Source: Anaerolineales bacterium
GTDB taxonomy: Bacteria; Chloroflexota; Anaerolineae; Anaerolineales; UBA11579
DNA: 64,000 bases
Direction of reading: 5' to 3'
NCBI GenBank assembly: GCA_019637675.1
Contig: JAHBVE010000002.1
Span: forward strand, 271,797-335,796
The notes below the pieces were generated by a model. The model saw only the letters and a list, made by a program, of their open reading frames with translations. It was not told the origin of the DNA and did no database searches. Position 1 is the stretch's first letter; the number at the start of each line of letters is the position of its first letter. The translations under genes and the position numbers were made by a program. This document shows positions 1 through 64,000 of this stretch, one piece after another.

Positions 1-1160
1 CTGCGCCCCTGTGGCCGACCCCAGTGCTGCACGCCCAACCCCGCCAGCAAGCTCAGGGCCATCACAGCCCACAAGCTGAACCGGGTTGGACCTTGGAACA
101 TCTCAAATGTAGGCACATGCGCAAACAGCCAGGGAAAGACCGGCGTATTCCTGCCTAAAGCCAATACCAGCGATACCACGATCACACCCAACAGAAACCA
201 GGCCAGCTTCCGCGGCTGAGTATTCTTCAGCGCCAACACCGCCAGCAACAGAGGCAGCACGCCAACGAAGATGGCATCTTCCCAAAAATTGCCATAGCCG
301 CTGAAATTGCCGGCAGCAGGCGAACCGAACAAACCCGGCGCCAGCAGGGTCAGCAAACGCCACGGCCACAACGAATACGTCATGGCGAGTTCAGGCTCGA
401 CCTGGCCAGCGCGTGAGGACTGCAGCAGATACTCCGCCGTGGGCAGCAACTGCACCGCGCTCAGCGCCAGGGCTGCCGCCCCCGCCACGATGAAGCCAGC
501 CACAGCCCGCCAGCGATGGGCGCTGGGCCAGCTCCAAAAGAGCAGCCAGGCTGCAGCCAGCAGCAGGCTGTACCAGGCCATTTGCGCATGTCCCGCCAGC
601 CATTGCAGCGCCAAAAGAGCTGCCAGCCGCAGCACATTACGGCGGACTGGCGCCTGCGCCAGCCGGTACACGGCCAGCAGGGTCCACGGCAGCCAGGCCA
701 GGCTGGCATTAATGCTGAGGAAGTGCGCCCGCGCCACCAGATAGCCGGAGAGCGAAAAAGCCAACGCACCGACCAGTTGGCCGCGTTCATCCGCTCCCAA
801 GGCGCGCAGCAGACGCAGCATACCTGCGCCGGCCAGCGCCAGGTGCGCCGCCGCCAACAGCGCCTGGCCCCATGCCATCAGCGGCAAGCCCCCGAGCGCG
901 GCCAGCACAAAATACAGCCAATGCGGCGGATAGAACAAGGCAGATTGGTAATTGGCCGCCAGGGGTGCACCCATACCCAGCAAGGGATTCCACAGCGGTA
1001 GCTCGCCGGCCAGCAAAGTCTGCCAAGCTTGCCACCACCACGGCACGAATTGCATGGAGGGAGTGCCCCAATACAGCGCCTGCCCAGTCAGCCACACCGG
1101 GGCCAGCAAAACGAACGGCGCCAGCCAAACTAGATAACGCGGGTGGATGCGTTGCAACAT
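1..1160 (-). CDS. YfhO-like polytopic membrane protein, C-terminus beyond window
   Basis: The reverse strand is open without a stop from ATG 1160 to the window edge (386 codons), so the C-terminus is missing. The protein starts MLQRIHPRYLVWLAPFVLLA and is a chain of hydrophobic segments. The extracytoplasmic loop with LPLWNPLLGMGAPLAANYQS, followed by FYPP, is typical of the YfhO family (bacterial membrane proteins related to GT-C glycosyltransferases, implicated in glycosylation of wall polymers or lipids). The neighbour at 2702-4696 has the equivalent loop (VPLWSQQILSGFPFVAHPYS). The start lies 9 bases after the upstream stop, so the gene probably belongs to the same reverse operon. No clear Shine-Dalgarno is seen. 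The substrate cannot be inferred. Confidence 0.85.
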   Translation of the reverse strand, partial: MLQRIHPRYLVWLAPFVLLAPVWLTGQALYWGTPSMQFVPWWWQAWQTLLAGELPLWNPLLGMGAPLAANYQSALFYPPHWLYFVLAALGGLPLMAWGQALLAAAHLALAGAGMLRLLRALGADERGQLVGALAFSLSGYLVARAHFLSINASLAWLPWTLLAVYRLAQAPVRRNVLRLAALLALQWLAGHAQMAWYSLLLAAAWLLFWSWPSAHRWRAVAGFIVAGAAALALSAVQLLPTAEYLLQSSRAGQVEPELAMTYSLWPWRLLTLLAPGLFGSPAAGNFSGYGNFWEDAIFVGVLPLLLAVLALKNTQPRKLAWFLLGVIVVSLVLALGRNTPVFPWLFAHVPTFEMFQGPTRFSLWAVMALSLLAGLGVQHWGRPQGR

Positions 1161-1169
1161 CGTCTTATT

Positions 1170-2705
1170 CTAAGGCGCGGGGCGCAAGAATTCGTAGGCA
1201 CCAATGACCGAATATGGCCGCAGAAAGTCATCCGCGAAGGATGCAGTTCCGCTGTTCAGACGCTCGGCCGGACCCCAGGCAACAAAGTCGACCCCATGTG
1301 CCTGCAGAATCGCCTTTCGTTGTTCGTCCGGCGTGTCACGGAAGTAGAAAGCGAATACATCCTGTTCAAGTCCGTTCAGCCCCACGGTTTCAGGCCCGTG
1401 CCCGATTACGACGCGTACCGGCGCCCAAGCTGGTAACGCATTACCGGTATCGTACGCAGCCAGCACGATCGCATCTTGCTGCTCACGCAAAGTTTCAAAC
1501 CAGGTGACCTCATCCACCGCGCGGAAAGCAGGCATGGCCGGGTTGAGCGCGGTTTGCATCGCCCCCAGCCATAACAGCAAAGTACTGGGTACGGCCAGCA
1601 TAAACAGCAGCAGGCTGCGCCGCTGACGTGGGGCGGGCAAGCCCTCAAGACCGCGCAAGGCCAGCGCAACCAGCAGCACCCAAGCACCCTCGGCAAAGCG
1701 GCGCTGCAAGCCTACTGGCGCATACAGCAACAACGGCAGCGCCAGTACCCAGGTAGCGCTGAGGCCTTTCAATGCAGCCGAGGTCCACACTTTGCGCCAA
1801 CCCCAATACGCCAACGGCAACAACCAACCATAGGCCAGCACATAGTGGAGAGGGTGCGGCGCCAGGATCTGGTTTTGGGCGGCCCAGGCGCGCAGATAAG
1901 CATCGTTGACATAGGCCCAGATGTTGTAGACCAGCGGAGCGGCCGCGCCGGCTGCCGCCCACAGGCTGCCGCGCACTTGGGCTTGCCACTCCGGCACGCG
2001 CCGCAGCCACAGCACGGCACAGTGCAGGGCCAGCAGCGCCAACCCCAACGCAGCGGTCAGCAAATGCACCAGAGCCATCGCCAGCCACAGCGCAGCCAGC
2101 TTCCAACCAGGCTGCCGGGTAGTCAACACCCAAAGCAGGCCCAACAGCAGCAAGGCACGCGCCAGGGCCAAATGCGGCAGCCCGAACACCGCCAAGTATC
2201 CAAAGGTCTCCGGTGAATAAAAATCCAGCGGGATCGAGCCCAGCAGCTCCGCCTGGCCAAACAGCAACGGCAGCCATCCTAACCCTCCTCCCAAAACCGC
2301 AACCGCCAGACCCCAACGGCGTAAATTTGTATCGGCGACAAAGTGGGAAAGAAATGCATACGCGGCTACGCACAAGGCGGCAATGCTAAACAGCCGCAAC
2401 GCATGGAAAGCCAGCATGTAGGCAAGGTGCCCGACGTGCAGCCCGAGCAGCTTGCCGATCAACAAGTAGGGCAAGTACAGCAGCGCACCCGTCTGCGGCA
2501 TGGTGCTGTATGGGCTGCGAAACAGCCAGTCCCCTGCCGCGCCGCGCAGCATTTTGGCGATATAGGAATTGCCATCCTCTACACCGATGAGGAAACCTGT
2601 AAAACCTTGCGGCTCTATATACAGCGCCAGCAGGTATGGCAGGCTGGTGAACGCGATCACAGCCAGCGCGAACCCCAGCACCCATCTGCGCTCGGCGCTG
2701 CTCAT
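1170..2705 (-). CDS. Polytopic membrane protein, paralogue of the gene at 4686-6179
   Basis: The 511-residue protein is largely hydrophobic, with a dozen or so likely membrane segments. Near the N-terminus it carries GFLIGVEDGNSYIAKM and, in the C-terminal third, VVIGHGPETVGLNGLEQD followed by an F-rich stretch. The same two blocks occur in the 4686-6179 product, so the two are paralogues. Conserved acidic residues in the first outer loop suit a GT-C type glycosyltransferase, but no named family is certain. The ATG overlaps the upstream stop by 4 bases (ATGA), which indicates translational coupling with the YfhO-like gene. A role in cell-surface glycan or lipid assembly is inference. Confidence 0.85.
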   Translation of the reverse strand: MSSAERRWVLGFALAVIAFTSLPYLLALYIEPQGFTGFLIGVEDGNSYIAKMLRGAAGDWLFRSPYSTMPQTGALLYLPYLLIGKLLGLHVGHLAYMLAFHALRLFSIAALCVAAYAFLSHFVADTNLRRWGLAVAVLGGGLGWLPLLFGQAELLGSIPLDFYSPETFGYLAVFGLPHLALARALLLLGLLWVLTTRQPGWKLAALWLAMALVHLLTAALGLALLALHCAVLWLRRVPEWQAQVRGSLWAAAGAAAPLVYNIWAYVNDAYLRAWAAQNQILAPHPLHYVLAYGWLLPLAYWGWRKVWTSAALKGLSATWVLALPLLLYAPVGLQRRFAEGAWVLLVALALRGLEGLPAPRQRRSLLLFMLAVPSTLLLWLGAMQTALNPAMPAFRAVDEVTWFETLREQQDAIVLAAYDTGNALPAWAPVRVVIGHGPETVGLNGLEQDVFAFYFRDTPDEQRKAILQAHGVDFVAWGPAERLNSGTASFADDFLRPYSVIGAYEFLRPAP

Positions 2706-4696
2706 GCTCGTCTCCGCAGAATTTTGGCCATGGCTATAAGCCAGGCTGCGGTAGCAATGGGTAAGCCATAGCGCAGCGCATCAGGCATGAAATAGAGCTC
2801 GACTTCATGCTCGCCAGCAGGCAGCTGCACCGTGCGCAGCAAGCCGTTAGGTGTTGCAAATTGGGCAGGCCAACGATCCACTAGCACATGCCAGCCTGGA
2901 TAGCTGACCTCCGAAGCAACCAACAGCCCTGGACCCTCGGCATGCACCACCACGCGATTGATCCCCATGTACAAAAGGGTCGCTGCTTCTACCTCGTCGC
3001 CACGCTCTAGCCAGGCGCGCAGCCGGAAATGGGAGTTGAGATAAATATAAGGATCCGTGTGCTGCAGGCTCAATCCATCAACTTGCAACGGCTGCTGCGA
3101 GACGATGTATTTGACGTTCAGCCGGCCAAGCAGTACCGCATCCAGCTGGCCAGCCTCATCCAGCGGCGGCAACGCTACGCGGTATCCGGTTGGCGGGTAG
3201 CCGCCCGCGGCCGCCAAATAGCCTGCATAGCTTTGCAGCTGCAACGGGTCTACCCCGCCAGCCAGTTCAAGCCTATAGGCGGCGGCTGTCTGCTGCGGCA
3301 AGCTGTAGTCGGGCGAGTACACGCGGAACACGCTGGTATCCGCGGCCAGCCGTCCCGCGGCTTCGGCACCCTCCGCCAGCACCTCCGCGGAGGAGCGGAA
3401 ACGCACCAAGCTGGCGGAAGCAACCAGCAGGTCCAGCAACACCAACGCGCCCAATGCCAACGCAAGCCGCCTGCCTGCAGGCCACTGTTCCTGAACCAAC
3501 CAGGCGCACAAAACCAGCCCGGCCGCGAACAGAGCCGGCCGCCACAACGGCGCAGCTTGCATAGCGGCCAGCATGCCAAAACTGACTAACAGCATCAGCA
3601 CGCTCAGATGAAGTAGGCGCAGGCTGCGGCGGGCTGTTGGCATTTCGCTCAACTGCTGCAACGCAGCCGCCAACAATACAGCCCAGGCAAAACTGGCCAG
3701 CAGCAACGCCCGCGGCGGAATGCGCAATTGGGATACACCCGGCAGCTCGGCTAACCAAGTTGCCCCCGGCACATAACTACCCAGCGCAACCAATATGCAG
3801 ACAAGGATCACACCTAGCCAGAAACGCTGGCCACGTTGCCAGGGCCGCGCCAGCGCCACCAGCAATAGCAAGCCAATGCCGGGATAGATCACCCATTCAT
3901 GCGAGCCGCCCCACTGGGGCAGCAGCAGGCCCAGCAGGCCAGATGGCGGCATAGAAAGCTCCAGCACTTCAGTGGCCGTCAGGCTGGCCCGCGTCGAAAG
4001 CTGGCCATATTGCCAATACAGCCACAGCGCTGGCAGCGCCAACACAGCCGCCAGCGCGCCCTGCCCTATGGCATAGATAGGCCGCTTTTGCCACAAGAGC
4101 CAGGCGGCCCACAAGGCAGCCGCATACAGCGCCCAGCGCGGGTCTGCGGCAAGGATCAATGCCAGGAAGATGCCCGCTGGCAGGCGGCTTTTGGAATTGC
4201 TCGCCCACAGCAGCCAGGGCGTCAGGCACACGGCCAACACCAACATCAAATGGCCCGCGCCAATGTGGGCGAACAGACGCGGGGCAGCTTGGAAAGCCAG
4301 CCCGCCAAGCGTAGCCGCGGGCAGGCCAATGCCTTGCTGGCGCAGGAAGGAATACATGCCAACGCCGGCCAGCAGCACATGCGCCGCCAGCACCAGATTC
4401 AGCCCCAATGGCAATGGAAACAACAGGGTGAGCCAGTACGGCGGATACCACAGGCCAGAATACGGATGAGCTACGAACGGGAACCCAGACAAAATCTGCT
4501 GAGACCACAGCGGCACTTCACCCTGGCGCAACGCATTCTGCAAAAAGAGTGCATTGGGGTAATGGGTTATAGCCATATCTGAATATGGCGCGCCGGACCC
4601 AGGATACAAGAAGCTGCCAAGGCCGGGCAGCAAAATAAACACTGGGATAAGGAAAGGCCAGTACTCTAAAAAGGCCGCACGCAGTCTAGTGCCCAT
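2702..4696 (-). CDS. YfhO-family membrane protein
   Basis: The 664-residue protein has an N-terminal membrane anchor, a first outer loop with PYSDMAITHYPNALFLQNAL and VPLWSQQILSGFPFVAHPYS, many membrane spans, and a soluble C-terminal region. The C-terminal part includes SEVSYPGWHVLVD and an LPAGEHEVELYFMPDALRYG ending, both characteristic of YfhO proteins (Pfam YfhO, GT-C-like). Known members act in glycosylation of lipoteichoic acid or surface polymers; the substrate here is unknown. The ATG at 4696 overlaps the end of the upstream gene by 11 bases, and the stop overlaps the next start by 4 bases, so it sits inside a tight operon. Confidence 0.9.
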   Translation of the reverse strand: MGTRLRAAFLEYWPFLIPVFILLPGLGSFLYPGSGAPYSDMAITHYPNALFLQNALRQGEVPLWSQQILSGFPFVAHPYSGLWYPPYWLTLLFPLPLGLNLVLAAHVLLAGVGMYSFLRQQGIGLPAATLGGLAFQAAPRLFAHIGAGHLMLVLAVCLTPWLLWASNSKSRLPAGIFLALILAADPRWALYAAALWAAWLLWQKRPIYAIGQGALAAVLALPALWLYWQYGQLSTRASLTATEVLELSMPPSGLLGLLLPQWGGSHEWVIYPGIGLLLLVALARPWQRGQRFWLGVILVCILVALGSYVPGATWLAELPGVSQLRIPPRALLLASFAWAVLLAAALQQLSEMPTARRSLRLLHLSVLMLLVSFGMLAAMQAAPLWRPALFAAGLVLCAWLVQEQWPAGRRLALALGALVLLDLLVASASLVRFRSSAEVLAEGAEAAGRLAADTSVFRVYSPDYSLPQQTAAAYRLELAGGVDPLQLQSYAGYLAAAGGYPPTGYRVALPPLDEAGQLDAVLLGRLNVKYIVSQQPLQVDGLSLQHTDPYIYLNSHFRLRAWLERGDEVEAATLLYMGINRVVVHAEGPGLLVASEVSYPGWHVLVDRWPAQFATPNGLLRTVQLPAGEHEVELYFMPDALRYGLPIATAAWLIAMAKILRRRA

Positions 4697-6179
4697 GCGG
4701 TGCCAGCAACTCTACGCTGCCCAGCGAAAAAACAGTGCCCCAGCCCGGCAAAGCAAACGCAGGCAGTCCATCTGAATCGAACAATACAAAATTCACATCA
4801 GTCGCATCTAAAAACCGCTGGCGTGCCGTGGGATCTGCGAAGAAGGCGTCTTGCTCTGCCTGACGCTGCTCAGCCTGCACGGTCTCGAAAGGATGGCCGT
4901 ACCAGACGCGCACATCGGCGAAGGCAGGCAGGTGCAGGCTGTTGCGCGCCGGGGCCAGCACCAGCGCGCCTGCCGGGGCATGCTCATCCAGCCAGTGATA
5001 CGCCGCCAGCTCGTCGCTTTCCAGATACAGCGCGGCGTCCTGCGCCTGCGCAGCCTGCGCCGCGCCCAGCAGCAGAAACAGATTCGTGGGTAGGGCCAGC
5101 AATACAAGCCCGATCAAAGCCAGCCGCAAGCGCGCAGCAGAAAAAAGCTGGGCGGCGGCAAACACAGCCAGCGCCATTACCGGCACGTACAAACCACTCA
5201 CCAGGCGACGCTGCAAACCGAAAGGCAGGTACAGCAAAACAAGGCAGACCAGCAGCCACGCAAAAAACACGGACAGCGAAACTCTACGCTGCCTCCATAA
5301 CAAATAGGCACCGGCCAAAGCCAGCAATAACGCCGGGGCGAAGGACAAGACCAGATCCCATAGCGGCATGGCGCGGGTTATGTTCTGCGCGTTCCAGCCG
5401 CTCAGCACAGGATGGGTGTTCACGGCCCACAGCGCATACGCCGCATACGGCAGCCCTGCCAACAGCACGCAGGCGGTCTGCTGCCAGCGGCTGCGCTCCC
5501 CCTGCCCCCAGGCCTGAGTCAGCGCAGCCACGCCAACCAACACGACCGTTGCCACCGCCCAGCCGAACGGATAGATCAGCGAGAGCGCCACCGCGGCCAG
5601 CGCCCAGGCAGCCGGCCGCGGCGCATGGGTCGGCGTGAGCAGGAAGATCTGCAAAGCCAGCCCCAGCGGAAAGTGTGCGTTGGCAAAGGATGCCAGAAAC
5701 GGATAGGCCTCAGCCACCCAGAAATCGCTGGTAAACCCGCCGAAGAGAATAGCCAACCAACCTAATCCAGAGCCAAACAGGGTCAGGCCAAATGCCCAGG
5801 TGCGCTGAGATTCCGGCAATGTCCTGGCAAACAGGCGGTACAGCGCCGCGCACAAGGCCACTGCCCCGGCGATACGCGCAATGTTGAACGTAAAGGCCAA
5901 TCCCCATCCTGCCAGACGGGCAAAATGGCCCAGCAGCAAATAATAGAGATTGATCGCAGCACCCTCGCCGGCGGTGGCAGTGTAAGGCAGAGTAAAGCTC
6001 CATGCACCATCAAGCCCCTGGCGCATCTTCGCCAGATAACTGAACCCGTCGATCGGGTTGAGCAGGAAACCTGCAAACTGGTGCTGGGGAACTGCCGCAT
6101 TCTGCGCCAACACAAACGGCAGGGTCTGCAGTAAAAGGAACAACATGCTCAGCAAGAGAAAAGGAAGGCCACGGCGCAT
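4686..6179 (-). CDS. Polytopic membrane protein, first gene of the reverse operon
   Basis: The 497-residue protein starts at ATG 6179 (MRRGLPFLLLSMLFLLLQTL). A TTG five codons upstream is possible but has no ribosome site. It carries GFLLNPIDGFSYLAKMRQG near the N-terminus and VWYGHPFETVQAEQRQAEQD near the C-terminus, matching its paralogue at 1170-2705. The rest is a run of hydrophobic helices. A GT-C glycosyltransferase-like function is plausible but unproven. The gene is divergent from the Zn-ribbon gene at 6226, with under 50 bases between the starts. Confidence 0.85.
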   Translation of the reverse strand: MRRGLPFLLLSMLFLLLQTLPFVLAQNAAVPQHQFAGFLLNPIDGFSYLAKMRQGLDGAWSFTLPYTATAGEGAAINLYYLLLGHFARLAGWGLAFTFNIARIAGAVALCAALYRLFARTLPESQRTWAFGLTLFGSGLGWLAILFGGFTSDFWVAEAYPFLASFANAHFPLGLALQIFLLTPTHAPRPAAWALAAVALSLIYPFGWAVATVVLVGVAALTQAWGQGERSRWQQTACVLLAGLPYAAYALWAVNTHPVLSGWNAQNITRAMPLWDLVLSFAPALLLALAGAYLLWRQRRVSLSVFFAWLLVCLVLLYLPFGLQRRLVSGLYVPVMALAVFAAAQLFSAARLRLALIGLVLLALPTNLFLLLGAAQAAQAQDAALYLESDELAAYHWLDEHAPAGALVLAPARNSLHLPAFADVRVWYGHPFETVQAEQRQAEQDAFFADPTARQRFLDATDVNFVLFDSDGLPAFALPGWGTVFSLGSVELLAPHGH

Positions 6180-6213
6180 GCCGTATTTTAGCAAAGCCGC
6201 TTCTGGCTACCCT

Positions 6214-6219
6214 TATAAT
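6214..6219 (+). promoter_or_regulatory. -10 box TATAAT placed for a leaderless transcript
   Basis: TATAAT is followed by exactly six bases and then ATG of the Zn-ribbon gene. Transcription starting 6-7 bases after a -10 box would begin at the A of ATG. No Shine-Dalgarno and no clear -35 are visible. Confidence 0.6.
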
Positions 6220-6225
6220 CCTGCT

Positions 6226-6924
6226 ATGAGCCGCGCCCTCAAACTCTACCGACTGCAGCAAGCAGATACCCAGTTAGATCAAACCGCGGCGCGCCTGGCC
6301 GAGATCGAGCGCATTCTAGGCGACAACCAGGCCCACCAGGCCGCCAGCCAGGCGCAGCAACAGGCCCAAGCCGCCCTTCACACTGCCCACACGGCTTTAC
6401 GCGCCAGCGAGGAAGAAGTGACGGCGCAACAAAAGCGCATCGAACAAAACCAGGCCAGCCTATACGGCGGCGCGGTGACCAACCCTAAAGAATTGCAAGA
6501 CTTGCAAATGGAATCCGAGAGCCTGGCGCGGCGGCTGAGCGAGCTAGAGGATGCTCAACTGGAAGCCATGGCCGCTCACGAGCAGCAACAGGCAGCCAAG
6601 GCGGCGGCAGATACTACACTGGCCGCGGTCGAAGCCCAGCTGGCCGGCGAGCACCAGGCGCTCTTCAGCGAACAGGCCGAGTTGCGCGTCGATAGCGAGC
6701 GACTGGCATCAGAGCACGAAACAGCCCTCGGCGCGGTGGATGCTGCCGACCTGGGTACTTACAACAGCTTGCGCGCCAGCAAGAACGGCGTAGCCATCGC
6801 CAAAGTGCAGGGCGGCACCTGCTCCGCATGCGGCGCCGAGCTTTCAGCGGCCCGCGCCCAAGCCGCCCGTTCCGCCGAAGAGCTGACCCGCTGCGACAAC
6901 TGCAAGCGCATACTGTATTCTTAG
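6226..6924 (+). CDS. Coiled-coil C4 zinc-ribbon protein (COG1579-like)
   Basis: The 232-residue protein starts MSRALKLYRLQQADTQLD. An in-frame ATG at 6058 lies inside the divergent gene and upstream of the TATAAT box, so it was rejected. Residues about 10-180 are Ala/Glu/Gln-rich heptad sequence forming a long coiled-coil hairpin. The C-terminus is a C4 zinc ribbon with C199-x2-C202 and C223-x2-C226. This is the architecture of the CT398/COG1579 family of putative nucleic-acid-binding proteins, whose role is not settled. The stop overlaps by 4 bases the stop of the convergent DUF167 gene. Confidence 0.9.
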   Translation: MSRALKLYRLQQADTQLDQTAARLAEIERILGDNQAHQAASQAQQQAQAALHTAHTALRASEEEVTAQQKRIEQNQASLYGGAVTNPKELQDLQMESESLARRLSELEDAQLEAMAAHEQQQAAKAAADTTLAAVEAQLAGEHQALFSEQAELRVDSERLASEHETALGAVDAADLGTYNSLRASKNGVAIAKVQGGTCSACGAELSAARAQAARSAEELTRCDNCKRILYS

Positions 6925-7232
6925 TTTTGTTCCAGTTGCTTGAGAATTAATTCCTGAGCTTCGCTGCTCTCCATATCAATTATGGTGACCAGTTTGTCGC
7001 GCCCGGTTTCGCCCGCCACGATCTCGATCCGCGATCGGGCGACCGAGAGTACCTTGGAGAGGAATTCGATCAGAGCCTCGTTGGCTTTGCCATCCACCGG
7101 CGGCGCAGTCAGCCGAACCTTGATGGTGTTGTCCGGCAAGATCTCGACGATCTCGTTGCGGCTGGCGCGTGGCGTCACCCGAATGGCTAGCGCAGCGCCG
7201 CCGCGTCCGTCTGAAAGTTTGTAGCGCGCCAT
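6921..7232 (-). CDS. yggU: DUF167/YggU family protein
   Basis: The 103-residue protein contains the family core AIRVTPRASRNEIVEI, then IKVRLTAPPVDGKANEALIE and a GETGRDKLVTI segment, which match the YggU/DUF167 fold. The biochemical role is unknown. The family is often encoded beside yggT and yggS, as here: the start lies 3 bases after the yggT stop. It is the last gene of the reverse operon, and its stop overlaps that of the convergent Zn-ribbon gene. Confidence 0.9.
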   Translation of the reverse strand: MARYKLSDGRGGAALAIRVTPRASRNEIVEILPDNTIKVRLTAPPVDGKANEALIEFLSKVLSVARSRIEIVAGETGRDKLVTIIDMESSEAQELILKQLEQN

Positions 7233-7235
7233 AGC

Positions 7236-7478
7236 TTATCGAAAGGCGTTGATGACGACCACACTGAGAAGCTGCAACAGGATGAGCAGGATCAGCGGGC
7301 TAAAGTCCAGCATGCCGGTGGGCGGCAGCAGGCGGCGGATAGGCGCCAACATTGGCTCCACGATCCGGTCGAGCGCTCGGCGCAACGGGTGGTAGGGGTC
7401 CATGAAATACCCGAGCACAACATCAATGATGACGATCCAACTCAGGATATCAAAGATCAGTGCGATTGCTTGCTCCAT
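7236..7478 (-). CDS. yggT: YggT family membrane protein
   Basis: The 80-residue protein has two hydrophobic segments (about 5-22 and 58-78) joined by a loop with DPYHPLRRALDRIVEPMLAP, followed by IRRLLPP and the short D-F-S-P motif typical of YggT. Known relatives are linked to membrane or osmotic homeostasis and, in Gram-positives (YlmG), to division and chloroplast-type nucleoid distribution. A good ribosome site (AAAGGAG) precedes ATG 7478. It sits between yggS and yggU. Confidence 0.92.
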   Translation of the reverse strand: MEQAIALIFDILSWIVIIDVVLGYFMDPYHPLRRALDRIVEPMLAPIRRLLPPTGMLDFSPLILLILLQLLSVVVINAFR

Positions 7479-7486
7479 ACACTCCT

Positions 7487-8197
7487 TTACTTCGGCCGCG
7501 GACCCATCAGCCCTTCGCCGATGCGCACCATCGTTGCCCCTTCCAAAATGGCGGCTTCGTAGTCGTTGCTCATGCCCATGGATAGTTCAGGCAGCGACAT
7601 GCCCAAGCGTTCTGTCAATGTATCACGCAGTTGGCGGGTGCGCTCAAAATATGGGCGGGCTTCTGCCAGGCGAGCCGTGATCGGCGCCATGCTCATCAGC
7701 CCGCGTAATTCCAACCCCGGCAGCCCGGCAATGACCTGAGCATCTGCCAAGAACTCGCCGGGATCTTCGTTGCAGTCCCAACCCTGCTTGGTGATCTCGC
7801 CACTGACGTTGCACTCCAGCAGCACCGGCAGACAGCGCCCGGCCTCTTGCGCAAAACGATGCAGGCGCTCTGCTAGCTTGAGGCTGTCCAACGAATGCAC
7901 GATGGAGAAGTGCTGCGCTACCTCGCGCGCTTTACGGCTTTGCACATGCCCGATCATGTGCCACTGCAGCTTTGCGCCAGCCAGCGCGTCTTGCTTCTGA
8001 CGCGCTTCGGTCATATAACTTTCGCCAATATCGGTAACGCCCAGTTCCAGCAAGGCTTGTATGGCCTCCGCCGGATGGCCTTTGGTCACCGCCACCAAGC
8101 GCACATCGCCGGGTGCGCGGCCAGCCTGGTGGGCGGCTGCCTCCATCTTCTGGCGCACTTCGGCAAGGTTGTGGGCAAGCCGTTGCGGATAACTCAT
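7487..8197 (-). CDS. yggS: YggS/PROSC family PLP-binding protein
   Basis: The 236-residue protein has the PLP-binding lysine K39 in LVAVTKGHPAE, the conserved IGESYMTEARQK and WHMIGHVQSRKAR blocks, LLECNVSGEITKQG, and the ending LSMGMSNDYEAAILEGATMVRIGEGLMG. The family binds pyridoxal phosphate and buffers its level rather than catalysing a defined reaction. The start chosen is ATG 8197, which overlaps the pgeF stop by 4 bases (ATGA); a longer frame from 8287 would extend 30 codons into pgeF with no family support. Confidence 0.95.
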   Translation of the reverse strand: MSYPQRLAHNLAEVRQKMEAAAHQAGRAPGDVRLVAVTKGHPAEAIQALLELGVTDIGESYMTEARQKQDALAGAKLQWHMIGHVQSRKAREVAQHFSIVHSLDSLKLAERLHRFAQEAGRCLPVLLECNVSGEITKQGWDCNEDPGEFLADAQVIAGLPGLELRGLMSMAPITARLAEARPYFERTRQLRDTLTERLGMSLPELSMGMSNDYEAAILEGATMVRIGEGLMGPRPK

Positions 8198-8982
8198 GCG
8201 CCTAGTGTAATCAATGCACCGAAGCGGCCCGTGCGCCCGCCTGAGCCACGATGCGAGAACCAATCCTCTGGATTGCTGGCGGTGCACAGGTCAGCCGCCT
8301 CAATATTCTCCACGCCAGCCTGCTGCAAAATAAGCCGGTTGGCAGCTACCAGGTCAAAGTGTGTGCGCTCTCCGTGGGCAGGCAGCAGCTCGTCTGCCTG
8401 GCCGCCAAAAGCGGCTTGCACTGCTTGCACAACTTCCTCCCCCACCTCATAGCGCTCAACAGAAATGGCCGGGCCGATGGCGGCCAGCAGGTCCTGCGGG
8501 CGGCTGCCATACTGCTGGCTGAGCGCGGCTACCGCCACCGCCGGCACGCGTGCCACCGTGCCACGCCAGCCGGCATGCGCCACAGCGACGGCGCGGCGCT
8601 GCGGGTCATACAGCAAAATTGGCACACAGTCGGCATAGCGCATGAACAGGGTTACTTCGGGCTGATCTGTGATGATGATGTCCGCTTTGGGCGGCCGCGC
8701 CCAGTCCGCCGGGCGCGGGGCACGCGCTACTTGCACATCGCGGCCGTGCACCAGCCAGCTATCGAACATGCTCTCAGGCTTGCGGCCCAGCGCAACAAAA
8801 GCGCGCTGTAAGTTCTGGCGCACGTGGGATATCTCATCCCCCACCGTGCTGCCAACGTTCAGCGAGTCGTATGGCGCATCGCTCACGCCGCCCTGGCGCG
8901 TGAATACAGCATGCTTGACGCCAGCCGAGCTCAGTTGATCAAAAGTGTAATAGCGCAGGCCTGCAGCTTGCTGGAACGGCAT
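8194..8982 (-). CDS. pgeF: PgeF/YfiH polyphenol oxidase-like purine nucleoside phosphorylase
   Basis: The 262-residue protein contains the family signatures FTRQGGVSDAPYDSLNVG, MRYADCVPILLYD, VAVAHAGWRGTVA, IGPAISVERYEVG and a terminal WFSHR segment. The Cys/His pattern (ADC, HAGW) provides the metal/nucleoside site. Characterised YfiH-type proteins act as purine nucleoside phosphorylases or adenosine deaminases, and some as peptidoglycan-editing factor (PgeF) or laccase-like. Start and stop overlap both neighbours, so expression is coupled to the Grx-DUF2085 gene and yggS. Confidence 0.92.
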   Translation of the reverse strand: MPFQQAAGLRYYTFDQLSSAGVKHAVFTRQGGVSDAPYDSLNVGSTVGDEISHVRQNLQRAFVALGRKPESMFDSWLVHGRDVQVARAPRPADWARPPKADIIITDQPEVTLFMRYADCVPILLYDPQRRAVAVAHAGWRGTVARVPAVAVAALSQQYGSRPQDLLAAIGPAISVERYEVGEEVVQAVQAAFGGQADELLPAHGERTHFDLVAANRLILQQAGVENIEAADLCTASNPEDWFSHRGSGGRTGRFGALITLGA

Positions 8983-9968
8983 TATTCCTTTTTCTTGGAG
9001 CCTTCAAGCCGCGCCTTCTTGGATGCAGTCTGTACACGCACATCCTGAAACGACTCTTCCAACAACGGGATGCCAAACCAGGCCGTAGTAAAACCAAAGA
9101 TCGCACCCGTGAGCGTACGTAGTAGCGGCGTGCTCTCGCGGTACTCCCACAGGCTCCAATTGGGGATCTGGCTCAGCAGCTGGCTAAAGCCATCCAGGCC
9201 GATCGGGACGAAACCGATCGCGATCCACAGCATCCAATGCAAGGGCTTGATACGCCGTCCGGTAGCCGCGTACAGCAAGCCAAACACCAGGATCGCGCCG
9301 TAAATCGCTACGTCCCGCTGGCAGAACGCCACCTTGTAACCTATCTGCTCATCCCCAATAAAGCGGCGGGCGGCTAGCATGTCTTCGCCGCTCAATCCCG
9401 TGGCTGCTTCGTAGCTTACATATTCATCCATCCCTGCGCCTGCACGCGGGTAGACCGGCTGGTCGCCAAACAGGAACCAGGAGCGGAACGCCATCTGGTG
9501 GCACACCGCCCCATAGGTCGAATAGATCGGGCGTGCCAGGCCAGGGTAGCCAGCGTTCATCAGCACTGGCGCCAGGAACGGCAGGCCCACGTATAAAAAT
9601 ATGATCAAGTTCAGCACGGCCAGATAATGACGGCCAAAGAAGTGCGCCAGCCGGTCTGCGCCGGTCACTTTGCTGCCACGCTCCTTACGCTTGGCATATT
9701 CGGGGTCTCCCTCCATTTGCTCAACACGGTCTCGGGCTGCGGCCATGGTCATCTCCAGTTTGCGACGGTCGAATGGGGCTTCTACTACATAGGGGCCAAC
9801 CTGCACTACCGGCACACGCGCGCCATAGGCAGCCTTCAGGTCCGGGTCCTCATCAATATTCACTAGGGCTAGATTGTGCGGGATCTTGTCCTGTAAGGCG
9901 GCTAGATCTTCCTTCGCCGTGTCGCACAGCGAGCAATTGTCTTTGGTGTACAAGGTGACCGTGATCAT
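8982..9968 (-). CDS. Glutaredoxin-like domain fused to DUF2085 membrane domain
   Basis: The 328-residue protein has two parts. Residues 1-75 form a glutaredoxin-like (DUF836-type) fold with LYTKDNCSLC (C12-x2-C15), DEDPDLKAAYGARVPVV and a cis-Pro VPVVQVG. Residues 100-300 form a membrane domain with DUF2085 signatures: CHQ (156-158), R-S-W-F, C216-QRDVAIYG, GLDGFSQLL and REST (277-280). A charged linker joins them. The redox module suggests that the membrane part exchanges electrons or is controlled by thiols; that is inference. It follows the tlpA stop by 3 bases, within a ccdA-tlpA operon, which supports a redox link. Confidence 0.88.
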   Translation of the reverse strand: MITVTLYTKDNCSLCDTAKEDLAALQDKIPHNLALVNIDEDPDLKAAYGARVPVVQVGPYVVEAPFDRRKLEMTMAAARDRVEQMEGDPEYAKRKERGSKVTGADRLAHFFGRHYLAVLNLIIFLYVGLPFLAPVLMNAGYPGLARPIYSTYGAVCHQMAFRSWFLFGDQPVYPRAGAGMDEYVSYEAATGLSGEDMLAARRFIGDEQIGYKVAFCQRDVAIYGAILVFGLLYAATGRRIKPLHWMLWIAIGFVPIGLDGFSQLLSQIPNWSLWEYRESTPLLRTLTGAIFGFTTAWFGIPLLEESFQDVRVQTASKKARLEGSKKKE

Positions 9969-9971
9969 GGG

Positions 9972-10454
9972 CTAAGGTTCCATTTGTTTGAGGTAGTTAT
10001 CAATGTCTGCGGCGCTCATTTCCCCAATGTGGAAGAAGCGGATCACGCCCTGCGCATCAATGAAGAAGGTTGTGGGATACCCACGCACACGATACAGCTC
10101 TTGCACACTGCCGTCAGTATCCAGCAAGACCGGCAGATCCACTCCGATCTCATCGATGAAACGCTGCACCTGCTGGCGCGTCTCGCCAAAATCCACCGCC
10201 AGCACCGCGAAGTCGCCGTGATTATAGCGTGCCTGGATGGCCGGCATCTCCTGGCGGCACGGGCCGCACCAGGTGGCCCAAAAATTCAGCAGCACGCGCT
10301 GGCCGCGCAGGTCGCTCAGGCGCACCTGCTCGCCGTCCAAATTGGGCAGCACAAATTCGGGCGCCTGTGAGCCGACCACGGGCTGCGGCCCAGACAGCGC
10401 GCTGCACGCGCTCAGCAACAATCCAAAGGCCAGCAACCAGGCGTGTTTCCTCAT
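9972..10454 (-). CDS. TlpA-like thiol-disulfide oxidoreductase lipoprotein
   Basis: The 160-residue protein starts at ATG 10454, overlapping the ccdA stop by 4 bases; an upstream extension to 10526 would enter ccdA and was rejected. Residues 1-17 are a lipoprotein signal ending LLLSAC (C17). A redoxin/TlpA domain follows, with APEFVLPNLDGEQVRLSDLR, FWATWCGPCRQEMP (C63-GP-C66) and the cis-Pro loop GYPTTFFID. It should be anchored on the outer face of the membrane and receive electrons from CcdA. Likely clients are extracytoplasmic thiol proteins or cytochrome c, though no cytochrome gene is seen nearby. Confidence 0.93.
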   Translation of the reverse strand: MRKHAWLLAFGLLLSACSALSGPQPVVGSQAPEFVLPNLDGEQVRLSDLRGQRVLLNFWATWCGPCRQEMPAIQARYNHGDFAVLAVDFGETRQQVQRFIDEIGVDLPVLLDTDGSVQELYRVRGYPTTFFIDAQGVIRFFHIGEMSAADIDNYLKQMEP

Positions 10455-11341
10455 AAGCGCAGCACGCCCAGCGCATACAAGGCTACGATCAGCAACAGGC
10501 TGGCCCCGCTGCCAATGAACCACCATTCGCCGAAGCGCTTGCCGCGACGCTGGGCCACAGCGCCCACGCCCAGGCCTGCCACCAGGCTGGCGAAAATGGC
10601 CAGCAGCATGTGCAAGCCAATGCGGCCTTCCTCAAACGTCGTGAAAAAGAAACCTAGGCTGGCCAGCGTCTGGAAACGGCCACTAAGCAGCAACACGCCC
10701 AATGCGATTAGCACCAGGCCCGTGATGCGCTCTACATAGTGGCTAAGCCGCGCATAGCGGCGCACGATGTTGGTGATCCAACTCACCTGAGTAGCCGCGA
10801 TCAGAAAAGGAATAGCCAGCCCAGCCGAGTAGGCACTGAGCAGCACCGCGCCCTGGCTGAGTTCTGCACTGTTGAACGCCAGAGTGAGGATGGAGCCAAG
10901 CACTGGCCCGACACAGGGCACCCACCCCGCCGAGAAGAACACGCCCATCATGGCGGAGGATACATAGCCACGCTGGGAGCGCAGGCTGGATTGTGTCCGC
11001 AGCTCATAATCCAACCAGCGGATGCGCAAGATGCCACTGAGGTGCAAGCCAAACAGGATGACGATGACGCCACCTACTTGCGAGAGCAAGCGCGTGAACG
11101 AAAATAAGAATTGACCCAAAGCCGCCGAGAACAATCCCAGCAGAATGAATATGACGCTGAAGCCCAGCACAAACGCCAGGCCATGCAAGAAACTGTGCCA
11201 GTTATCCGGCTGCTCTTGCGTACCGGCAACCCGGCCGCTCAGATAGCCTACATACACTGGCACAAGGGCAAAAACACATGGGGAGAGGAAGGAAGCCAAC
11301 CCAGCCAGGAAGGCCAACCCGACGCTGGGCACAGGGATCAT
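10451..11341 (-). CDS. ccdA: CcdA-family transmembrane thiol-electron transporter
   Basis: The 296-residue polytopic protein has the two conserved cysteines of CcdA/DsbD-beta, in ASFLSPCVFALVPVYVGYLS (C22) and SAGWVPCVGPVLGSIL, both next to prolines in membrane segments. It carries reducing equivalents from cytoplasmic thioredoxin across the membrane to TlpA-like proteins, and the next gene encodes one. At 296 residues it is longer than the roughly 230-residue minimal CcdA, with an extra C-terminal helix pair. The start lies 6 bases after the L,D-transpeptidase stop. Confidence 0.93.
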   Translation of the reverse strand: MIPVPSVGLAFLAGLASFLSPCVFALVPVYVGYLSGRVAGTQEQPDNWHSFLHGLAFVLGFSVIFILLGLFSAALGQFLFSFTRLLSQVGGVIVILFGLHLSGILRIRWLDYELRTQSSLRSQRGYVSSAMMGVFFSAGWVPCVGPVLGSILTLAFNSAELSQGAVLLSAYSAGLAIPFLIAATQVSWITNIVRRYARLSHYVERITGLVLIALGVLLLSGRFQTLASLGFFFTTFEEGRIGLHMLLAIFASLVAGLGVGAVAQRRGKRFGEWWFIGSGASLLLIVALYALGVLRL

Positions 11342-11347
11342 ACGCGT

Positions 11348-12466
11348 TTAGCTCTGGACCACACGCACGCTGGTACCCGCCACCTGATCGATCTTGCCAG
11401 GGTAGTACTCCACCTGGGGTGCAGTCCAGCGGAAGATGAACTTGGCGTCCTCTTGCGTGGCGTTGATGCAACCCGCCGAGGTGCGCTCACCATAGTTATT
11501 GTGCCAGTAGCAAGTATGTACGGCAATGCCGCCAGTGGCGATGAAAGTGCACCAGCCAATACCAGACAGGTCATACCCCGCGCCAGAGGTGCCGCCGGTC
11601 ATTGTGGTCGAGATGTATTTCATGTACACGCGCAGATAATCACTGACCGGCGTGTACCCAACGCCATCTTCACCATCACGCCCGGTCGAAACCCGGCAGA
11701 AATACACCTCACGCCCATCCTCATAGCACGACATGGTTTGGCGGGCAATGTTGATGACAAGTTCTTTATTCTCAACCTCAGGCGAGATGGGCGTAATGTC
11801 TTCGGGTTTGATCGGCTTGAAAGCATGCGCCGGCGCCCAAAAATGGTCACCCAGGCTGCCATACAGATCGTAGACGTGGTATTCCACTTCACCCGCATCA
11901 CTGGTGCGAATGTCGTCGACCCACATCACCTGCCCATAATACAGACGGATTGGCCAGTTGCTCTGCACCAGGAAACGGATACGGTGGCCAAACGGCGCAT
12001 TGGCATTGGCCAGCTGCACATTGACATACGGCTGGGTCACCTCAGCCCACATGCCCGGCCCAGACCCATAGTCTGGCAAGGTGGTGAGCGGTGTATTGGC
12101 AATATCCTTGACTGGCTGCAGGAACGGCGCCCACACATACCCCTGCGGCGTTTCGATCCAGCGTTGGTTGCGCAGGCCGCTGGCGCTGCCAACGACCTCG
12201 CGGATCCACGGCACCACTGAGTCGCCCATCAGCTGGCCGACTTCGGCCGCCTCGCGGTTGGGGGCGGCGCGCACATACACAAAGCGATCCAGCTCCTCGA
12301 CCACGCGGCCCAGACGCTCGGCCTGCGGAAACGGCTCCTGCAGCAAATAGCGCGGGTTGACCTTCAAGCCAGGGCCTGCACTAAAAGGAGCAAGGGCCGC
12401 CGCGCCCAAACCCAGGCCGCCAAGTTTGAGGAAATCTCGTCTGCTCAGTGGGGATTGCTTCGACAT
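11348..12466 (-). CDS. Tat-exported L,D-transpeptidase (YkuD domain)
   Basis: The 372-residue protein begins with a twin-arginine signal (SRRDFLKLGG, then a hydrophobic stretch to about residue 32). The middle region is SH3-like (RAAPNREAAEVGQLMG and similar). The C-terminal YkuD domain has IATGGIAVHTCYWHNNYG, H317 and H322, and the catalytic Cys333 in SAGCIN, compared with the usual S/T-x-GC-x-N. It would cross-link peptidoglycan stem peptides outside the membrane. It heads a reverse operon with ccdA, tlpA and the Grx-DUF2085 gene, which could keep its catalytic cysteine reduced (inference). Confidence 0.92.
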   Translation of the reverse strand: MSKQSPLSRRDFLKLGGLGLGAAALAPFSAGPGLKVNPRYLLQEPFPQAERLGRVVEELDRFVYVRAAPNREAAEVGQLMGDSVVPWIREVVGSASGLRNQRWIETPQGYVWAPFLQPVKDIANTPLTTLPDYGSGPGMWAEVTQPYVNVQLANANAPFGHRIRFLVQSNWPIRLYYGQVMWVDDIRTSDAGEVEYHVYDLYGSLGDHFWAPAHAFKPIKPEDITPISPEVENKELVINIARQTMSCYEDGREVYFCRVSTGRDGEDGVGYTPVSDYLRVYMKYISTTMTGGTSGAGYDLSGIGWCTFIATGGIAVHTCYWHNNYGERTSAGCINATQEDAKFIFRWTAPQVEYYPGKIDQVAGTSVRVVQS

Positions 12467-12472
12467 GGCGGT

Positions 12473-12478
12473 ATTTTA
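12473..12478 (-). promoter_or_regulatory. -10 box TAAAAT, leaderless arrangement
   Basis: On the reverse strand TAAAAT is followed by six bases (ACCGCC) and the ATG of the L,D-transpeptidase gene. No Shine-Dalgarno is present. Confidence 0.5.
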
Positions 12479-12519
12479 TCGCGGCAGCATGAAACCTAAA
12501 TGAGGCAGCCTGGTGCGCA

Positions 12520-14940
12520 TTACACCTTGAGCGGCGTTTTGCGCAGGCGCAGGCTGTTGCCAATGACGAAAATATCGCTCAGCGCCATGGCGCCTGCCGC
12601 CAGGATGGGACTCAGGAAGCCCAGCGCAGCCGCGGGGATGAGCAGGATGTTGTAGATGAACGCCCAGAACAGATTCTGGCGAATGGTGCTCAAGGTGCGC
12701 TTGGAGAGCGCGATCGCCTTGGGCACGCCGCGCAAATCATCCGTCATCAGCACCACCGGGGCCGTGGCCATGGCCACATCTGTGCCCGTGCCAATGGCAA
12801 TGCCCAAGTCAGCTTGCGCCAAAGCCGGCGCGTCGTTGATGCCGTCCCCCACCATCGCCACCTTGTGACCCTCGGCCTGCAGTTTGGAGACTTCGGCGGC
12901 CTTCTGTTCAGGCAGCACCTCGGCCAGCACATAGTCCAGGCCCAGCTGGCGGGCGACAGCATCCGCCACGCCGCGCGCATCACCTGTGATCATGCCCACC
13001 TTCAAGCCCATGCGATGGAAGCTTTCGATGATCTCGTGAGCGTTGTCCTTCAGCGTGTCGGCCACACCCAGCACACCGGCCAGCTTGCCGTCCACGGCCA
13101 CATAGATGGCCGTTTTGCCATCAGCGTGCAGGCGCTCGCCTACGCCCTCCAGGCTATCCAGTTGAATATTGCGCTCGTTCATCAGGCGCAGGTTGCCGAT
13201 CAGCACCTGGGCGCCCTCAACTTCAGCCATCACGCCGCGCCCGGCCAGCGCTTCAAAGCTGGCTGGCGTGGCCAGCGCCAGTTGGCGCGCATTTGCCGCC
13301 GCCACGATCGCTTCACCCAGGGGGTGCTCGCTGGCGTGCTCCACGCTGGCGGCCAGGCGCAGCAGCTCCTCTTCGCCGGCGGGGAACTTGCCCACCAGCA
13401 CATCCGTAAGCGCGGGCTGGCCGCGGGTCAACGTGCCGGTCTTGTCGAGCAAGACCATTGAGATGCCCGAGGCGCGTTCCAGCGCCTCGCCAGATTTGAT
13501 GAGCACGCCCATCTCCGCGCCGCGGCCGCTACCCACCATCACCGCCGTGGGCGTAGCCAGGCCCATAGCGCACGGGCAAGCGATTAGCAGCACAGCCGCC
13601 GTATTGATCAGTGCACGCGTCAGCGTGGCGTCCGCCGTAACGGCGGGAAAGACAAAGTACCAGATCAGGAAGGTGACCGCTGCGATCAAGATGACGATCG
13701 GCACAAAGATCTCAGAAATACGATCGCCCAGCTTCTGGATCGGCGGGCGGCTGCTCTGCGCGTTCTCAACCAACTGTACGATCTGCGCCAGCGCAGTGGC
13801 CTTGCCCACTTTGGTAGCCTCGAACACGATCCGGCCCTGCTTATTGAGCGTGGCGCCGATCACTTCGTCGCCAGGCTTCTTGCTCACCGGCATCGATTCG
13901 CCGCTGATCATGGATTCATCTGCCGAACTATGGCCATCGATCACACGGCCGTCCGCCGGGAATTTCTCACCCGGGCGCACCACCACATGGTCGCCCACTA
14001 GCACATCCGCACTGGGGATCTCGATCTCTTGCCCGTCGCGCAGCACGCGCGCCTGCTTGGGTTGCAAACTGATCAGCTTACGGATGGCATCGCCTGTACG
14101 GCCACGGGCATTGACCTCAAGGTACTTGCCAACACGGATAAGCGTGATGATGGTGGCCGATGTTTCGAAATAGCCATGCCCGCTGAACAAGCCCAGCAAA
14201 ATGGCTACCGAGTAAAAGTACGCCACGGAGGAGCCCATCGCCACCAATACATCCATATTGGCGCTGCCATTACGCAATGCCTTGAAGCCATTGACGTAAA
14301 AGCTCCACCCGACGACGAACTGCACCGGTGTTGCCAGCGCAAAGAACAACCAGTCCACCCACGGCGCATGCGCCCAGTGGCCCAGCAAGCCAAAATCCCG
14401 CCCCATCGAGAGGATGAACAGCGGCAGTGTAAAAGCCACGCTCAGCCACATCAGGTTACGCTGCTTGCGGATCTCGGCACGGCGCACGCCGGCTTCCACA
14501 TCCTCGCCCGCCGCGGCTGCGGCCAGCTCAAAGCCGGCTTCCTTGGCCGCCGCGCGCAGTTCCGCTTCGCTGGTGATCGTCGGCACATACTTGATGCGCG
14601 CCTCGGCGTTCACCGGGTTCACCTGCGCCTCCAGCACGCCGTCCAGGCCGCTCAAAGCGGCCTGGAGACGGCGTGCGTCGGCCGGATCGCTCAGGTTTTG
14701 CACTCGCAGCTGGGCTTCGCCGCTGGCTACGTCGTAGCCAGCCTTGCGGATGCGCGCAAGCATGCCCTGCAGGTCAGCCTGGGCCGGGTCAAACTCCACC
14801 GCGGCGCGCTCACTGGACAGGTTGACACTGGCGTGCGAAACGCCAGGCACCTTCTTGAGATTGCGCTCAACTGTGGAGACACAGTTGGCGCAGGTCATCC
14901 CCAAAATGGGCAGGTTGTATTGCTTGCTGGCTTCGGTCAT
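12520..14940 (-). CDS. copA: Copper-translocating P1B-type ATPase CopA
   Basis: The 806-residue protein has an N-terminal HMA domain with GMTCANC (C17, C20) and a second HMA-like domain (about 80-145) that has lost its CxxC. The ATPase core has [20 protein letters not shown], the SGESMPVSK actuator loop, the CPC metal site in [13 protein letters not shown], the DKTGTLTRG phosphorylation site, the [11 protein letters not shown] motif and [16 protein letters not shown]. The CPC motif and the csoR-copZ context indicate Cu(I) efflux to the outside. It is the last gene of the copper operon, with start ATG 14940 after an AAGGTAG ribosome site. Confidence 0.97.
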
Positions 14941-14958
14941 GGCTACCTTCTAAATTAG

Positions 14959-15165
14959 TTATGCAGCTGCGGGGTAATTGATCTCCGCCAGCAGGGCTTT
15001 GACAGACTCTTCGGTGGCAGGTTCGCTAAAACGCACCATCACCTTTTTGTCGTCCAGGCTGGCCTTGACGGCTTCCACGCCTGGCAGCTCGGCCAGCTCG
15101 TTCTCGATGGTTTGCGTGCAATGGCCGCAATGGATCTTGGGGACGTTGTATACGATCGTGTTCAT
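14959..15165 (-). CDS. copZ: CopZ-like copper chaperone
   Basis: The 68-residue single HMA domain has the metal site IHCGHCTQTIENELAELPGV; CGHC here replaces the more common C-x-x-C of ATPase domains. It probably carries Cu(I) to CopA, encoded 18 bases downstream. It lies between csoR and copA in the same reverse operon. Confidence 0.93.
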   Translation of the reverse strand: MNTIVYNVPKIHCGHCTQTIENELAELPGVEAVKASLDDKKVMVRFSEPATEESVKALLAEINYPAAA

Positions 15166-15185
15166 GTGAAGCTCCTTCCGGTCGT

Positions 15186-15455
15186 CTAGACCTTCATCGC
15201 TGCTTGATAGACTTCGGCGATCTCTGCCAGAACGCGCTCGCGCTCCTCGGCATCCTCACCGCGTACAGCCGTGATCACACACGAGTGCATGTGCTCTTCG
15301 AGCACCATCTGGCTGACCTTGTTCAAGGCCGCCTGGGTGGCCTGGATCTGGCGGATGACATCAATGCAATAGGCGCCATCCTCCACCATGCGTTGGATGC
15401 CGCGCACATGGCCTTCAATCGTTTTGAGCCGTTTCCCGGCATGCTCTCGGTTCAT
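15186..15455 (-). CDS. csoR: CsoR-family copper-sensing repressor
   Basis: The 89-residue all-helical DUF156 protein has the Cu(I) ligand set C30, H55 and C59, with the spacing of characterised CsoR proteins (C-x24-H-x3-C). Apo-CsoR binds a GC-rich operator and leaves it when Cu(I) binds. The ribosome site GGAGG precedes ATG 15455, and the operator lies just upstream, so it should autoregulate csoR-copZ-copA. Other DUF156 members (RcnR, FrmR, CstR) differ in ligands; copZ-copA next door favours copper. Confidence 0.95.
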   Translation of the reverse strand: MNREHAGKRLKTIEGHVRGIQRMVEDGAYCIDVIRQIQATQAALNKVSQMVLEEHMHSCVITAVRGEDAEERERVLAEIAEVYQAAMKV

Positions 15456-15465
15456 TTCTGCCTCC

Positions 15466-15526
15466 TACCCACCCCCTGGGGGAGGGGGTATGACAAAAGT
15501 GTAGCACTTCTGCCGGCAACTGACAA
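15466..15526 (-). promoter_or_regulatory. csoR promoter with CsoR-type operator
   Basis: On the reverse strand TTGTCA (15521-15526), a 17-base spacer and TACACT (15498-15503) form a good sigma-A promoter. Directly downstream, 15466-15490 reads TACCC-CCTCCCCC-AGGGGG-TGGGTA, a G/C-tract inverted repeat like known CsoR boxes. The operator covers about +1 to +25, so bound repressor would block initiation or early elongation. Confidence 0.8.
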
Positions 15527-15542
15527 GGGTCCTCCCCAAAGG

Positions 15543-16136
15543 TTACGACAATAGCGTCTGAAGGTCGGCGAGCGTCTGCTCGCGGCTGGTGAAATGCACC
15601 GCCTGCATGCCCGCCTCCTGCGCGCCGCGCACATTCTGGATGAAATCATCCACAAAGACAGCTTCCGCCGGTTGAACGCCCAGGCGCTCAGCTGCCAGCA
15701 GGTAGATCGCCGGGTGCGGCTTCATCACCCCTACCTCACCCGAGATAACGATGGCATCAAAAGCATCCAGTATTGGATACTCCACCGTCAGCGCGGCTCG
15801 CAAGTTGTTCATGGCGTTGCTCAGCAGGCCAGTCTTGTACTGTGGACGCAGGCTGCGGATATACGCCATCAGCGCATGGTCCAGGTGATCCGCGCCAAAG
15901 AAAGCCTCGCGCAGCTCCTGCACGGTCATAGCGAACTGATCGGCCACTTCCTGCAGATACTGCTCGCCATCCACTCCCCCCAATTGCGCCCGCCGGCGGT
16001 TATCGCCGTCGAACACGCGTGCTTCAAGCGCGTCTCGGCTCATGCCGAGGCGCGCCGCCAGCGCATCGCGCTGGTTGTCAGGATCGGTGCGTACCAGCAC
16101 ACCGCCAAAATCCCAGATAACGGCTTTGATCGTCAT
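15543..16136 (-). CDS. HAD-superfamily hydrolase (subfamily IA)
   Basis: The 197-residue protein begins with motif I as VIWDFGGVLVRTDPD (nucleophile D; the +2 position is Gly rather than Asp, as in YihX/epoxide-hydrolase-N-type HADs). It also has a motif II serine/threonine region (GLLSNAMNNL), the motif III lysine in EVGVMKPHPAIY and the motif IV acid pair in AVFVDDFIQNV. It probably dephosphorylates a small sugar phosphate or dehalogenates; the substrate is unknown. A TACAAT box lies 7 bases before ATG 16136, and a hairpin terminator separates it from the upstream gene. Confidence 0.9.
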   Translation of the reverse strand: MTIKAVIWDFGGVLVRTDPDNQRDALAARLGMSRDALEARVFDGDNRRRAQLGGVDGEQYLQEVADQFAMTVQELREAFFGADHLDHALMAYIRSLRPQYKTGLLSNAMNNLRAALTVEYPILDAFDAIVISGEVGVMKPHPAIYLLAAERLGVQPAEAVFVDDFIQNVRGAQEAGMQAVHFTSREQTLADLQTLLS

Positions 16137-16143
16137 GCTGCGT

Positions 16144-16149
16144 ATTGTA
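16144..16149 (-). promoter_or_regulatory. -10 box TACAAT, leaderless arrangement
   Basis: TACAAT on the reverse strand is followed by seven bases and the ATG of the HAD gene. No ribosome site lies between. Confidence 0.5.
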
Positions 16150-16162
16150 TGCGGGAAGCGGT

Positions 16163-16187
16163 AACAAAAGCCTGCCGAACGGCGGGC
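16163..16187 (-). terminator. Intrinsic terminator after the thioredoxin-like lipoprotein gene
   Basis: GCCCGCCG and CGGCAGGC (arms 16180-16187 and 16170-16177, one G-U pair) form a short hairpin followed on the reverse strand by TTTTG. It lies 13 bases after the stop of the 16201-16800 gene. The forward strand also ends in six T, so it may work both ways. Confidence 0.65.
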
Positions 16188-16200
16188 TTTTTTGGGAGCA

Positions 16201-16800
16201 TTACTGGTCTATGGCGTCTACAAGGGCTTGTTGAACTTCTCGCCCATCAATATAGCCGCGCCACTGGCCAATCACGTGGCCATTGGCATCGATCAGAAAG
16301 AAATGGGGCTGGTAGGTATATCCCAACTGTTCCTGAATAGACAACGTGCGGGGGTCATCCCGATCAAGGTAGACAAAGACCACTTCGTCACCGTACATGT
16401 TTTCCAGGCCATGCACCGTCGGGGCAACCGCCTTGCACACCGCACACCAATAGGCAAAGAACTCTACGAATTGCACCTGGCCAGAGGCCAGCATGAACTC
16501 CTCCGGGCGGCTGGCGTGAAAATCGGGATTGCCGGGCCGGATAGGCGGCAGGGTGGCCTCGCCGCCGGTAGCCACCGATTCCGTGCTCAGGTCGAGCACG
16601 GCACGCGGTGTCGGGCTATCCGGAGAGCCGAGATTCGCAGCTTCGCCGGTGCCGTTTTGCAGCTGGATCTGCCCATCCGGCAGAATAGGCATCTGGCCTG
16701 CGCAGGCCGCCAAAGGCGCCGCCAGCAACAGCAAACCAGCCACGGCCAGCATGCGGCCTACAGGAATGGAACTAAAGCCAGACGATTGCATGTGTAACAT
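16201..16800 (-). CDS. Thioredoxin-like lipoprotein (CAVC active site)
   Basis: The 199-residue protein has a lipoprotein signal (hydrophobic 17-32, lipobox LAAC, C33), then a Pro/Asp/Gly-rich linker. A thioredoxin fold follows, with EFFAYWCAVCKAVAP (CxxC = C-A-V-C), HGLENMYGDEVVFVYLDRDD and a cis-Pro loop YQPHFFLID. It is probably an extracytoplasmic thiol reductase similar to TlpA. ATG 16800 follows a TACTAT box by 7 bases; ATG 16791 is an alternative. It is distinct from the TlpA lipoprotein of the ccdA operon, so the cell has at least two such proteins. Confidence 0.88.
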   Translation of the reverse strand: MLHMQSSGFSSIPVGRMLAVAGLLLLAAPLAACAGQMPILPDGQIQLQNGTGEAANLGSPDSPTPRAVLDLSTESVATGGEATLPPIRPGNPDFHASRPEEFMLASGQVQFVEFFAYWCAVCKAVAPTVHGLENMYGDEVVFVYLDRDDPRTLSIQEQLGYTYQPHFFLIDANGHVIGQWRGYIDGREVQQALVDAIDQ

Positions 16801-16807
16801 CGCAGAA

Positions 16808-16813
16808 ATAGTA
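16808..16813 (-). promoter_or_regulatory. -10 box TACTAT, leaderless arrangement
   Basis: TACTAT on the reverse strand is followed by seven bases and ATG 16800. It is one of several such sites in the window. Confidence 0.45.
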
Positions 16814-16908
16814 ACCCGTGGGGATGTTGAGGTGTGCGCACCTAAGCCCTGCTCTAACTGAAATTTAATTCAAAGAAAAGGCAGGAAACTACGCCAAATC
16901 CATAAGGT

Positions 16909-16914
16909 TAGAAT
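16909..16914 (+). promoter_or_regulatory. -10 box TAGAAT, leaderless arrangement
   Basis: TAGAAT is followed by six bases (AAGAAT) and ATG 16921. There is no Shine-Dalgarno. Confidence 0.5.
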
Positions 16915-16920
16915 AAGAAT

Positions 16921-17643
16921 ATGCAACTCAAGGGCAAGAATGTGCTCATCACCGGCGCGGCTGTACGCCTGGGCGCCCAGATGGCTCGCAGCGTTGCCGC
17001 CGAGGGCGGCAATGTGATCATCCACCACAACAGCTCGCAGGCCGAGGCTGAAGCCTTGCAGGCTGAGCTCCAGCAGGCGGGCGGCCAAGCCCACCTGCTG
17101 CAAGCGGATCTTGGAGACCCGCAGCAAGCGGGTCACCTGATCGAGCGCGCCGGCGAGCACGGCCCATTGTTTGCCCTGGTCAACAGCGCCTCGATCTTCG
17201 AAGACATTAACCTGGCAACCACCAAGCTGGCTGACTGGCAACGCCACCTCGATGTCAACCTTACTGCCCCCTTCCTGCTCAGCCAGGCTTTTTGGAATGC
17301 GGCCGGCCAGCGGCCCGGCCGTATCGTCAACCTGCTGGATTGGCGCGCTTTGCGCCCAGGCGCCGACCACCTGCCCTATACGATCAGCAAAGTCGGCCTG
17401 GCCGGGCTCACCCGTTCGCTGGCAACCGCCATGGCCCCCAACATCAGCGTGAACGGCATCGCCCTGGGCGCCATCTTGCCGCCCAGTGATGGGGCCGAGC
17501 CCAGCGGCATTCTGAAGAATGTGCCCGCCGGCCGCTGGGCGGAGCTGGACGAGCTGGGCCAGACCCTGCTCTTTCTCCTGACCGGCCCAGCCTACATTAC
17601 CGGAGAGATCATTCACCTGGACGGAGGACGCCACCTGGTGTAA
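16921..17643 (+). CDS. Short-chain reductase of pteridine reductase (PTR1/FolM) type
   Basis: The 240-residue Rossmann protein has the NADPH site VLITGAAVRLG (the R after the glycine motif suits NADP) and an NSAS motif. The catalytic set is Asp in NLLDWRAL, then Tyr and Lys in YTISK, with 13 residues from Asp to Tyr and 4 from Tyr to Lys. Most SDRs have Ser at the Asp position; Asp with this spacing is the PTR1 arrangement, so pteridine/dihydrofolate-type substrates are likely. It is followed 3 bases later by folB and then folK, supporting a folate role, perhaps replacing or supplementing dihydrofolate reductase. A generic SDR assignment remains possible. Confidence 0.85.
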   Translation: MQLKGKNVLITGAAVRLGAQMARSVAAEGGNVIIHHNSSQAEAEALQAELQQAGGQAHLLQADLGDPQQAGHLIERAGEHGPLFALVNSASIFEDINLATTKLADWQRHLDVNLTAPFLLSQAFWNAAGQRPGRIVNLLDWRALRPGADHLPYTISKVGLAGLTRSLATAMAPNISVNGIALGAILPPSDGAEPSGILKNVPAGRWAELDELGQTLLFLLTGPAYITGEIIHLDGGRHLV

Positions 17644-17645
17644 CT

Positions 17646-18002
17646 ATGGACAAGCTCATTATCAAAGATCTGCTCGTGCGCGGCATCATTGGCATCAACG
17701 ACTGGGAGCGCACCACCCCACAAGACATACTCATCAACATCGAGATCAAGGCTGATCTTAAGAAGGCCGGCGAGACCGACGACATTGACCATAGCGTGAA
17801 CTACCGCACGGTCGCCAAGCAGGTCATTGCCCACACCGAAACGGCGCAGCGGCTGACGGTTGAAGCTCTGGCCGAAGACATCGCCAAGATCTGCCTGGCC
17901 CAGCCCGGTGCACGCGCTGCCAAGGTGCGGGTGGAAAAACCCGGCGCACTGCGTTTTGCCAGTTCGGTGGGCGCCGAGATCAAACGAGAAGCCGGTGACT
18001 GA
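17646..18002 (+). CDS. folB: Dihydroneopterin aldolase FolB
   Basis: The 118-residue protein begins MDKLIIKDLLVRGIIGINDWE, the family start, with the glutamate-containing DWERTTPQDILINIEI block, VNYRTVAKQVIAHTE and a terminal KVRVEKPGALRFASSVGAEI. FolB converts 7,8-dihydroneopterin to 6-hydroxymethyl-dihydropterin and glycolaldehyde. It sits 2 bases after the pteridine reductase-like gene and overlaps folK by 8 bases, so the three are one operon. Confidence 0.95.
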   Translation: MDKLIIKDLLVRGIIGINDWERTTPQDILINIEIKADLKKAGETDDIDHSVNYRTVAKQVIAHTETAQRLTVEALAEDIAKICLAQPGARAAKVRVEKPGALRFASSVGAEIKREAGD

Positions 18003-18495
18003 GTATTCAGCCTATATTGGCCTTGGCTCCAATATCAAGCCTGATACGAATCTCAAACAAGCTGCCCGCGCCCTGAGCGAACCCGGCCAGCCCGGCAACA
18101 CCTTGTTGCTGGCAGCCAGCTCCGTATGGAAGTCGCCGCCTCTGGGCAGCGAGGGGCCGCAGTTCCTCAACGCGGCGGCTCAGCTGCGTACGCAGCTGAG
18201 CGCCGACGAACTGCGCAGCTACCTGCGCAGCCTGGAAGCTGCGCAGGGGCGCATGCGCACAGACGACCGCAACGCCCCGCGCACCCTTGACCTCGACCTG
18301 CTGCTCTACGAAGGCCAGGAAATGGATCGCGACATCTGGGATGCCGCTCACATTGCCGCCCCGCTCAGTGAGTTGCTGCCCGATTACAAAAGCCCGGTCA
18401 CCAGCGAAACCCTGACCGATGCCACGGCACGCTTGCTGGAAAACCAGCCTGCCAAACGCACAAATCATCAACTGCTCGACAAACTGGATAAATAA
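17995..18495 (+). CDS. folK: Dihydropterin pyrophosphokinase FolK
   Basis: The 166-residue protein starts at GTG 17995 (VTEYSAYIGLGSNIKPD); no ATG fits, and longer frames run through folB. Family marks are YIGLGSN, SSVWKSPPLGSEGPQFLNAA and RNAPRTLDLDLLLY (Mg/ATP site). It transfers pyrophosphate from ATP to 6-hydroxymethyl-dihydropterin, the step before dihydropteroate synthase. The start overlaps folB by 8 bases, which indicates coupled translation. A two-way terminator follows. Confidence 0.94.
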   Translation: MTEYSAYIGLGSNIKPDTNLKQAARALSEPGQPGNTLLLAASSVWKSPPLGSEGPQFLNAAAQLRTQLSADELRSYLRSLEAAQGRMRTDDRNAPRTLDLDLLLYEGQEMDRDIWDAAHIAAPLSELLPDYKSPVTSETLTDATARLLENQPAKRTNHQLLDKLDK

Positions 18496-18530
18496 AAACA
18501 GCCTGCACATCGGGCAGGCTGTTTGGTCTT
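18493..18530. terminator. Bidirectional terminator between folK and the Flp pilin gene
   Basis: ACAGCCTGC (18498-18506) and GCAGGCTGT (18514-18522) form a perfect 9-bp stem with a 7-base loop. The reverse strand has the better T tract (TTTTTATTT), ending the flp transcript; the forward side, TTGGTCTTT, is weaker and ends the fol operon. Confidence 0.75.
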
Positions 18531-18541
18531 TGGTTCAAAGG

Positions 18542-18688
18542 TCACAGGTTGTTCAGAACGTAATCATACAAGCTGTTCGTAATACCGTCTGACAAGAAAG
18601 TCAGGGCAACAATGCTTAGGATCGCGAGGAATACGATAATGACCGCGTATTCAACCACACCCTGCCCGAGTTCTTTTTTGGTCCACAT
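18542..18688 (-). CDS. flp: Flp-type pilin, copy distant from the Tad locus
   Basis: The 48-residue prepilin starts MWTKKELGQGVVEYAVIIV. The prepilin peptidase motif is G8-QGVVEY (cleavage after G8, conserved E-Y), followed by a single hydrophobic helix and a short polar tail LSDGITNSLYDYVLNNL. AGGAGGT precedes ATG 18688. It is the building block of a Flp/Tad pilus; the assembly genes lie 2 kb away and include a second pilin. It is downstream of folE, separated by a hairpin that contains the folE stop. Confidence 0.9.
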   Translation of the reverse strand: MWTKKELGQGVVEYAVIIVFLAILSIVALTFLSDGITNSLYDYVLNNL

Positions 18689-18740
18689 ATAGACCTCCTG
18701 ATAGCCGCAGCTACCAGTACCATAATACTACACCAGCCAT

Positions 18741-18762
18741 TAACTGCACGAAATTGCAGTTA
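18741..18762 (-). other. Stem-loop at the folE stop codon
   Basis: TAACTGCA and TGCAGTTA are perfect 8-bp arms with a 6-base loop, and the first arm holds the folE stop. There is no T tract, so it is more likely a 3'-end stabiliser or processing site between folE and flp than a terminator. Confidence 0.45.
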
Positions 18763-19389
18763 GAAATTCAAGCGCTCTGCCCCGCGCGCCAGATTGTCGA
18801 GGAACTCCTGCCGGGTAGATGGATTCGCTCGGAAGCTGCCCACCATCGTGGAAGTGGTCATGCGCGCGTCATGCTTCTTGACCCCCCGCATCATGGAGCA
18901 CATGTGCAACGCTTCCACAACCACCCCTGCCCCCAACGGGTCGATCGCTCCACACAGGAAATCAGCGATCTGCCGCGTCAGGCGCTCCTGCACCTGCAAA
19001 CGCCGCGAGAACATGTCCACGATCCGCGGGATCTTGGACAGGCCGATCACCTTACCACGCGGGATATACGCCACATGCGCACGCCCGATAAAGGGCAACA
19101 TGTGGTGTTCGCATAGACTGAAGAACTCAATGTCGCGCACAATGACCATGTCATCGTACTCAACCTCGAACAGAGCATTATTGATGAGCTTGACCGGGTC
19201 GGTGCGGTATCCCGCCAACAGCTCGCTGTATGCGCGCGCCACCCGCCCGGGCGTCCCCTGCAACCCTTCACGCTCGGGGTCCTCACCTACCGCAGCCAGG
19301 ATCTTGGAAACCGCCTCCTCAATGGGTGGCAGGTTGACCTCGCCTTCCAGCAACTGGGCAGCGTCGTACACGCGCTTGGCTGAACTCAT
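18760..19389 (-). CDS. folE: GTP cyclohydrolase I FolE
   Basis: The 209-residue protein has a family core with [20 protein letters not shown]-like N-terminal block, zinc ligands in [21 protein letters not shown] and in [19 protein letters not shown], and the [20 protein letters not shown] segment. It makes dihydroneopterin triphosphate from GTP, the first step of tetrahydrofolate synthesis, completing the nearby folB/folK steps. It starts 3 bases after the hpf stop, so it may be expressed from the hpf promoter. Confidence 0.96.
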
Positions 19390-19392
19390 GAT

Positions 19393-19953
19393 CTAGGCCA
19401 ATTCCGTATTGATCAGGCCGTAGTCGCCATCGCCGCGGCGATACAGCACGCTGACGCTGCTGGTTTCCATGTCATAGAAGATAAAGAAGTTCTGGTGCCC
19501 CAGCAAACGCATCTGCTCGATCGCCTCTGCTTCGCTCATCGGGTGCAGCAAGAATTTCTTGCGGCGCACCACCTGCTCTTCCGCCTCTTCTTCATACAAG
19601 GCCTCCACCTCGGCCTGGGCCTCCTCGCTCAGCGAAGCGCCATCCCCCTTGCCGCGATAGTGTTTGCCCTTGTAACGTTCGATCTGGCGCTGAATACGTT
19701 CCAAGGCAGAGTCAAATGCCGTCTGGATCTGATCGCTCTTGTCTTCAGAGCGCAGAACGAACTTCTTGCCGCGCAGCGTGATCTGGGCCTTGTAACGGTG
19801 GCCGGCTTCACGCGCCGAAGCACGGTGGCTCAGATCAACGCGCGCGTCTTCGAGATCAATATACCGGTCGAGTTTGGCAGCCCGCGATTCCACATATTCG
19901 TTCAAGGCATCATCAATCGTCAGATCGTGGCCAAAGAGTTCTACGTTTAGCAT
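19393..19953 (-). CDS. hpf: Ribosome hibernation promoting factor, long form
   Basis: The 186-residue protein has an N-terminal S30AE domain (1-105: LTIDDALNEYVESRAAKLDR, KKFVLRSEDK, AFDSALERIQRQIERYKGK) that binds the small subunit. After an acidic linker comes a C-terminal dimerisation domain (KKFLLHPMSEAEAIEQMRLL, FIFYDMETSSVSVLYRR). The long form joins two ribosomes into 100S dimers in stationary phase or stress. ATG 19953 follows a GGAGG ribosome site. Confidence 0.96.
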   Translation of the reverse strand: MLNVELFGHDLTIDDALNEYVESRAAKLDRYIDLEDARVDLSHRASAREAGHRYKAQITLRGKKFVLRSEDKSDQIQTAFDSALERIQRQIERYKGKHYRGKGDGASLSEEAQAEVEALYEEEAEEQVVRRKKFLLHPMSEAEAIEQMRLLGHQNFFIFYDMETSSVSVLYRRGDGDYGLINTELA

Positions 19954-19992
19954 GGCAGCCTCCAGAGGGAATGATTGGATTTCTACAAAACT

Positions 19993-20022
19993 AGTTTACC
20001 AAAACGCGGCTACGACCAACAA
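19993..20022 (-). promoter_or_regulatory. Putative hpf promoter
   Basis: On the reverse strand TTGTTG (20017-20022), an 18-base spacer and TAAACT (19993-19998, preceded by TGG as in extended -10 boxes) give a start about 35 bases before hpf. Confidence 0.55.
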
Positions 20023-20032
20023 AGTGCAATTG

Positions 20033-20719
20033 TCACAAGGTTCTTGCCAGGGCAAGGACATACACAGAATTCGCTCCAGCCGCCCGCAGCGCCCGGGCCG
20101 CCGCATGCGCGGTGGCCCCGCTGGTGATGATGTCGTCCACAAGCAGCACGCGGCGGCCTGCCACAGCCGCATCACCTGCAAAAGCGCCGTGCACATTGGC
20201 CCAGCGTTGTTCCAGTTGCAGGTCCATCTGCGGCAGGGTGTCGCGTTGGCGTTGCAAGGCGCCTGCCGCCAGCGGCAGGCCCACCTGCAGCGCCAGCGGA
20301 GCAGCCAGTAGCTCGACCGGGTTATAGCCGCGCTGCGCCTGGCGGCGCACGCTCAATGGCACGGGTATCACCAGCTCTACGCCCCATCGTGGCGGGAGTG
20401 CAGCCGCCATATACGCGCTGAGCACTGCGCCCAGATCCTTGTTGCGCTTATGCTTGAGCTTCAATATGGCTCGGCGCAGCACGCCGCCATAGCTGCTCCA
20501 GGCCCGCGCCTGGGTGAAGGCAAAGTATCGCCCCTGGCAGGCCGGACACTCAGCCTGTGGTTCGGGCAGCGGGTAACCGCAGTGACCGCAAACAGGCTCT
20601 TGCAACACATGGGTCTGTGCCGCGCACTCTGCACACCACACCGAGCCGAGAGCACCGCAGCCGGCACAGCGGGCTGGGAATAGCCAGCCGACCGCAGCAG
20701 CCCCTATTCGATTGAACAT
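20033..20719 (-). CDS. comF: ComF-family phosphoribosyltransferase-like protein
   Basis: The 228-residue protein has an N-terminal double zinc-ribbon (CAGCGALGSVWCAECA, CGHCGYPLPEPQAECPACQ). A type I phosphoribosyltransferase domain follows, with the PRPP motif VLLVDDIITSGATAHAAA and PVPLSVRRQAQRGYNPVELL. ComF proteins are needed for DNA uptake during natural transformation in several bacteria; the exact activity is unsettled. It starts 3 bases after tadC, at the 3' end of the Tad pilus block. Confidence 0.93.
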   Translation of the reverse strand: MFNRIGAAAVGWLFPARCAGCGALGSVWCAECAAQTHVLQEPVCGHCGYPLPEPQAECPACQGRYFAFTQARAWSSYGGVLRRAILKLKHKRNKDLGAVLSAYMAAALPPRWGVELVIPVPLSVRRQAQRGYNPVELLAAPLALQVGLPLAAGALQRQRDTLPQMDLQLEQRWANVHGAFAGDAAVAGRRVLLVDDIITSGATAHAAARALRAAGANSVYVLALARTL

Positions 20720-20722
20720 TTG

Positions 20723-21664
20723 TTAGAAGAACGCGCCTGAACGCATGATCTGCAGTGCGGCTGGCCCCAACAAGATGATCATGATCGTGGGAAAGATAAG
20801 GAAAGCCATCGGCAGCAGCATTTTCACCGGGGCCTTTTGAGCATTCTCTTCGGCGCGCTGGCGGCGTTTGATGCGCATGGAGTCCGACTGTACTCGCAAC
20901 ACACGCGCCATGCTGACACCCAGCTGTTCGCTCTGGATCACCGCCGCCACAAACGTATTGATCTCATCCACGCCCAAGCGGGCCGACATATCCCGCAATG
21001 CTTCGCGGCGGAGCTTGCCCAGCTGGATCTCTTGCAATACGCGGGCAAAAGCACGCGCCAGGTCGTTGTCCCACTTCTCCACCACTTTGCGCATGGCCGC
21101 ATCAAACCCAAGACCGGCCTCCACGCAGATGGTGAGCAGATCCATCGCATCGGGCATGGCCTTGGTGACTTCGGTTTGGCGGCGACGCACGCTCCGGTTC
21201 AGCAGCATATTGGGAAGAAAGAAGCCAATAAAGATCGAGCCGCCGATGATCAACATCGAAGTCAGGGCAAAGGGCGAAGTTGTGGGCGACAGCGAGAACA
21301 CAAAGAACATCAAGGCGCCCAGCCCCAAGCCAAACACCAGACGGGATGCGAGGAACACCGTAGGCTCCAGCCAACGCGGGGTGCCGGCCATATCCAGCTG
21401 GCGGCGAGTCTCAGTGATCGCGTTTTGCGGGGTAAAGCGCTGCGCCAACTCGCCAAAGCGCTGGGCTGCCGGGTAGACCACACGCTCCATGAATGGCTGG
21501 GAAAGCTCGATCTCTTCCAGGCTGGTGATCTCGCCGCGCTCTGCGTACTCAGCCAGACGGCGAGACAGCGTATCCCCGCCCCGGCTCTCGCGTAGCCCCA
21601 ATACCACCAGGGCGATCGCCCCGGCGATGACTATGAACAATAAGAGAAGCGCGATCCACATCAT
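20723..21664 (-). CDS. tadC: Tad pilus inner-membrane platform protein TadC
   Basis: The 313-residue protein has an N-terminal anchor, a T2SSF cytoplasmic domain with KAMPDAMDLLTICVEAGLGF, LARAFARVLQEIQLGKLRRE, VIQSEQLGVSMARVLRVQSD and RRQRAEENAQKAPVKMLLP, and C-terminal membrane helices. It pairs with TadB as the platform on which the CpaF ATPase acts. It lies 2 bases after tadB. Confidence 0.93.
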   Translation of the reverse strand: MMWIALLLLFIVIAGAIALVVLGLRESRGGDTLSRRLAEYAERGEITSLEEIELSQPFMERVVYPAAQRFGELAQRFTPQNAITETRRQLDMAGTPRWLEPTVFLASRLVFGLGLGALMFFVFSLSPTTSPFALTSMLIIGGSIFIGFFLPNMLLNRSVRRRQTEVTKAMPDAMDLLTICVEAGLGFDAAMRKVVEKWDNDLARAFARVLQEIQLGKLRREALRDMSARLGVDEINTFVAAVIQSEQLGVSMARVLRVQSDSMRIKRRQRAEENAQKAPVKMLLPMAFLIFPTIMIILLGPAALQIMRSGAFF

Positions 21665-21666
21665 GG

Positions 21667-22635
21667 CTAGATCTCTACCGTGCCAACTTTATCCAATACA
21701 AAGTATCCGATCACCAGCATGACGCCTGATATACCAAGCAACACATAGCCGCACAAAACCGGCTCCTGGAAGAACTCCATCATGTACTCGCGGTTGAGGC
21801 CCCACAACGCCAACCCCAGGGCCACAGGCATCAGCGCCAGAAAACGGCCAGAGTACTTGACCTGGGCAGTGATCGCGCGCATCTCGCCCTGAATGCGAAT
21901 ACGCTCGCGCACCGTGTGCGAAATGGTGTCGAGGATCTCAGCCAGGTTTCCACCCACTTCACGCTGAATATTGATGGCAGTGATAGCCAGGTCCAGATCT
22001 TCGCTAGCGATACGGCGCTGTAGGTTTTCCAACGCAGTCTCCATCGAAACACCTAGCTGCATCTCTTGCACTACGCGACGGAACTCATCGCTGATCGGCG
22101 AGGGTAGTTCGCGGCTCACCGCCTCCATTGCCTGCAAGGCGGAGAAGCCCGTGCGCAAACCATTGACCATCAGGTTCAGCATATCCGGTAGCTGATCATT
22201 AAATTTTTGCAGGCGCTTGGACTGCTGGAAGCCAACAAAGATGCGCGGAATGAACAGGCCAAAGATCAGGCCGACAATTGCAAAGAACCACGAGCCGTCA
22301 AAGAAAAAGAACGAGAACAACGCCGTAAAAACGCTGGAGAACATCATCAGAATGATGTACTCGCCAGATTTGAGTTTGATATCTGCCCGCGCAAGCTCAC
22401 GCGAGATGTTGTCGCCAAAGCTGGTGGTAGCGACCCGCTCGTTGACCCAATTTGTCAGCGCCGAGTTCTTGCCTTGCCCCAGCTCAGCCTGCTCCAGTTT
22501 GACTTCCTTCTCGGCCAGGTAGCCTTCCAGGCGCCGGTCCACCAGAGAGCGTTCGCTGCGCAGCGTGACCACCAGGCCAACGATGAACAGGATCACCGCA
22601 ATTGCAATTCCAGACCAAAGGATCCAAACAGGCAT
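21667..22635 (-). CDS. tadB: Tad pilus inner-membrane platform protein TadB
   Basis: The 322-residue protein has two N-terminal hydrophobic regions, a T2SSF domain (LPDMLNLMVNGLRTGFSALQAM, VVQEMQLGVSMETALENLQR, LAITAINIQREVGGNLAEIL) and a C-terminal helix pair. TadB forms the assembly platform with TadC. It follows cpaF by 3 bases in the same operon. Confidence 0.93.
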   Translation of the reverse strand: MPVWILWSGIAIAVILFIVGLVVTLRSERSLVDRRLEGYLAEKEVKLEQAELGQGKNSALTNWVNERVATTSFGDNISRELARADIKLKSGEYIILMMFSSVFTALFSFFFFDGSWFFAIVGLIFGLFIPRIFVGFQQSKRLQKFNDQLPDMLNLMVNGLRTGFSALQAMEAVSRELPSPISDEFRRVVQEMQLGVSMETALENLQRRIASEDLDLAITAINIQREVGGNLAEILDTISHTVRERIRIQGEMRAITAQVKYSGRFLALMPVALGLALWGLNREYMMEFFQEPVLCGYVLLGISGVMLVIGYFVLDKVGTVEI

Positions 22636-22638
22636 GGC

Positions 22639-24078
22639 TTAATACCGTGGGCGCTGGCCGATACCAAAAATGCTGGGCGGCAGATGAATGCCTGCATCTT
22701 CGACCCGGCTTAGGAAGTTGGGGCGCAGACCCGTGGAGCGCAGCTGGCCGATCACTTTGCCATCCTCATATCCGCTCTGCTCAAATTGGAAGATGTCGGT
22801 GAGTGTGATCACATCACCTTCCATGCCTACCACCTCAGTGATATTGACCACCTTGCGGGAGCCGTCACGCTGGCGGTCCACCTGCACCACCAGATCAATA
22901 GCGGAGGCGATCTGTTCACGGATCGCCCGCACCGGCAGGTCATAGCCTGCCATCAAGGTCATGGTCTCCAGGCGGGCCAGGGTATCGCGCGGGCTGTTGG
23001 CATGCGCCGTGGTCATTGAGCCGTCATGGCCGGTGTTCATCGCCTGGAGCATGTCCAGCGCCTCACCGGCGCGAATTTCACCCACAATGATGCGGTCAGG
23101 GCGCATACGCAGGGCATTCACCACCAGTTGCTGTGCATTAATTTCGCCCTTGCCCTCAATATTGGCGGGGCGGGTTTCCAACGTCACAACATGCTCTTGA
23201 CGCAGCTGCAACTCAGCCGCATTTTCAATGGTGACAATACGCTGGTCACTCGGAATGAAACTGGAAAGCACGTTGAGCAAGGTGGTTTTGCCGGAGCCGG
23301 TACCACCCGAGATCACCACGTTGAGGTTGGCCTCCACACACGCCTTCAAGAACAAGACTGATTCAGTCGTTAGCGAACCAAACTCGATCAGCTGCTCAAC
23401 CGTGATCGGGTCTTTCGAAAACATACGGATGGTCAACGTTGGCCCCACCAGCGAGATCGGCGGGATGACCGCATTCACGCGTGAGCCATCCGGCAGACGC
23501 GCATCCACATAGGGGCTGGCTTCGTCGACGCGGCGGCCAAGCGGCGCCACAATGCGGTCAATGATGCGCATGACATGCTCATCGCTCTCGAAAGAGATCG
23601 GCGTGCGGTGCAGTTTGCCGCCGCGCTCTACATATACGTTTTTGTAACCATTCACCATGATTTCGGTGACGCTGCGGTCATCCAGCAGCGGCTGCAGCGG
23701 GCCGAAACCCAGGATCTCGGCGACGATCTGCTCGAACAGGCGCTGGCGCTCGGGACGGGAGAGTACCGTGTTCTCTTCGAGCAGGATCTGCTCGAAGAGC
23801 TCCTGAATGGTGCGGCGCACCTCGTCCTTCTTGATGTCGAGCGTAGGATCGAGCTCGGCCAGCAGACGGTTCTGCACGCGAGTTTTGAGGTCCATATAAC
23901 CACCCCGGCCGCCAGCAGCCGCAGGCTGGTTTATGCGGCGAGCGCGCAGGTTGCTCGGGCGCGCCTGGTTGTTGCCCAGTTCGCCCGTGGGGTCTTTCCG
24001 TTCAGGTTGTGCAGCAGGGGCTTGGCGCTGAGCTTCTTCAGCAGATTGGCCACGCTCCAAACGCCTCATCAGGGACAT
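22639..24078 (-). CDS. cpaF: Tad pilus assembly ATPase CpaF/TadA
   Basis: The 479-residue protein has a low-complexity basic N-terminus (1-60), then the secretion ATPase domain: [20 protein letters not shown], Walker [15 protein letters not shown], the Asp/His box region and [20 protein letters not shown] (Walker B-like). It powers Flp pilin polymerisation and possibly retraction. Start ATG 24078 is 15 bases after cpaE. The hexameric state is known for the family, not seen here. Confidence 0.95.
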
Positions 24079-24093
24079 ACTTCAGTCTCCAAA

Positions 24094-25323
24094 CTAGCCC
24101 ACTTCCAACTGGCTAGGCACTTGCGCTTTCAACTTCGCAACCAGCATGCTTGCCAGATCCGTTATGGCCTTAGCCACAGGCGTGCTGCTGTTACGCAACA
24201 CAAAGGGCTCGCCTCGATCCATTGCCGGCACTACGATCTTCTCTTCCAAGGGGATGACCGCAGCAACTTCCTTCTTGAAATTGTCGCGCACACGCTCTGC
24301 AGTGATGCTGCGGCGTTTATCGAAACGATTCATCACCAGAACGATCTGATCCTTTGAGATGCCTAATCCTTCAGCCAGGTCCAGAAAGAGGCGCGCATTC
24401 TTGATCGATGGAATGTCTTGTGTGATCAGCAGCACGACCATGCTGGCTGCGTCCAAAGCCGCCAACGTGAGGTCGTTCAGCGTGGAGCCGGTATCCACCA
24501 ACACATACGGGTACATACGGCTGAGGTAGTTCACCACTGCGCCAAACTGCTCTCCGCTCACAGAGTCGGCCTGCTCCGGGCGCATGGGCGCCGCCAGAAT
24601 GTGCACGCCGGAGCTTTCGTGGCGCACCAGCACTTCGCTCACCACCTCGCGGTCCAATTCATCCGTGCGCGGCGCCAGGTCGGCAACGTTATTGCGGCCC
24701 TGCTCATTGAAAAAGAACGACAGATCGCCAAACTGCAGGTTGCCGTCTACGGCCACCACGGTCTGGCCCTGCTGGCGCATGCTGACCGCCAAATTGGCGG
24801 TCAGCGTGGTCTTGCCGGTGCCGCCCTTGGGGCTGAATACGGTGATGACGTGACCTTGGTCGCCGGGCAGCAGCGTACCGCTGCCGCTCCCACTGCCCGC
24901 CTGGCCGCCGAAGCCGCTCGAGGCCAGCTTTTCCCGCTCGTTCCATGCCACGCGCCCGGCGCGGCGGATGGCCGCGGTGAGCTCGTCAACATCAATGGGC
25001 TTGGTGAGGAAGTCACGCGCCCCCGCCAACATGGCCCGGCGCATATAGTTGGAATCGCCCTGCACAGACAGGATCACGATCTGCGTATGCGGCACTTTTT
25101 TGCGAATAGCTTCAGTGGCGCTGATGCCGTCCATATCCGGCATGTTGATATCCATCAGCACAACGTCCGGCTGGGTTTCAATGGCTAGGTCAACACCCTC
25201 CAGGCCATTGCGCGAGGCGCCCACCACTTCGATCTGAGCATCGAACTGTAAGAGCTTGCGAATGTTCTCGCGTGTCTCGGCGATATCATCCACAATAAGG
25301 ACGCGTATTTTTTCTTCAGCCAT
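24094..25323 (-). CDS. cpaE: CpaE/TadZ-type receiver plus ParA-like ATPase
   Basis: The 409-residue protein has residues 1-125 as an intact receiver domain (VLIVDDIAETRENIRKLL, phospho-acceptor Asp in DVVLMDINMPDMDG, TKPIDVDELTAAIRRAGR). After a Gly/Ser linker comes a deviant ParA ATPase with VFSPKGGTGKTTLTANLAVS (both lysines present), YVLVDTGSTLND and VLVMNRFDKRRSI. TadZ/CpaE positions the pilus machine at a pole or other site. Many CpaE receivers are degenerate; here the Asp is kept, so phosphorylation by a kinase is possible. Confidence 0.92.
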   Translation of the reverse strand: MAEEKIRVLIVDDIAETRENIRKLLQFDAQIEVVGASRNGLEGVDLAIETQPDVVLMDINMPDMDGISATEAIRKKVPHTQIVILSVQGDSNYMRRAMLAGARDFLTKPIDVDELTAAIRRAGRVAWNEREKLASSGFGGQAGSGSGSGTLLPGDQGHVITVFSPKGGTGKTTLTANLAVSMRQQGQTVVAVDGNLQFGDLSFFFNEQGRNNVADLAPRTDELDREVVSEVLVRHESSGVHILAAPMRPEQADSVSGEQFGAVVNYLSRMYPYVLVDTGSTLNDLTLAALDAASMVVLLITQDIPSIKNARLFLDLAEGLGISKDQIVLVMNRFDKRRSITAERVRDNFKKEVAAVIPLEEKIVVPAMDRGEPFVLRNSSTPVAKAITDLASMLVAKLKAQVPSQLEVG

Positions 25324-25353
25324 CCTTGTGTTAACCGTTACTCTCTGCCAGGC

Positions 25354-26505
25354 TTACGGCTGTGCTGGCAGGGTCTGTTGTTGTTGGTCCTGTTGCGAAG
25401 GCGAGATCAGCTGGTCGATACGCGGAGTCAAGCCAAACGGCAGCTTGGACGGCACCGGGATGTTGTAGTTGTTCAACAGGAACTCGAGCGTCACTGCCTC
25501 TGTGCTGATCAGGCTGTCGTCACCCGTAGCGCGCAGCGCCAGGTTAAGCTGGGCGCCAGTGTAGATTAGATAGTTCAGCGTCACAGCATCTTGCGGAGTT
25601 ACGATCAGCGTGATGATGTCAGGCGGGTTAACTGGAGCCGGCACCTGCACTTCGGCGCCAGTGTTCGGGTCGATCGTGGTCGTGGTGGCCTGCTCAACTT
25701 CATTGCCGGCGCTGTCCGTGTACAAGTGGTTGCCTACATGCAGCACCACAATGTCTTGCAACAAGGTCTGGCTCACCAAGCGCGGGCGCTGCACCTCAGA
25801 CGGCACCGCGTAGAACGGCTGGCCGGTCTGCTCATCCACAAAACCATTGCCTAACTGTGCACTCGGGCCGCCATTGACCACCTGCGCCGTGAGCACGTTC
25901 ATTAGCTCATTCGTATCCACACTGGAGCTGGCCTGATCGCCGGTATTCTGTCCACCGGTCACCAGCGTGTTGCCTGGCTCAATAATGCCGGCCGTATTGT
26001 TAGGCGTCTGGGTCTGGAAGCCCTGGTCTATGTCGATCAGCAGCAACGTGGCGATCACATTCACATGGTCACCAGCGCGCAGGCCGTAGGCCAGGCTGGA
26101 GAAGCGGTCGATCGGGATCGGGAAGGCCACCATGCCCGCGGGGATGAGTAGCGCGGTATCAGAGCCACCCGCCTCCACCACCTCATTGTCCTCCGCCAGC
26201 ATGCTGGCGTTGAGCGGCGTGCCGGGCGTCAGGTCATAGCGAGATCGGCGGCCGGCCACGTCCGTAATGCTGGTGAACATGCCTTCGATCGTCTGGTCGG
26301 CCGGGTAGGCCAGCAGCCCCAGGTGCTCCGCCGTGATCAACGCGCCGCGGGCGATGGGTTGCACGACGATGACAATGTCCACCGTGCTGGCAGGCTGCTC
26401 CTGAGCGCCGCCGTTGGCGGTATCCAAATTGAGCACCGCATACAGAGCCACCAAAGCCAAAATGACCAGAATGGCCAGCACGATCAACAGTCTTCCTACA
26501 CGCAT
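25354..26505 (-). CDS. cpaB: Flp pilus assembly protein CpaB
   Basis: The 383-residue protein has an N-terminal anchor (5-26), then a SAF/CpaB domain (IVVQPIARGALITAEHLGLL, TPGTPLNASMLAED, GMVAFPIPIDRFSSLAYGLRAGDHVNVIA). A long insert and a C-terminal RcpC-like region (PPDIITLIVTPQDAVTLNYL) follow. In Gram-negatives CpaB helps the secretin; no secretin gene is present here, consistent with a single-membrane envelope. It is encoded between flp and cpaE. Confidence 0.92.
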   Translation of the reverse strand: MRVGRLLIVLAILVILALVALYAVLNLDTANGGAQEQPASTVDIVIVVQPIARGALITAEHLGLLAYPADQTIEGMFTSITDVAGRRSRYDLTPGTPLNASMLAEDNEVVEAGGSDTALLIPAGMVAFPIPIDRFSSLAYGLRAGDHVNVIATLLLIDIDQGFQTQTPNNTAGIIEPGNTLVTGGQNTGDQASSSVDTNELMNVLTAQVVNGGPSAQLGNGFVDEQTGQPFYAVPSEVQRPRLVSQTLLQDIVVLHVGNHLYTDSAGNEVEQATTTTIDPNTGAEVQVPAPVNPPDIITLIVTPQDAVTLNYLIYTGAQLNLALRATGDDSLISTEAVTLEFLLNNYNIPVPSKLPFGLTPRIDQLISPSQQDQQQQTLPAQP

Positions 26506-26631
26506 AGTTAAACCCTTTCGCCGCCTTAAATGAGCCCGAGGCCCGGCGCAGAAGTAGTCTACATGATATCAAGCCAATTTGCCAATCCCGCCCTGGTGCT
26601 ATACATTAAATAGCCAAATGGGCAGGAGACG

Positions 26632-26663
26632 AATGCAGCCCTGGCAATTGCCAGGGCTGCATT
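26632..26663. other. Perfect 32-bp palindrome between flp and cpaB
   Basis: The half AATGCAGCCCTGGCAA is followed directly by its exact reverse complement. In RNA this is a 14-16 bp stem with almost no loop, 24 bases after the flp stop. There is no T tract. It probably stabilises the abundant pilin message or causes partial termination before cpaB. Confidence 0.7.
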
Positions 26664-26686
26664 ACAAATGAAAGGTCTCCAAACGA

Positions 26687-26827
26687 TTAGATGTTGGAGA
26701 TGATGTTGCTGAATACGTTACCAATAGATCCGCCGAGCAGGGACACGATCACGATGACCACAATGGCGACCAGCACCAAGATCAGCGCGTATTCTACGAG
26801 CCCTTGACCCTTTTGAGAGTTGAACAT
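26687..26827 (-). CDS. flp: Flp-type pilin, Tad locus copy
   Basis: The 46-residue prepilin starts MFNSQKGQGLVEYALILVL. Processing is expected after G7 (G-QGLVEY), leaving E5/Y6 of the mature pilin. The hydrophobic helix is followed by GGSIGNVFSNIISNI. The ribosome site AAAGGAGG precedes ATG 26827. It is the major pilin candidate because it has its own strong promoter and sits at the head of cpaB-cpaE-cpaF-tadB-tadC. Confidence 0.92.
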   Translation of the reverse strand: MFNSQKGQGLVEYALILVLVAIVVIVIVSLLGGSIGNVFSNIISNI

Positions 26828-26882
26828 TAGGAGTTCCTCCTTTCCACCAAAGGTACTCCGCAAAGTGCAGAGTTATGACCAG

Positions 26883-26911
26883 ATTATAGGAATATGAGGT
26901 TTTTTGCGCAA
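26883..26911 (-). promoter_or_regulatory. Promoter of the Tad-locus flp gene
   Basis: On the reverse strand TTGCGC (26906-26911), a 17-base spacer and TATAAT (26883-26888) are followed about 50 bases later by flp. This is the best consensus-like promoter in the Tad region. Confidence 0.75.
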
Positions 26912-26951
26912 TAGAATTAGAGTACTAATGCCCCCAGGAGAGTGTTACAGC

Positions 26952-28022
26952 CTAGGGGATGGGCGCCTTGGCTTCTGCCGGTACTACAAAAGCAAAACGG
27001 GCCCCCTGCCCTGCTGCGCTATCCATGTCGAAGGTGCCACCGAGCAGATCCATGCGTTCACGGATGGCCTTTAGGGTCAGCTCAGCCTCAGAGGGCACGG
27101 CGTGCATGTCAAAGCCCCGGCCGTTATCCTCCACACTGGCACGCACCTGGTGCTCGGTGATATCCAATTGGACCTTTATATTGGTAGCCTGAGCATGCAG
27201 GGCATTATTGCTCAACAATTCCTGCACCGCCCGGAACACCACCACTTCGATATAGGGTTCCAAGCGACGCTCAGACCCAGTCACGCTGACGGCGATCTCC
27301 ACCCCCATCTTCTCGACCAAGTAATCAGCATACCGCTTGATGGTCGGCACCAGGCCGAGATCATCCAGCATCATCGGGCGCAGATCAAAGATAAAGTCGC
27401 GCACCTTCTGGAAGGTGCTCGAGGCCGCCGCCTTGAGGCTATTGAGCTCCTGGCGCGCCTGCTCCTGGTCTACTTCGAACAAGCGCAATGCGATCTCAGT
27501 TTGCAGAATGAAGTTGGAAAGCGCCTGGGCCGGGCCGTCGTGCATCTGGCGTGAGAGTCGCTGGCGTTCCTGCTCCTGCGCCTGGATCATCACTTCGATC
27601 GAGTTTTGCGTGCTGCGGGCGCTCTCTTGTGGCTTGGCTTCCGTGGAGCCTGCTTCCTTAACTTTCTTGAGCACCTGCAACTGGCGCTCGAGGCGAGCCT
27701 TATCGCTGTGCAGTTTCTCAAACTGGCCGCGCATCACCACCAGGCGCTGCTGCGCTTCCAATGCAGCATCATAGGCCACGCGGATATCCGGCGCGGGCAC
27801 ATCATCGATCTGGTTCTGGATCTGCTGCAGGTGCGCGGTGATGGTGGCGTTGCGTTGAGTCAGCTTGTCCAGCTCACCCTTGCTTTGCCCCAATAGCAGA
27901 TCGATCTCAGCCAGTTCTCGCTGGGTCTGGGTGATCTCCAGATCCAGCTCCTCCATGGCAGACCCGCTGCTCATTGAGCCAGCAAACGCCCCATCCTTTG
28001 CATCAGACACGGCCACACTCAC
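26952..28022 (-). CDS. DegS-like cytoplasmic histidine kinase
   Basis: The 356-residue protein has no membrane segment. Residues 22-125 are coiled coil (sensor region as in DegS), then a HisKA_3 domain with QERQRLSRQMHDGPAQALSN (H161), and a HATPase domain with VQELLSNNALHAQ, VEDNGRGFD and a GLKAIRERMDLLGGTF-like G2 region. The first codon is uncertain: three GTGs lie within five codons after AGGAG, and 28022 is the longest. It follows the response regulator by 21 bases and should be its partner. Confidence 0.9.
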   Translation of the reverse strand: MSVAVSDAKDGAFAGSMSSGSAMEELDLEITQTQRELAEIDLLLGQSKGELDKLTQRNATITAHLQQIQNQIDDVPAPDIRVAYDAALEAQQRLVVMRGQFEKLHSDKARLERQLQVLKKVKEAGSTEAKPQESARSTQNSIEVMIQAQEQERQRLSRQMHDGPAQALSNFILQTEIALRLFEVDQEQARQELNSLKAAASSTFQKVRDFIFDLRPMMLDDLGLVPTIKRYADYLVEKMGVEIAVSVTGSERRLEPYIEVVVFRAVQELLSNNALHAQATNIKVQLDITEHQVRASVEDNGRGFDMHAVPSEAELTLKAIRERMDLLGGTFDMDSAAGQGARFAFVVPAEAKAPIP

Positions 28023-28043
28023 TCCTGGGTGCTGGTTTCATTC

Positions 28044-28721
28044 CTACAATCTTACCCAGCCGCGGCGCAAAGCATACACTGCCGCCTGGGTGCGGTCTTC
28101 TACGTTCAGTTTGCGCAACACAGCGGTCACATGATTCTTGACCGTCTGGTGGCTGATATCAAGGTGAGTAGCGATCTCTTTGTTGCTCATGCCACGGGTG
28201 ACACATTCCAGCACTTCCATCTCACGACTGGAGAGCGGCTCGAACGGGTCACCCGGATCGCTGTAAGCACGTCCTGAGATCTCGCCCCGTTCGCCCAGCC
28301 AGCGCTGCAACGCGCCCTGGTCCATGACCTGTTCGCCAACCACAAAGCTGCCCGAGGCCACCGCGCGCACAATATCCACCAACTTGGCCGGGTCAATATC
28401 CTTGACGCAGTAGGCAGCCGCACCGGATGCCATCGCATGGATGACCTGCGAGCTGTCATCGTAGGCCGTGAGCAAGACCACGCGCGTATTCACTTTTTTA
28501 TCGCCTTTGAGTTGGCGGGTAAGCTGCTGGCCATTAATATTGGGCAGGTTCACATCCAGCACGGCCACATCTGGCAGCAGCTTTTTGATAAGCGTCAGCC
28601 CTTCATTGCCCTCAGAAGCCTGGCCTATGACGTTCAGGTCTTTCTCCAAAGCAAAGGAATCAATAAGCCCCTGTCTGAATATGGGGTGGTCTTCAACAAC
28701 CACAACGCTGATCTTAGGCAT
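28044..28721 (-). CDS. NarL/DegU-type response regulator
   Basis: The 225-residue protein has a receiver domain with the acid pair EDH (10-12), phospho-acceptor D56 (DVAVLDVNLPN), T/K sites in VVLLTAYDD and AYCVKDIDPAKL. A LuxR-type helix-turn-helix follows, FEPLSSREMEVLECVTRGMS, then NKEIATHLDISHQTVKNHV. It is a DNA-binding regulator paired with the kinase encoded just downstream. Targets are unknown; the adjoining pilus genes are obvious candidates. Confidence 0.93.
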   Translation of the reverse strand: MPKISVVVVEDHPIFRQGLIDSFALEKDLNVIGQASEGNEGLTLIKKLLPDVAVLDVNLPNINGQQLTRQLKGDKKVNTRVVLLTAYDDSSQVIHAMASGAAAYCVKDIDPAKLVDIVRAVASGSFVVGEQVMDQGALQRWLGERGEISGRAYSDPGDPFEPLSSREMEVLECVTRGMSNKEIATHLDISHQTVKNHVTAVLRKLNVEDRTQAAVYALRRGWVRL

Positions 28722-28786
28722 GTACGCTGTTCGTTAACTCACAGAAGGAATGGAGTGAAGGCAGTATAGCATAGGCATGCTTTGCA

Positions 28787-30271
28787 CTATGGCTGGCTGT
28801 CTATCCAACGATATACACCCATCCGCCCCAGCCCAGCCTCATCGATATAGGCTGGCGCCTGATAAAGCAGCTCGCGTCCTTGCGGCAATTGGCTGTACCA
28901 CCCCGGGAAGGCGACGAGGTACTGCACCCCGGCCGCGTCCAGATACGCTGCCAACCGCGCCTCGTCTTGCATGAACGGCACGACTTCCGGAGAAACCAGG
29001 CCCGCCAGATCCACCAGCGGGCGCGGCGCAAAGTAGCCCAGCGCGCCAATATCGTGGGCGGCCAGCCGCGCATCCGCGGGTGTATGAGCTGCCACCCACT
29101 GAGCCGATGTCACCATCTGCGTTTGAATGAATGTCACGTCCCGCTGGTAAGCGCCCGCTCCCAAAACGTAAAAGGCCAGCGCCACCAGCGCGGCCGCGGC
29201 CACCCAGCCCGCGGCCAGCCTGCGTCGCCAGGCGGCGCTGTGCAGCGCCGCCAACGCCTCAGCTGCACCCGCCGCGCCCAGCACAAGGTAGACCGGCAGC
29301 ACCGGCATGGCGTAGCGGCCATACTGGTACACCACCGGAAGGCGCAGCGCAAACAACAACAGGAAGCCCAATACCCAAGCCACCCACGCCAGGCGCAGCC
29401 AGGCGCGTCGCTGGATCGCGTGAACTACAAAGAATACGAAGCCTGGCAGCACAAGCAAGCCCAACCCCGTCAGCGGAGCAGCGGCTTGCCCCGCCCAGCG
29501 CAGCCAGAGCGGCTGCACTAACAGGGCTGCATACTCCGCCTGCTTCGCGTACAAAGTGTTCGGCCACCAGGTACCGGACAAAACTTGATTGAAAGCCAAA
29601 TACGGAATAAGGAACAGCATGAACCCGGCCAGCAGTTGCGCCAGCGCGGCAAGCTTATTGCGCCGCGCAAGCAGCAGGCAGACTGCCAGCGGCGCCAGCA
29701 GGGTCAGTCCCTCCGGCCGCACCAGCATCGCCAGCCCGGCCAGGGCGCCGGCGGCCAGCGCATGCGGCGCCGGCCGCAGCACCAGGCACAGCGCGGCCAG
29801 GCACAGCGCCGCGAACAGCGCGGTCTCCATGCCAGAGAGCGCCGCCCACACCAGGTGATACTCGATCATCAGCAGCGCAGCGGCCCACGGCGCCCAGCGC
29901 GCCTGCTGCGGCGCCAGCCGCCCAAAGGCGGCCGCCGCCAGCAGCCCAAGCGCCCACAGCGATAGCCAGCCTAGCACCCACGGCCACAGCGTAGGCACCG
30001 CGCCCAGCCAGGCGCCGGGCGTCAGCAGCAGCACCCATACGACGCTCGTGGCTGCACTCGAAGGTTGCCCAGGAATAAATGCCCACTCGCCGTGCTGGGC
30101 CAAGTTGCGCGCGTAAGTGAGATGGATCCAGGCGTCATCCAGCGGAAAACCTGGCCCGGCCTGCAAATTGCTGTAGAGGGCATACCCCGCCATACTCAGC
30201 GCGGCCAGCACTCCTAGCAAGAACACGCGCGGCTTAGGGAAGGCGGAAGATGCGCGTGCCATCCACTTCAT
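28787..30271 (-). CDS. GT-C-type (GT39-like) membrane glycosyltransferase
   Basis: The 494-residue polytopic protein has the first outer loop GPGFPLDDAWIHLTYARNLA, whose Asp-Asp pair matches the catalytic acid of GT39/ArnT-like enzymes. The C-terminal soluble part contains MVTSAQWVAAHTPADARLAA and LVDLAGLVSPEVVPFM. Such enzymes move a sugar from a polyprenyl carrier on the outer face. The start is uncertain: ATG 30271 overlaps the previous gene by 38 bases, and ATG 30262 or GTG 30226 are alternatives. It is the last gene of the second GT-C island. Confidence 0.85.
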   Translation of the reverse strand: MKWMARASSAFPKPRVFLLGVLAALSMAGYALYSNLQAGPGFPLDDAWIHLTYARNLAQHGEWAFIPGQPSSAATSVVWVLLLTPGAWLGAVPTLWPWVLGWLSLWALGLLAAAAFGRLAPQQARWAPWAAALLMIEYHLVWAALSGMETALFAALCLAALCLVLRPAPHALAAGALAGLAMLVRPEGLTLLAPLAVCLLLARRNKLAALAQLLAGFMLFLIPYLAFNQVLSGTWWPNTLYAKQAEYAALLVQPLWLRWAGQAAAPLTGLGLLVLPGFVFFVVHAIQRRAWLRLAWVAWVLGFLLLFALRLPVVYQYGRYAMPVLPVYLVLGAAGAAEALAALHSAAWRRRLAAGWVAAAALVALAFYVLGAGAYQRDVTFIQTQMVTSAQWVAAHTPADARLAAHDIGALGYFAPRPLVDLAGLVSPEVVPFMQDEARLAAYLDAAGVQYLVAFPGWYSQLPQGRELLYQAPAYIDEAGLGRMGVYRWIDSQP

Positions 30272-31748
30272 CCAAATATTGCAAACTGCTCAGCAGCGGG
30301 CCAGCTTCATAAATATCATTCCAGCCAGGTTGGTCCGCCTCCAACAACAAAATGCTTGCGCCATAGTGCCGCGCCGCCTGCATGCCGGCTTGCGGCCCAC
30401 CGTGCGGGATCACGATCGCCGGCCGTCCGCTCGCCAGGCTGAACCCCGGTGGGTTATTGACCATGACGATCTCTCCCTCCGCCACGCCCAACGCAGTCAA
30501 GCGCTGGTGCACGGCCGCCGCATGCTGCGCACTCTCGTCCCAGCCGCCGGCCAGCACACGCTGCTGCACCGCATACGCGCTGATACCAAATGCAAGCACA
30601 AGAATGCCGATCGAGAATACGTGTCCAGCCCGCGTGACTTGCCAACCGCGCTTCGCGCTGCCCCACTCCAGCGCAGCATGCAAGCCCACCGCGGCCAGTG
30701 CCCACACCAATGGCTGCAGCACTGCCGCAGCATGGAAGAAACCGCCGCGCGCCCCAGAAAATGGGAACACGAAACTAAACACCAATAACAACACCAGCCA
30801 GGCCGCCGCACCTACCCGCACCGCCAACTGGCCGCGCATGCGCCACGCGCCCCACACCACCAGCGGGGCAAGCGCCACCAGGCCGCTTACGATCAGCGCG
30901 CTGGCAAGGTTTTGACCCAGCGCATCCAAGCGCGCAGCCACGATCGCGCCGATGCCGCTGGCAGCCCAGTGCTGAAAGCTCAATAGGCTGGCCGGGAACG
31001 CGAACAGCTCATCGTATTGGGTAAGCCACAGGCTGCTGCCTGCGCCCGGCGCCAGCGGGCTGCCGAAGGCCAGCCAGTTGCGCACGAACCACGGCAGCAT
31101 CACCAATCCATAGCCTGCCGCCGCTTGCAGGCTGCCGCGGTGGCCTGCGGTGCGCCAGGCCGCCCACAAAGCCAGCAGCAGCCACAGCGGGCCTTCAGCC
31201 CGCGTCAAATGCAGCAAGCCTGCCAGCGCTCCCAATCCCAGTGCCCACCAAGCTGGTTTGACATCCCTACTGAGCAATATATAGAACAGCGCGCCCAAGA
31301 GCATACAAATGGCAAAACTATCCGTGGTCGTTATAAAGGGCAAATAGAAACCTGGCAGAACGGCCAGAAAGCCTGCCAAACGCGCCGAGCCGACTCGCCC
31401 GGTCAGTTGCATACTGAGTTTGGCCGTCAAAGGCGGCAGCAGCGCCGCCACCAGAAGGAATAGCACCCGCCCGGCGCTGAAACTGGCGCCGAACAGCCAG
31501 GCGCCTAGCGCCGCCAGCAACGAGGGCAGCGGCATCCAATACGCATGCGAGGGATGCGGCAAGCCAGCCGGCACGTCCAGGTAGTTCCACAGCACCGGCT
31601 CGCTGAAGCCGCGGGCGGCTGCCAGCTGCTGCCCGGTCAGCAAGTAATACTCAGCATCCATATAGCCGGGGCTGCGTTGCAGGCTGCCCACGACCACAAA
31701 GACGAGCAAGCCAGCCAACCCCAAAGTGATGTAGCTTTTAGTTTTCAT
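30234..31748 (-). CDS. GT-C-type membrane glycosyltransferase-like protein
   Basis: The 504-residue polytopic protein has a first outer loop with RSPGYMDAEYYLLTGQQLAA (acidic DAE pair) and later AEGPLWLLLALWAAWR, ARGGFFHAAA. A C-terminal soluble segment (VHQRLTALGVAEGEIVMVNN) ends the protein. The architecture is that of lipid-linked sugar-dependent GT-C enzymes; the substrate is unknown. The ATG overlaps the upstream stop by 4 bases (ATGA). Confidence 0.85.
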   Translation of the reverse strand: MKTKSYITLGLAGLLVFVVVGSLQRSPGYMDAEYYLLTGQQLAAARGFSEPVLWNYLDVPAGLPHPSHAYWMPLPSLLAALGAWLFGASFSAGRVLFLLVAALLPPLTAKLSMQLTGRVGSARLAGFLAVLPGFYLPFITTTDSFAICMLLGALFYILLSRDVKPAWWALGLGALAGLLHLTRAEGPLWLLLALWAAWRTAGHRGSLQAAAGYGLVMLPWFVRNWLAFGSPLAPGAGSSLWLTQYDELFAFPASLLSFQHWAASGIGAIVAARLDALGQNLASALIVSGLVALAPLVVWGAWRMRGQLAVRVGAAAWLVLLLVFSFVFPFSGARGGFFHAAAVLQPLVWALAAVGLHAALEWGSAKRGWQVTRAGHVFSIGILVLAFGISAYAVQQRVLAGGWDESAQHAAAVHQRLTALGVAEGEIVMVNNPPGFSLASGRPAIVIPHGGPQAGMQAARHYGASILLLEADQPGWNDIYEAGPLLSSLQYLDEVDGTRIFRLP

Positions 31749-33709
31749 GGCGTTAGTGCATACAGCACATAATCTCCATTGAAATCTTGCACCACGCGCA
31801 ATTGCGCTAGCGCGTCTTCCACTTGCTGCAGATCAAAACTGTGGAAATGTTCTGGCTCACTGTGCACGAACTCCGCGCCCAGCCGGTAGTACAGCACATA
31901 GTCAAAGCCTGCCGTCCGCCAGTTATCGACCACGGCTGAAGCCGAACCAAACCGCGCCAAGTCGTGCTGCCAGCGGTCGATAACTTCGTCGGGGTCGCAA
32001 TCCGGCGCGCAGGCCAGACCGCGCGCTTCCCACAACATCAGCGTGCGGCCATCTCGCGGCACTTCTCGCATCACCAACGCATACAAACCAAGATTCCGCT
32101 CAGAATAGGCTTGCTCATCCAGCGCGCCGCTCCATAAGTCGAGCGCGCCGCGCTGCACTACTCCCAGGCTGGCCTCCACCGCGCTCAAACCCAGCGTCAG
32201 CACAGCCACCGCTGCGGCAATACGGCCCACGCGCACCGCACCCAGACGCAGGCTTTGCAGCGCAGCAAACCCGAACGCTGCCAGCACGGCAAACGCAGAG
32301 AACAAGCTGAAATACAAATGGCTGCGGATCAGGTGGCCGGCAAGCTGGCCGCCGGCTGCCCAAACCAGCATACCGCCAAGTGCGATCACACCTGCGGCCC
32401 GCCTGAGCTGGCGCGCCGTCCCACTGGCTTCCAGCGGCAACGCGGCCAGCAAGCCGAACGCCAACAGCAGCGGCCCCAGCGAGGTCTCATACCCGGCCGC
32501 ACCGCCAATATGGCCACCTTCAATACCCAGCCAGGTTGCCCGCAACGGCAGCAATACTGCATCCATCCAATTGCCTTGCGCCGCAAGGCCCTGGTAATAA
32601 CTCAGGCGCAGCGCATCCATCTCGCCGCCCGGCAGCAACAACGGATAGAACGGATTCCCAGTCGCCAGCAGATTACGCGCCAGCCACGGCAGCGCCAGCA
32701 GCAACGCCGCGCCGAGGTAGCGCACCAGAGCGCGCCAATCCCAGCCGCCCGCCAGCAAGATCACCAGCGCGCCCAACGGCGCAAGCACGCCCGAGGTGTA
32801 TTTTGCGCCGAAGGCCAGGCCACACAGCACACCGGCCCAGACCGCCCATTCTGTTCGGCGAGTCTCCAGCCACAGATCCAGGAACAGCAGCACGCCCCAG
32901 CCCATCAATACGCCGGGCCAGTCCACATAAGCGGAGCCAAGCGAAGTGGCCAACGACGCGCCGCTCAGCAACGCGGCCACGGCTACCCAGGCCAGCCGCG
33001 CGCTCAGCCGCTCAGCCAGATGGCCCAGCAGGCCAACCACGGCCAGCGCGCCCATGCCCCAACTCACCAGCGCCCCATGCGCTGGGCCCAGTGCGCCGGC
33101 CCAGGTAACCAGCATGTGCACCAGCTGCGGGAAGCCCCAATACATGATCTCGGGCACATAGCCCACCCCGCCGCTTTGCAGATACAGCTTTGGCAGAGTG
33201 AGGTGATAGACCAGCGCGTCGAAGGCCAGCGGCGGCGCCAACGCCACCAACAAGCTGGAAGCAAAGATCAGCCCGCTCAACCAGCCCAGCGTGCGGCCAA
33301 GCCGCCCGCTGGCGCTCCACAGCGCCGCGAATGCATCAGCATCCTGCCACCAGGTGCGTATGTCACGCCGCAGCCAGACCAGCAGCCCCACAAGCAGCCC
33401 CCAGGCCAGCGCGGTTCCTGTGCCCAAGGTGGAGCCAACCAACAGGTACAGCAAACCAAGCCCGCCCAAGCCAACACCCGCCCGCACGGCCAGGCGCACC
33501 AAGGGGGCCGCCGGCAGCCTGGGTAACACGCGCGCCCCCACCCCGCCCGCCGCTACAAAGAGCAGTGTCATACACAGCACATCTCGCGCCGCAAATACAG
33601 CTCGCAAAGCAAACTCAGGGGGAAACGGGCGGTGGAAGGCGTAGTAATACGCCAGACCCACGGCGAGCCACACCAAGACGCTCGCGGCCAACAGCGGACG
33701 CGTCTTCAC
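31745..33709 (-). CDS. Large GT-C-type membrane glycosyltransferase
   Basis: The 654-residue protein, starting at GTG 33709, was preferred over an open frame from 33751 because it gives a 4-base GTGA overlap with the upstream stop and a GGAG ribosome site 7 bases before. The first large outer loop has PPLAFDALVYHLTLPKLYLQ, the acidic GT39-like site; FGAKYTSGVLAPLGALVILL and NPFYPLLLPGGEMDALRLSY follow. The C-terminal soluble region ends VEDALAQLRVVQDFNGDYVL. It probably adds a sugar to a surface polymer or protein. Confidence 0.87.
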   Translation of the reverse strand: MKTRPLLAASVLVWLAVGLAYYYAFHRPFPPEFALRAVFAARDVLCMTLLFVAAGGVGARVLPRLPAAPLVRLAVRAGVGLGGLGLLYLLVGSTLGTGTALAWGLLVGLLVWLRRDIRTWWQDADAFAALWSASGRLGRTLGWLSGLIFASSLLVALAPPLAFDALVYHLTLPKLYLQSGGVGYVPEIMYWGFPQLVHMLVTWAGALGPAHGALVSWGMGALAVVGLLGHLAERLSARLAWVAVAALLSGASLATSLGSAYVDWPGVLMGWGVLLFLDLWLETRRTEWAVWAGVLCGLAFGAKYTSGVLAPLGALVILLAGGWDWRALVRYLGAALLLALPWLARNLLATGNPFYPLLLPGGEMDALRLSYYQGLAAQGNWMDAVLLPLRATWLGIEGGHIGGAAGYETSLGPLLLAFGLLAALPLEASGTARQLRRAAGVIALGGMLVWAAGGQLAGHLIRSHLYFSLFSAFAVLAAFGFAALQSLRLGAVRVGRIAAAVAVLTLGLSAVEASLGVVQRGALDLWSGALDEQAYSERNLGLYALVMREVPRDGRTLMLWEARGLACAPDCDPDEVIDRWQHDLARFGSASAVVDNWRTAGFDYVLYYRLGAEFVHSEPEHFHSFDLQQVEDALAQLRVVQDFNGDYVLYALTP

Positions 33710-34923
33710 GCCTTCACTCCTTGCGGGCGCAGCAACCACCAGCGCAACCAATACAGATTGATCGCCAAAAAGATCGGCGTAACCAACAACAAGCTGAGAT
33801 GCTCACCAAATTGAGTCACTTCCGAGGGCAGCGTGGAAAGGAATAGCGCCCATATCCCAACGAACAGGATCGGTAGCAGCACCCACACCGCCCGCGGCTG
33901 GCCAGTGCGCCGCTGCCACAAAGCCAGCAGCCATACCACCGCCAGCAGCAAGATCACATGATTGGAGCTGGTCGAGGGCATGCCCACCAGCGGCCCCAGG
34001 GCCAGCGTGACGCACAGCGTCCACAGCAGCCAGTCAAAACGCTGTCCGGCCGCGCTCATCCATTCATAGAAAAGCAGCAAGCCCAGGAGCGCGCTCACCA
34101 CCAAGCCGGCGGTATGCCCTCGCGCTCCCCACCACGCCTCGAACACGCTGATCAGCGTGCCCGGCGGGGTATAGCTGCTGTACAGCAGCACTTGCGCCAG
34201 ATTCTCTGCCGCCCAGGTGGGCTGCAAAACAAATGACGCGCCGAATAACACCAGCATGCATATACCAAATGACACCAACAAGCTGCGCCGCTTCTGAGAC
34301 AACGCCCACGCAAAGATCAGCACCAGAGGCAGCAACACCATCTGCGGCTTGATCGTGCTCAGCGCAAAGGCCATGCCGGCCAACCCATCCCGCCCGCGGC
34401 GCATGGCATACAAGCCCAGCGCCACGAACATGCTCACCATCACCGCCGCGTTGCCATCCACCAGCGGCTTGGCGCTGTGGAACCAGGTCAGCGCGAACAA
34501 CAGCAGCGCTACCAGCGGCCAGCGGCTCGGCCGCCAACCACTAAACCCAAGCGCGGCCAGCACGATGATCGCCACGGCGATCTCTTGCGCAGTGATCCAC
34601 AACGCCCGCGCCAGCGGATAATCTTCAACAAGCCCAAAAGGCGCAAACACCAGCATGGAATAGAAGGGGTACGCGAACAGCGCAGCATCTTCGCCTTCAT
34701 CCGCCACACGCCCGTACATGCGGTCTTGAATGGCGGCAGTGGTTTCTGCGCTGTATGGATTTTGACGTTCTGTAATGAAAAGGCGTGTGCCCACCCAGCG
34801 CGGCAGGAAGTCATTGCCGCCCGGGCTGACCCGCGTGAAGCGCAGGTTCACGGCGGTCAGCATGGCCGCCAAAACGCCCAGCACAACAACACTAACCAGG
34901 ATGCGCAGCCAGGCCGTGCGCAT
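33706..34923 (-). CDS. GT87/DUF2029 family membrane glycosyltransferase
   Basis: The 405-residue polytopic protein begins with SPGGNDFLPRWVGTRLFI and NPYSAETTAAIQDRMYG, then FAYPFYSMLVFAPFGLVEDY and ALSTIKPQMVLLPLVLIFAW, characteristic of the DUF2029/GT87 family. Known members in actinobacteria are polyprenol-phosphate-mannose-dependent mannosyltransferases; here the sugar is unknown. It lies 1 base after the methyltransferase stop, in the same reverse operon. Confidence 0.9.
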   Translation of the reverse strand: MRTAWLRILVSVVVLGVLAAMLTAVNLRFTRVSPGGNDFLPRWVGTRLFITERQNPYSAETTAAIQDRMYGRVADEGEDAALFAYPFYSMLVFAPFGLVEDYPLARALWITAQEIAVAIIVLAALGFSGWRPSRWPLVALLLFALTWFHSAKPLVDGNAAVMVSMFVALGLYAMRRGRDGLAGMAFALSTIKPQMVLLPLVLIFAWALSQKRRSLLVSFGICMLVLFGASFVLQPTWAAENLAQVLLYSSYTPPGTLISVFEAWWGARGHTAGLVVSALLGLLLFYEWMSAAGQRFDWLLWTLCVTLALGPLVGMPSTSSNHVILLLAVVWLLALWQRRTGQPRAVWVLLPILFVGIWALFLSTLPSEVTQFGEHLSLLLVTPIFLAINLYWLRWWLLRPQGVKA

Positions 34924-34924
34924 G

Positions 34925-35530
34925 CTACCGCTCAGCCATGGCCCACAAATTCATGCCCAGTTCAAATGTGCCGACCCTAAAGTTGTCGATCGCAAAACCG
35001 GCGCGGCCAAAATGCCAGGCCAGCAAGGGCTCGCTATAGCCAATGACATGCTCATCGATCTCTTCGCGGCTCACAAAACCCAACCGAGCCAAGAACTTGA
35101 GCAGGCTGTCCGTCCAGCCTGCCGGGGTGGTCAGGATCACCCGGCCGCCTGGCTTCAGCACACGATAGGCTTCCTTCAGAATAGCCGCCAGGCTTTCAGG
35201 GCGAATATGCTCAGCAACCGCCAGCAGCGTGATCACGCTCAGTTCGCCATCTTTGAATGGCAGGCTGGGCGTCTCATTCAAATTGCGCACATGCCAGGTG
35301 ATCTGCTCATCTGGCACAGAGGCCGGCAACTGGTCGATCGCAAACTTCTGCTTGAAGTTCGTATGGGTCAGAAAGAACGGGAAACTGCCGCAGCCCACAT
35401 CCAGGATCGCGCCCTGGCGCAGCTCATCCGGGATGAGCGAATTGGCTTTCCTGGCGCGCATGCGAGAGAGGAAAGTTTCCAGCAGGCCGTGGCCGCGTGT
35501 GACGGGAGTATTGTGGGGGTCTGTGCTCAT
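34925..35530 (-). CDS. Class I SAM-dependent methyltransferase
   Basis: The 201-residue protein has SAM site motif I AILDVGCGSFPFFLTHTNFK, motif II ending KFAIDQLPASVPDEQITWHV, LSVITLLAVAEHIRPESLAA (post I/II) and VLKPGGRVILTTPAGW (motif III). It belongs to the methyltransferase 11/23 type that often modifies lipids or sugars. Placement between two membrane glycosyltransferase genes suggests a sugar or lipid-carrier substrate (inference). The start overlaps the upstream stop by 4 bases. Confidence 0.9.
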   Translation of the reverse strand: MSTDPHNTPVTRGHGLLETFLSRMRARKANSLIPDELRQGAILDVGCGSFPFFLTHTNFKQKFAIDQLPASVPDEQITWHVRNLNETPSLPFKDGELSVITLLAVAEHIRPESLAAILKEAYRVLKPGGRVILTTPAGWTDSLLKFLARLGFVSREEIDEHVIGYSEPLLAWHFGRAGFAIDNFRVGTFELGMNLWAMAER

Positions 35531-36981
35531 TCACTTTGTCCAAACAACCGTGTGATTTCGTCTTCGTACAGCAGCTGCCAGCCTGCGGCCGGCAACAGCT
35601 TGCTCAGTGGCCAGCTGGGTTCCAGCAAGACCAGCTTGACCTCATGCCTGGCCAGCGCCTGTTCCCAGCCCGGCTCGGCGTTGGCGATCCGCAGCCACTC
35701 GCCCAGCACCTCATCGCCATAAAGATCCGTGCGGCCATCCGCAAACACAGGATATTCTGGCAACGCCCAGACCAGGTAGCCGCCCCAATTATACGAGTTG
35801 AATATCCGCCCCTGAGGACGCTGTGCTTTTAGATAATCCACCGCGCCCACCGGCAGGCTGGCGCGGAAGTGTTGCTCGTTGACCTGTGCGGGTAACACAA
35901 TGCTGGCCTTGGCCGTCACGGTGGCCAGCGCAAGCACCAGCATGATGACGTGCAAGATGGCTTGCGGCCGTGTTGGGCTGCGGCGGTAACGCAGCTTTTT
36001 CTCCAGCCGCAGCAAGCTGTTGGGTATATTTCGGCTCAGTACGATCGGCGCAGCCAACGCGAACAGGGCCACATTGCGCACCGCCAACAAGCTCATCCCG
36101 CCCAGCACGCTCACCAACAGCAAGTCGTAGAGCGCCGGCCGGCGCGGCGCAAAGATCAGCGCCAGCACGCTGAGCGCCGCCAACAGGCCGAATGGCCAAA
36201 TACGCGTTTCGTGAAAATTAGGAGACTGCCACTCCTGGATGTAGCCGCGCAACACGTCCATCTCCACTGTGTCGAACGGGTAGCGCAGCATGACGGGGCC
36301 AGACGGGTTGATGCACACCGCCAGCAGCATACCGCCCGCCGCCGGCGCCAAATACTTTCCCCACTCGCGCCAAGCCTGCGCCCGGCTGCCCTTTCGTCTG
36401 CGTTCCAGCCACCAGGTCGCCACGCGCTCCAGCGCATACAGCCCCAGCAAGATGAAGCCGACTATGAAACCGGGGTGACTGTTGGCCCAGGCCAACATCA
36501 CCACCGGCAGCCACAGCAGGCGGCGTGGCTGTCCGGCCCGCGCGGCTTCCAGCAGCCACAGGCACACCGCGCTGAACACAAAGCTCCACAAATACGGCCG
36601 CGCCGCCCAATACACCGCCGAGCTGGCTGCGGCCAGCAGCAGAATGCCGCTTTGCAAAAAGATGCCGCCGCGGCTCAACGACTTGTACACAAAGACAAAA
36701 GTCAGGGTCACCAGCGCCGCCACCCACAAGTTCAGGCCGGCAAATCCAGCCCACTGGTGCAGCAAATACAGTTGCACTTCGCTCACCCAGGCGGCGCTGG
36801 GATACAACCACGCCGCCCCTGCCCGCGTGAACGAAAACGTATCCGCAGTCGGCACACCGCTCTGCAAGATCAGCTCGCCGGTGCGCAGGTGCCACCAGGT
36901 ATCCGTATCCGTGGAGATGCGCAGCGCCATGGCAAAGATAGCCAGGAAGGTAAGCGCGATAACCAGACGGCGAAAGGACAT
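35527..36981 (-). CDS. Polytopic membrane protein, first gene of the second GT-C island
   Basis: The 484-residue protein starts at ATG 36981 (MSFRRLVIALTFLAIFAMAL), chosen because TACTAT lies 6 bases before it. An in-frame ATG at 37020 adds 13 polar residues and would sit against the PadR operator. The first outer loop, ISTDTDTWWHLRTGELILQ with SGVPTADTFSFTRAG, resembles GT-C-type proteins of unknown substrate. Later features are NPSGPVMLRYPFDTVEM and a soluble tail with FNSYNWGGYLVWALPEYPVF. No specific family is certain. Confidence 0.82.
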   Translation of the reverse strand: MSFRRLVIALTFLAIFAMALRISTDTDTWWHLRTGELILQSGVPTADTFSFTRAGAAWLYPSAAWVSEVQLYLLHQWAGFAGLNLWVAALVTLTFVFVYKSLSRGGIFLQSGILLLAAASSAVYWAARPYLWSFVFSAVCLWLLEAARAGQPRRLLWLPVVMLAWANSHPGFIVGFILLGLYALERVATWWLERRRKGSRAQAWREWGKYLAPAAGGMLLAVCINPSGPVMLRYPFDTVEMDVLRGYIQEWQSPNFHETRIWPFGLLAALSVLALIFAPRRPALYDLLLVSVLGGMSLLAVRNVALFALAAPIVLSRNIPNSLLRLEKKLRYRRSPTRPQAILHVIMLVLALATVTAKASIVLPAQVNEQHFRASLPVGAVDYLKAQRPQGRIFNSYNWGGYLVWALPEYPVFADGRTDLYGDEVLGEWLRIANAEPGWEQALARHEVKLVLLEPSWPLSKLLPAAGWQLLYEDEITRLFGQSE

Positions 36982-36987
36982 AGGGAA

Positions 36988-36993
36988 ATAGTA
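36988..36993 (-). promoter_or_regulatory. -10 box TACTAT, leaderless arrangement
   Basis: TACTAT on the reverse strand is followed by six bases (TTCCCT) and ATG 36981. It supports the shorter start of the membrane protein gene. Confidence 0.45.
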
Positions 36994-37027
36994 ATAGAGT
37001 TTGGCCTTGACAACACTCATATATCAT

Positions 37028-37051
37028 AGTACCTTTGTATAGAAAGGTACT
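37028..37051. promoter_or_regulatory. Palindromic operator of the PadR gene
   Basis: AGTACCTTT and AAAGGTACT are perfect 9-base arms separated by six bases, ending 3 bases before the PadR ATG at 37055. It resembles autoregulatory PadR operators and could also influence the divergent membrane-protein gene. Confidence 0.75.
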
Positions 37052-37054
37052 GTT

Positions 37055-37378
37055 ATGGAGAAGAGTCCAAAATTTGCCCCGCTGCGCAAGGGCCTGCTGG
37101 AGTTCCTCATCCTGACCATCGTGTCTTCCGGCAAGGTATACGCCGCAGACATCCTGGAGCGCCTCAGCCAGACCGACTTTGCCACCCAGGAGGGCACGCT
37201 CTACCCCCTGCTCAGCAAGCTGCGCCGCGATGAGCTGCTGGACTACGAATGGCAGGAGTCAGATGCAGGCCCACCCCGCAAGTATTACAAGCTCACGCCA
37301 GCTGGGCGCAAACAGCTGGCAGAGTTCAACGCTTACTGGGAACAACTAACTACGTTAATAAGTGAACTAGGAGAATAA
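37055..37378 (+). CDS. PadR-family transcriptional regulator
   Basis: The 107-residue winged-helix protein has PLRKGLLEFLILTIVSSGKVYAA-type start, TDFATQEGTLYPLLSKLRRD (recognition helix and wing) and GPPRKYYKLTPAGRKQLAEF. This is the short subfamily-1 PadR, usually an autorepressor controlling a linked membrane protein. It precedes the PspC gene by 2 bases, and a palindrome covers its start region. The inducing signal is unknown; membrane stress is a guess from PspC. Confidence 0.93.
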   Translation: MEKSPKFAPLRKGLLEFLILTIVSSGKVYAADILERLSQTDFATQEGTLYPLLSKLRRDELLDYEWQESDAGPPRKYYKLTPAGRKQLAEFNAYWEQLTTLISELGE

Positions 37379-37380
37379 AA

Positions 37381-37902
37381 GTGAAGAATTTGGTCCTCAT
37401 CCAGCTCAGCGGTCACACCGCCAGCTTCCAAGCCGAGCAAGATGCTTACGATGCCCTGCGCCGCTATCTTGACCGCGCCCGCCGCAGCCTGCAAGCTGAC
37501 CCAGACCACGAGGAAGTCTTGCGCGACCTGGAGCAGTCCATCGGCGATAAATTCGCTGCTCGCCTGCAATCAGCGGAGCAGGTGCTAACCCTCGGCGACA
37601 TCAACGCCGTGCTAGCGGACGTTGGCCCCGTGGCTGGCGAGCCCACTGCAGCCGACACCCCTCCTAAAGGCCGGCGCCGATTGGTGCGCATTCAAGAAGG
37701 CCAGGAGATCCTTGGGATTTGTCAGGGGCTTTCAGCGTACTCTGATATCAATGTCGACTGGCTACGAACAATCTTCATTGGATTGGCTCTTGTCACCGGC
37801 GGCGCCTTCATCCTCGTCTATTTTGCGGCGGCGTTCTTCCTGCCCGTTGTCGCTACTCGCGAAGAATTCTTCGCTAAGTATGGAAGCAACTCAGCACTGT
37901 AA
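37381..37902 (+). CDS. PspC-domain membrane protein
   Basis: The 173-residue protein starts at GTG 37381. Residues 1-90 form an alpha-helical cytoplasmic region seen in PadR-linked proteins (DAYDALRRYLDRARRSLQAD and similar). The C-terminal PspC domain has RIQEGQEILGICQGLSAYSD, INVDWLRTIFIGLALVTGGA and a hydrophobic helix. PspC proteins take part in envelope stress responses. It is controlled with the PadR gene and ends before a two-way terminator. Confidence 0.9.
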   Translation: MKNLVLIQLSGHTASFQAEQDAYDALRRYLDRARRSLQADPDHEEVLRDLEQSIGDKFAARLQSAEQVLTLGDINAVLADVGPVAGEPTAADTPPKGRRRLVRIQEGQEILGICQGLSAYSDINVDWLRTIFIGLALVTGGAFILVYFAAAFFLPVVATREEFFAKYGSNSAL

Positions 37903-37916
37903 AGTAGATTGACCAA

Positions 37917-37946
37917 TAAAAAAAGGCGCCAATTGGCGCCTTTTTT
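37917..37946. terminator. Bidirectional terminator between PspC gene and sigA
   Basis: GGCGCCAA-TTGGCGCC (37925-37940) is a perfect palindromic stem flanked by eight A on the left and six T on the right. It ends both the forward padR-pspC unit and the reverse sigA unit. Confidence 0.88.
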
Positions 37947-37958
37947 GTTTTCATGTTT

Positions 37959-39206
37959 TTAGTTCTCGCCCAAATACTCTTTGAGCTTCTTGCTCACCAC
38001 CGGATGGCGCAGACGGCTCAGCGCCTGGGCCTCGATCTGGCGCACACGCTCGCGCGTCACGCCCATCTTGCTGCCCACTTCTTCCAGGGTATAGGCCTGG
38101 CCATCCAGCAAACCGTAGCGCAGTTGCAGAATGCGCACTTCGCGCGGCGGCAACCCATCCAGCACCTCGCCCAGATGTTGGCGCAGCAGGTTGTAGGTCG
38201 CCGAGTCGTCGGGAGCCGGGGCTTCGTGATCCTGAATAAAGTCACCCAGCACCGAATCTTCCTCATCGTCCGTGGGGGTCTCCAACGAAAGCGGGCGGCG
38301 GGCCACCTGGATCATGTTCTCCACCTTCTTGGCGGGCACATCCAGGGCGGCGGCCAGCTCCTCCACCGATGGTTCGCGACCCAGGCGCTGGGTCAGCTGG
38401 TGCTGCACACGCAGCAGCTTGTTGATCTGGTCGCCCATGTGGACCGGCACACGGATGGTGCGCCCCTGGTCGGCGATCGCACGCGTCACCGCCTGGCGGA
38501 TCCACCAGGTGGCATAGGTGCTGAACTTGTGGCCGCGGCGGTAATCGAACTTCTTGGCGGCGCGGATCAGGCCAATATTGCCTTCCTGGATCAGGTCCTG
38601 GAAGGGCACGCCGCGCCCCATGTACTTCTTGGCCACGCTGATCACTAGACGGCTGTTGGCCGTGATCAGATGCTCACGGGCAGCCCAGCCATCCTCAATA
38701 TTAAAGCGATACTTGCCGCGCTGGGCCTCTTCCAGGCGGCCCGAGGCCAACACTTCGCGGGCGATACGGCCCTTTTCGATGCGCTTGGCTAGGCTTACTT
38801 CCTCGGCCGCGGTCAGCAGGGGTACCCGCCCCACTTCCTTCAGGTACAGGCCGATCATGTCATCGGTGTCGATGTTAGCCAGGTAATTGTCGTCAGCTTC
38901 GCGCTGGCGGCGGCTTTCGCTCTCTTCTTCCTCTAAATCCTCGTCCCCGCTCAGGTCAGCATCCGCCGCCTGCTCCAGACCCTCCGGATCGTCCACATAA
39001 GCCACTCCGGCGCCCAGCAGGGCGGCAAAGGCTTCCTCCAGCTTGTCTACGTCTCGCTCAGCCTCAGGGAAGAAATTGAGGATGTCATCGATCGTGACAT
39101 AGCCTTGTTTACGGCCTAATTCAATTAAACGGACAACTGCAGGGTGATCTCGGTCTTGATCGTGGTCGTTTTCAACGATATCGCTAAGGATCTTTTCGTT
39201 CAGCAC
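37959..39206 (-). CDS. sigA: Primary RNA polymerase sigma factor SigA/RpoD
   Basis: The 415-residue protein has region 1.1-like N-terminus (ELGRKQGYVTIDDILNFFPE) and an acidic linker (90-110). Region 1.2 follows (DMIGLYLKEVGRVPLLTAAE), then regions 2.1-2.4 (LIQEGNIGLIRAAKKFDYRR, HKFSTYATWWIRQAVTRAIA), region 3 and region 4 (LPPREVRILQLRYGLLDG, VTRERVRQIEAQALSRLRH). It reads the TTGACA/TATAAT class seen across this window. The start is GTG 39206 (no nearby ATG), with a weak ribosome site. It is transcribed alone. Confidence 0.97.
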   Translation of the reverse strand: MLNEKILSDIVENDHDQDRDHPAVVRLIELGRKQGYVTIDDILNFFPEAERDVDKLEEAFAALLGAGVAYVDDPEGLEQAADADLSGDEDLEEEESESRRQREADDNYLANIDTDDMIGLYLKEVGRVPLLTAAEEVSLAKRIEKGRIAREVLASGRLEEAQRGKYRFNIEDGWAAREHLITANSRLVISVAKKYMGRGVPFQDLIQEGNIGLIRAAKKFDYRRGHKFSTYATWWIRQAVTRAIADQGRTIRVPVHMGDQINKLLRVQHQLTQRLGREPSVEELAAALDVPAKKVENMIQVARRPLSLETPTDDEEDSVLGDFIQDHEAPAPDDSATYNLLRQHLGEVLDGLPPREVRILQLRYGLLDGQAYTLEEVGSKMGVTRERVRQIEAQALSRLRHPVVSKKLKEYLGEN

Positions 39207-39264
39207 TTACGGGATGCTCTTTTCGACTGTGGGCCTCACAAGGAATTGCACAAAACGGGGGCAT

Positions 39265-39303
39265 AAAAAGCCAGCAACGGGTGCTGTTGCTGGTGTGTTT
39301 TTT
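39265..39303 (-). other. Terminator-like hairpin in the sigA leader
   Basis: CCAGCAAC (39286-39293 on the reverse strand) and GTTGCTGG (39271-39278) form a perfect 8-bp stem followed by CTTTTT on the sigA strand, 59 bases before GTG 39206. No reverse gene lies upstream to need a terminator, so this could attenuate sigA. The forward side also has six T. The remaining leader, 39207-39415, shows nothing else clear. Confidence 0.6.
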
Positions 39304-39403
39304 AGCTTTCCGAGTGGATTGTCAATATACAGCGAATCAAAGAGCCGAGTCAACAACGAAATCTTTTTAGCCCATTTCTGCTCGAAAACGCCCGCCGGGG
39401 CCA

Positions 39404-39409
39404 TATAAT
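39404..39409 (+). promoter_or_regulatory. -10 box TATAAT, leaderless arrangement
   Basis: TATAAT is followed by six bases (CACGCT) and ATG 39416. No Shine-Dalgarno is present. Confidence 0.6.
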
Positions 39410-39415
39410 CACGCT

Positions 39416-39745
39416 ATGTATTACGGAATCCACGGAAAATTCACCGCTACCCCCAACAACGGCCCTGCCTTGCTGCACATCCTGCTGGAGGCCGCCGAGG
39501 GCCTGCGCCAGAACCCTGACTGTCTCATCTACCTCGTCAGCGCCCAACCTGATGACCCGGATGCCGTCTGGGTCAGCGAAGTCTGGGTCAGCCAGGCCGC
39601 CCATCAGGCTTCGCTGGACGACCAGGCCACCCGAGAGCTGATCGCCCAGGCCCGGCCGCTCATCGCCGGCATTTTCGGAGCGGGTAGAGCTGCATACCAA
39701 AGGCGGCAAAGGCCTCTAAGCCTCATTTGGGGCTGCTTGACGTAA
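39416..39745 (+). pseudogene. Antibiotic-biosynthesis-monooxygenase-like protein with C-terminal frameshift
   Basis: The 109-codon frame resembles ABM/YgiN quinol monooxygenase-like proteins through GIHGKFTATPNNGPALLHIL, LIYLVSAQPDDPDAVWVSEV and WVSQAAHQASLDDQATRELI. The expected family ending (G-E-R-V-E then GGKGL) is missing in frame. In another frame, 39684-39719 reads VELHTKGGKGL and stop. Two bases appear to be lost at about 39678-39683 (GGAG-CGG instead of GGAGAGCGG), replacing the last residues with an unrelated 20-residue tail. The core is intact, so activity may remain. A sequencing error is possible. Confidence 0.75.
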
Positions 39746-39788
39746 AACCTATCCACAAATTACAATCAATTCTTGCATTGCCTAACCA

Positions 39789-39821
39789 AGCGCCGTCGGC
39801 ATTTTGCCATCGGCGCTTTTT
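39789..39821 (+). terminator. Terminator between the ABM-like gene and hppA
   Basis: AGCGCCGTCGGC (39789-39800) pairs with GCCATCGGCGCT (39806-39817) with two imperfect positions and is followed by TTTTTAA. It separates the two forward genes, so hppA needs its own promoter or readthrough. Confidence 0.75.
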
Positions 39822-39856
39822 AAGGAAAAGCACAATCTTTCACAGGAGTTATTTGC

Positions 39857-42208
39857 ATGTATGAATTAGGTTTGACCAGTTTTGAAGTCGGAGCCATCTG
39901 GGCCGTGTTTGGCGTTGCCATCCTCGGCCTGGCCTATGCGCTCTGGCTGCGCAAGGAAGTGATGGCGGCTGACGCCGGCACTCCCAAGATGCAGGAGGTC
40001 TGGAGCGCCATCCGTGATGGCGCCAACGCCTACCTGGGTCGCCAGTTGCGCACCATTGTGCCCCTCATCGTTGTCCTCACCGTGGCCATGTACCTCTCGG
40101 TGGCCATTGTGCCCCCCACCCCTGAGGCCATTGAGCGCTTCCACAACATGAACCCTGAGCAGATCCGCACCGTCGTCGGTGTGGGCCGCGCCGTGGGCTT
40201 CGTGATGGGCGCCGTGTTCTCCCTGTTGGTGGGCCAGATCGGTATGCGCATGGCGGTCAACGCCAACGTGCGTGTGGCCTCTGAGGCGCGCAACTCCTTC
40301 GGTGGCGCCCTCAAGATCGCCTACCGCGCCGGCACCATCACCGGCATGCTGACTGACGGCCTGGGCCTGTTGGGCGGCACGATCATCTTCATCTACTTCG
40401 GCATCGCCGCGCCTGACGCCCTGCTGGGCTTCGGCTTCGGCGGCACCCTGCTGGCGCTGTTCATGCGCGTCGGCGGCGGCATCTTCACCAAGGCGGCCGA
40501 TGTAGGCGCTGACCTGGTCGGCAAGGTAGAGAACGACATCCCCGAGGATGACCCGCGCAACCCCGCTGTAGTGGCTGACCTGGTGGGTGACAACGTGGGT
40601 GACTGCGCCGGCATGGCTGCAGACATCTTTGAATCCTACGAGGTGACCATCGTCTCTGGCCTGATCCTGGGTGTTGCCCTGCACGCCCTGACCGGCCACA
40701 TCGAGTGGATCATCTACCCGCTGATCGTGCGCGGTATCGGTGTGCTGTCTTCCATCATCGGCACCTACGCTGTCAAAGCCGGCAAGGAAGGCAACGCTGC
40801 CAAGGCCATGAGCGCTATCTTCAGCGGCTTCCTGTCCTCCGCCGCCATCTCCGTGGTGCTGTTCTTCGCCGCCGCCCTGTTCTACCTGCAAGACGCCGGC
40901 CTGCCCGGTGGCTGGTGGCGCACCCCTACGGCCGTTGCCATCGGTGTGCTGTTGGCCATCCTGATCGACCGCATGACCGAGTACTTCACCGGCACGCACC
41001 AGAAGCCGGTTGACGAGATCAAGAAAGCGGCTGACACCGGCCCGGCTACCCTGATCCTTCAGGGTTTGTCCGTAGGCTACGAGTCCTCCGTGTGGGCTGC
41101 GATCGTGATCGCCGCCACCATCTTCTCGTCCATCATCATCTTCGGCGGCATCGGCACCACCCCCGCTGAGACGATCACCTACATCCTCTACGGCGTCGCC
41201 ATGACCGGTATCGGCATGCTGACCCTGACCGGCAACAACGTGGCCATGGACTCCTTCGGCCCGATTGCTGACAACGCCAATGGCATCGGTGAGATGTCAT
41301 GGAGCGGCAAGACCGACAAGGTCACCAAGAAGGCGCAGCGCATCATGGCTGACCTGGATGCGGTGGGTAACACCACCAAGGCCATCACCAAGGGTGTGGC
41401 CATCGGCTCGGCGGTGATCGCCGCCGTGGCCCTGTTTGGCTCCTACCTGGTGGACGTAAGCCGTGCCCAGGCCGCCGCTGGCGTGCCGCTGGCCCAGCAG
41501 ATCCAGTCCATCGGTATCCGCATTGACGTGCCGCAGGTCTTCGTGGGCATGCTCATCGGTGGCGCCCTGCCCTGGCTGTTCTCCTCCTACGCCATTCAGG
41601 CGGTCAGCCGCGCTGCAGCCCTCATCGTTGAGGAATGCCGCCGCCAGTTCGCCCGTGGCGTGCTGAAGGGCCGCGTCAAGCCTGACTACAAGCAGGCCGT
41701 CAACATCTCCACCGGCGCCGCTCAGAAAGAGCTGGTGCCCCTGGCCGTGTTGGCCGTCGTCACCCCGATCCTGGTCGGTTTGCTGCTGGGCGTCAACGCC
41801 CTGGGTGGTTTCCTGGCTGGCATCATCCTCTCCGGCCAACTGCTGGCGGTGTTCATGAACAACGCCGGTGGCGCCTGGGACAATGCCAAGAAGCTGATCG
41901 AAGACGAGCCCAAGACCCCCAAGAAGAACCTGGGCAAAGGCTCCGAGCGTCACAAGGCCAGCGTGGTCGGTGACACCGTCGGTGACCCGCTGAAGGACAC
42001 CGCCGGCCCGGCCCTCAACCCCATGATCAAGGTTGTCAACCTGGTCTCGGTCATCATCGCCCCTGTGGTGGTGCAGATCGAGAACCTTGGCCCCGGTGAA
42101 TGGACTGCGGCCGCTGTTCTGGTTGCCCTGCTGGCTTGGTCGATCCTCTCCAGCAAGAGCACCGGCTCCGTCGGCGCTAAGCCCAAGAAGGCTGTTGCCC
42201 GCCGCTAG
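39857..42208 (+). CDS. hppA: Membrane-bound proton-translocating pyrophosphatase HppA
   Basis: The 783-residue protein has about sixteen membrane spans. The PPi/Mg site is in ADVGADLVGKVENDIPEDDP followed by RNPAVVADLVGDNVGDCAGM; a second acidic loop is DTVGDPLKDTAGPALNPMIK. GNTTKAITKGVAIGSA has Lys where K+-dependent enzymes have Ala, the accepted mark of the K+-independent class. It couples PPi hydrolysis to H+ pumping, recovering energy from biosynthetic PPi. AGGAG lies 8 bases before ATG 39857. A strong terminator follows. Confidence 0.96.
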   Translation: MYELGLTSFEVGAIWAVFGVAILGLAYALWLRKEVMAADAGTPKMQEVWSAIRDGANAYLGRQLRTIVPLIVVLTVAMYLSVAIVPPTPEAIERFHNMNPEQIRTVVGVGRAVGFVMGAVFSLLVGQIGMRMAVNANVRVASEARNSFGGALKIAYRAGTITGMLTDGLGLLGGTIIFIYFGIAAPDALLGFGFGGTLLALFMRVGGGIFTKAADVGADLVGKVENDIPEDDPRNPAVVADLVGDNVGDCAGMAADIFESYEVTIVSGLILGVALHALTGHIEWIIYPLIVRGIGVLSSIIGTYAVKAGKEGNAAKAMSAIFSGFLSSAAISVVLFFAAALFYLQDAGLPGGWWRTPTAVAIGVLLAILIDRMTEYFTGTHQKPVDEIKKAADTGPATLILQGLSVGYESSVWAAIVIAATIFSSIIIFGGIGTTPAETITYILYGVAMTGIGMLTLTGNNVAMDSFGPIADNANGIGEMSWSGKTDKVTKKAQRIMADLDAVGNTTKAITKGVAIGSAVIAAVALFGSYLVDVSRAQAAAGVPLAQQIQSIGIRIDVPQVFVGMLIGGALPWLFSSYAIQAVSRAAALIVEECRRQFARGVLKGRVKPDYKQAVNISTGAAQKELVPLAVLAVVTPILVGLLLGVNALGGFLAGIILSGQLLAVFMNNAGGAWDNAKKLIEDEPKTPKKNLGKGSERHKASVVGDTVGDPLKDTAGPALNPMIKVVNLVSVIIAPVVVQIENLGPGEWTAAAVLVALLAWSILSSKSTGSVGAKPKKAVARR

Positions 42209-42230
42209 GCGAGCTACTGTTTGAAACAAA

Positions 42231-42261
42231 AGACCCGCTGCAATGCAGCGGGTCTTTTTTT
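42231..42261. terminator. Terminator after hppA
   Basis: AGACCCGCTGC (42231-42241) and GCAGCGGGTCT (42245-42255) form a perfect 11-bp stem with a 3-base loop, followed by T7. An A-rich left flank lets it also end the reverse ABC transporter unit. Confidence 0.9.
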
Positions 42262-42284
42262 GTTTGCTGTCAGGTCACCCAGCA

Positions 42285-43064
42285 CTACTCTTGTTTACTG
42301 AACGCCCGCACCGCCGGCACTAAAAATACGATAAAGAAGCCCAGCAGCACTAACACGTCTAGGCTCACCGGATGCAGGCGGCTGGCCGCCAAAAAGCCGG
42401 GCTGCGCCGCCCCGGCCAGCACCACCTGGCGCAATGCGTCCGTGGCGTACGCCATAGGGTTGATGCGCACCAGCACATTCATCCAGCCCGGCAACCCGGC
42501 CAGCGGGAACAGCGCGCCGGAGAGCAGGAACAGCGGCATCATCAGGAAATTGATAATGACGTTGTAGCCTTCAATACCACGCAGGCGGGTCGAGACCAGC
42601 AAGCCGAGGGCGGTGCACACTGCCGCCAGCACCGCCATAATGCCAACCAGCTGCGCCACCTGTCCCAGCGTGAGCGGCAAGCCCAGCAGCCAGGCCAGCG
42701 GCAAGGTCAGCACGCCTTGCAGCAGCGCGATCGTGCTGCCACTGGCGACTTTGCCCAGCGCCACCGCCAGCCGCGGCGCGGGCGAAACCAGCACTTCTTT
42801 CAGAAAGCCAAACTCGCGGTCGTACACAACAGAAATAGCCGTGAACAGCGCGGTGAACATGATAGTTAGGCCGATCACGCCCGGATACACGAACGCAGTA
42901 AAGCCCACCCCGCCCAATGACGAAGTGCCCGACAGCAAGCTGGAAAGCCCGGTGCCAAAGATCGCCAGGTACAGCAACGGCTGCGCCAGCGAGGTAACGA
43001 TGCGTGAGCGGTTGCGCAGAAAGCGGGTCAGATCGCGCAGCCAGATCGTATACAGCGCGCTCAC
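42285..43064 (-). CDS. ABC-2 type exporter permease (DrrB-like)
   Basis: The 259-residue protein has six hydrophobic segments. It begins MSALYTIWLRDLTRFLRNRS and carries VSPAPRLAVALGKVASGSTI and a FPLAGLPGWMNVLVRINPMA loop before the last helices, all typical of the ABC-2/DrrB family. It forms an exporter with the ATPase encoded upstream; start and stop overlap by 4 bases. The substrate (drug, lipid or glycan) cannot be told. Confidence 0.93.
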   Translation of the reverse strand: MSALYTIWLRDLTRFLRNRSRIVTSLAQPLLYLAIFGTGLSSLLSGTSSLGGVGFTAFVYPGVIGLTIMFTALFTAISVVYDREFGFLKEVLVSPAPRLAVALGKVASGSTIALLQGVLTLPLAWLLGLPLTLGQVAQLVGIMAVLAAVCTALGLLVSTRLRGIEGYNVIINFLMMPLFLLSGALFPLAGLPGWMNVLVRINPMAYATDALRQVVLAGAAQPGFLAASRLHPVSLDVLVLLGFFIVFLVPAVRAFSKQE

Positions 43065-44062
43065 CGGCCGCCTCCCCGTTCACGCCGCCCGATGCGGCCG
43101 CGCTGGCCCAGCGCCTCGCTGGGCTCCGCCGTCTCGGCGCGGATGGCGCGGCCGGTCAGCTTAATGAACACATGCTCCAGCGAAGGCCGGCGCAGGTTGA
43201 CCGCTTGCACAGCGATGCCCGCTCCATCCAACAACGCCACCACTTCTGGTATACGCCGCGGCCCGTCGGCCACTTCGACCACCAGGCCATCCGGCCCTTG
43301 GCGCGGCTCCAGTTGTGCTCGCTGGCGCAGCAGTTCGCTTGCCGCGACCACATCCGTCACGCGGATATGCAGCACATCCCCGCCCAGCGTAGCCTTGAGC
43401 GCCGCAGGTGTATCCAGCGCAACCAGCTTCCCGCCGTCAATGATGGCAGTACGGTCGCAATCCTCCGCTTCTTCCAGATAGTGGGTAGTCAGGAAGATGG
43501 TCACGCCGGCCTGCTGGCGCAAAGCGGCCAGGTAGCCCCATATGGCGCGGCGCGTCTGCGGGTCAAGCCCAACCGTGGGTTCATCCAGAAATAGCACCTG
43601 CGGCTGGTGCAACAGGCCGCGGGCCAGCTCCAGCCGGCGGCGCATGCCGCCGGAGAAGTTGCGCACGGGTTCGTGCTGGCGCTCGGCCAGCTCCACCAAC
43701 GCCAGCAGCTCCGCCGCCCGCTGGCGGAACAGCGGCCGGGGCATGTTGTAAATACGGGCGTGAAAGTCCAGATTCTCCCAGGCGGTGAGCTGCTCATCCA
43801 GGCTCGGTCCCTGGAACACGACGCCGATATGGCGGCGCACTTCGGCGGGCTGGCTGGCTACGTCGTAGCCGGCCACCCGTGCGCTGCCGCGGCTCGGCCG
43901 CAGCAGCGTAGTGAGCAGGCCAACGGTGGTGGTCTTGCCGCCGCCGTTGGGGCCTAACAAGGCAAACAGCTCGCCCTGCTGTATTTCAAGGTTGAGCGCA
44001 TCAACGGCAACCAGATCGCCGTAATCGCGCCCAAGCCCCTTTGTTTCAATCACAGTTGACAT
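43061..44062 (-). CDS. ABC exporter ATP-binding protein (DrrA-like)
   Basis: The 333-residue protein starts at ATG 44062 (MSTVIETKGLGRDYG), 7 bases after a TATCAT box; a frame to 44122 is rejected. Walker A is LLGPNGGGKTTTVGLL (GGGKT where GSGKT or GAGKT is commoner), followed by the Q-loop, signature FSGGMRRRLELARGLLH, Walker B VLFLDEPTVGLD and the H-loop LTTHYLEEAE. A C-terminal extension (about 240-333) is as in DrrA-type daunorubicin exporters. Confidence 0.95.
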   Translation of the reverse strand: MSTVIETKGLGRDYGDLVAVDALNLEIQQGELFALLGPNGGGKTTTVGLLTTLLRPSRGSARVAGYDVASQPAEVRRHIGVVFQGPSLDEQLTAWENLDFHARIYNMPRPLFRQRAAELLALVELAERQHEPVRNFSGGMRRRLELARGLLHQPQVLFLDEPTVGLDPQTRRAIWGYLAALRQQAGVTIFLTTHYLEEAEDCDRTAIIDGGKLVALDTPAALKATLGGDVLHIRVTDVVAASELLRQRAQLEPRQGPDGLVVEVADGPRRIPEVVALLDGAGIAVQAVNLRRPSLEHVFIKLTGRAIRAETAEPSEALGQRGRIGRRERGGGR

Positions 44063-44069
44063 GCAGCGA

Positions 44070-44099
44070 ATGATAAGCTCAAGAGTGATCTCTGCGCAA
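44070..44099 (-). promoter_or_regulatory. Promoter of the ABC exporter operon
   Basis: TTGCGC (44094-44099), an 18-base spacer and TATCAT (44070-44075) on the reverse strand are followed by seven bases and ATG 44062, so the message would be leaderless. Confidence 0.6.
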
Positions 44100-44170
44100 G
44101 CAGGCATCGCTTTGGAGCACATTTCCTTGCATGTATGCCCCTAAAATGGCATACTACTTTCCCATATCGC

Positions 44171-47100
44171 ATGGCAACTACCAATTTACGCGACTATTTA
44201 CAGGGAATCGAGCAACTTATCGATTCGGCCCAGGTGGAAGACGCCCTGGCCCATTGCCGCCATGTGCTCAAAACCTTCCCCAAGAACATAGACACCTACC
44301 GCCTGATGGGCAAGGCCTACCTGGAGAGCAAACGCCACAGCGAGGCCAGTGACCTCTTTCAGCGCGTGCTTTCCTCCATCCCCGATGATTTCGTCGCCCA
44401 CATCGGCATGAGCATCATCCGCGAGGATGAAGGCCACCTGGACGCCGCCATCTGGCACATGGAGCGCGCCTTCGAGTCGCAGCCCTCCAACAAAGCCGTC
44501 CAAGGCGAGGTTCGCCGCTTATACGGCATGCGTGAAGGCTACGAGCCTCCCAAGGTGCGCCTGACCCGCGGCGCCCTGGCACGCATGTACTCGCACGGCG
44601 ACCTATACAACCAGGCCATCAGCGAACTGCGCAACGCCCTGGCGGAAGATGCCCAGCGCCCAGACCTGCAAGTGCTGCTGGCTGAAATGCACTTCAAGAA
44701 CAACCAGCCGGCCGAAGCCACTGAAGTCTGCCACCAGATCATTCAAAAGCTGCCTTACTGCCTGTACGCCAACCGCGTGATGGTGGACATTCTGCGCAAT
44801 GCCCAGCAGGATGTTGAGGCCAACCCCTATTGGGAACGCGTAGAAGAGCTTGACCCGTACGCCGCCCAGGTCAGCACCCTCAAAGATGTATCCCTGGTTC
44901 CTGCCGAGAGTGTGACGCTCGAAGCGCTGGAGCTTGACAGCCCCATGCTGCTGAGCGCGCCGGCCGCCACGGACCAGGACGCGCCTGACTTTGAAAAAGA
45001 AGACCTGCCAGATTGGCTTTCTGTTGAAAACCTCGAAACACCTGGCGAGCCGGATGCAGAAGCAGACAGTTCCGTCCTGAGCAGCCTCGAAGGCTTGGAG
45101 CCTGTCGCCCCGGCCGCGGGGGGCGCCTTCATGGACGATGTATCCGAAGACATGCCCACCGGCGATGAGCAATCGCCATTCAAAACCGGCGCGCTGCAAC
45201 CGGATGAGATCCCCGATTGGCTGCGCGAGCTGCGGCCCGGCAGCAGCGCCCCCGGCGCAACTGCCGCTCTGCCAGACGAGCCGCCCGGCAAACGCTGGAC
45301 CGAGGAGTTCGCCGAGGCCGGCTTCTCCCCCAGTGGCCCGCTGAACCTCGACCCGCCGCTGGAAGACCCCACCGACGCGGCCGAGCCCAGCGCACAGGCC
45401 GCCATCGACCCGGCCCACGACGATTCGCCGCAGCCCAGCCGCCCTACCGGCTGGCTGCCCACGGGTGAGTTGAACTGGCTCGACTCCGCCTTCACAGACG
45501 GCGAAGAAGCTCCCGCTGCCAACGAGGACGATGAAGAGCCTGCCGCCTCAGCCGAAACCGCGGCCGAAGCTCCCACCCCAACCTGGGTGGCCGAACTTGA
45601 CCAAGCTGACCTGGAACATACTCAGCCCACGCGCCCCGTCGCGGCTTTCACCGACGTACCTGACCTCATCGACCCCGCCGCTCCGGCTGACGAACCTGAG
45701 GCCGCAGAGCCAGAGCTGCCGCAAGTGACCGCGGAGCCGGCCAAACGACCTACCGAGCCCGCCGCCAATTGGCTGGGCGAGCTGCAAGCTAGCTCCGGCA
45801 TGGCCGACGATCTTGAGCAAGATTCTGACGAAGAAGACGCTCTCAGCGCAGACGCCGATAGCACCCAGCGCTTTGACGCGCTGGGTTGGGATACACCCGC
45901 AGCGGACTCCGAAGCTGAGCAGCTAGAGGCAGCAGCCGAACAGCCTGCCACCGCAAGCCCCAGCCAGGAAGAGCAGGAAACGCTCAGCTGGCTGGAAGGG
46001 TTGGCCGCTCGCCGCGGCGCGGCCGAAGATGAGCTGCTTACAGAGCCGGAAGATCGCCGCACCTCCAAGCCCGAATGGCTGGATGCCCGACCGAATGAAG
46101 ATGGCCCAGCCGCAGCTGCTGAAGCGTCTGCGCCACTGAGTGACAACCTGAGCTGGCTCGATGAGCTGGCCGCTGCCTCAGGTTCCGTGGCAGCCGCCAC
46201 CCAGGATCTGCCGGAGACTGCGCCGGAAGCGCAAGAAGCCCACGGCCTGGAAGAGGATTCGCCTTTCAGCCAGCCGGACCCTGAAATCCCTGCCGAAGAA
46301 ACCCAGGAATCCACGCCCGGCTGGCTGCGCCAATTCACCGGCTCACTGCAGAATGCCGATGAGGCCAACGAGCCCATCGCCCCGCGCCCGCTTGACGATG
46401 CGCCAGACTGGCTGAGCGAACTGCGCCCGCAAGACGACGCGCCGGCTACCCAGCCGCTGGCTGCACCCGAGGCGACTCCACATGAAGACATTCCTGACTG
46501 GCTAAGCCAGCTCAGCAAAGAGCAAGACCAGGCCACCAGCCAAACCCCGGCAGCTGCCCAAGCCAGCCATTCGCAAGATGTGCCCGATTGGCTGCAGCAA
46601 CTCAGCCAGCAGGAAGCCGCTGGCGGCACAGGCAGCTTGCCCACCACTCCCCCCAGCTCAACCCCGGCAGAACCTGCCGAGGCTGAGCCTGCCAGCGAGG
46701 AAGGGGACTGGCGACCAGAGGAAACCGAAGAGGAACCAACTCCCGCACCGGCTATCGAGCCCACCTGGGTACCGGCCAGCCAACTCAGCGAACCTACCTC
46801 GCCGATAGAGTCCGCCGAAGAACCCGGTTACGCGGAAGAGCAACAGGAAGAAGAAGTCGAGTACGAGACTATCACCTTCTCGGGCAGTCTCGAAGCCCAG
46901 CCGGAGCCCGAAGCACGCCAGGATGAGCAAGCTGAAGTAGGCGAAGCTGAATACGTCTCCCTTGCAGAGGATGACGCTGCTGATGCCGAAGATGCTTACA
47001 GCGAGCGCTCATTGGACGACGAAGAGCCAGCTGTGCAGGACGAAGTTGAGCTCCCCAGCAGTGCGCAAGCCGAGCCAGAGCTACAGCCCGAGCCGGCACC

Positions 47101-47458
47101 AGAACGCCAGCCTGAGCCAATGGCTCAGGCTGCCCACGCCGAGGCCAACCCGCCCCTTGCGGAGGCCAAGCCGGCCCGCAAACGCAGCCGCGGCCTCTCG
47201 CCAGAAGAGATCGAGGACCGCCTGGCCGGCGCCCGCCAGGCGCTGAGCTACGGCAACATCAACGACGCCGCCGAAGCCTATAGCTACTTCCTGCGCCGCC
47301 GCATCCGCCTGGATGATGTCATTGCCGATCTGCGCGCCGCCTCCCGCCGCTTCCCGCGTCAGGTGGCCGTCTGGCAGACCCTCGGCGACGCCTACATGCG
47401 CAACAACGAGCTTACCGAAGCCCTGGATTGTTACAGCCGCGCCAAGGCGCTGCTGTAA
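44171..47458 (+). CDS. Giant TPR protein with repeated PDWL-type motifs in an acidic linker
   Basis: The 1,095-residue protein starts at ATG 44171 (MATTNLRDYLQG). Residues 1-240 are TPR helices (AYLESKRHSEASDLFQRVLS, ALARMYSHGDLYNQAISELR, PEWERVEEL-like). About 250-1000 is a Glu/Asp/Pro/Ala-rich, probably disordered region with about a dozen copies of a short P-D/S/N-W-L-x-x-L motif (for example near 45011, 45214, 45985, 46150, 46407, 46498 and 46585). A TPR-like C-terminus (SPEEIEDRLAGARQALSYGN) follows. There is no signal peptide or membrane span. A scaffold role is inferred. Confidence 0.88.
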   Translation: MATTNLRDYLQGIEQLIDSAQVEDALAHCRHVLKTFPKNIDTYRLMGKAYLESKRHSEASDLFQRVLSSIPDDFVAHIGMSIIREDEGHLDAAIWHMERAFESQPSNKAVQGEVRRLYGMREGYEPPKVRLTRGALARMYSHGDLYNQAISELRNALAEDAQRPDLQVLLAEMHFKNNQPAEATEVCHQIIQKLPYCLYANRVMVDILRNAQQDVEANPYWERVEELDPYAAQVSTLKDVSLVPAESVTLEALELDSPMLLSAPAATDQDAPDFEKEDLPDWLSVENLETPGEPDAEADSSVLSSLEGLEPVAPAAGGAFMDDVSEDMPTGDEQSPFKTGALQPDEIPDWLRELRPGSSAPGATAALPDEPPGKRWTEEFAEAGFSPSGPLNLDPPLEDPTDAAEPSAQAAIDPAHDDSPQPSRPTGWLPTGELNWLDSAFTDGEEAPAANEDDEEPAASAETAAEAPTPTWVAELDQADLEHTQPTRPVAAFTDVPDLIDPAAPADEPEAAEPELPQVTAEPAKRPTEPAANWLGELQASSGMADDLEQDSDEEDALSADADSTQRFDALGWDTPAADSEAEQLEAAAEQPATASPSQEEQETLSWLEGLAARRGAAEDELLTEPEDRRTSKPEWLDARPNEDGPAAAAEASAPLSDNLSWLDELAAASGSVAAATQDLPETAPEAQEAHGLEEDSPFSQPDPEIPAEETQESTPGWLRQFTGSLQNADEANEPIAPRPLDDAPDWLSELRPQDDAPATQPLAAPEATPHEDIPDWLSQLSKEQDQATSQTPAAAQASHSQDVPDWLQQLSQQEAAGGTGSLPTTPPSSTPAEPAEAEPASEEGDWRPEETEEEPTPAPAIEPTWVPASQLSEPTSPIESAEEPGYAEEQQEEEVEYETITFSGSLEAQPEPEARQDEQAEVGEAEYVSLAEDDAADAEDAYSERSLDDEEPAVQDEVELPSSAQAEPELQPEPAPERQPEPMAQAAHAEANPPLAEAKPARKRSRGLSPEEIEDRLAGARQALSYGNINDAAEAYSYFLRRRIRLDDVIADLRAASRRFPRQVAVWQTLGDAYMRNNELTEALDCYSRAKALL

Positions 47459-47488
47459 CCCGTACCGTTGGCAAAGCCTTACTTGGTA

Positions 47489-47519
47489 AAATGCTCAGAA
47501 TAAATTCTGAGCATTTTTT
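47489..47519 (+). terminator. Terminator-like hairpin directly before ndk
   Basis: AAATGCTCAGAAT (47489-47501) and its exact complement (47504-47516) form a 13-bp stem with a 2-base loop and a T6 tail. It ends 2 bases before the ndk ribosome site GGAGG, leaving no room for a separate promoter downstream. It either ends the TPR gene transcript with readthrough or attenuates ndk. Confidence 0.75.
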
Positions 47520-47530
47520 GTGGAGGAACA

Positions 47531-47986
47531 TTGGAACGCAGTCTCGTATTGGTAAAGCCGGATGGTGTCCAGCGCGGCCTGGTGGGCGAGATCATTGCCC
47601 GCCTGGAACGCCGCGGCCTGCGCCTGGCCGGCGCCAAGTTTATGCAAGTCACCGCCGCCCTGGCTGAAGAGCACTACGCCGAGCACAAGGGCAAGCCCTT
47701 CTACAGCGGCCTGGTGGAGTACATCACCTCGGCCCCCGTGATGGCGATGGCCTGGGAAGGCCCCAACGCCGTGGCCGCCATCCGCCAGACCATGGGCGCC
47801 ACCCGCCCCACCGAAGCCGCCCCCGGCACCATCCGCCACGACTTCGGCCTGGAAGTGGGCCGCAACCTGACCCACGCCTCCGACAAGCCTGAGACCGGCG
47901 AGCGCGAGGTGGGTTTATGGTTCAAGCCTGAGGAGTTGGTGAGCTGGACCCGCGATATCGATAAGTGGGTCTTCGAAGGCAAATAG
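47531..47986 (+). CDS. ndk: Nucleoside diphosphate kinase
   Basis: The 151-residue protein starts at TTG 47531 after GGAGG (LERSLVLVKPDGVQRGLVGE). Family marks are KPDGVQRGLVGEI, HKGKPFYSGLVEYITSAPV, the MGATRPTEAAPGTIRHDFG loop and the catalytic His in VGRNLTHASDKPETGEREV. It balances NTP/dNTP pools by transferring phosphate through phosphohistidine. RHDFG replaces the usual RGDF/RGDL, and HAS replaces HGS, next to the active His; both are mild variants. A strong terminator follows. Confidence 0.96.
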   Translation: MERSLVLVKPDGVQRGLVGEIIARLERRGLRLAGAKFMQVTAALAEEHYAEHKGKPFYSGLVEYITSAPVMAMAWEGPNAVAAIRQTMGATRPTEAAPGTIRHDFGLEVGRNLTHASDKPETGEREVGLWFKPEELVSWTRDIDKWVFEGK

Positions 47987-48000
47987 CCTCGGAGCTAAAA

Positions 48001-48031
48001 TAAAAAAAAGCGGCCGGTCGGCCGCTTTTTT
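48001..48031. terminator. Bidirectional terminator between ndk and rsfS
   Basis: AGCGGCCG (48009-48016) and CGGCCGCT (48019-48026) form a stem with a 2-base loop, with seven A before it and T6 after it. It serves the convergent ndk and rsfS units. Confidence 0.88.
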
Positions 48032-48040
48032 GTTTTGCCA

Positions 48041-48385
48041 CTACTGCAAATGCAACACCACTTTGGCTTCTTCCCAAAGTTCTTCCAAGCGGTAATACTC
48101 GCGCTGAGAATGCGAGAATAGGTGCACCATCACGCTGCCAAAGTCGGCCAGCAGCCAACCCTCGCCGGGTTTGCCTTCCAGGCGCGGCTTATAGCTCACC
48201 TGCGGGCGGATCTCGTCCACAATCGCGTCCTGCAAGGCTTTGAGATTGCGTTCGCTCGTGCCGGAGGCGATCACGAAGTAGTCCGTGATGGGCGCCTGCT
48301 CACGCAGATCAAGCACCAGAATATCCTCGCCCTTCTTGTCTTCCAGGGCGTCGACGATCTTTCGAGCCAGTTCTAAGGGTTCCAA
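48041..48385 (-). CDS. rsfS: Ribosomal silencing factor RsfS
   Basis: The 114-residue protein has a RsfS/Iojap core with DILVLDLREQAPITDYFVIA, SGTSERNLKALQDAI, GEGWLLADFGSVMVHLFSHS and REYYRLEELW. It binds L14 on the large subunit and blocks subunit joining in starvation. Together with hpf it gives the window two ribosome-dormancy genes. It follows thpR by 3 bases and ends a reverse operon. Confidence 0.96.
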   Translation of the reverse strand: MEPLELARKIVDALEDKKGEDILVLDLREQAPITDYFVIASGTSERNLKALQDAIVDEIRPQVSYKPRLEGKPGEGWLLADFGSVMVHLFSHSQREYYRLEELWEEAKVVLHLQ

Positions 48386-48388
48386 TAC

Positions 48389-48964
48389 CTATCCTTCGCT
48401 GTGCAGTTGAATACGCACAAGAGAATTATATACGGCGCCGCTGGGTTTTAGTTGGCTCTCGAACAGCACAAGCTGTTCGAGAGTGCCGGTGATGGGCGGC
48501 ACCGCCTGGCTTGCCAGTGCGGGCGGCAACGCGGCCAGCTGTGCTGGCCGCGCCTCGCGCCGCACACGCGCCAGCGTGAGATGCGGCGTGAAGGCGCGTG
48601 CCTCGCGCTCGAAACCCAGCGCATGCATCGCGTCCTCCACCTCGGCGGCCAGCTGCGCCAGCGCAGTTGGCGCCTGCAAGCCCGCCCAGAGCACGCGCGG
48701 GCGGCGCAGGTTTGGGAATACGCCCAGACCGCTAAGCGCGATGGGGATGGCAGCATACCTGGCGGCGATCTCTTGCAGCGCCGCGCCAAGCGCAGGCACA
48801 TGGGCCGGCGCGATCTCGCCCAGGAACTTGAGCGTGAGGTGCATATTGCGCGGCGCGACCCAACTGAGCGGAACGCCGGCCAACCTGCTGCGCAAGCTCT
48901 TGCTCACTTCCGCCAGCGCGGCGCGCATTTCCTCAGGCAGCTCGAATGCAATAAAGGCGCGCAT
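48389..48964 (-). CDS. thpR: RNA 2',3'-cyclic phosphodiesterase ThpR
   Basis: The 191-residue 2H phosphoesterase has the two HxTx motifs HLTLKFLGE and HLTLARVRRE about 85 residues apart. It starts MRAFIAFELPEEMRAAL. It hydrolyses 2',3'-cyclic ends of RNA and can act as an RNA ligase in vitro; the physiological substrate is uncertain. The ATG overlaps the mocA stop by 1 base. Confidence 0.93.
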   Translation of the reverse strand: MRAFIAFELPEEMRAALAEVSKSLRSRLAGVPLSWVAPRNMHLTLKFLGEIAPAHVPALGAALQEIAARYAAIPIALSGLGVFPNLRRPRVLWAGLQAPTALAQLAAEVEDAMHALGFEREARAFTPHLTLARVRREARPAQLAALPPALASQAVPPITGTLEQLVLFESQLKPSGAVYNSLVRIQLHSEG

Positions 48965-49554
48965 CAGCTGAAGAAGCGCAGCAGGCGCTCATAATCCTCG
49001 AGCGTGTCCACATCCAACGCCAGCGAGCTGTCCAGCCAGGGAAACCAAGTCACCTGATACTTCGAGAACAAGGCGCGGCCGCCCACATCGCCTTCCAGGC
49101 CGGCAAAGTCTGCGAAGGTGCTGCGGTCGAACAGCACCGGGTTGGTGCGCTTGCCGTCCACCAGGGTGGCGATGATCGGCGGGCGTTCCTCGGCGTAATG
49201 CTCCTGCAATGAGTCCAGCAGGCGCACCGGCAGCTGCGGCTGATCCACCACCATGAAGATCGCCGCCTGCGCCTCCGGTGGCACCGCCGCCAACCCGGCC
49301 TTCACCGAGCTGCTTTGCCCCTGCGCCCACTCGGGGTTGTGTACCGGCTGCACGGCCAGACCATACAGCGCGGTCTTCACCTCGGCCGCCGCGGCCCCGG
49401 TGACCACGATCACCGGCTCCAGCCGCGCCGCCAGGGCCGTCTCGGCCACCTGGCGCACAAAGGGCTTACCCTTCCAGTCCAGCAACTGTTTAGGCTGGCC
49501 CAGCCGCTCGGAGCCACCCGCGGCCAGAATAATGCCGGCGATGTGCTCAGACAT
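48964..49554 (-). CDS. mocA: MocA-like molybdenum cofactor nucleotidyltransferase
   Basis: The 196-residue protein is an NTP-transferase fold with IILAAGGSERLGQPKQLLDW (nucleotide loop and lysine), QGQSSSVKAGLAAVPPEAQA, VVDQPQLPVRLLDSL (metal site) and NPVLFDRSTFADFAGLEGDV. MocA adds CMP to Mo-cofactor for hydroxylases of the xanthine dehydrogenase family. Such an enzyme is encoded 1 kb upstream on the same strand, supporting the call over MobA or CofC. A repeat-like element separates it from the hydrolase gene. Confidence 0.87.
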   Translation of the reverse strand: MSEHIAGIILAAGGSERLGQPKQLLDWKGKPFVRQVAETALAARLEPVIVVTGAAAAEVKTALYGLAVQPVHNPEWAQGQSSSVKAGLAAVPPEAQAAIFMVVDQPQLPVRLLDSLQEHYAEERPPIIATLVDGKRTNPVLFDRSTFADFAGLEGDVGGRALFSKYQVTWFPWLDSSLALDVDTLEDYERLLRFFS

Positions 49555-49563
49555 CAGCTTCCT

Positions 49564-49611
49564 TTGTCATTGCGAGGATGCGCTGCGCAGCAGCGCTGAC
49601 GAAGCAATCCC
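49564..49611. repeat. REP/MITE-like short interspersed repeat
   Basis: GTCATTGCGAGG, an inner palindrome (TGCGCTGCGCAGCAGCGC) and GACGAAGCAATCC form the pattern of a widely dispersed repeat found between genes in many bacteria. It sits in the 75-base gap between the alpha/beta hydrolase and mocA genes. Only one copy is seen in this window. Confidence 0.6.
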
Positions 49612-49629
49612 CAAGCACGACGTAAAAGC

Positions 49630-50535
49630 TCAAACCCCACCTCGCCCAATGAACTCAACCAGCAGCGGATTCACCACCTCGGGCCGGTCAAAGTGCGGGA
49701 TGTGCCTGGCATCCGCGATCGCGTGAAACTCGGCCTGCGGCGCCAGCTTGACGAAGGTCTGCGCATGGCGGAACGGCACCGTCTCGTCCAGCTCACCCCA
49801 GATAAGCTGCACCGGCTTGCCGCCCGCCCCCACGCGCTCATACAACTGCAAGTCCTCATCGAGCATTCCGCTGCGCAGTGAGGAGAGCAGGGCGCGTTTG
49901 AAGCCGCGGTACTTCATCTGCTCAAAATAGCGCTGCGAGAATGAAGCGATCGCCTCCGGCGTGGGCTGGTAAAAATCGGCCAGCATACTTTCCAGCAGGG
50001 TCTTGCGACCCATGCGGCCAAAGGCGCCTAGCAGCAGCTCGCCCACGCCGGGCCAGAACACCGCCTTGACCGCCGGCGGCAAGCCAAGATCAAAGCCGGC
50101 CGGGTCGATAAAGCTCAACTTGTGCACGCGCTTAGGGAAACGAAAGGCGAACTCGGCCGCGATCACGCCACCCATGGAGAGCGAGACAAGGCTGGCTTGC
50201 GTGATCTTCAACACGTCCAGCAACTCAGCCAGCTGGCGCACGAACAGGGCTTTGTCGTAACGCGCCTCGGGGCGGTCAGACCAGCCGCGCCCGTATAAGT
50301 CATAGCGGGTCACACGGAAGCCAGCCGCGGCCAATGCCGCAAAGGTCGGGTCCCAGATGAAGCTGGGCATGGAGAAGCCATGCAGCAGCACTACAGGCTG
50401 GCCCGTGGCCGGGCCGGCCTGTTCATAGTAAGTCTTGCCGTCAGAGAGTTGTGCCAGCGCGCCGGGCAGGTGGGCGCGGTTCTCGCGGCCAAGCCGCTGC
50501 CGTTCGCCGTAGAGAACACGCTCCACGAACGACAT
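49630..50535 (-). CDS. Alpha/beta hydrolase
   Basis: The 301-residue protein has the oxyanion region VVLLHGFSMPSFIWDP, the nucleophile elbow SLVSLSMGGVIAAEF (G-x-S-x-G as S-L-S-M-G), the acid near LIWGELDETVPF and the final His in ADARHIPHFDRPEVV. No signal peptide is seen. It may hydrolyse an ester or an aromatic ring-cleavage product. It lies 1 base after the Mo-hydroxylase large-subunit gene, so it could process that enzyme's product or be coincidental. Confidence 0.9.
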   Translation of the reverse strand: MSFVERVLYGERQRLGRENRAHLPGALAQLSDGKTYYEQAGPATGQPVVLLHGFSMPSFIWDPTFAALAAAGFRVTRYDLYGRGWSDRPEARYDKALFVRQLAELLDVLKITQASLVSLSMGGVIAAEFAFRFPKRVHKLSFIDPAGFDLGLPPAVKAVFWPGVGELLLGAFGRMGRKTLLESMLADFYQPTPEAIASFSQRYFEQMKYRGFKRALLSSLRSGMLDEDLQLYERVGAGGKPVQLIWGELDETVPFRHAQTFVKLAPQAEFHAIADARHIPHFDRPEVVNPLLVEFIGRGGV

Positions 50536-50536
50536 A

Positions 50537-52780
50537 CTAGCCGGGCAGCTTGCCGAGCGCGCGCAGCACGCGCTCGGGAACCAGCGGGAACTGGTCTATC
50601 CACACGCCGGTGGCGTCGTACACCGCGGCGGTCACCGCGGGCGAGAACGGGATATAGGGCATCTCAGCCATGCCGCGCACGCCCCACGGCCCGTTCGGGT
50701 CAGGGAATTCCAAGATCAGCGACTGCACCCGGTCGGGCACATCCATCACGGTCGGGATCAGATAGTTGGAAAAGTACGGCGTCTTGGTGTACCCGCCTTC
50801 TTGAATGAAATTCTCCATCAGGGTATAGCCCGCCGCCTGCACCACCGCGCCTTCGATCTGGCCTTCGATCTGCTGCGGGTTAATCGCCTTGCCTACATCG
50901 TCAGCGCAGATCACATCGGTGATATGCACATGGCCGGTCTGGGTATCCACCTCCACCGCCACCGCTTCCGCCACGTAGCCGTAAGCAAAGACCGGGTCGC
51001 CCTGGCCGGTCTCGGCGTCCAGCAGCGTCGTAGGCGGCGGTATGTACTTGAATTCGGCGATGGCGGGGCGCTCTTCGTTCTGCCATTGCGCCAATGCGGC
51101 ATCCGCCGCGCCGCGTATGGCATTGCCCGACATGAAGGTGAGCCGTGACGCCGACGCCGAGCCCGAGTCGCCTGTGACGGCGGTATCCGCCACTACCATC
51201 TCGACCTTTTCCACCGGCACGCCCACGGCGTCGGCCGCCATTTGGCGGAAGGCGGTGTGCGCCCCCTGCCCCACGTCCGAGCCGGCCTGATGCAACACCA
51301 CGCGCTCGATCTCGGCCGCGCCGTGGATCTCGATCGTGGCCCAGGCACGCTCCGGAAACCCAAAGGAGAAGCCTACGTTCTTGAAACCGCAGGCGAAGCC
51401 CACCCCGCGCTTGATATGCGCAGCGGGCGCGGGCAGCTGCGGCCAGGCGTCTGCAGCCCGCTGCCATTCGCCGGCCTGCTCTTGCCAACCGGCGGCGCGG
51501 GCGCAAGCATCCACCACTTTGTCCAGCGAGACACCCGGCGGCTGCGTGGCGCCGGTCGCCAGGATGTCGCCATCCAGCGCCATGTTCAGCATACGCAGCT
51601 TGACCGGGTCCATCCCCAGCGCATCCGCCAGTTTGTTGATCTGTGACTCAGACGCAAACGCGCCCTGCGGGCCGCCAAAGCCGCGGAAGGCGCCGTTGGG
51701 AATGTTGTTGGTGTAGACCGTGCAGGCATCTACATGTACATGCGGGATTACGTATGGGCCAGTAGCTAAGAGCGTAGCATTGCCCAGCACCTTCACCGAC
51801 GTATAGATGTATGGCCCGGAATCGGCGATGACTTCAGATTTGGCGGCAATGATCTTGCCGTCCCTAGTAGCGCCCCACTTGGAGCGAATGATGTACGGGT
51901 GGCGCTTGTGGTGCCCGATCATGGACTCGTAGCGCGACCAGATGATCTTGACCGGGCGATGAATGCCGCGCTGATGTAAGCGCCAGGCCGCCAAACCCAG
52001 CACGATCTGGATCGACATGTCCTCGCGCCCGCCGAACGCGCCGCCGATGGCCGGGTGGATGACGCGTACTTGCTCGTCTGCCAAGCCCAGCGCATGGGCA
52101 ATGGCCATGCGCTCTTCGTGCGCCCATTGGCCGGCCACTTCCACAGTGACGCGGCCCTGCTCATCGATATAGCCCAGGCCAGCCTCAGGCGCCAGGTAGG
52201 CATGCTCCTGCACCGGCGTGCGGTACTCACCTTCGACGATGACATCGGCTTGCGCAAAAGCGGCTTCGATGTCGCCGCCATAGCGCACACGGTAACGGTG
52301 ATAGGTATTGTCGCTGTCGGGATGAATGCGAAGCGCGTCCGGTGTCATGGCCGCTTCCGGGTCAGACAGCACCGGCAGATCTTCGTACTCCACCTTGATG
52401 AGGTCACGCGCCCGGGCGGCGATGGCTTCGGTCTCAGCGACGACGAAGGCCACCTGGTCGCCCACGAAGCGCACTCGCTCGGCATATGGCTTGCTGGAGC
52501 CCGGCCCACACAACACTGGCTGGTCTTGCACCATAAGGCCGTATTCGTTGACCGGCACATCCTTGGCGGTGAAGATGGCGACGACGCCAGGCAACGCTTC
52601 GGCTTCGGCCGTGTCAATGGAATGGATGATGGCATGCGGCCGCCCGGCGAACAGCACCTTGGCGTGCAATTGCTCCGGCTTGTTGATGTCGCCTGGATAC
52701 AAGGTTTGGCCGGTCACCTTGCCATGCGCATCAATGCGCCCGTGGGACTGGCCGATGGCAGAGGTGCGTTTTCGGTGCAT
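50537..52780 (-). CDS. Xanthine dehydrogenase-family molybdenum-binding subunit
   Basis: The 747-residue protein has an N-terminal Ald_Xan_dh domain (GKVTGQTLYPGDINKPEQLH, VGDQVAFVVAETEAIAARAR), then Mo-cofactor motifs IGGAFGGREDMSIQ, NGAFRGFGGPQGAF and QAGSDVGQGAHTAFRQMAAD. The catalytic Glu is in GPWGVRGMAEMPYIPFSPAV. It oxidises or hydroxylates an unknown heterocycle or aldehyde. The CO-dehydrogenase AYRCSFR loop is absent. It shares an A of TAATG with the small membrane protein gene upstream. Confidence 0.93.
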   Translation of the reverse strand: MHRKRTSAIGQSHGRIDAHGKVTGQTLYPGDINKPEQLHAKVLFAGRPHAIIHSIDTAEAEALPGVVAIFTAKDVPVNEYGLMVQDQPVLCGPGSSKPYAERVRFVGDQVAFVVAETEAIAARARDLIKVEYEDLPVLSDPEAAMTPDALRIHPDSDNTYHRYRVRYGGDIEAAFAQADVIVEGEYRTPVQEHAYLAPEAGLGYIDEQGRVTVEVAGQWAHEERMAIAHALGLADEQVRVIHPAIGGAFGGREDMSIQIVLGLAAWRLHQRGIHRPVKIIWSRYESMIGHHKRHPYIIRSKWGATRDGKIIAAKSEVIADSGPYIYTSVKVLGNATLLATGPYVIPHVHVDACTVYTNNIPNGAFRGFGGPQGAFASESQINKLADALGMDPVKLRMLNMALDGDILATGATQPPGVSLDKVVDACARAAGWQEQAGEWQRAADAWPQLPAPAAHIKRGVGFACGFKNVGFSFGFPERAWATIEIHGAAEIERVVLHQAGSDVGQGAHTAFRQMAADAVGVPVEKVEMVVADTAVTGDSGSASASRLTFMSGNAIRGAADAALAQWQNEERPAIAEFKYIPPPTTLLDAETGQGDPVFAYGYVAEAVAVEVDTQTGHVHITDVICADDVGKAINPQQIEGQIEGAVVQAAGYTLMENFIQEGGYTKTPYFSNYLIPTVMDVPDRVQSLILEFPDPNGPWGVRGMAEMPYIPFSPAVTAAVYDATGVWIDQFPLVPERVLRALGKLPG

Positions 52781-53118
52781 TATTCGTAGCGCCCGCGCGT
52801 CATGGTGGCTACCTCTTCATTCAGCGGGCCGCCAGCCAAAGAATACACAATAGACCCCAGGATGGAGAAGATCAGATACAGAAGAATCGTAAGCACCAAG
52901 GTGAACAAGCCCTTGAAGTAGGGGCTGGTCAGCAGGGCCGGGTTGGCACGTGCGCCTTGAGCCAGCGTTTCATTGCTGGCTAATGCCCAGGCAATAATGA
53001 CATCGCTGAAGCCATAGGCCACCACTGGCAGAATAATGAGCAGGATGCAGCCAATGCCGCGCCAAATGGGGTGCACACGCCACGGAAAGGGATCACGGGA
53101 AGGTTTTCGTAACAGCAT
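52780..53118 (-). CDS. Small membrane protein in the Mo-hydroxylase operon
   Basis: The 112-residue protein starts at ATG 53118 (MLLRKPSRDPFPWRVHPIWR). A frame to 53301 overlaps the FAD/FeS gene out of phase and was rejected. Two hydrophobic segments (about 22-45 and 70-95) are joined by a polar loop; a short tail contains NEEVATMTRGRYE. No family is recognised. It is placed between the two subunit genes, 2 bases after the upstream stop, so it may anchor the enzyme at the membrane (inference). Confidence 0.8.
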   Translation of the reverse strand: MLLRKPSRDPFPWRVHPIWRGIGCILLIILPVVAYGFSDVIIAWALASNETLAQGARANPALLTSPYFKGLFTLVLTILLYLIFSILGSIVYSLAGGPLNEEVATMTRGRYE

Positions 53119-53120
53119 TC

Positions 53121-54536
53121 TTACTCCACAGACTGCGCAATGGCGCCAGCGCTCTCGATGGCGTCCAATATTTTGTAGTAGCCAGTACAACGGCACAGGT
53201 TGCCCGCCACGGCTTCTTTGGCCTGCTGGCGGTCCGGCTGCGGATGCTCCTGCAGCAGCATGGCCGCCGACATGACAAAGCCCGGCGTGCAATAGCCGCA
53301 CTGCACCGCAGCATGCTCAACGAAGGCCTGCTGCACCGGGTGGAGGCTGCCATCTTCGCCGGCCAGACCCTCGATCGTCACGATGTGCGTGCCATGCGCC
53401 CGCGGGGCGGGCACCAGGCAGCTCATCACCGCCTTGCCATCCATGAACACCGTACACGCGCCACACTCGCCTTCGGCGCAGCCTTCTTTGGTGCCGGTCA
53501 GCAGCGCATCCTCGCGCAACAGGCGCAGCAAGGTCTTCTCGTGGCCGGTCTCGAACGAATACGGTTGGTCGTTGATGACGGTGGAAATCGGCCCATCGGT
53601 TGGTCGGCTGGTCAGCTGTTTCCCTTGGGAGTAATCCGCAAGCAATACCGGCTTTTCGGGAATCCGCACCGGCTGCTGGCTGGCGGCCAGCTCTTCCAGG
53701 AGGCGGGCCGCGGCCACGCGTACCATCTCGCTGCGGTAGTCTGCCGAACTGCGGATATCGCCGATCGGGCTGGCAGCGGCCTGGGTCAGCGCCGCCGCCT
53801 GAGCGATGGTATCCGCGCTCAGGGTCTTGCCGGTCAGGTACGCCTCGGCCTCAGGGGCGCGAATGATCGTAGGCGCCACCGCCCCGAGGGCGATGGCGGC
53901 GCTAGCCACCTTGTCGCCATCCATGCTCAGCACAATGGCCGCATTGATCACCGAGATGGCCTGGGCGCGGCGCAGGGTCATGCGCATGAAGGCGCCCCGC
54001 TGCCTGGCCGGGTCGAGCGCCGGGAAGTGGATATCCACCAGCATCTCGTCCGGCTGCATCACGGTTTTGCGCACGCCGGTATAGAACTCGGCCAGCGGCA
54101 CTGTGCGCTCGCCACCCTGCGAGCGCAGCACGACGCTAGCGCCCAAAGCCATCAGGGCTGGGATGGTGTCGTTGGCGGGGGAGGCGGTGATCAGGTTGCC
54201 GGCCACCGTGCTGCGGTTGCGGATCTGCGGCGCGCCTACCTCGTAAGCGGCCAGCGCCAGCGGCAGCGCCTGCTGGCGCAGCAGCGGGCTGGCGGCACAA
54301 TCATTGTGCGTCACCAGTGGGCCAAGGTGGATACGGCCTTCGCCATCCTGTGTAATGGCGTCCAAGCCAGGAATGCGGGTGACATCGATCAGGGTGTGGA
54401 CATTCTTGCGCGCCCCCAGCTCATATTCGATGATGAGATCGGTAGCGCCGGCTACGATGCGCGCCGCCGTGCCGTGCTCGACAAGAGCCGCCAACGCTTC
54501 GTCAACAGTGGATGCAGTGATGTAGTGGGACCACAT
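53121..54536 (-). CDS. Fused FAD-binding and 2Fe-2S subunit of Mo-hydroxylase
   Basis: The 471-residue protein has residues 1-290 as the FAD subunit (ARIVAGATDLIIEYELGARK, GAPQIRNRSTVAGNLITASP, CO-dehydrogenase flavoprotein C-domain). Residues 310-471 are the iron-sulfur subunit with a plant-type cluster (GCAEGECGACTVFMDGKAVM) and the second cluster (QCGYCTPGFVMSAAM, GNLCRCTGYYKIL). In most fused enzymes FeS precedes FAD; here the order is reversed. It carries electrons from the Mo site to an acceptor. TATAAT lies 9 bases before ATG 54536. Confidence 0.93.
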   Translation of the reverse strand: MWSHYITASTVDEALAALVEHGTAARIVAGATDLIIEYELGARKNVHTLIDVTRIPGLDAITQDGEGRIHLGPLVTHNDCAASPLLRQQALPLALAAYEVGAPQIRNRSTVAGNLITASPANDTIPALMALGASVVLRSQGGERTVPLAEFYTGVRKTVMQPDEMLVDIHFPALDPARQRGAFMRMTLRRAQAISVINAAIVLSMDGDKVASAAIALGAVAPTIIRAPEAEAYLTGKTLSADTIAQAAALTQAAASPIGDIRSSADYRSEMVRVAAARLLEELAASQQPVRIPEKPVLLADYSQGKQLTSRPTDGPISTVINDQPYSFETGHEKTLLRLLREDALLTGTKEGCAEGECGACTVFMDGKAVMSCLVPAPRAHGTHIVTIEGLAGEDGSLHPVQQAFVEHAAVQCGYCTPGFVMSAAMLLQEHPQPDRQQAKEAVAGNLCRCTGYYKILDAIESAGAIAQSVE

Positions 54537-54545
54537 GAGGCGCTA

Positions 54546-54551
54546 ATTATA
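54546..54551 (-). promoter_or_regulatory. -10 box TATAAT before the Mo-hydroxylase operon
   Basis: TATAAT on the reverse strand, nine bases before ATG 54536, gives a 5' leader of only a few bases. No ribosome site is visible. Confidence 0.5.
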
Positions 54552-54612
54552 CGCCTCGCTCTATCATTACTTTTGAAAGCACACCAACATGCTTTGGAAG
54601 ACAGAGTGAATG

Positions 54613-55179
54613 CTATTTAGGCACAACAGCAGAGGCTTGTTGCGCTAACTGGCCTACCGTTTCCAAACGTGCTTCATCTTCTGGCTCGCCGTTGCCGGCC
54701 AGCATCAGCGTGTTCTCCGCCGCCTGCAGGATGCCGCTGGCTTCACGGCCATCCATCGCCAGCAAAGGCGCCGGCCCCCAGCCGCCGATGGCTACCCGCG
54801 TGCGGCCGGCGGGCCAGCGCGCCAGCGCCAGCCAGGCGCCATCGGCCTGATAAAAGTCCAGCCTGGCCGCGGTGCTAAAGTGCAGGCCCGCCACAGCCGG
54901 CTCGCCCGCGGTGGCACGCAGCGCCAGCCAGTTGCCATAGCTTTGAGTGGCGCCGTCCTGCAACTCCAGCTCGGCGTCGAGCGCCAGTATGGCCGCCGCC
55001 AACTGCGAGTCGCCCGCGGCGGCCAGCAGCCAGGCCACGGCCTGTTGGCCGTGTGCCGGCTGCGAGTCGCCGCGCACGGCCTCGCGCAGCGCTGGCTGCA
55101 GGCCTTCGGCCTCCGCCAGCGCTTCCAAACTGGCGGACATATCCATGCGCAGGGTGTTGCCCTTCAGGGTTACGCTCAT
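54613..55179 (-). CDS. Uncharacterised protein, tentative FAD-subunit-C-terminus-like
   Basis: The 188-residue protein is Ala/Leu-rich with no signal peptide. No family is recognised with confidence. The segment ALARWPAGRTRVAIGGWGPA followed by PLLAMDGREASGILQAAENT is loosely like the C-terminal domain of FAD-binding subunits of molybdenum hydroxylases (an aryl G-G-x-G-x-x-P run and following helices). It could be a diverged fragment of such a subunit. It lies between the thioesterase gene (2-base gap) and the Mo-hydroxylase operon on the same strand. Confidence 0.7.
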   Translation of the reverse strand: MSVTLKGNTLRMDMSASLEALAEAEGLQPALREAVRGDSQPAHGQQAVAWLLAAAGDSQLAAAILALDAELELQDGATQSYGNWLALRATAGEPAVAGLHFSTAARLDFYQADGAWLALARWPAGRTRVAIGGWGPAPLLAMDGREASGILQAAENTLMLAGNGEPEDEARLETVGQLAQQASAVVPK

Positions 55180-55181
55180 CG

Positions 55182-55658
55182 CTATTCAGTATCCGGGTAC
55201 ACGCGCCAACCCAACTCTTCCAAGGCCACGCCTTCCAGATCTCCAGGAGGCAAGGCCACCATCAGGGCTTCGCCCTCAGCCAGCAGCTCACCGCTTGCGT
55301 CGTAGATCGCAGTATGTGCTTCGGCCACGCGGCCACGGTCCTTCACGGCGACCCCAGTAATGCGCAAGGGCTGCTCCACGGGTACATGCTTACGGTACTT
55401 AGTAGTAAGGCGAGCAGTATACATAAAGCGATTGTGGTCCTTGAGCATAAAAACGCGGCTCACCGCCTCATCCATGATGGTGCTGATGACGCCGCCGTGC
55501 ACAATGCCCGGATAGCCCTCATACACCTTGGGCACGCTATATTCCCCCACCACGCCACCTTCTGTGTCTGGGTCAGCGTAGAACTCCAGCTTGAGCCCAA
55601 TCGGGTTCTCCATGCCGCAGGCGAAGCAATTGCGTGAGTTGGGGAGCTTATTAATCAT
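55182..55658 (-). CDS. PaaI-type hotdog-fold thioesterase
   Basis: The 158-residue protein has CFACGMENPIGLKLEFYADP at the N-terminus (a common start in this thioesterase subgroup), then YPGIVHGGVISTIMDEAVSR, whose HGG and acidic residue form the 4HBT active site, and RLTTKYRKHVPVEQPLRITG. It probably hydrolyses an acyl-CoA; the substrate is unknown. ATG 55658 follows AAGGAA. Confidence 0.9.
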   Translation of the reverse strand: MINKLPNSRNCFACGMENPIGLKLEFYADPDTEGGVVGEYSVPKVYEGYPGIVHGGVISTIMDEAVSRVFMLKDHNRFMYTARLTTKYRKHVPVEQPLRITGVAVKDRGRVAEAHTAIYDASGELLAEGEALMVALPPGDLEGVALEELGWRVYPDTE

Positions 55659-55675
55659 AAAAATTCCTTAATCGT

Positions 55676-56140
55676 TTAATCAACTGCAAACTCGCCAGGG
55701 ACTTCGAGTTCATTAGTAAACAAGGGGTCAGCGCTATATTCGACTGCCTGTTCCCGGATTATTCGTCCACTTCGTTTGTTATTGCTTAAGTAAGAAACGA
55801 AGCCACGGATTTGTTTACGAACATCCGTAGCCCGAGAATAAAGCTCATCAAATTCTGACTGCGTTAAATATTGCTGATCCAGTGCAGTATAGAGTTGTGA
55901 TTGGACTTCTGCCGCCGACCTAAAGGAGAACCCGAGAAATCGAATGAACTCGCCGTCATAACCGGAATCAAATCCCTCGGCAATATTGGACATCACTGAA
56001 ATTGCAGCTCTCCGAATCTGGTCGCGAAGCGCAAAGTCCCTGGCGAATTGAGATGAATTGGTCTGAGCGTATACGAGATTTACCAAAATGCGCGCAGACT
56101 GCCACACCTTCAAATTCTCAAATTGCCGAATAGTTGCCAT
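55676..56140 (-). CDS. Four-helix-bundle protein (S23/Avd-like)
   Basis: The 154-residue protein starts at ATG 56140 (MATIRQFENLKVWQSARILV); TTG codons just upstream are less likely. The pattern F-E-x-L-x-V-W-Q-x-A, FALRDQIRRAAISVMSNIAE and GFDSGYDGEFIRFLGFSFRS is the signature of the S23/four-helix-bundle family, whose role is mostly unknown (some assist diversity-generating retroelements). No reverse transcriptase is nearby. The gene is visibly AT-richer than its neighbours, suggesting acquisition from elsewhere. Confidence 0.88.
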   Translation of the reverse strand: MATIRQFENLKVWQSARILVNLVYAQTNSSQFARDFALRDQIRRAAISVMSNIAEGFDSGYDGEFIRFLGFSFRSAAEVQSQLYTALDQQYLTQSEFDELYSRATDVRKQIRGFVSYLSNNKRSGRIIREQAVEYSADPLFTNELEVPGEFAVD

Positions 56141-56158
56141 CAACAATAGATTAACAGA

Positions 56159-56794
56159 TTAATCAATTAACCGATCCCAGGCCCATGTTCCTTGTTTTCT
56201 TGCAATACCCCCCAAGAAATCGAGATCCTCCGGCACATCCACGTCCCGCGCCAAGGAGGGCAGCTCGAGCACATGCAGTTGTGCACCGCTGGCCTCCGCT
56301 CGTGCGCTGTGCGCTTGGAATGAGCCCGGGCCGAACTCGTATTCGATCTGCCCGACAGGGTTGATGTACAGGGCGTTCGTTCCCTCGTGATGATGATCCG
56401 GAGCGATCACTACCGCTGGCTCAGCGCTGCCCGCTTGCAGCATGGCACTCACATCCACGGGGCTGAGTTGCGGCAGGTCGGCCGGCACCACCAGCACGCT
56501 GGTGGCCGTGTAGGTTTGCGCTACGGCAGTGGCGCGTTGCAGCGCTACGTTGAGATGCGGCGCGCCATCCTCTTGCAGCGTGCGGGCGCCGTGCTCGCGC
56601 GCCAGCGCCAGCGCCGCTGGATCGCGGCTCACCACCAGCACCTCGCCCAGCTCAGCCACGCTCTTGAGCATGTCGATGGTGTGCAGCAGCATGCGCTCGT
56701 TCAATGCAGCGCGGTCATCTTCGGAAAGCACGGGCGCCAGGCGAGATTTGCCGCGGCGCAAAGGTTTAACGGGAACGATGGCCCAGATCGACAT
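56159..56794 (-). CDS. cofC: Phospholactate/phosphoenolpyruvate guanylyltransferase CofC
   Basis: The 211-residue nucleotidyltransferase has AIVPVKPLRRGKSRLAPVLS at the N-terminus (the family nucleotide site), LVVPADLPQLSPVDVSAML (metal site) and the CofC ending VDVPEDLDFLGGIA. It makes the guanylylated precursor that CofD uses. In archaea the substrate is 2-phospholactate; in many bacteria it is phosphoenolpyruvate, and a dehydro-F420 reductase candidate nearby favours the latter. AAGGAG precedes ATG 56794. Confidence 0.93.
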   Translation of the reverse strand: MSIWAIVPVKPLRRGKSRLAPVLSEDDRAALNERMLLHTIDMLKSVAELGEVLVVSRDPAALALAREHGARTLQEDGAPHLNVALQRATAVAQTYTATSVLVVPADLPQLSPVDVSAMLQAGSAEPAVVIAPDHHHEGTNALYINPVGQIEYEFGPGSFQAHSARAEASGAQLHVLELPSLARDVDVPEDLDFLGGIARKQGTWAWDRLID

Positions 56795-56823
56795 CTATAC
56801 TCCTTGATGCGCAATAGAGAGGG

Positions 56824-57759
56824 TCATGCCGCCAGTAATTGGCTGCTGAAGGCAAGCACTTCGCTCGCCAGTTGAGCACGGTCGGTGCGATCTTTCATCA
56901 CCGTAGCGGTCACCAGGGGCATTATACCGAGCGCGGCAATGGCTTCGCTCTGCGCCGCATCCACTTCATCGAACACAAAGCCGCGCAGCAAGCCGCCATA
57001 ATGCTGGGCCACTGCCAGCGCACTGGGCAGGATGCCCAGCTCGCTGAACATCTTGGCGGCCGGCCCCTTCAGGGCCTGCCCGCCAATGATGGGCGAGACG
57101 GCCACGATGGGCTTCGCCGCCAGCGCGGCCTGCAAGCCCGGTACGGCCAGGATCGGCGCTACGCTCACCCACGGGTTGGATGGGCACACCACCACCAGGT
57201 CGGCCGCTGCCACCGCCTCCAGCACGCCGGGCGCCGGCCGCGCTTGCTCCGCGCCGTCGAAGCGAAACGAACTGACCGCTGGCTCACAGCGCCGCGCCAC
57301 GAAATACTCCTGAAAGGCCAACTCGCCTTCGTTCGTCTGTACAAAAGTGCGCACCGGCTGGTCGCTCATCGGCAGCACCCGGGCACGGATACCCCACGCC
57401 CGGCAAAAGTCCGCTGTTATGGCGCTCAACCCATCACCGGCCCGCAGGCGGCGGGTGCGCTCCAGATGCGTACCCAGGTCGCGGTCGCCCAGCCAGAACC
57501 AGGTCGGCCCGCCCAGCACCTCGACGCTGCTCATAGCTTGCTGGGTCTCCCCCACGCGGCCCCAACCGGTTTGTGGGTTGGCCAGGCCAGCCAGGGTATA
57601 GCACACCGTATCCAGGTCAGGACAGATCGTGAGCCCAAAGTGCTCAAAGTCATCCCCGGTATTGACGATGATCGTCAGGTCATCAGGAGGCAGCACTTGC
57701 GCCAGGCCATCGGCCAACTTGGCGCCGCCCACCCCACCAGCCAGTGCAACAACTTTCAT
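56824..57759 (-). CDS. cofD: Phospholactate transferase CofD/FbiA
   Basis: The 311-residue protein starts at ATG 57759 (MKVVALAGGVGGAKLADGLA) after AGGAGAA; a frame to 57906 would add 49 codons inside the C26 gene. Marks are NTGDDFEHFGLTICPDLDTV, GWGRVGETQQAM, LGDRDLGTHLERTRRLRAGD and VVCPSNPWVSVAPILAVPGL. It joins the activated phospholactyl/enolpyruvyl group to Fo, forming F420-0 or dehydro-F420-0. A gene for Fo synthase is not in the window. Confidence 0.95.
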   Translation of the reverse strand: MKVVALAGGVGGAKLADGLAQVLPPDDLTIIVNTGDDFEHFGLTICPDLDTVCYTLAGLANPQTGWGRVGETQQAMSSVEVLGGPTWFWLGDRDLGTHLERTRRLRAGDGLSAITADFCRAWGIRARVLPMSDQPVRTFVQTNEGELAFQEYFVARRCEPAVSSFRFDGAEQARPAPGVLEAVAAADLVVVCPSNPWVSVAPILAVPGLQAALAAKPIVAVSPIIGGQALKGPAAKMFSELGILPSALAVAQHYGGLLRGFVFDEVDAAQSEAIAALGIMPLVTATVMKDRTDRAQLASEVLAFSSQLLAA

Positions 57760-57766
57760 TGTTCTC

Positions 57767-58486
57767 CTATTGGCTGGCGCGCACCAAAGCGCGGAACAGG
57801 TTTTGCATGCGGGCGTCCTGCGGCAAACACTCCGGATGCCACTGTACGCCCACGGCGAAGGGATGCTCGGGCAGTTCGATGGCTTCCACCAAGCCATCCG
57901 GCGCACTGGCGACCGCTTTCAGCCCGCTCGCCAGGTCTTTGATGCCTTGGTGGTGCAGACTGTTGACCTCGACGATCGGCTCGCCGAGGATCTCGGCCAG
58001 ACGGCTGCCTTCACTCACCTGCACCGGGTGGGCCAAATAATCCCAAGGGTGGTCAGGGAAGTTGGTATGCTTCAGCGCTCCCGGCAGCTGATCGGGAATG
58101 TGCGTGTACAGCGTACCCCCGAAGGCCACATTGGCGATCTGCAAGCCGCGGCAAATGCCGAGGAAAGGTTTGCTGTCTTCGGCCGCCTGGCGCACCAGCT
58201 GGATCTCGATCTCATCTCGCTCAGCATCCAAGTCGTATAGCTTCTCGTGCGGCTCGCCGTTGAAGCGATGGATCTCAATATCCCCGCCGCCGGTGAACAC
58301 CAAACCGTCCAGCCGGCCGAGCAACTCGCGCAGCTTGTCGAGCGGAAGATTTAGTGGAATAAGCACCGGGATGGCGCCCGCCCGCACCAGCGCCTCGCTG
58401 TACGGGCGCGGCGTTTGAATAACGTCTATCTGGTACAGCTCAGAACGAGCATTGCGGGTGGTGACGCCGATCAGTGGGCTGGTCAT
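57767..58486 (-). CDS. Class C26 gamma-glutamyl hydrolase (PuuD-like) in the F420 operon
   Basis: The 239-residue class I amidotransferase fold has the nucleophile Cys in KPFLGICRGLQIANVAFGGT, the GGGD-type oxyanion region VFTGGGDIEIHRF, and the His/Glu pair of the triad in FAVGVQWHPECLPQD. PuuD hydrolyses gamma-glutamyl-GABA, and related C26 enzymes trim folate polyglutamates. It lies between cofD and the nitroreductase gene on the same strand, so a role on the gamma-glutamyl tail of F420 is possible (inference). Start ATG 58486; a GTG at 58492 is an alternative. Confidence 0.9.
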   Translation of the reverse strand: MTSPLIGVTTRNARSELYQIDVIQTPRPYSEALVRAGAIPVLIPLNLPLDKLRELLGRLDGLVFTGGGDIEIHRFNGEPHEKLYDLDAERDEIEIQLVRQAAEDSKPFLGICRGLQIANVAFGGTLYTHIPDQLPGALKHTNFPDHPWDYLAHPVQVSEGSRLAEILGEPIVEVNSLHHQGIKDLASGLKAVASAPDGLVEAIELPEHPFAVGVQWHPECLPQDARMQNLFRALVRASQ

Positions 58487-58503
58487 GGGCACATTCTACT
58501 TGT

Positions 58504-59127
58504 CTATACGCGGCGAACGATCTCGTCGATCGGCTGGCGCGGCCGCGGTGCCGGCTCGCCGGCCGGGTAGCCGAGCAGCAACACGCCTTGCGCCTGCCAG
58601 CTCTGCGGCAGGCCCAGCGCCTGCCGCGCCGCCTGCTGAGCGAATAGCGGTGCGCACACCCACACCCCGCCCAGGCCTTCGGCGTGGGCGGCCAGCAGCA
58701 GTTGCCCGCCCGCCAGCGCTACGCTCTGCATGGCCATCTGCAGCTCGCCCTGGGTGCGCGCCGGGTCAGCATACGTATCCAGCACGCTAGCATCCAGGCA
58801 CAGCAGCACGGCAGCTGGCGCTTCTTGCAGGCGGGCCGCCGAGCGCGCCAATTGCGCCGCGATCTGCTCGGCGCTCAGCCCCTCGGCCTCAAGCGCGGCG
58901 GCAAATTCGCGCCCCAGTTCTTCGGCCAGTTGGCGGCGGCTGTCTTCACTCTCAAGGATCACAAACCGCCACGGCTGGCGGTTGTGGGCATTCGGCGCAT
59001 AAGCGGCCGTCTCCAGCACCCGCGCCAGCACATCGGCCGGCACCGGCTGCGCCAGGAAACGGCGCGTGGAACGCCGAGCGCGCAACCAACGATGCAGCTC
59101 AGCCGAGTCTAGCTGTGCGGCGGCCAC
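58504..59127 (-). CDS. Nitroreductase-fold protein, likely dehydro-F420-0 reductase (FbiB C-domain-like)
   Basis: The 207-residue flavin oxidoreductase has LRARRSTRRFLAQPVPADVL (phosphate-binding R-x-S-x-R), AAYAPNAHNRQPWRFVILES, then GELQMAMQSVALAGGQLLLA and EGLGGVWVCAPLF. The C-terminal half of actinobacterial FbiB is this fold and reduces dehydro-F420-0; the companion CofE-like half is here a separate gene (59969-60730). The GTG start at 59127 overlaps the PPOX stop by 19 bases. A general nitroreductase is the alternative. Confidence 0.88.
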   Translation of the reverse strand: MAAAQLDSAELHRWLRARRSTRRFLAQPVPADVLARVLETAAYAPNAHNRQPWRFVILESEDSRRQLAEELGREFAAALEAEGLSAEQIAAQLARSAARLQEAPAAVLLCLDASVLDTYADPARTQGELQMAMQSVALAGGQLLLAAHAEGLGGVWVCAPLFAQQAARQALGLPQSWQAQGVLLLGYPAGEPAPRPRQPIDEIVRRV

Positions 59128-59519
59128 AGGATGATCTGCTCAGGCTTGAGCGTGTACATCACACGCACCTGACCGGGCGGAATATTGAAGTCTTGCCCGG
59201 TGTACTTGCGAGACAAGCTGTGCAAATGCTCCGCCGCTCCATCGGTGGTGATCTCCACGGTGCCACGCAACTGGATGTACTTGTACGGGTCACCCGGGGC
59301 GACGATGGCCACGGCGATGCTGGGGTTGGCACTCAGATTACGGAACTTGGCGGTCTTGTCAGACGTACCGAACAGGATGTGCTCCCCATCCGTGTTGAAC
59401 CACACCGCGGTCAGCTGCGGCGCGCCGTCGGCGTCCACCGTGGCGATCCAGGCGAAGGCTTTGGTCTCATCCGCCAGCAGGTGGCGGTATCCCTCGGGCA
59501 AATTGGCGAGTGCGCTCAT
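59109..59519 (-). CDS. F420-dependent PPOX-class protein, copy 2
   Basis: The 136-residue split-barrel protein has FAWIATVDADGAPQLTAVWF, HILFGTSDKTAKFRNLSANP and GDPYKYIQLRGTVEITTDGA. The K-x-R-N-L run and D-P-x-K-Y-I-x-L-R-G pattern fit F420-binding FDOR-B enzymes. It reduces an unknown substrate with F420H2. It closely resembles the copy 1 gene 2 bases upstream, so the pair arose by duplication. Confidence 0.88.
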   Translation of the reverse strand: MSALANLPEGYRHLLADETKAFAWIATVDADGAPQLTAVWFNTDGEHILFGTSDKTAKFRNLSANPSIAVAIVAPGDPYKYIQLRGTVEITTDGAAEHLHSLSRKYTGQDFNIPPGQVRVMYTLKPEQIILWPPHS

Positions 59520-59521
59520 GG

Positions 59522-59917
59522 CTAGTGGCTCGCAAAGATCTTGTGCGGCTTGATCTTGTAGATCACGCGCACCTGGCCCTCACGCTTGGGGAAATCCTTG
59601 CCGTCATAGATGTGCGAGAGCTTGTTGATGTGTTCGTAGGCGTCTTTCTCTATGACTTCCACTACTTCGCCACGGACGAGCAGATAGCGGTACGGATTGG
59701 CCGGGTCAGGAATGCTGAGGGCCACCTTGGGATGCGCCATCATGTTCTTGTCCTTCAGACGACCGCGGGCCGTGTTGATCAGAATATGGTCATCCTCAAC
59801 ATTGAACCAAACCGGGCTTACCTGGGGCGAACCATCCTTCAAGGTGGTGCCTAAAAAGGCGAACGCCTTGGTTTCATCTTTGAGCAGATCCTGAAAATCA
59901 GCAGGCACGTTCTTCAT
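59522..59917 (-). CDS. F420-dependent PPOX-class protein, copy 1
   Basis: The 131-residue protein has FAFLGTTLKDGSPQVSPVWF, ILINTARGRLKDKNMMAHPK and NPYRYLLVRGEVVEVIEKDA. It is a split beta-barrel of the pyridoxamine-oxidase-like superfamily in the F420-using branch by pattern and operon. AAGGAG precedes ATG 59917. The physiological substrate is unknown. Confidence 0.88.
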   Translation of the reverse strand: MKNVPADFQDLLKDETKAFAFLGTTLKDGSPQVSPVWFNVEDDHILINTARGRLKDKNMMAHPKVALSIPDPANPYRYLLVRGEVVEVIEKDAYEHINKLSHIYDGKDFPKREGQVRVIYKIKPHKIFASH

Positions 59918-59968
59918 AGCATTCTCCTTGAGGCAGATACAAGTTAGACGAAAAGCAGCAAAGCTATC

Positions 59969-60730
59969 TTACCGAAACTGGTCGCGATCACGCGGGCGCA
60001 GCAGCTCGCCCAGGCTGGCTTCGCGTAACGGGTACGGGAAGCCGCGCACATGCACCGCCGGGCAGCCTTCGGCCGCCTGGCCCATCGCCAGGCTGGCCGC
60101 CGCGGCCAGCTCGTCGGCGGCTGCCAGCTGCGTCACGCGCAGCGGGCGGCCCGCCAGGTCTGGCGTGCCGCGCAGATCCACCAGGCCGGGCAAACCGCTC
60201 AGGCCGATGGTGGTGCCCAGCGTGCCCTCACGCCAGGCGCGCCCATGCGAATCGATGATGAGCACGCCCAACTGGGCTCCGCTGGCTGTCTGCAAGGTCG
60301 CCCGCAAGCGGTCGGCGCTGGCATCCGGGGTCTCGGGCAGCAGCAGATACGCATCCTCAGCCGAATTAGGCAGGTTGGAGTGGTCAATGCCGGCGTTGGC
60401 GCTCACGAAGCCCAGCCGATGTTCGACAATGAGCAGGCCGGGGCGCGCCCGCAGTACCTCATTGCTCTCATCCAGTATCAACTGCACTAGGCGCGGGTCT
60501 TTTTCGGTCAGTGCGCCCAGCTCCAGTGCGCGTTCGCTTGGCGTCACATCGCCGAGCGAACGATAGCGCCCCTCGGCCTTGGAAACGATCTTCTGCGCCA
60601 GCACGACCACATCGCCATCTTGCAGGGTCAAGCCCTGGCGCAAGGTGGCCGCCAGCAGCAGCGCAGCCAGGTCATCACCCGGCTGCACCAGCGGCAGGCC
60701 CTGCAGTGGTGTCAGCAGCAGCGGATTCAC
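59969..60730 (-). CDS. cofE: F420-0:gamma-glutamyl ligase CofE
   Basis: The 253-residue protein starts at GTG 60730, just after the fno stop. Marks are QDGDVVVLAQKIVSKAEGRY, FVSANAGIDHSNLPNSAEDA, GVLIIDSHGRAWREGTLGTT and IGLSGLPGLVDLRGTPDLAG. CofE adds gamma-linked glutamates to F420-0 using GTP. Here it is single-domain, unlike actinobacterial FbiB, which has a nitroreductase fused behind it. It is part of one reverse operon with fno and the PPOX genes. Confidence 0.95.
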   Translation of the reverse strand: MNPLLLTPLQGLPLVQPGDDLAALLLAATLRQGLTLQDGDVVVLAQKIVSKAEGRYRSLGDVTPSERALELGALTEKDPRLVQLILDESNEVLRARPGLLIVEHRLGFVSANAGIDHSNLPNSAEDAYLLLPETPDASADRLRATLQTASGAQLGVLIIDSHGRAWREGTLGTTIGLSGLPGLVDLRGTPDLAGRPLRVTQLAAADELAAAASLAMGQAAEGCPAVHVRGFPYPLREASLGELLRPRDRDQFR

Positions 60731-60731
60731 G

Positions 60732-61388
60732 TTACGGCTTTTTGATGCCCGCCACCTTGATGGTGCCGTGGCGTGACTTATAGCGCTTGTTCATGCTCAC
60801 CAGCAGGCTGGTCAACCCTTCAACCGTGATGGCGTTATCCAACACTCCGGCGTAGTAGCCATTCAAGCCAGCCGCTTGCACCAGCTCCAGCGCGGCCTCA
60901 GCCGCGCCCATGTCGTCGGCGCACACCAGCACATCGCTATCCAGCGGCTGGGCAGTGTTCTTGCGCAGCGCCGCGGCCGGCACGGTTTGGAAGGCCGCTG
61001 CCACTTTCACCCCGTCGCCCAGCAACTGCTGGGCGCGGCGAGCGGCGGCCGGCGCAGTTGGCGGCGTCAGCTCAGGGAAACGCAGGCGCGCTGTGGCGTC
61101 CAACAGCACCTTGCCCTGCAGCGCGTCTTTTACCGTTGCCAGCGCAGCCTCGTGCGCGTCCTGCTCAACGGTCAAGATAGCCAGCTCGGCAGCGGCTACT
61201 GCGGCCGCGTTCTCCATACCGCGGATGGCTTCGCGGCCCAGCTCAGCGTTCAACTCGGCCGCGGCCGCCTGCGCCTTCTCCGCCGTACGCGAACCTACAA
61301 TGACGGCATATCCGGCGTGCGCCCAGCGCAGCGCCAGGCCCGCTCCCAGCGCCCCAGTGCCGCCTATGATTGCAATGGTTTTAGACAA
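60732..61388 (-). CDS. npdG: NADPH:F420 oxidoreductase Fno
   Basis: The 218-residue protein has the N-terminal nucleotide site TIAIIGGTGALGAGLALRWA and VIVGSRTAEKAQ (NADP-type), LTVEQDAHEAALATV-like central region, and FQTVPAAALRKN, DVLVCADDMGAAEAALELVQ and NAITVEGLTSLLVSMNKRYK. It interconverts NADPH and F420H2. The chosen start is TTG 61388 after GGAG; GTG 61394 is close, and frames further upstream pass through repeat-like DNA. It heads the F420 operon. Confidence 0.92.
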   Translation of the reverse strand: MSKTIAIIGGTGALGAGLALRWAHAGYAVIVGSRTAEKAQAAAAELNAELGREAIRGMENAAAVAAAELAILTVEQDAHEAALATVKDALQGKVLLDATARLRFPELTPPTAPAAARRAQQLLGDGVKVAAAFQTVPAAALRKNTAQPLDSDVLVCADDMGAAEAALELVQAAGLNGYYAGVLDNAITVEGLTSLLVSMNKRYKSRHGTIKVAGIKKP

Positions 61389-61401
61389 GAGCACTCCAAA
61401 G

Positions 61402-61500
61402 TCAGTGAGTAGTGAACAGTGAATCGTGATTAGTATATTGCACAATAACCCAGTGGCGCGTTGGGTGTCCTGCTCACAGCTCACTCCTCACTATTCACTT
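61402..61500. repeat. Degenerate GTGA-type short repeats in inverted order
   Basis: 61402-61436 contains successive AGTGAGTAGTGAACAGTGA units. The opposite orientation appears at 61474-61499 (CTCACTCCTCACTATTCACT). The two blocks flank about 40 bases and could pair. They lie between fno and the divergent esterase gene. Confidence 0.5.
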
Positions 61501-61505
61501 GCTCT

Positions 61506-61511
61506 TATAAT
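61506..61511 (+). promoter_or_regulatory. -10 box TATAAT, leaderless arrangement
   Basis: TATAAT is followed by six C bases and ATG 61518. No ribosome site is present. Confidence 0.6.
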
Positions 61512-61517
61512 CCCCCC

Positions 61518-62513
61518 ATGCCCGGTTCCCAGATCATTATCGAAAACTTTCACAGCATCGCGCTGGAGCACAACCCACTGGACGATCCCATCGCCCGCCG
61601 CGTGCCGGTCTACCTGCCCGCCGGCTACGCTGAAAGCCAGCGCTACCCCGCCATCTACCTGCTGGCCGCCTTCGGCAACCGCGGCCTCAAGTTCCTCAAT
61701 GATGACTTATGGGAAGAGAACATCCAGCAGCGCCTGGACCGCCTGATCGCCTCCGGCGCCATGCAGCCCACCATCGTGGTGATGCCGGACGCCAGTACCC
61801 GCTACGGCGGCTCGCAGTACCTCAACTCCCCCGCCCTCGGAGACTACGAAGACGCCCTGCTTGAGCTGGTCAGCTTCATTGACCGCAAGTACCCCACCTT
61901 GGCCGCGCCCGGCGCACGCGCACTCGTCGGGCATTCCTCCGGCGGCTATGGCGCCTTGCGCCTGGCCATGCGCCAGCCGGCCACCTTCGGCCTCGCCGCC
62001 GCCCATAGCGCCGACCTTCACTTCGAGCTCGCCTACCGGCCGGATTTTGGCGATCTGCTGCGCTATTACGAAAAAGCCGGGCTGGATGGCCTGCAAGCCC
62101 TGCTGGCCGACCCACACACTGCGCTGCAACGCGGCGCATCCCATACTGCCCTCAACCTGCTGGCCATGGCAGCCGCCTACTCGCCCAACCCCAGCGCGCC
62201 GCTGGGCTTCGACCTACCGATCGATCTGCACAGCGGCGCCTGGCAGCCTGAGGTCTGGCAGCGCTGGCTGGCCCACGACCCGCTCCACATGCTAGCCCAG
62301 CATGCCGATGCGCTGCGCGGCCTGCGCCTGCTCTACCTCGATTGCGGCAAGTACGATGAGTATAATTTGCTCTACGGCGCGCGCTTGTTCACAGACCAGC
62401 TGCGCCAGCACGACATCACATTCCAGTACGAAGAATACGAAGGCGGCCACCGCCACATGAAGCACCGTTACGACACATCCTTCACTGCAATTTCTGCAGC
62501 ATTCCAACTCTGA
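61518..62513 (+). CDS. Esterase D/PF00756-family esterase
   Basis: The 331-residue alpha/beta hydrolase starts at ATG 61518 (MPGSQIIIENFHSIALEHNP). Domain signs are RRVPVYLPAGYAESQRYPAI, the elbow ARALVGHSSGGYGALRLAMR (nucleophile Ser in G-H-S-S-G), LYLDCGKYDEYNLLYGARLF (acid) and EYEGGHRHMKHRYD (His). No signal peptide is seen, so it is probably cytoplasmic. The substrate is unknown. The M20 peptidase gene follows 11 bases later. Confidence 0.9.
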   Translation: MPGSQIIIENFHSIALEHNPLDDPIARRVPVYLPAGYAESQRYPAIYLLAAFGNRGLKFLNDDLWEENIQQRLDRLIASGAMQPTIVVMPDASTRYGGSQYLNSPALGDYEDALLELVSFIDRKYPTLAAPGARALVGHSSGGYGALRLAMRQPATFGLAAAHSADLHFELAYRPDFGDLLRYYEKAGLDGLQALLADPHTALQRGASHTALNLLAMAAAYSPNPSAPLGFDLPIDLHSGAWQPEVWQRWLAHDPLHMLAQHADALRGLRLLYLDCGKYDEYNLLYGARLFTDQLRQHDITFQYEEYEGGHRHMKHRYDTSFTAISAAFQL

Positions 62514-62524
62514 GAGGAAATCCC

Positions 62525-63901
62525 ATGTCAGACCCCCGCAGCACTGCCTTGCAATTTGCCAAAGACAACCGCGCTCGCTTCCGCCAGGAGCTGGCCGAGC
62601 TGGTCGCCATCCCCAGCGTGTCGGCTGACCCGCAATACAAGCCAGACATCCAGCGCGCCGCCGATTGGCTGGTGAACAAGCTCAAGAGCCTCGGCGTCGA
62701 GAACATCCAACTGCTCGACAACGGCGGCCATCCCCTCGTCTTCGGCGAGTGGAACGGCGCCGGCCCTGACGCCAAGACCATGCTAGTCTACGGCCACTAT
62801 GATGTACAGCCCGCCGATCCGATGGAACTGTGGGACACGCCCGCTTTCGAAGCCGTAGAAAAAGGCGAACTGCTCTTTGGCCGCGGCACCTCTGACATGA
62901 AGGGTCAGGTCATCGGCAGCCTGGCGGCCATCGAGTCCGCTCTGCATGCCGGCAACCTGCCGGTCAATCTCAAGTTCATGATCGAGGGCGAAGAGGAAAC
63001 CGGCTCGCCCAGCATGGACAAGTTCATCAAGAAGCACGCCGATCTGTTCGCGGCGGACTTTGCGCTAAACCCAGACGCCGGCATGCTCAGCCCAACCCAG
63101 CCCACCATCACCTACGGCCTGCGCGGCATGTCATACTTCGAGTTGCACGTCACCGGCCCAGCGCTGGATCTGCACTCCGGCTTCTTTGGTGGCACGGTGC
63201 GCAACCCTGCCAACGAGTTGGCCCGCGTCATCGGCAGCATGCAAGACGAGAACGGCCGCGTCACCATCCCCGGCTTCTACGACAAAGTGCGTGCGCTGGA
63301 AGAAGACGAGCGCGCCGACTTCCGCCGCCTCCCGCAAGACGATGCCTTCTATCTCAAACAGGCCGGTTCCAAAGCCCTGTGGGGCGACAAAGACTTCAGC
63401 GCCTACGAGCGCGCCACCGCCCAGCCCACGCTGGATGTCAACGGCCTGCTCTCCGGCTACACCAGCGAAGGGCCAAAGACCGTCCTGCCCTCCAAGGCCA
63501 TGGCCAAGTTCTCGTGCCGCCTGGTGCCCGATCAGGATCCATTCGAGATCGAAGCCCTGGTGCGCAAGTACATCGAAGACACGATCGACCCCAGCGTGAG
63601 CTGGGAGCTCAAGCTACTCTCGGACGCCGTACCCTCCATCTCTGAGCGCAACTCGGCCGCCGTGCAAGCCATGGCCAAAGCGCAGGAGACGGTCTGGGGC
63701 GTCAAGCCCATCTTCCGCCGCGAGGGCGGCAGCGTGCCCGTCGTCGGCCATCTGCAGGGCCAGTTGGGCATCGAGTCGATCAATGTGGGCTGCGGCCTGC
63801 CGGATGACCAGTTGCACTCCCCCAATGAGCGCATGCACCTGCCCAGCTGGGAAAAGCAGATCGACTCTTTCATCAACTTCATCTACAACTTAGGCCAATA
63901 G
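62525..63901 (+). CDS. M20-family dipeptidase-like metallopeptidase
   Basis: The 458-residue protein has metal ligands in VYGHYDVQPADPMELW (His, Asp nearby), GRGTSDMKGQ (bridging Asp), EGEEETGSPSMDKFI (catalytic and metal Glu), DFALNPDAGM and the last His in DQLHSPNERMHL. Between these is the dimerisation domain with HSGFFGGTVRNPANELARVI. It has the pattern of dinuclear zinc dipeptidases (CNDP-like). GAGAGGAAAT precedes ATG 62525. It shares a base with the next start (TAGTG). Confidence 0.94.
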   Translation: MSDPRSTALQFAKDNRARFRQELAELVAIPSVSADPQYKPDIQRAADWLVNKLKSLGVENIQLLDNGGHPLVFGEWNGAGPDAKTMLVYGHYDVQPADPMELWDTPAFEAVEKGELLFGRGTSDMKGQVIGSLAAIESALHAGNLPVNLKFMIEGEEETGSPSMDKFIKKHADLFAADFALNPDAGMLSPTQPTITYGLRGMSYFELHVTGPALDLHSGFFGGTVRNPANELARVIGSMQDENGRVTIPGFYDKVRALEEDERADFRRLPQDDAFYLKQAGSKALWGDKDFSAYERATAQPTLDVNGLLSGYTSEGPKTVLPSKAMAKFSCRLVPDQDPFEIEALVRKYIEDTIDPSVSWELKLLSDAVPSISERNSAAVQAMAKAQETVWGVKPIFRREGGSVPVVGHLQGQLGIESINVGCGLPDDQLHSPNERMHLPSWEKQIDSFINFIYNLGQ

Positions 63902-64000
63902 TGGCGAACGCGGGCAAACAAGCGCCCAAGCCCCTCTATGGCGGCCAGGCCGTCATAGAGGGCGTCATGATGCGCGGGCCGCGCTTCATGGCCGTGGCCA
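63901..64000 (+). CDS. DUF1385 family protein, N-terminus only
   Basis: GTG 63901 opens a frame that runs off the window. The 33 visible residues include KPLYGGQAVIEGVMMRGPRF, which is the hallmark start of DUF1385/YqhQ membrane proteins (function unknown, often near prfA or rpmE). It is translationally coupled to the M20 gene through TAGTG. Confidence 0.9.
   Translation, partial: MANAGKQAPKPLYGGQAVIEGVMMRGPRFMAVA

Follow-up and report, generated by a model that had tools for sequence, protein, structure and literature searches.

Gene and protein architecture at the locus

The 64,000-nucleotide stretch of Anaerolineales DNA analyzed here (the window) encodes a large protein with a tetratricopeptide repeat (TPR) domain at either end and a long acidic linker in between, followed on the same strand by ndk (Table 1). 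The open reading frame spans 44135–47458, and its in-frame start at 44135 would yield a product of 1107 aa; the ATG at 44171, already chosen in a first-pass annotation made from the sequence alone, is the likely start since the orthologues open there with M-A-x-I-x-L-R-x-Y. That annotation had also proposed TPR-like ends, and Pfam TPR models do match both, each of which is modelled by AlphaFold2 with high pLDDT (about 97 for the N-terminal domain). Helical tetratricopeptide repeats, the defining feature of the TPR superfamily, were thus found by Pfam, AlphaFold2 and fold comparisons. The NCBIfam search returned TPR-type matches, every one below its cut-off, and sequence and fold comparisons with the PDB retrieved TPR proteins exclusively, either generic or of unrelated function. 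Mean column identity in the N-terminal domain was 71% over eight family sequences. The linker, previously estimated at some 750 residues, was counted at 755 and lies largely below a pLDDT of 50; in the whole protein this holds for 615 of the 1,095 residues, in segments between residues 264 and 1006. Many of the W motifs appear as short predicted helices within this disordered arm. The protein is presumably cytoplasmic.

Table 1 Features of the scaffold locus, with positions in the window.
Feature	Coordinates	Strand	Basis or remark
TPR–acidic linker–TPR scaffold	44171..47458	+	1095 aa; Pfam, AlphaFold2, orthologue comparison
N-terminal TPR domain	44171..44875	+	Residues 1-235; ~6 repeats by helix reading; Pfam TPR
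Disordered acidic linker with W-L motifs	44954..47191	+	pLDDT, composition, motif counts
PDWL motif 1, LPDWLSVEN	45008..45019	+	W retained in 4/4 congeners
PDWL motif 2, IPDWLREL	45212..45223	+	Shuffle counts, congener comparison
Looser W-L/V motifs	45452..46777	+	Shuffle counts, congener comparison
Second motif class (class II), WLEGLAARRGAAEDELL...PEWL	45962..46090	+	Residues 598-640
PDWL motif 3, APDWLSEL	46403..46414	+	Shuffle counts, congener comparison
PDWL motif 4, IPDWLSQL	46493..46504	+	Absent or changed in some congeners
PDWL motif 5, VPDWLQQL	46583..46594	+	Absent in 1/4 congeners
C-terminal TPR domain	47201..47452	+	Residues about 1011-1094; Pfam TPR_2 and others; pLDDT 95-98
ndk, nucleoside diphosphate kinase	47531..47986	+	Pfam PF00334; conserved downstream neighbour of TPR gene
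Sigma-70 with region 1.1	37959..39206	-	Pfam; not adjacent to TPR gene in window

A reiterated W-L motif in the linker

About twelve W-L motifs had been reported for the linker, and exactly 12 WL pairs were counted, compared to a mean of 1.35 and a maximum of 6 in 5,000 composition shuffles. The same shuffles gave a mean of 0.107 (maximum 3) for WL..L, which occurs seven times, and of 0.014 (maximum 1) for PDWL, which occurs five times. The four PDWL places named previously are correct (W codons at 45218, 46409, 46499 and 46589); that list was incomplete, having overlooked a fifth copy with its W codon at 45014. Looser W-L/V motifs have W codons at 45452, 45476, 45584, 45770, 45989, 46076, 46154, 46322 and 46766. 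In a fragment model, PDWL motif 2 forms a short helix (mean pLDDT 74 over residues 341-350). In the model of the whole protein, the class II element is the sole confidently predicted stretch of the linker, with mean pLDDT of 81-94 per ten residues; 96 class II-like copies were found across 60 of 80 related loci.

At the DNA level, the PDWL core occurs five times in the 64-kb window, against a chance mean of 0.51, and always within the scaffold ORF. Among the matches listed, the whole source genome has 28 PDWL sites vs. 22 for the reversed pattern, and the corresponding counts for single PDWL sites in four genomes, again among the matches listed, amount to a mild excess (28/22, 96/40, 68/57 and 91/47). 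The genome-wide count is unremarkable; the signal lies in the concentration of the motif in few genes. A recent DNA tandem array as the origin of the motifs was rejected, since the only DNA repeats detected in 44900-47200 were imperfect ones of 19-24 nt.

Motif conservation among relatives

The first-pass annotation had suggested that W-L is kept while the surrounding linker varies. When the window's protein was aligned with those of four congeners, the motif core was 81% identical, compared to 43% for the rest of the linker. PDWL is present in 77 of the 80 related loci (none in L086, L114 and L115), and the W-L count exceeds all 200 shuffles in 76 (exceptions L086, L092, L115 and L121), with 16 of the 80 ORFs incomplete and running off the end of the sequence. 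Neither random loss of the motif in orthologues nor a count at the level expected from composition, the two outcomes that would have spoken against selection, was thus observed. A family set of 17 sequences was also used, which omits G008, G001 and G020 from the 19 orthologous family loci; in one of its members (G010) the WL and [DE]WL counts were not above the largest shuffle. Two further sets took in 53 of the 61 complete proteins longer than 700 aa (A2) and 66 of the 80 related loci (A3). Motif copy number differs widely among the 80 loci, and other lineages retain the same architecture while reiterating different motifs. The original observation is confirmed, and its reading as a selected short linear motif is well supported by enrichment and by conservation over the surroundings. 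Among the publication titles listed in a literature search, none describes the motif or the scaffold protein.

A second, unrelated protein carrying the same motif

Multiple copies of this motif also occur in a second protein with a zinc ribbon, unrelated to the scaffold and, judged from its sequence, apparently membrane-anchored; it was detected in 54 of the 61 Anaerolineales genomes. All 20 loci examined carry the motif, in 2-11 copies each, and a Levilinea protein of this family has 19. The consensus is similar in the two families (788 and 165 instances), with the order acidic-acidic-aliphatic-P-D/E-W-L-x-x-aliphatic, the last position being aliphatic or F in just 56% and 64% of instances, respectively. 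Tandem PDWL pairs were matched 36 times in 15 genomes, always in the scaffold or the membrane-protein family (34 distinct matches, G127 and G423 having identical coordinates among 16 genome entries), and the reversed-pattern control gave no match; a proteome-wide class of motif-bearing proteins was rejected on these grounds and because of the mild excess of single PDWL sites in the four genomes above. This second motif protein had escaped the first-pass annotation, as had the genes adjoining the scaffold gene and the connection with Roadblock. The reiteration in a second unrelated protein strengthens the case for multivalent docking, which can fairly be inferred to be how the motif acts.

Gene neighbourhood and co-occurrence with Roadblock

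Of 59 eligible loci, 57 have a co-oriented ndk gene within 600 bp downstream of the TPR gene; among 20 distant loci, 15 have one within 900 bp downstream. In 14 of these 20, all outside the window's class, a Roadblock/LC7 gene is found directly downstream of the TPR gene, and in 13 of the 14 it is followed by ndk; five of the 14 had supplied queries, and the Roadblock matches in L155 (53 aa, E 9e-5) and L156 (69 aa, E 4e-6) are weak. Within the window's class, Roadblock adjoined the TPR gene in none of the 80 related loci (flanks up to 8 kb), nor in the four of the 20 distant loci that belong to this class. Roadblock also adjoins scaffolds whose linkers bear quite different or no recognized motifs, so it may accompany the TPR domains rather than PDWL. 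The window's own genome also encodes a Ras-like GTPase, but there the TPR gene and those for Roadblock and the GTPase are not neighbours. Matches to an Arf model were obtained in 22 of 25 chosen genomes, yet 8 of 14 controls matched too, and such matches thus say little on MglA-type GTPases.

Roadblock is present in 24 of 24 family genomes. In a set of genomes hand-picked by the analyst, scaffold and Roadblock occurred together in 28, neither in 9, Roadblock alone in 5 and the scaffold alone in none (Fisher p 4e-6, kinship ignored). The scaffold was hence always accompanied by Roadblock (28/28), save for one degenerate, motif-less copy (G199) left out of the count, and 9 of the 14 tested genomes without a scaffold also lacked Roadblock, these joint absences being confined to two families (f3 and f101). 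Across the order, 18 genomes were without a scaffold match, and the Roadblock count covers all of these but six (G078, G366, G458, G460, G468 and G470); matches of 16-22 bits in G223, G456 and G334 were scored as no scaffold. The five genomes with Roadblock and no detected scaffold are four incomplete family genomes and a contaminated one.

The G199 genome is without Roadblock and without the membrane protein, and the linker of its orthologue is without any W-L motif. Its N-terminal TPR domain is 23.5% identical to that of the window's protein vs. 57-61% in four motif-bearing relatives, while its neighbouring sigma factor shows 71.5% identity vs. 76-78% in the same comparison. In two other genomes (G191 and G223) neither scaffold nor Roadblock was detected, and the membrane protein still has W-L motifs, from which it follows that neither scaffold nor Roadblock is the sole motif reader there; both genomes could harbour a diverged scaffold, like G199. 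Roadblock as the sole reader of PDWL was rejected, since it adjoins scaffolds with other motifs and W-L persists without it in these two genomes.

Comparison with known systems

SgmX of Myxococcus xanthus is described in the available part of PMC7519303 as a protein of 1,060 aa with N- and C-terminal TPRs and an undefined middle, which binds MglA-GTP. Compared by description, it resembles the scaffold in its near-equal size and in having TPRs at both ends; unlike here, no reiterated W motif is described in that part of the paper. The system in which SgmX acts includes the Roadblock protein MglB. A comparable functional tie may exist here, with gene adjacency in 14 of the 20 distant loci and the joint absences on one side, and adjacency in none of the 80 related loci on the other. 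The combination of Roadblock/LC7 and Ras-like GTPase genes in the window's genome recalls the CvnB/CvnD conservon and MglB/MglA. Modules of this kind are treated in a general survey of prokaryotic small GTPases (PMC4316618), according to which Chloroflexi have MglA-family and Rup GTPases; the combination of such a module with a TPR scaffold and ndk is not described in the portion available.

In the Chlamydomonas pyrenoid, a Rubisco-binding motif is found on linker and membrane proteins (EPYC1, RBMP1/2 and SAGA1/2), where it networks Rubisco and where membrane tethering has been proposed, and it was found only in Volvocales according to the text available of PMC10473226. One motif reiterated on a linker protein and common to an unrelated protein, whose membrane nature is predicted, is likewise seen here; the analogy is one of way of working and not of descent, the partner in the pyrenoid being Rubisco. 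The TPR domains of kinesin light chain also read short peptides with an aromatic among acidic residues, although this is a eukaryotic motor. W-acidic peptides bind these TPRs. The PDWL consensus, in which the W is preceded by P and followed by L, is not known to match the kinesin W-acidic motif.

Possible roles of the motif

The W-L motifs might bind the grooves of the protein's own TPRs, in cis or in trans, giving an autoinhibited or self-networking protein that is recruited to the membrane protein. Scaffolds that retain the motif have a strongly conserved N-terminal TPR domain, whereas that of the motif-less G199 orthologue has diverged, and 67 sequences show no variation at groove residues R7, R44, K48, L51, E52 and D165. 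The class II element is confidently predicted although it seems too short to fold alone, as could be the case for a docked peptide, and motif 2 attains its pLDDT beside the TPRs in the fragment model, in which no confident docking was obtained for motif 1. Groove positions, as assigned by the analyst from the TPR register, are however only a little more conserved than other non-signature positions (0.74 vs. 0.69, p 0.09; 0.65 for helix B, p 0.04), the net groove charge of -3 is unlike the basic groove that would suit acidic peptides, and PDWL is retained in the membrane protein of the two genomes without a detected scaffold. Docking to the own TPRs was not accepted as a proven answer, the groove conservation and the fragment models being too weak for this, and we regard it as rather unlikely. 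Improbable in our view is that the W-L patches merely keep the acidic arm soluble and weakly self-associating, as non-specific stickers with no dedicated partner. The highly variable copy number and the reiteration of other hydrophobic patches on the same architecture in other lineages would fit, but a preferred residue order recurs in two unrelated families far beyond what composition predicts, and elsewhere in the linker hydrophobic residues show lower conservation (F 0.75, W 0.67, L 0.53) than the motif core (0.81; four congeners). A transcription-linked scaffold, with the acidic arm acting on RNA polymerase or sigma-70, appears slightly less probable still. In 24 of the 75 related loci, the gene immediately upstream of the TPR gene encodes a sigma-70 homologue in the same orientation, and five distant orthologues have a stretch resembling sigma region 1.1 in the linker. 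Four of these exceed the 22.5-bit Pfam threshold (whole protein, 26.6; isolated stretch, 33.9, 29.0 and 33.4), and one falls just short of it (21.9). Against this, the Pfam search listed no such match for the window's protein, a sigma neighbour occurs in only some of the 75 loci while ndk adjacency is far wider, and G199 retains the sigma neighbour though its motif is lost.

What any reading has to accommodate, at the level of sequence comparison, is a motif conserved above its surroundings and common to two families, the linkage to Roadblock and ndk in other lineages, and the joint absence of scaffold and Roadblock. The reading we prefer, and hold as a tentative but plausible one, is a multivalent scaffold with an SgmX-like layout that belongs to a module of Roadblock and a Ras-like GTPase and whose tags dock a partner common to the membrane anchor. 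In such a cytoplasmic scaffold, two rigid TPR domains would be linked by the disordered acidic arm, which would display many, probably helix-forming, docking peptides of roughly [DE][DE]-[LIV]-P-[DE]-W-[LM]-x-x-[LIVMF] together with a related W-L-E-x-L-A element. With the same peptide several times on the N-terminal arm of the putative membrane protein, a common partner could be held both at the membrane and within the scaffold network. The scaffold would cooperate with an MglB/CvnB-type Roadblock/LC7 protein, which in turn would probably bring in a Ras-like GTPase, on the model of SgmX with MglA. That the motif binds, that Roadblock acts physically with the scaffold and that a GTPase is involved, we infer from the sequences.

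A broader reading, which we consider doubtful, would make the TPR-linker-TPR scaffold encoded beside Roadblock and ndk widespread in Chloroflexota, each lineage having evolved a reiterated docking word of its own: PDWLxxL in Anaerolineales, and EPDWMKQ or PFSLxxLGLSPEEI in other classes. With the word also repeated on the membrane protein, the Anaerolineales scaffold would form a GTPase-regulated, membrane-tethered condensate or lattice, and bacteria would have arrived by convergence at the linker-and-anchor logic of the pyrenoid.

Biological implications

Reiterated docking motifs known from bacteria are mostly those of carboxysome linkers. A soluble linker and a membrane anchor with common reiterated docking motifs have a precedent in the algal pyrenoid, as described in the available text of PMC10473226. 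New here are the second motif-bearing protein, the linkage and co-occurrence with Roadblock, and the other motifs on the same architecture elsewhere; the kept tags, the second tagged protein and the company of Roadblock point to an undescribed docking system. Across a little-studied bacterial order the pattern can be traced, including how individual lineages have replaced the motif on one scaffold, and naturally occurring losses would tie this scaffold to a Roadblock regulator. For a protein known to Pfam and NCBIfam as TPR only, this provides a small set of candidate partners, and it may open up the role of Roadblock proteins and Ras-like GTPases in Chloroflexota.

Architecture of the putative scaffold and conservation of its motif

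The assembly that contains the scaffold gene totals 2.25 Mb. The N-terminal TPR domain (N-TPR) of the protein shares 99% identity with its counterpart in the MAG 'Anaerolineales bacterium ACE_CHL1'. In an AlphaFold2 model built from 54 sequences, residues 1-235 and about 1011-1094 are each predicted with confidence as a TPR domain, whereas 615 residues have pLDDT <50, as segments between 264 and 1006. The sole linker element predicted with confidence is residues 598-640, a second motif class. Many W motifs coincide with short predicted helices, mostly of low confidence (349-354, 436-440, 471-478, 534-540, 717-723, 746-750, 776-786 and 806-816).

The first-pass annotation had suggested a selected W-L motif that is kept while the sequence around it varies. 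Motif counts above compositional expectation and persistence of the motif in a drifting linker bear this out. The linker contains 12 WL, 7 WL..L and 5 PDWL, compared to means of 1.35, 0.107 and 0.014, respectively, in composition shuffles. In a family set of 17 sequences (3 of 19 family loci left out), every motif class was above its shuffle mean, and one protein reached 31 W-L; G010, a truncated sequence, was not above its own largest shuffle. Among 80 loci selected by N-TPR only, not by linker or motif, 76 had more WL than any of 200 shuffles, and 77 contained PDWL. Identity to four same-genus orthologues is 92% over the N-TPR and C-terminal parts and 49% over the linker. The motif core (positions -2, -1, 0, +1 and +4) reaches 81%, against 43% for the linker outside motifs, and is conserved above its surroundings. 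Thirteen of 17 linker tryptophans are invariant, and motif turnover exists, since tryptophans 573, 777, 807 and 847 are missing or substituted in some members of the genus.

Coordinates of the scaffold and associated features
Feature	Position	Strand	Remarks
Scaffold ORF	44135-47458	+	Preferred start 44171, giving 1,095 aa
Apparent membrane protein, window's genome	G000:C3:226455-228008		Four PDWL-type motifs on N-terminal arm
Apparent membrane protein	L179:9435-11033		PDWL array
Apparent membrane protein	L230:5268-8660		PDWL array
Ras-like GTPase	L272:2782-3330	-	PF00071 35.9 bits, PF03029 71.8 bits

A second protein family carrying the motif

PDWLxxL-type matches in the DNA of the window's genome numbered six: four in the scaffold gene, one in a sugar-transferase-like gene, where it codes for PDWF, and the sixth at the start of a gene whose product is unrelated to the scaffold. 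Inspected by eye, the C-terminal half of this protein has apparent hydrophobic, transmembrane-like segments that suggest a membrane location. Fifty-four of 61 genomes searched within the order encode a homologue, and all 20 loci read carried 2-11 motifs. A paired C-x2-C, zinc-ribbon-like start was seen by eye in 9 of 10 further homologues read whole; the zinc-ribbon-like Levilinea protein, with 19 motifs, gave no Pfam match. Neighbouring genes in the window's genome encode a DUF6754 protein and a GlmL-like protein, the latter match being below its cut-off.

The motif is common to both families, with similar consensus in the scaffold (788 instances, 80 loci) and the membrane protein (165 instances, 23 loci). 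A tandem pattern, in which two PDWL are separated by 52-82 nt, matched 36 times across 16 searched genome handles, and the reversed control pattern not once in the same handles. As G127 and G423 have identical coordinates, the search was counted as covering 15 genomes with 34 distinct matches; three of these genomes (G006, G008 and G011) had no match. Thirty matches were examined at the level of the locus, and BLAST assigned 26 of them to the scaffold or membrane-protein family; the remaining four and six unread matches lie inside the Levilinea membrane-protein ORF or the TPR ORF of G255.

Repeated words in other lineages

The N-TPR was found in 140 of 400 genomes sampled across the phylum. 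Distant orthologues retain the TPR start and, in most cases, a TPR-like end, and several carry other repeated words: PFSLxxLGLSPEEI-type (6-23 copies, five genomes), EPDW[MIV]KQ (11 copies, one genome), GYTxxLxSLxxxGxEPF-type (2-5 copies, three genomes) and DWRAxLRExTEALL-type (5 copies, one genome). No reiterated word was recognised in at least 6 of 20 distant loci (L152, L154, L155, L156, L158 and L159). A sigma-70 region 1.1-like stretch lies within the linker, between the repeats, in all five PFSL-type proteins (L142, L143, L146, L160 and L161), four exceeding Pfam's cut-off. Locus L151 (genome G263) retains a W-L array with 23 WL; its scaffold frame stops, and 38 bp on a second ORF begins that has more W-L motifs and ends in a TPR-like stretch. 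Either the gene is split or frameshifted there, or the assembly is wrong.

Gene neighbourhood and co-occurrence with Roadblock

Of 59 loci with a complete TPR ORF and enough downstream sequence, 57 have a nucleoside diphosphate kinase gene (ndk) no more than 600 bp behind the TPR gene and in the same orientation; among 20 distant loci, 15 show this order within 900 bp. Upstream, 24 of 75 loci have a sigma-70 gene in the same orientation whose end is <300 bp away. Fourteen of the distant loci, none of them from the window's class, carry a Roadblock/LC7 gene (PF03259) directly 3' of the TPR gene, followed by ndk in 13; two of these Roadblock matches (L155 and L156) are weak, and four of five Pfam-tested genes exceeded the PF03259 cut-off, the fifth falling just below. 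Roadblock was not adjacent in four same-class loci, L150 or L152 among the distant loci, nor in the 80 related loci (flanks up to 8 kb). All 24 family genomes encode a PF03259 protein, with two copies in the window's genome, one of which (L174:7104-8120) is directly followed by a V4R-domain gene. The gene preceding the Ras-like GTPase gene (L276:1936-3362, L274:3263-4697) encodes what we take to resemble a PATAN/DUF4388 protein.

Scaffold and Roadblock occurred together in 28 genomes, and neither was detected in nine; with G199 set aside, no genome had the scaffold without Roadblock, and five had Roadblock without a detected scaffold (G009, G016, G018 and G019, 76-90% complete, and G439, 7% contaminated). 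The Fisher's test p of 4e-6 (without G199) is indicative only, because the losses are confined to two families, the sample was partly hand-picked and 6 of 18 scaffold-negative genomes of the order lie outside it. In G199, the orthologue (L284) lies between sigma-70 and ndk, its linker has no W-L motif, and its N-TPR shares 23.5% identity with that of the window, compared to 57-61% in four motif-bearing relatives (sigma-70: 71.5% versus 76-78%). Neither Roadblock nor the membrane protein was found in G199, and L284, judged from its sequence, is a degenerate, motif-less copy in a genome without detected Roadblock. In genomes G191 and G223, neither scaffold nor Roadblock was detected, but the membrane proteins retain W-L motifs, which counts against a simple joint-loss story.

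Candidate readers and proposed role

Motif binding and membrane tethering are suggested by these patterns. Candidate readers are, in decreasing order, an unseen protein that would serve both arms, the TPRs of the scaffold itself, Roadblock, and RNA polymerase/sigma. Tests of TPR-groove conservation gave a weak result, and a fragment model assigned motif 2 a pLDDT of 74 and motif 1 one of about 50.

Among the papers covered, our literature search found no description of this motif or of a Chloroflexota TPR/Roadblock scaffold system. The layout matches the published description of SgmX, an effector of MglA-GTP (PMC7519303). In the pyrenoid, Rubisco is bound by a single motif that EPYC1 shares with other proteins, membrane proteins among them (PMC10473226); the scaffold may be likened to it in working principle only, with no membership claimed. 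Kinesin, whose TPRs read W-acidic motifs, may offer a further parallel to the W-L words. The best reading, held tentatively and at somewhat less than even odds, is that the protein would be a multivalent scaffold that works with a Roadblock/GTPase module and is itself tied by the shared peptide to the membrane protein.
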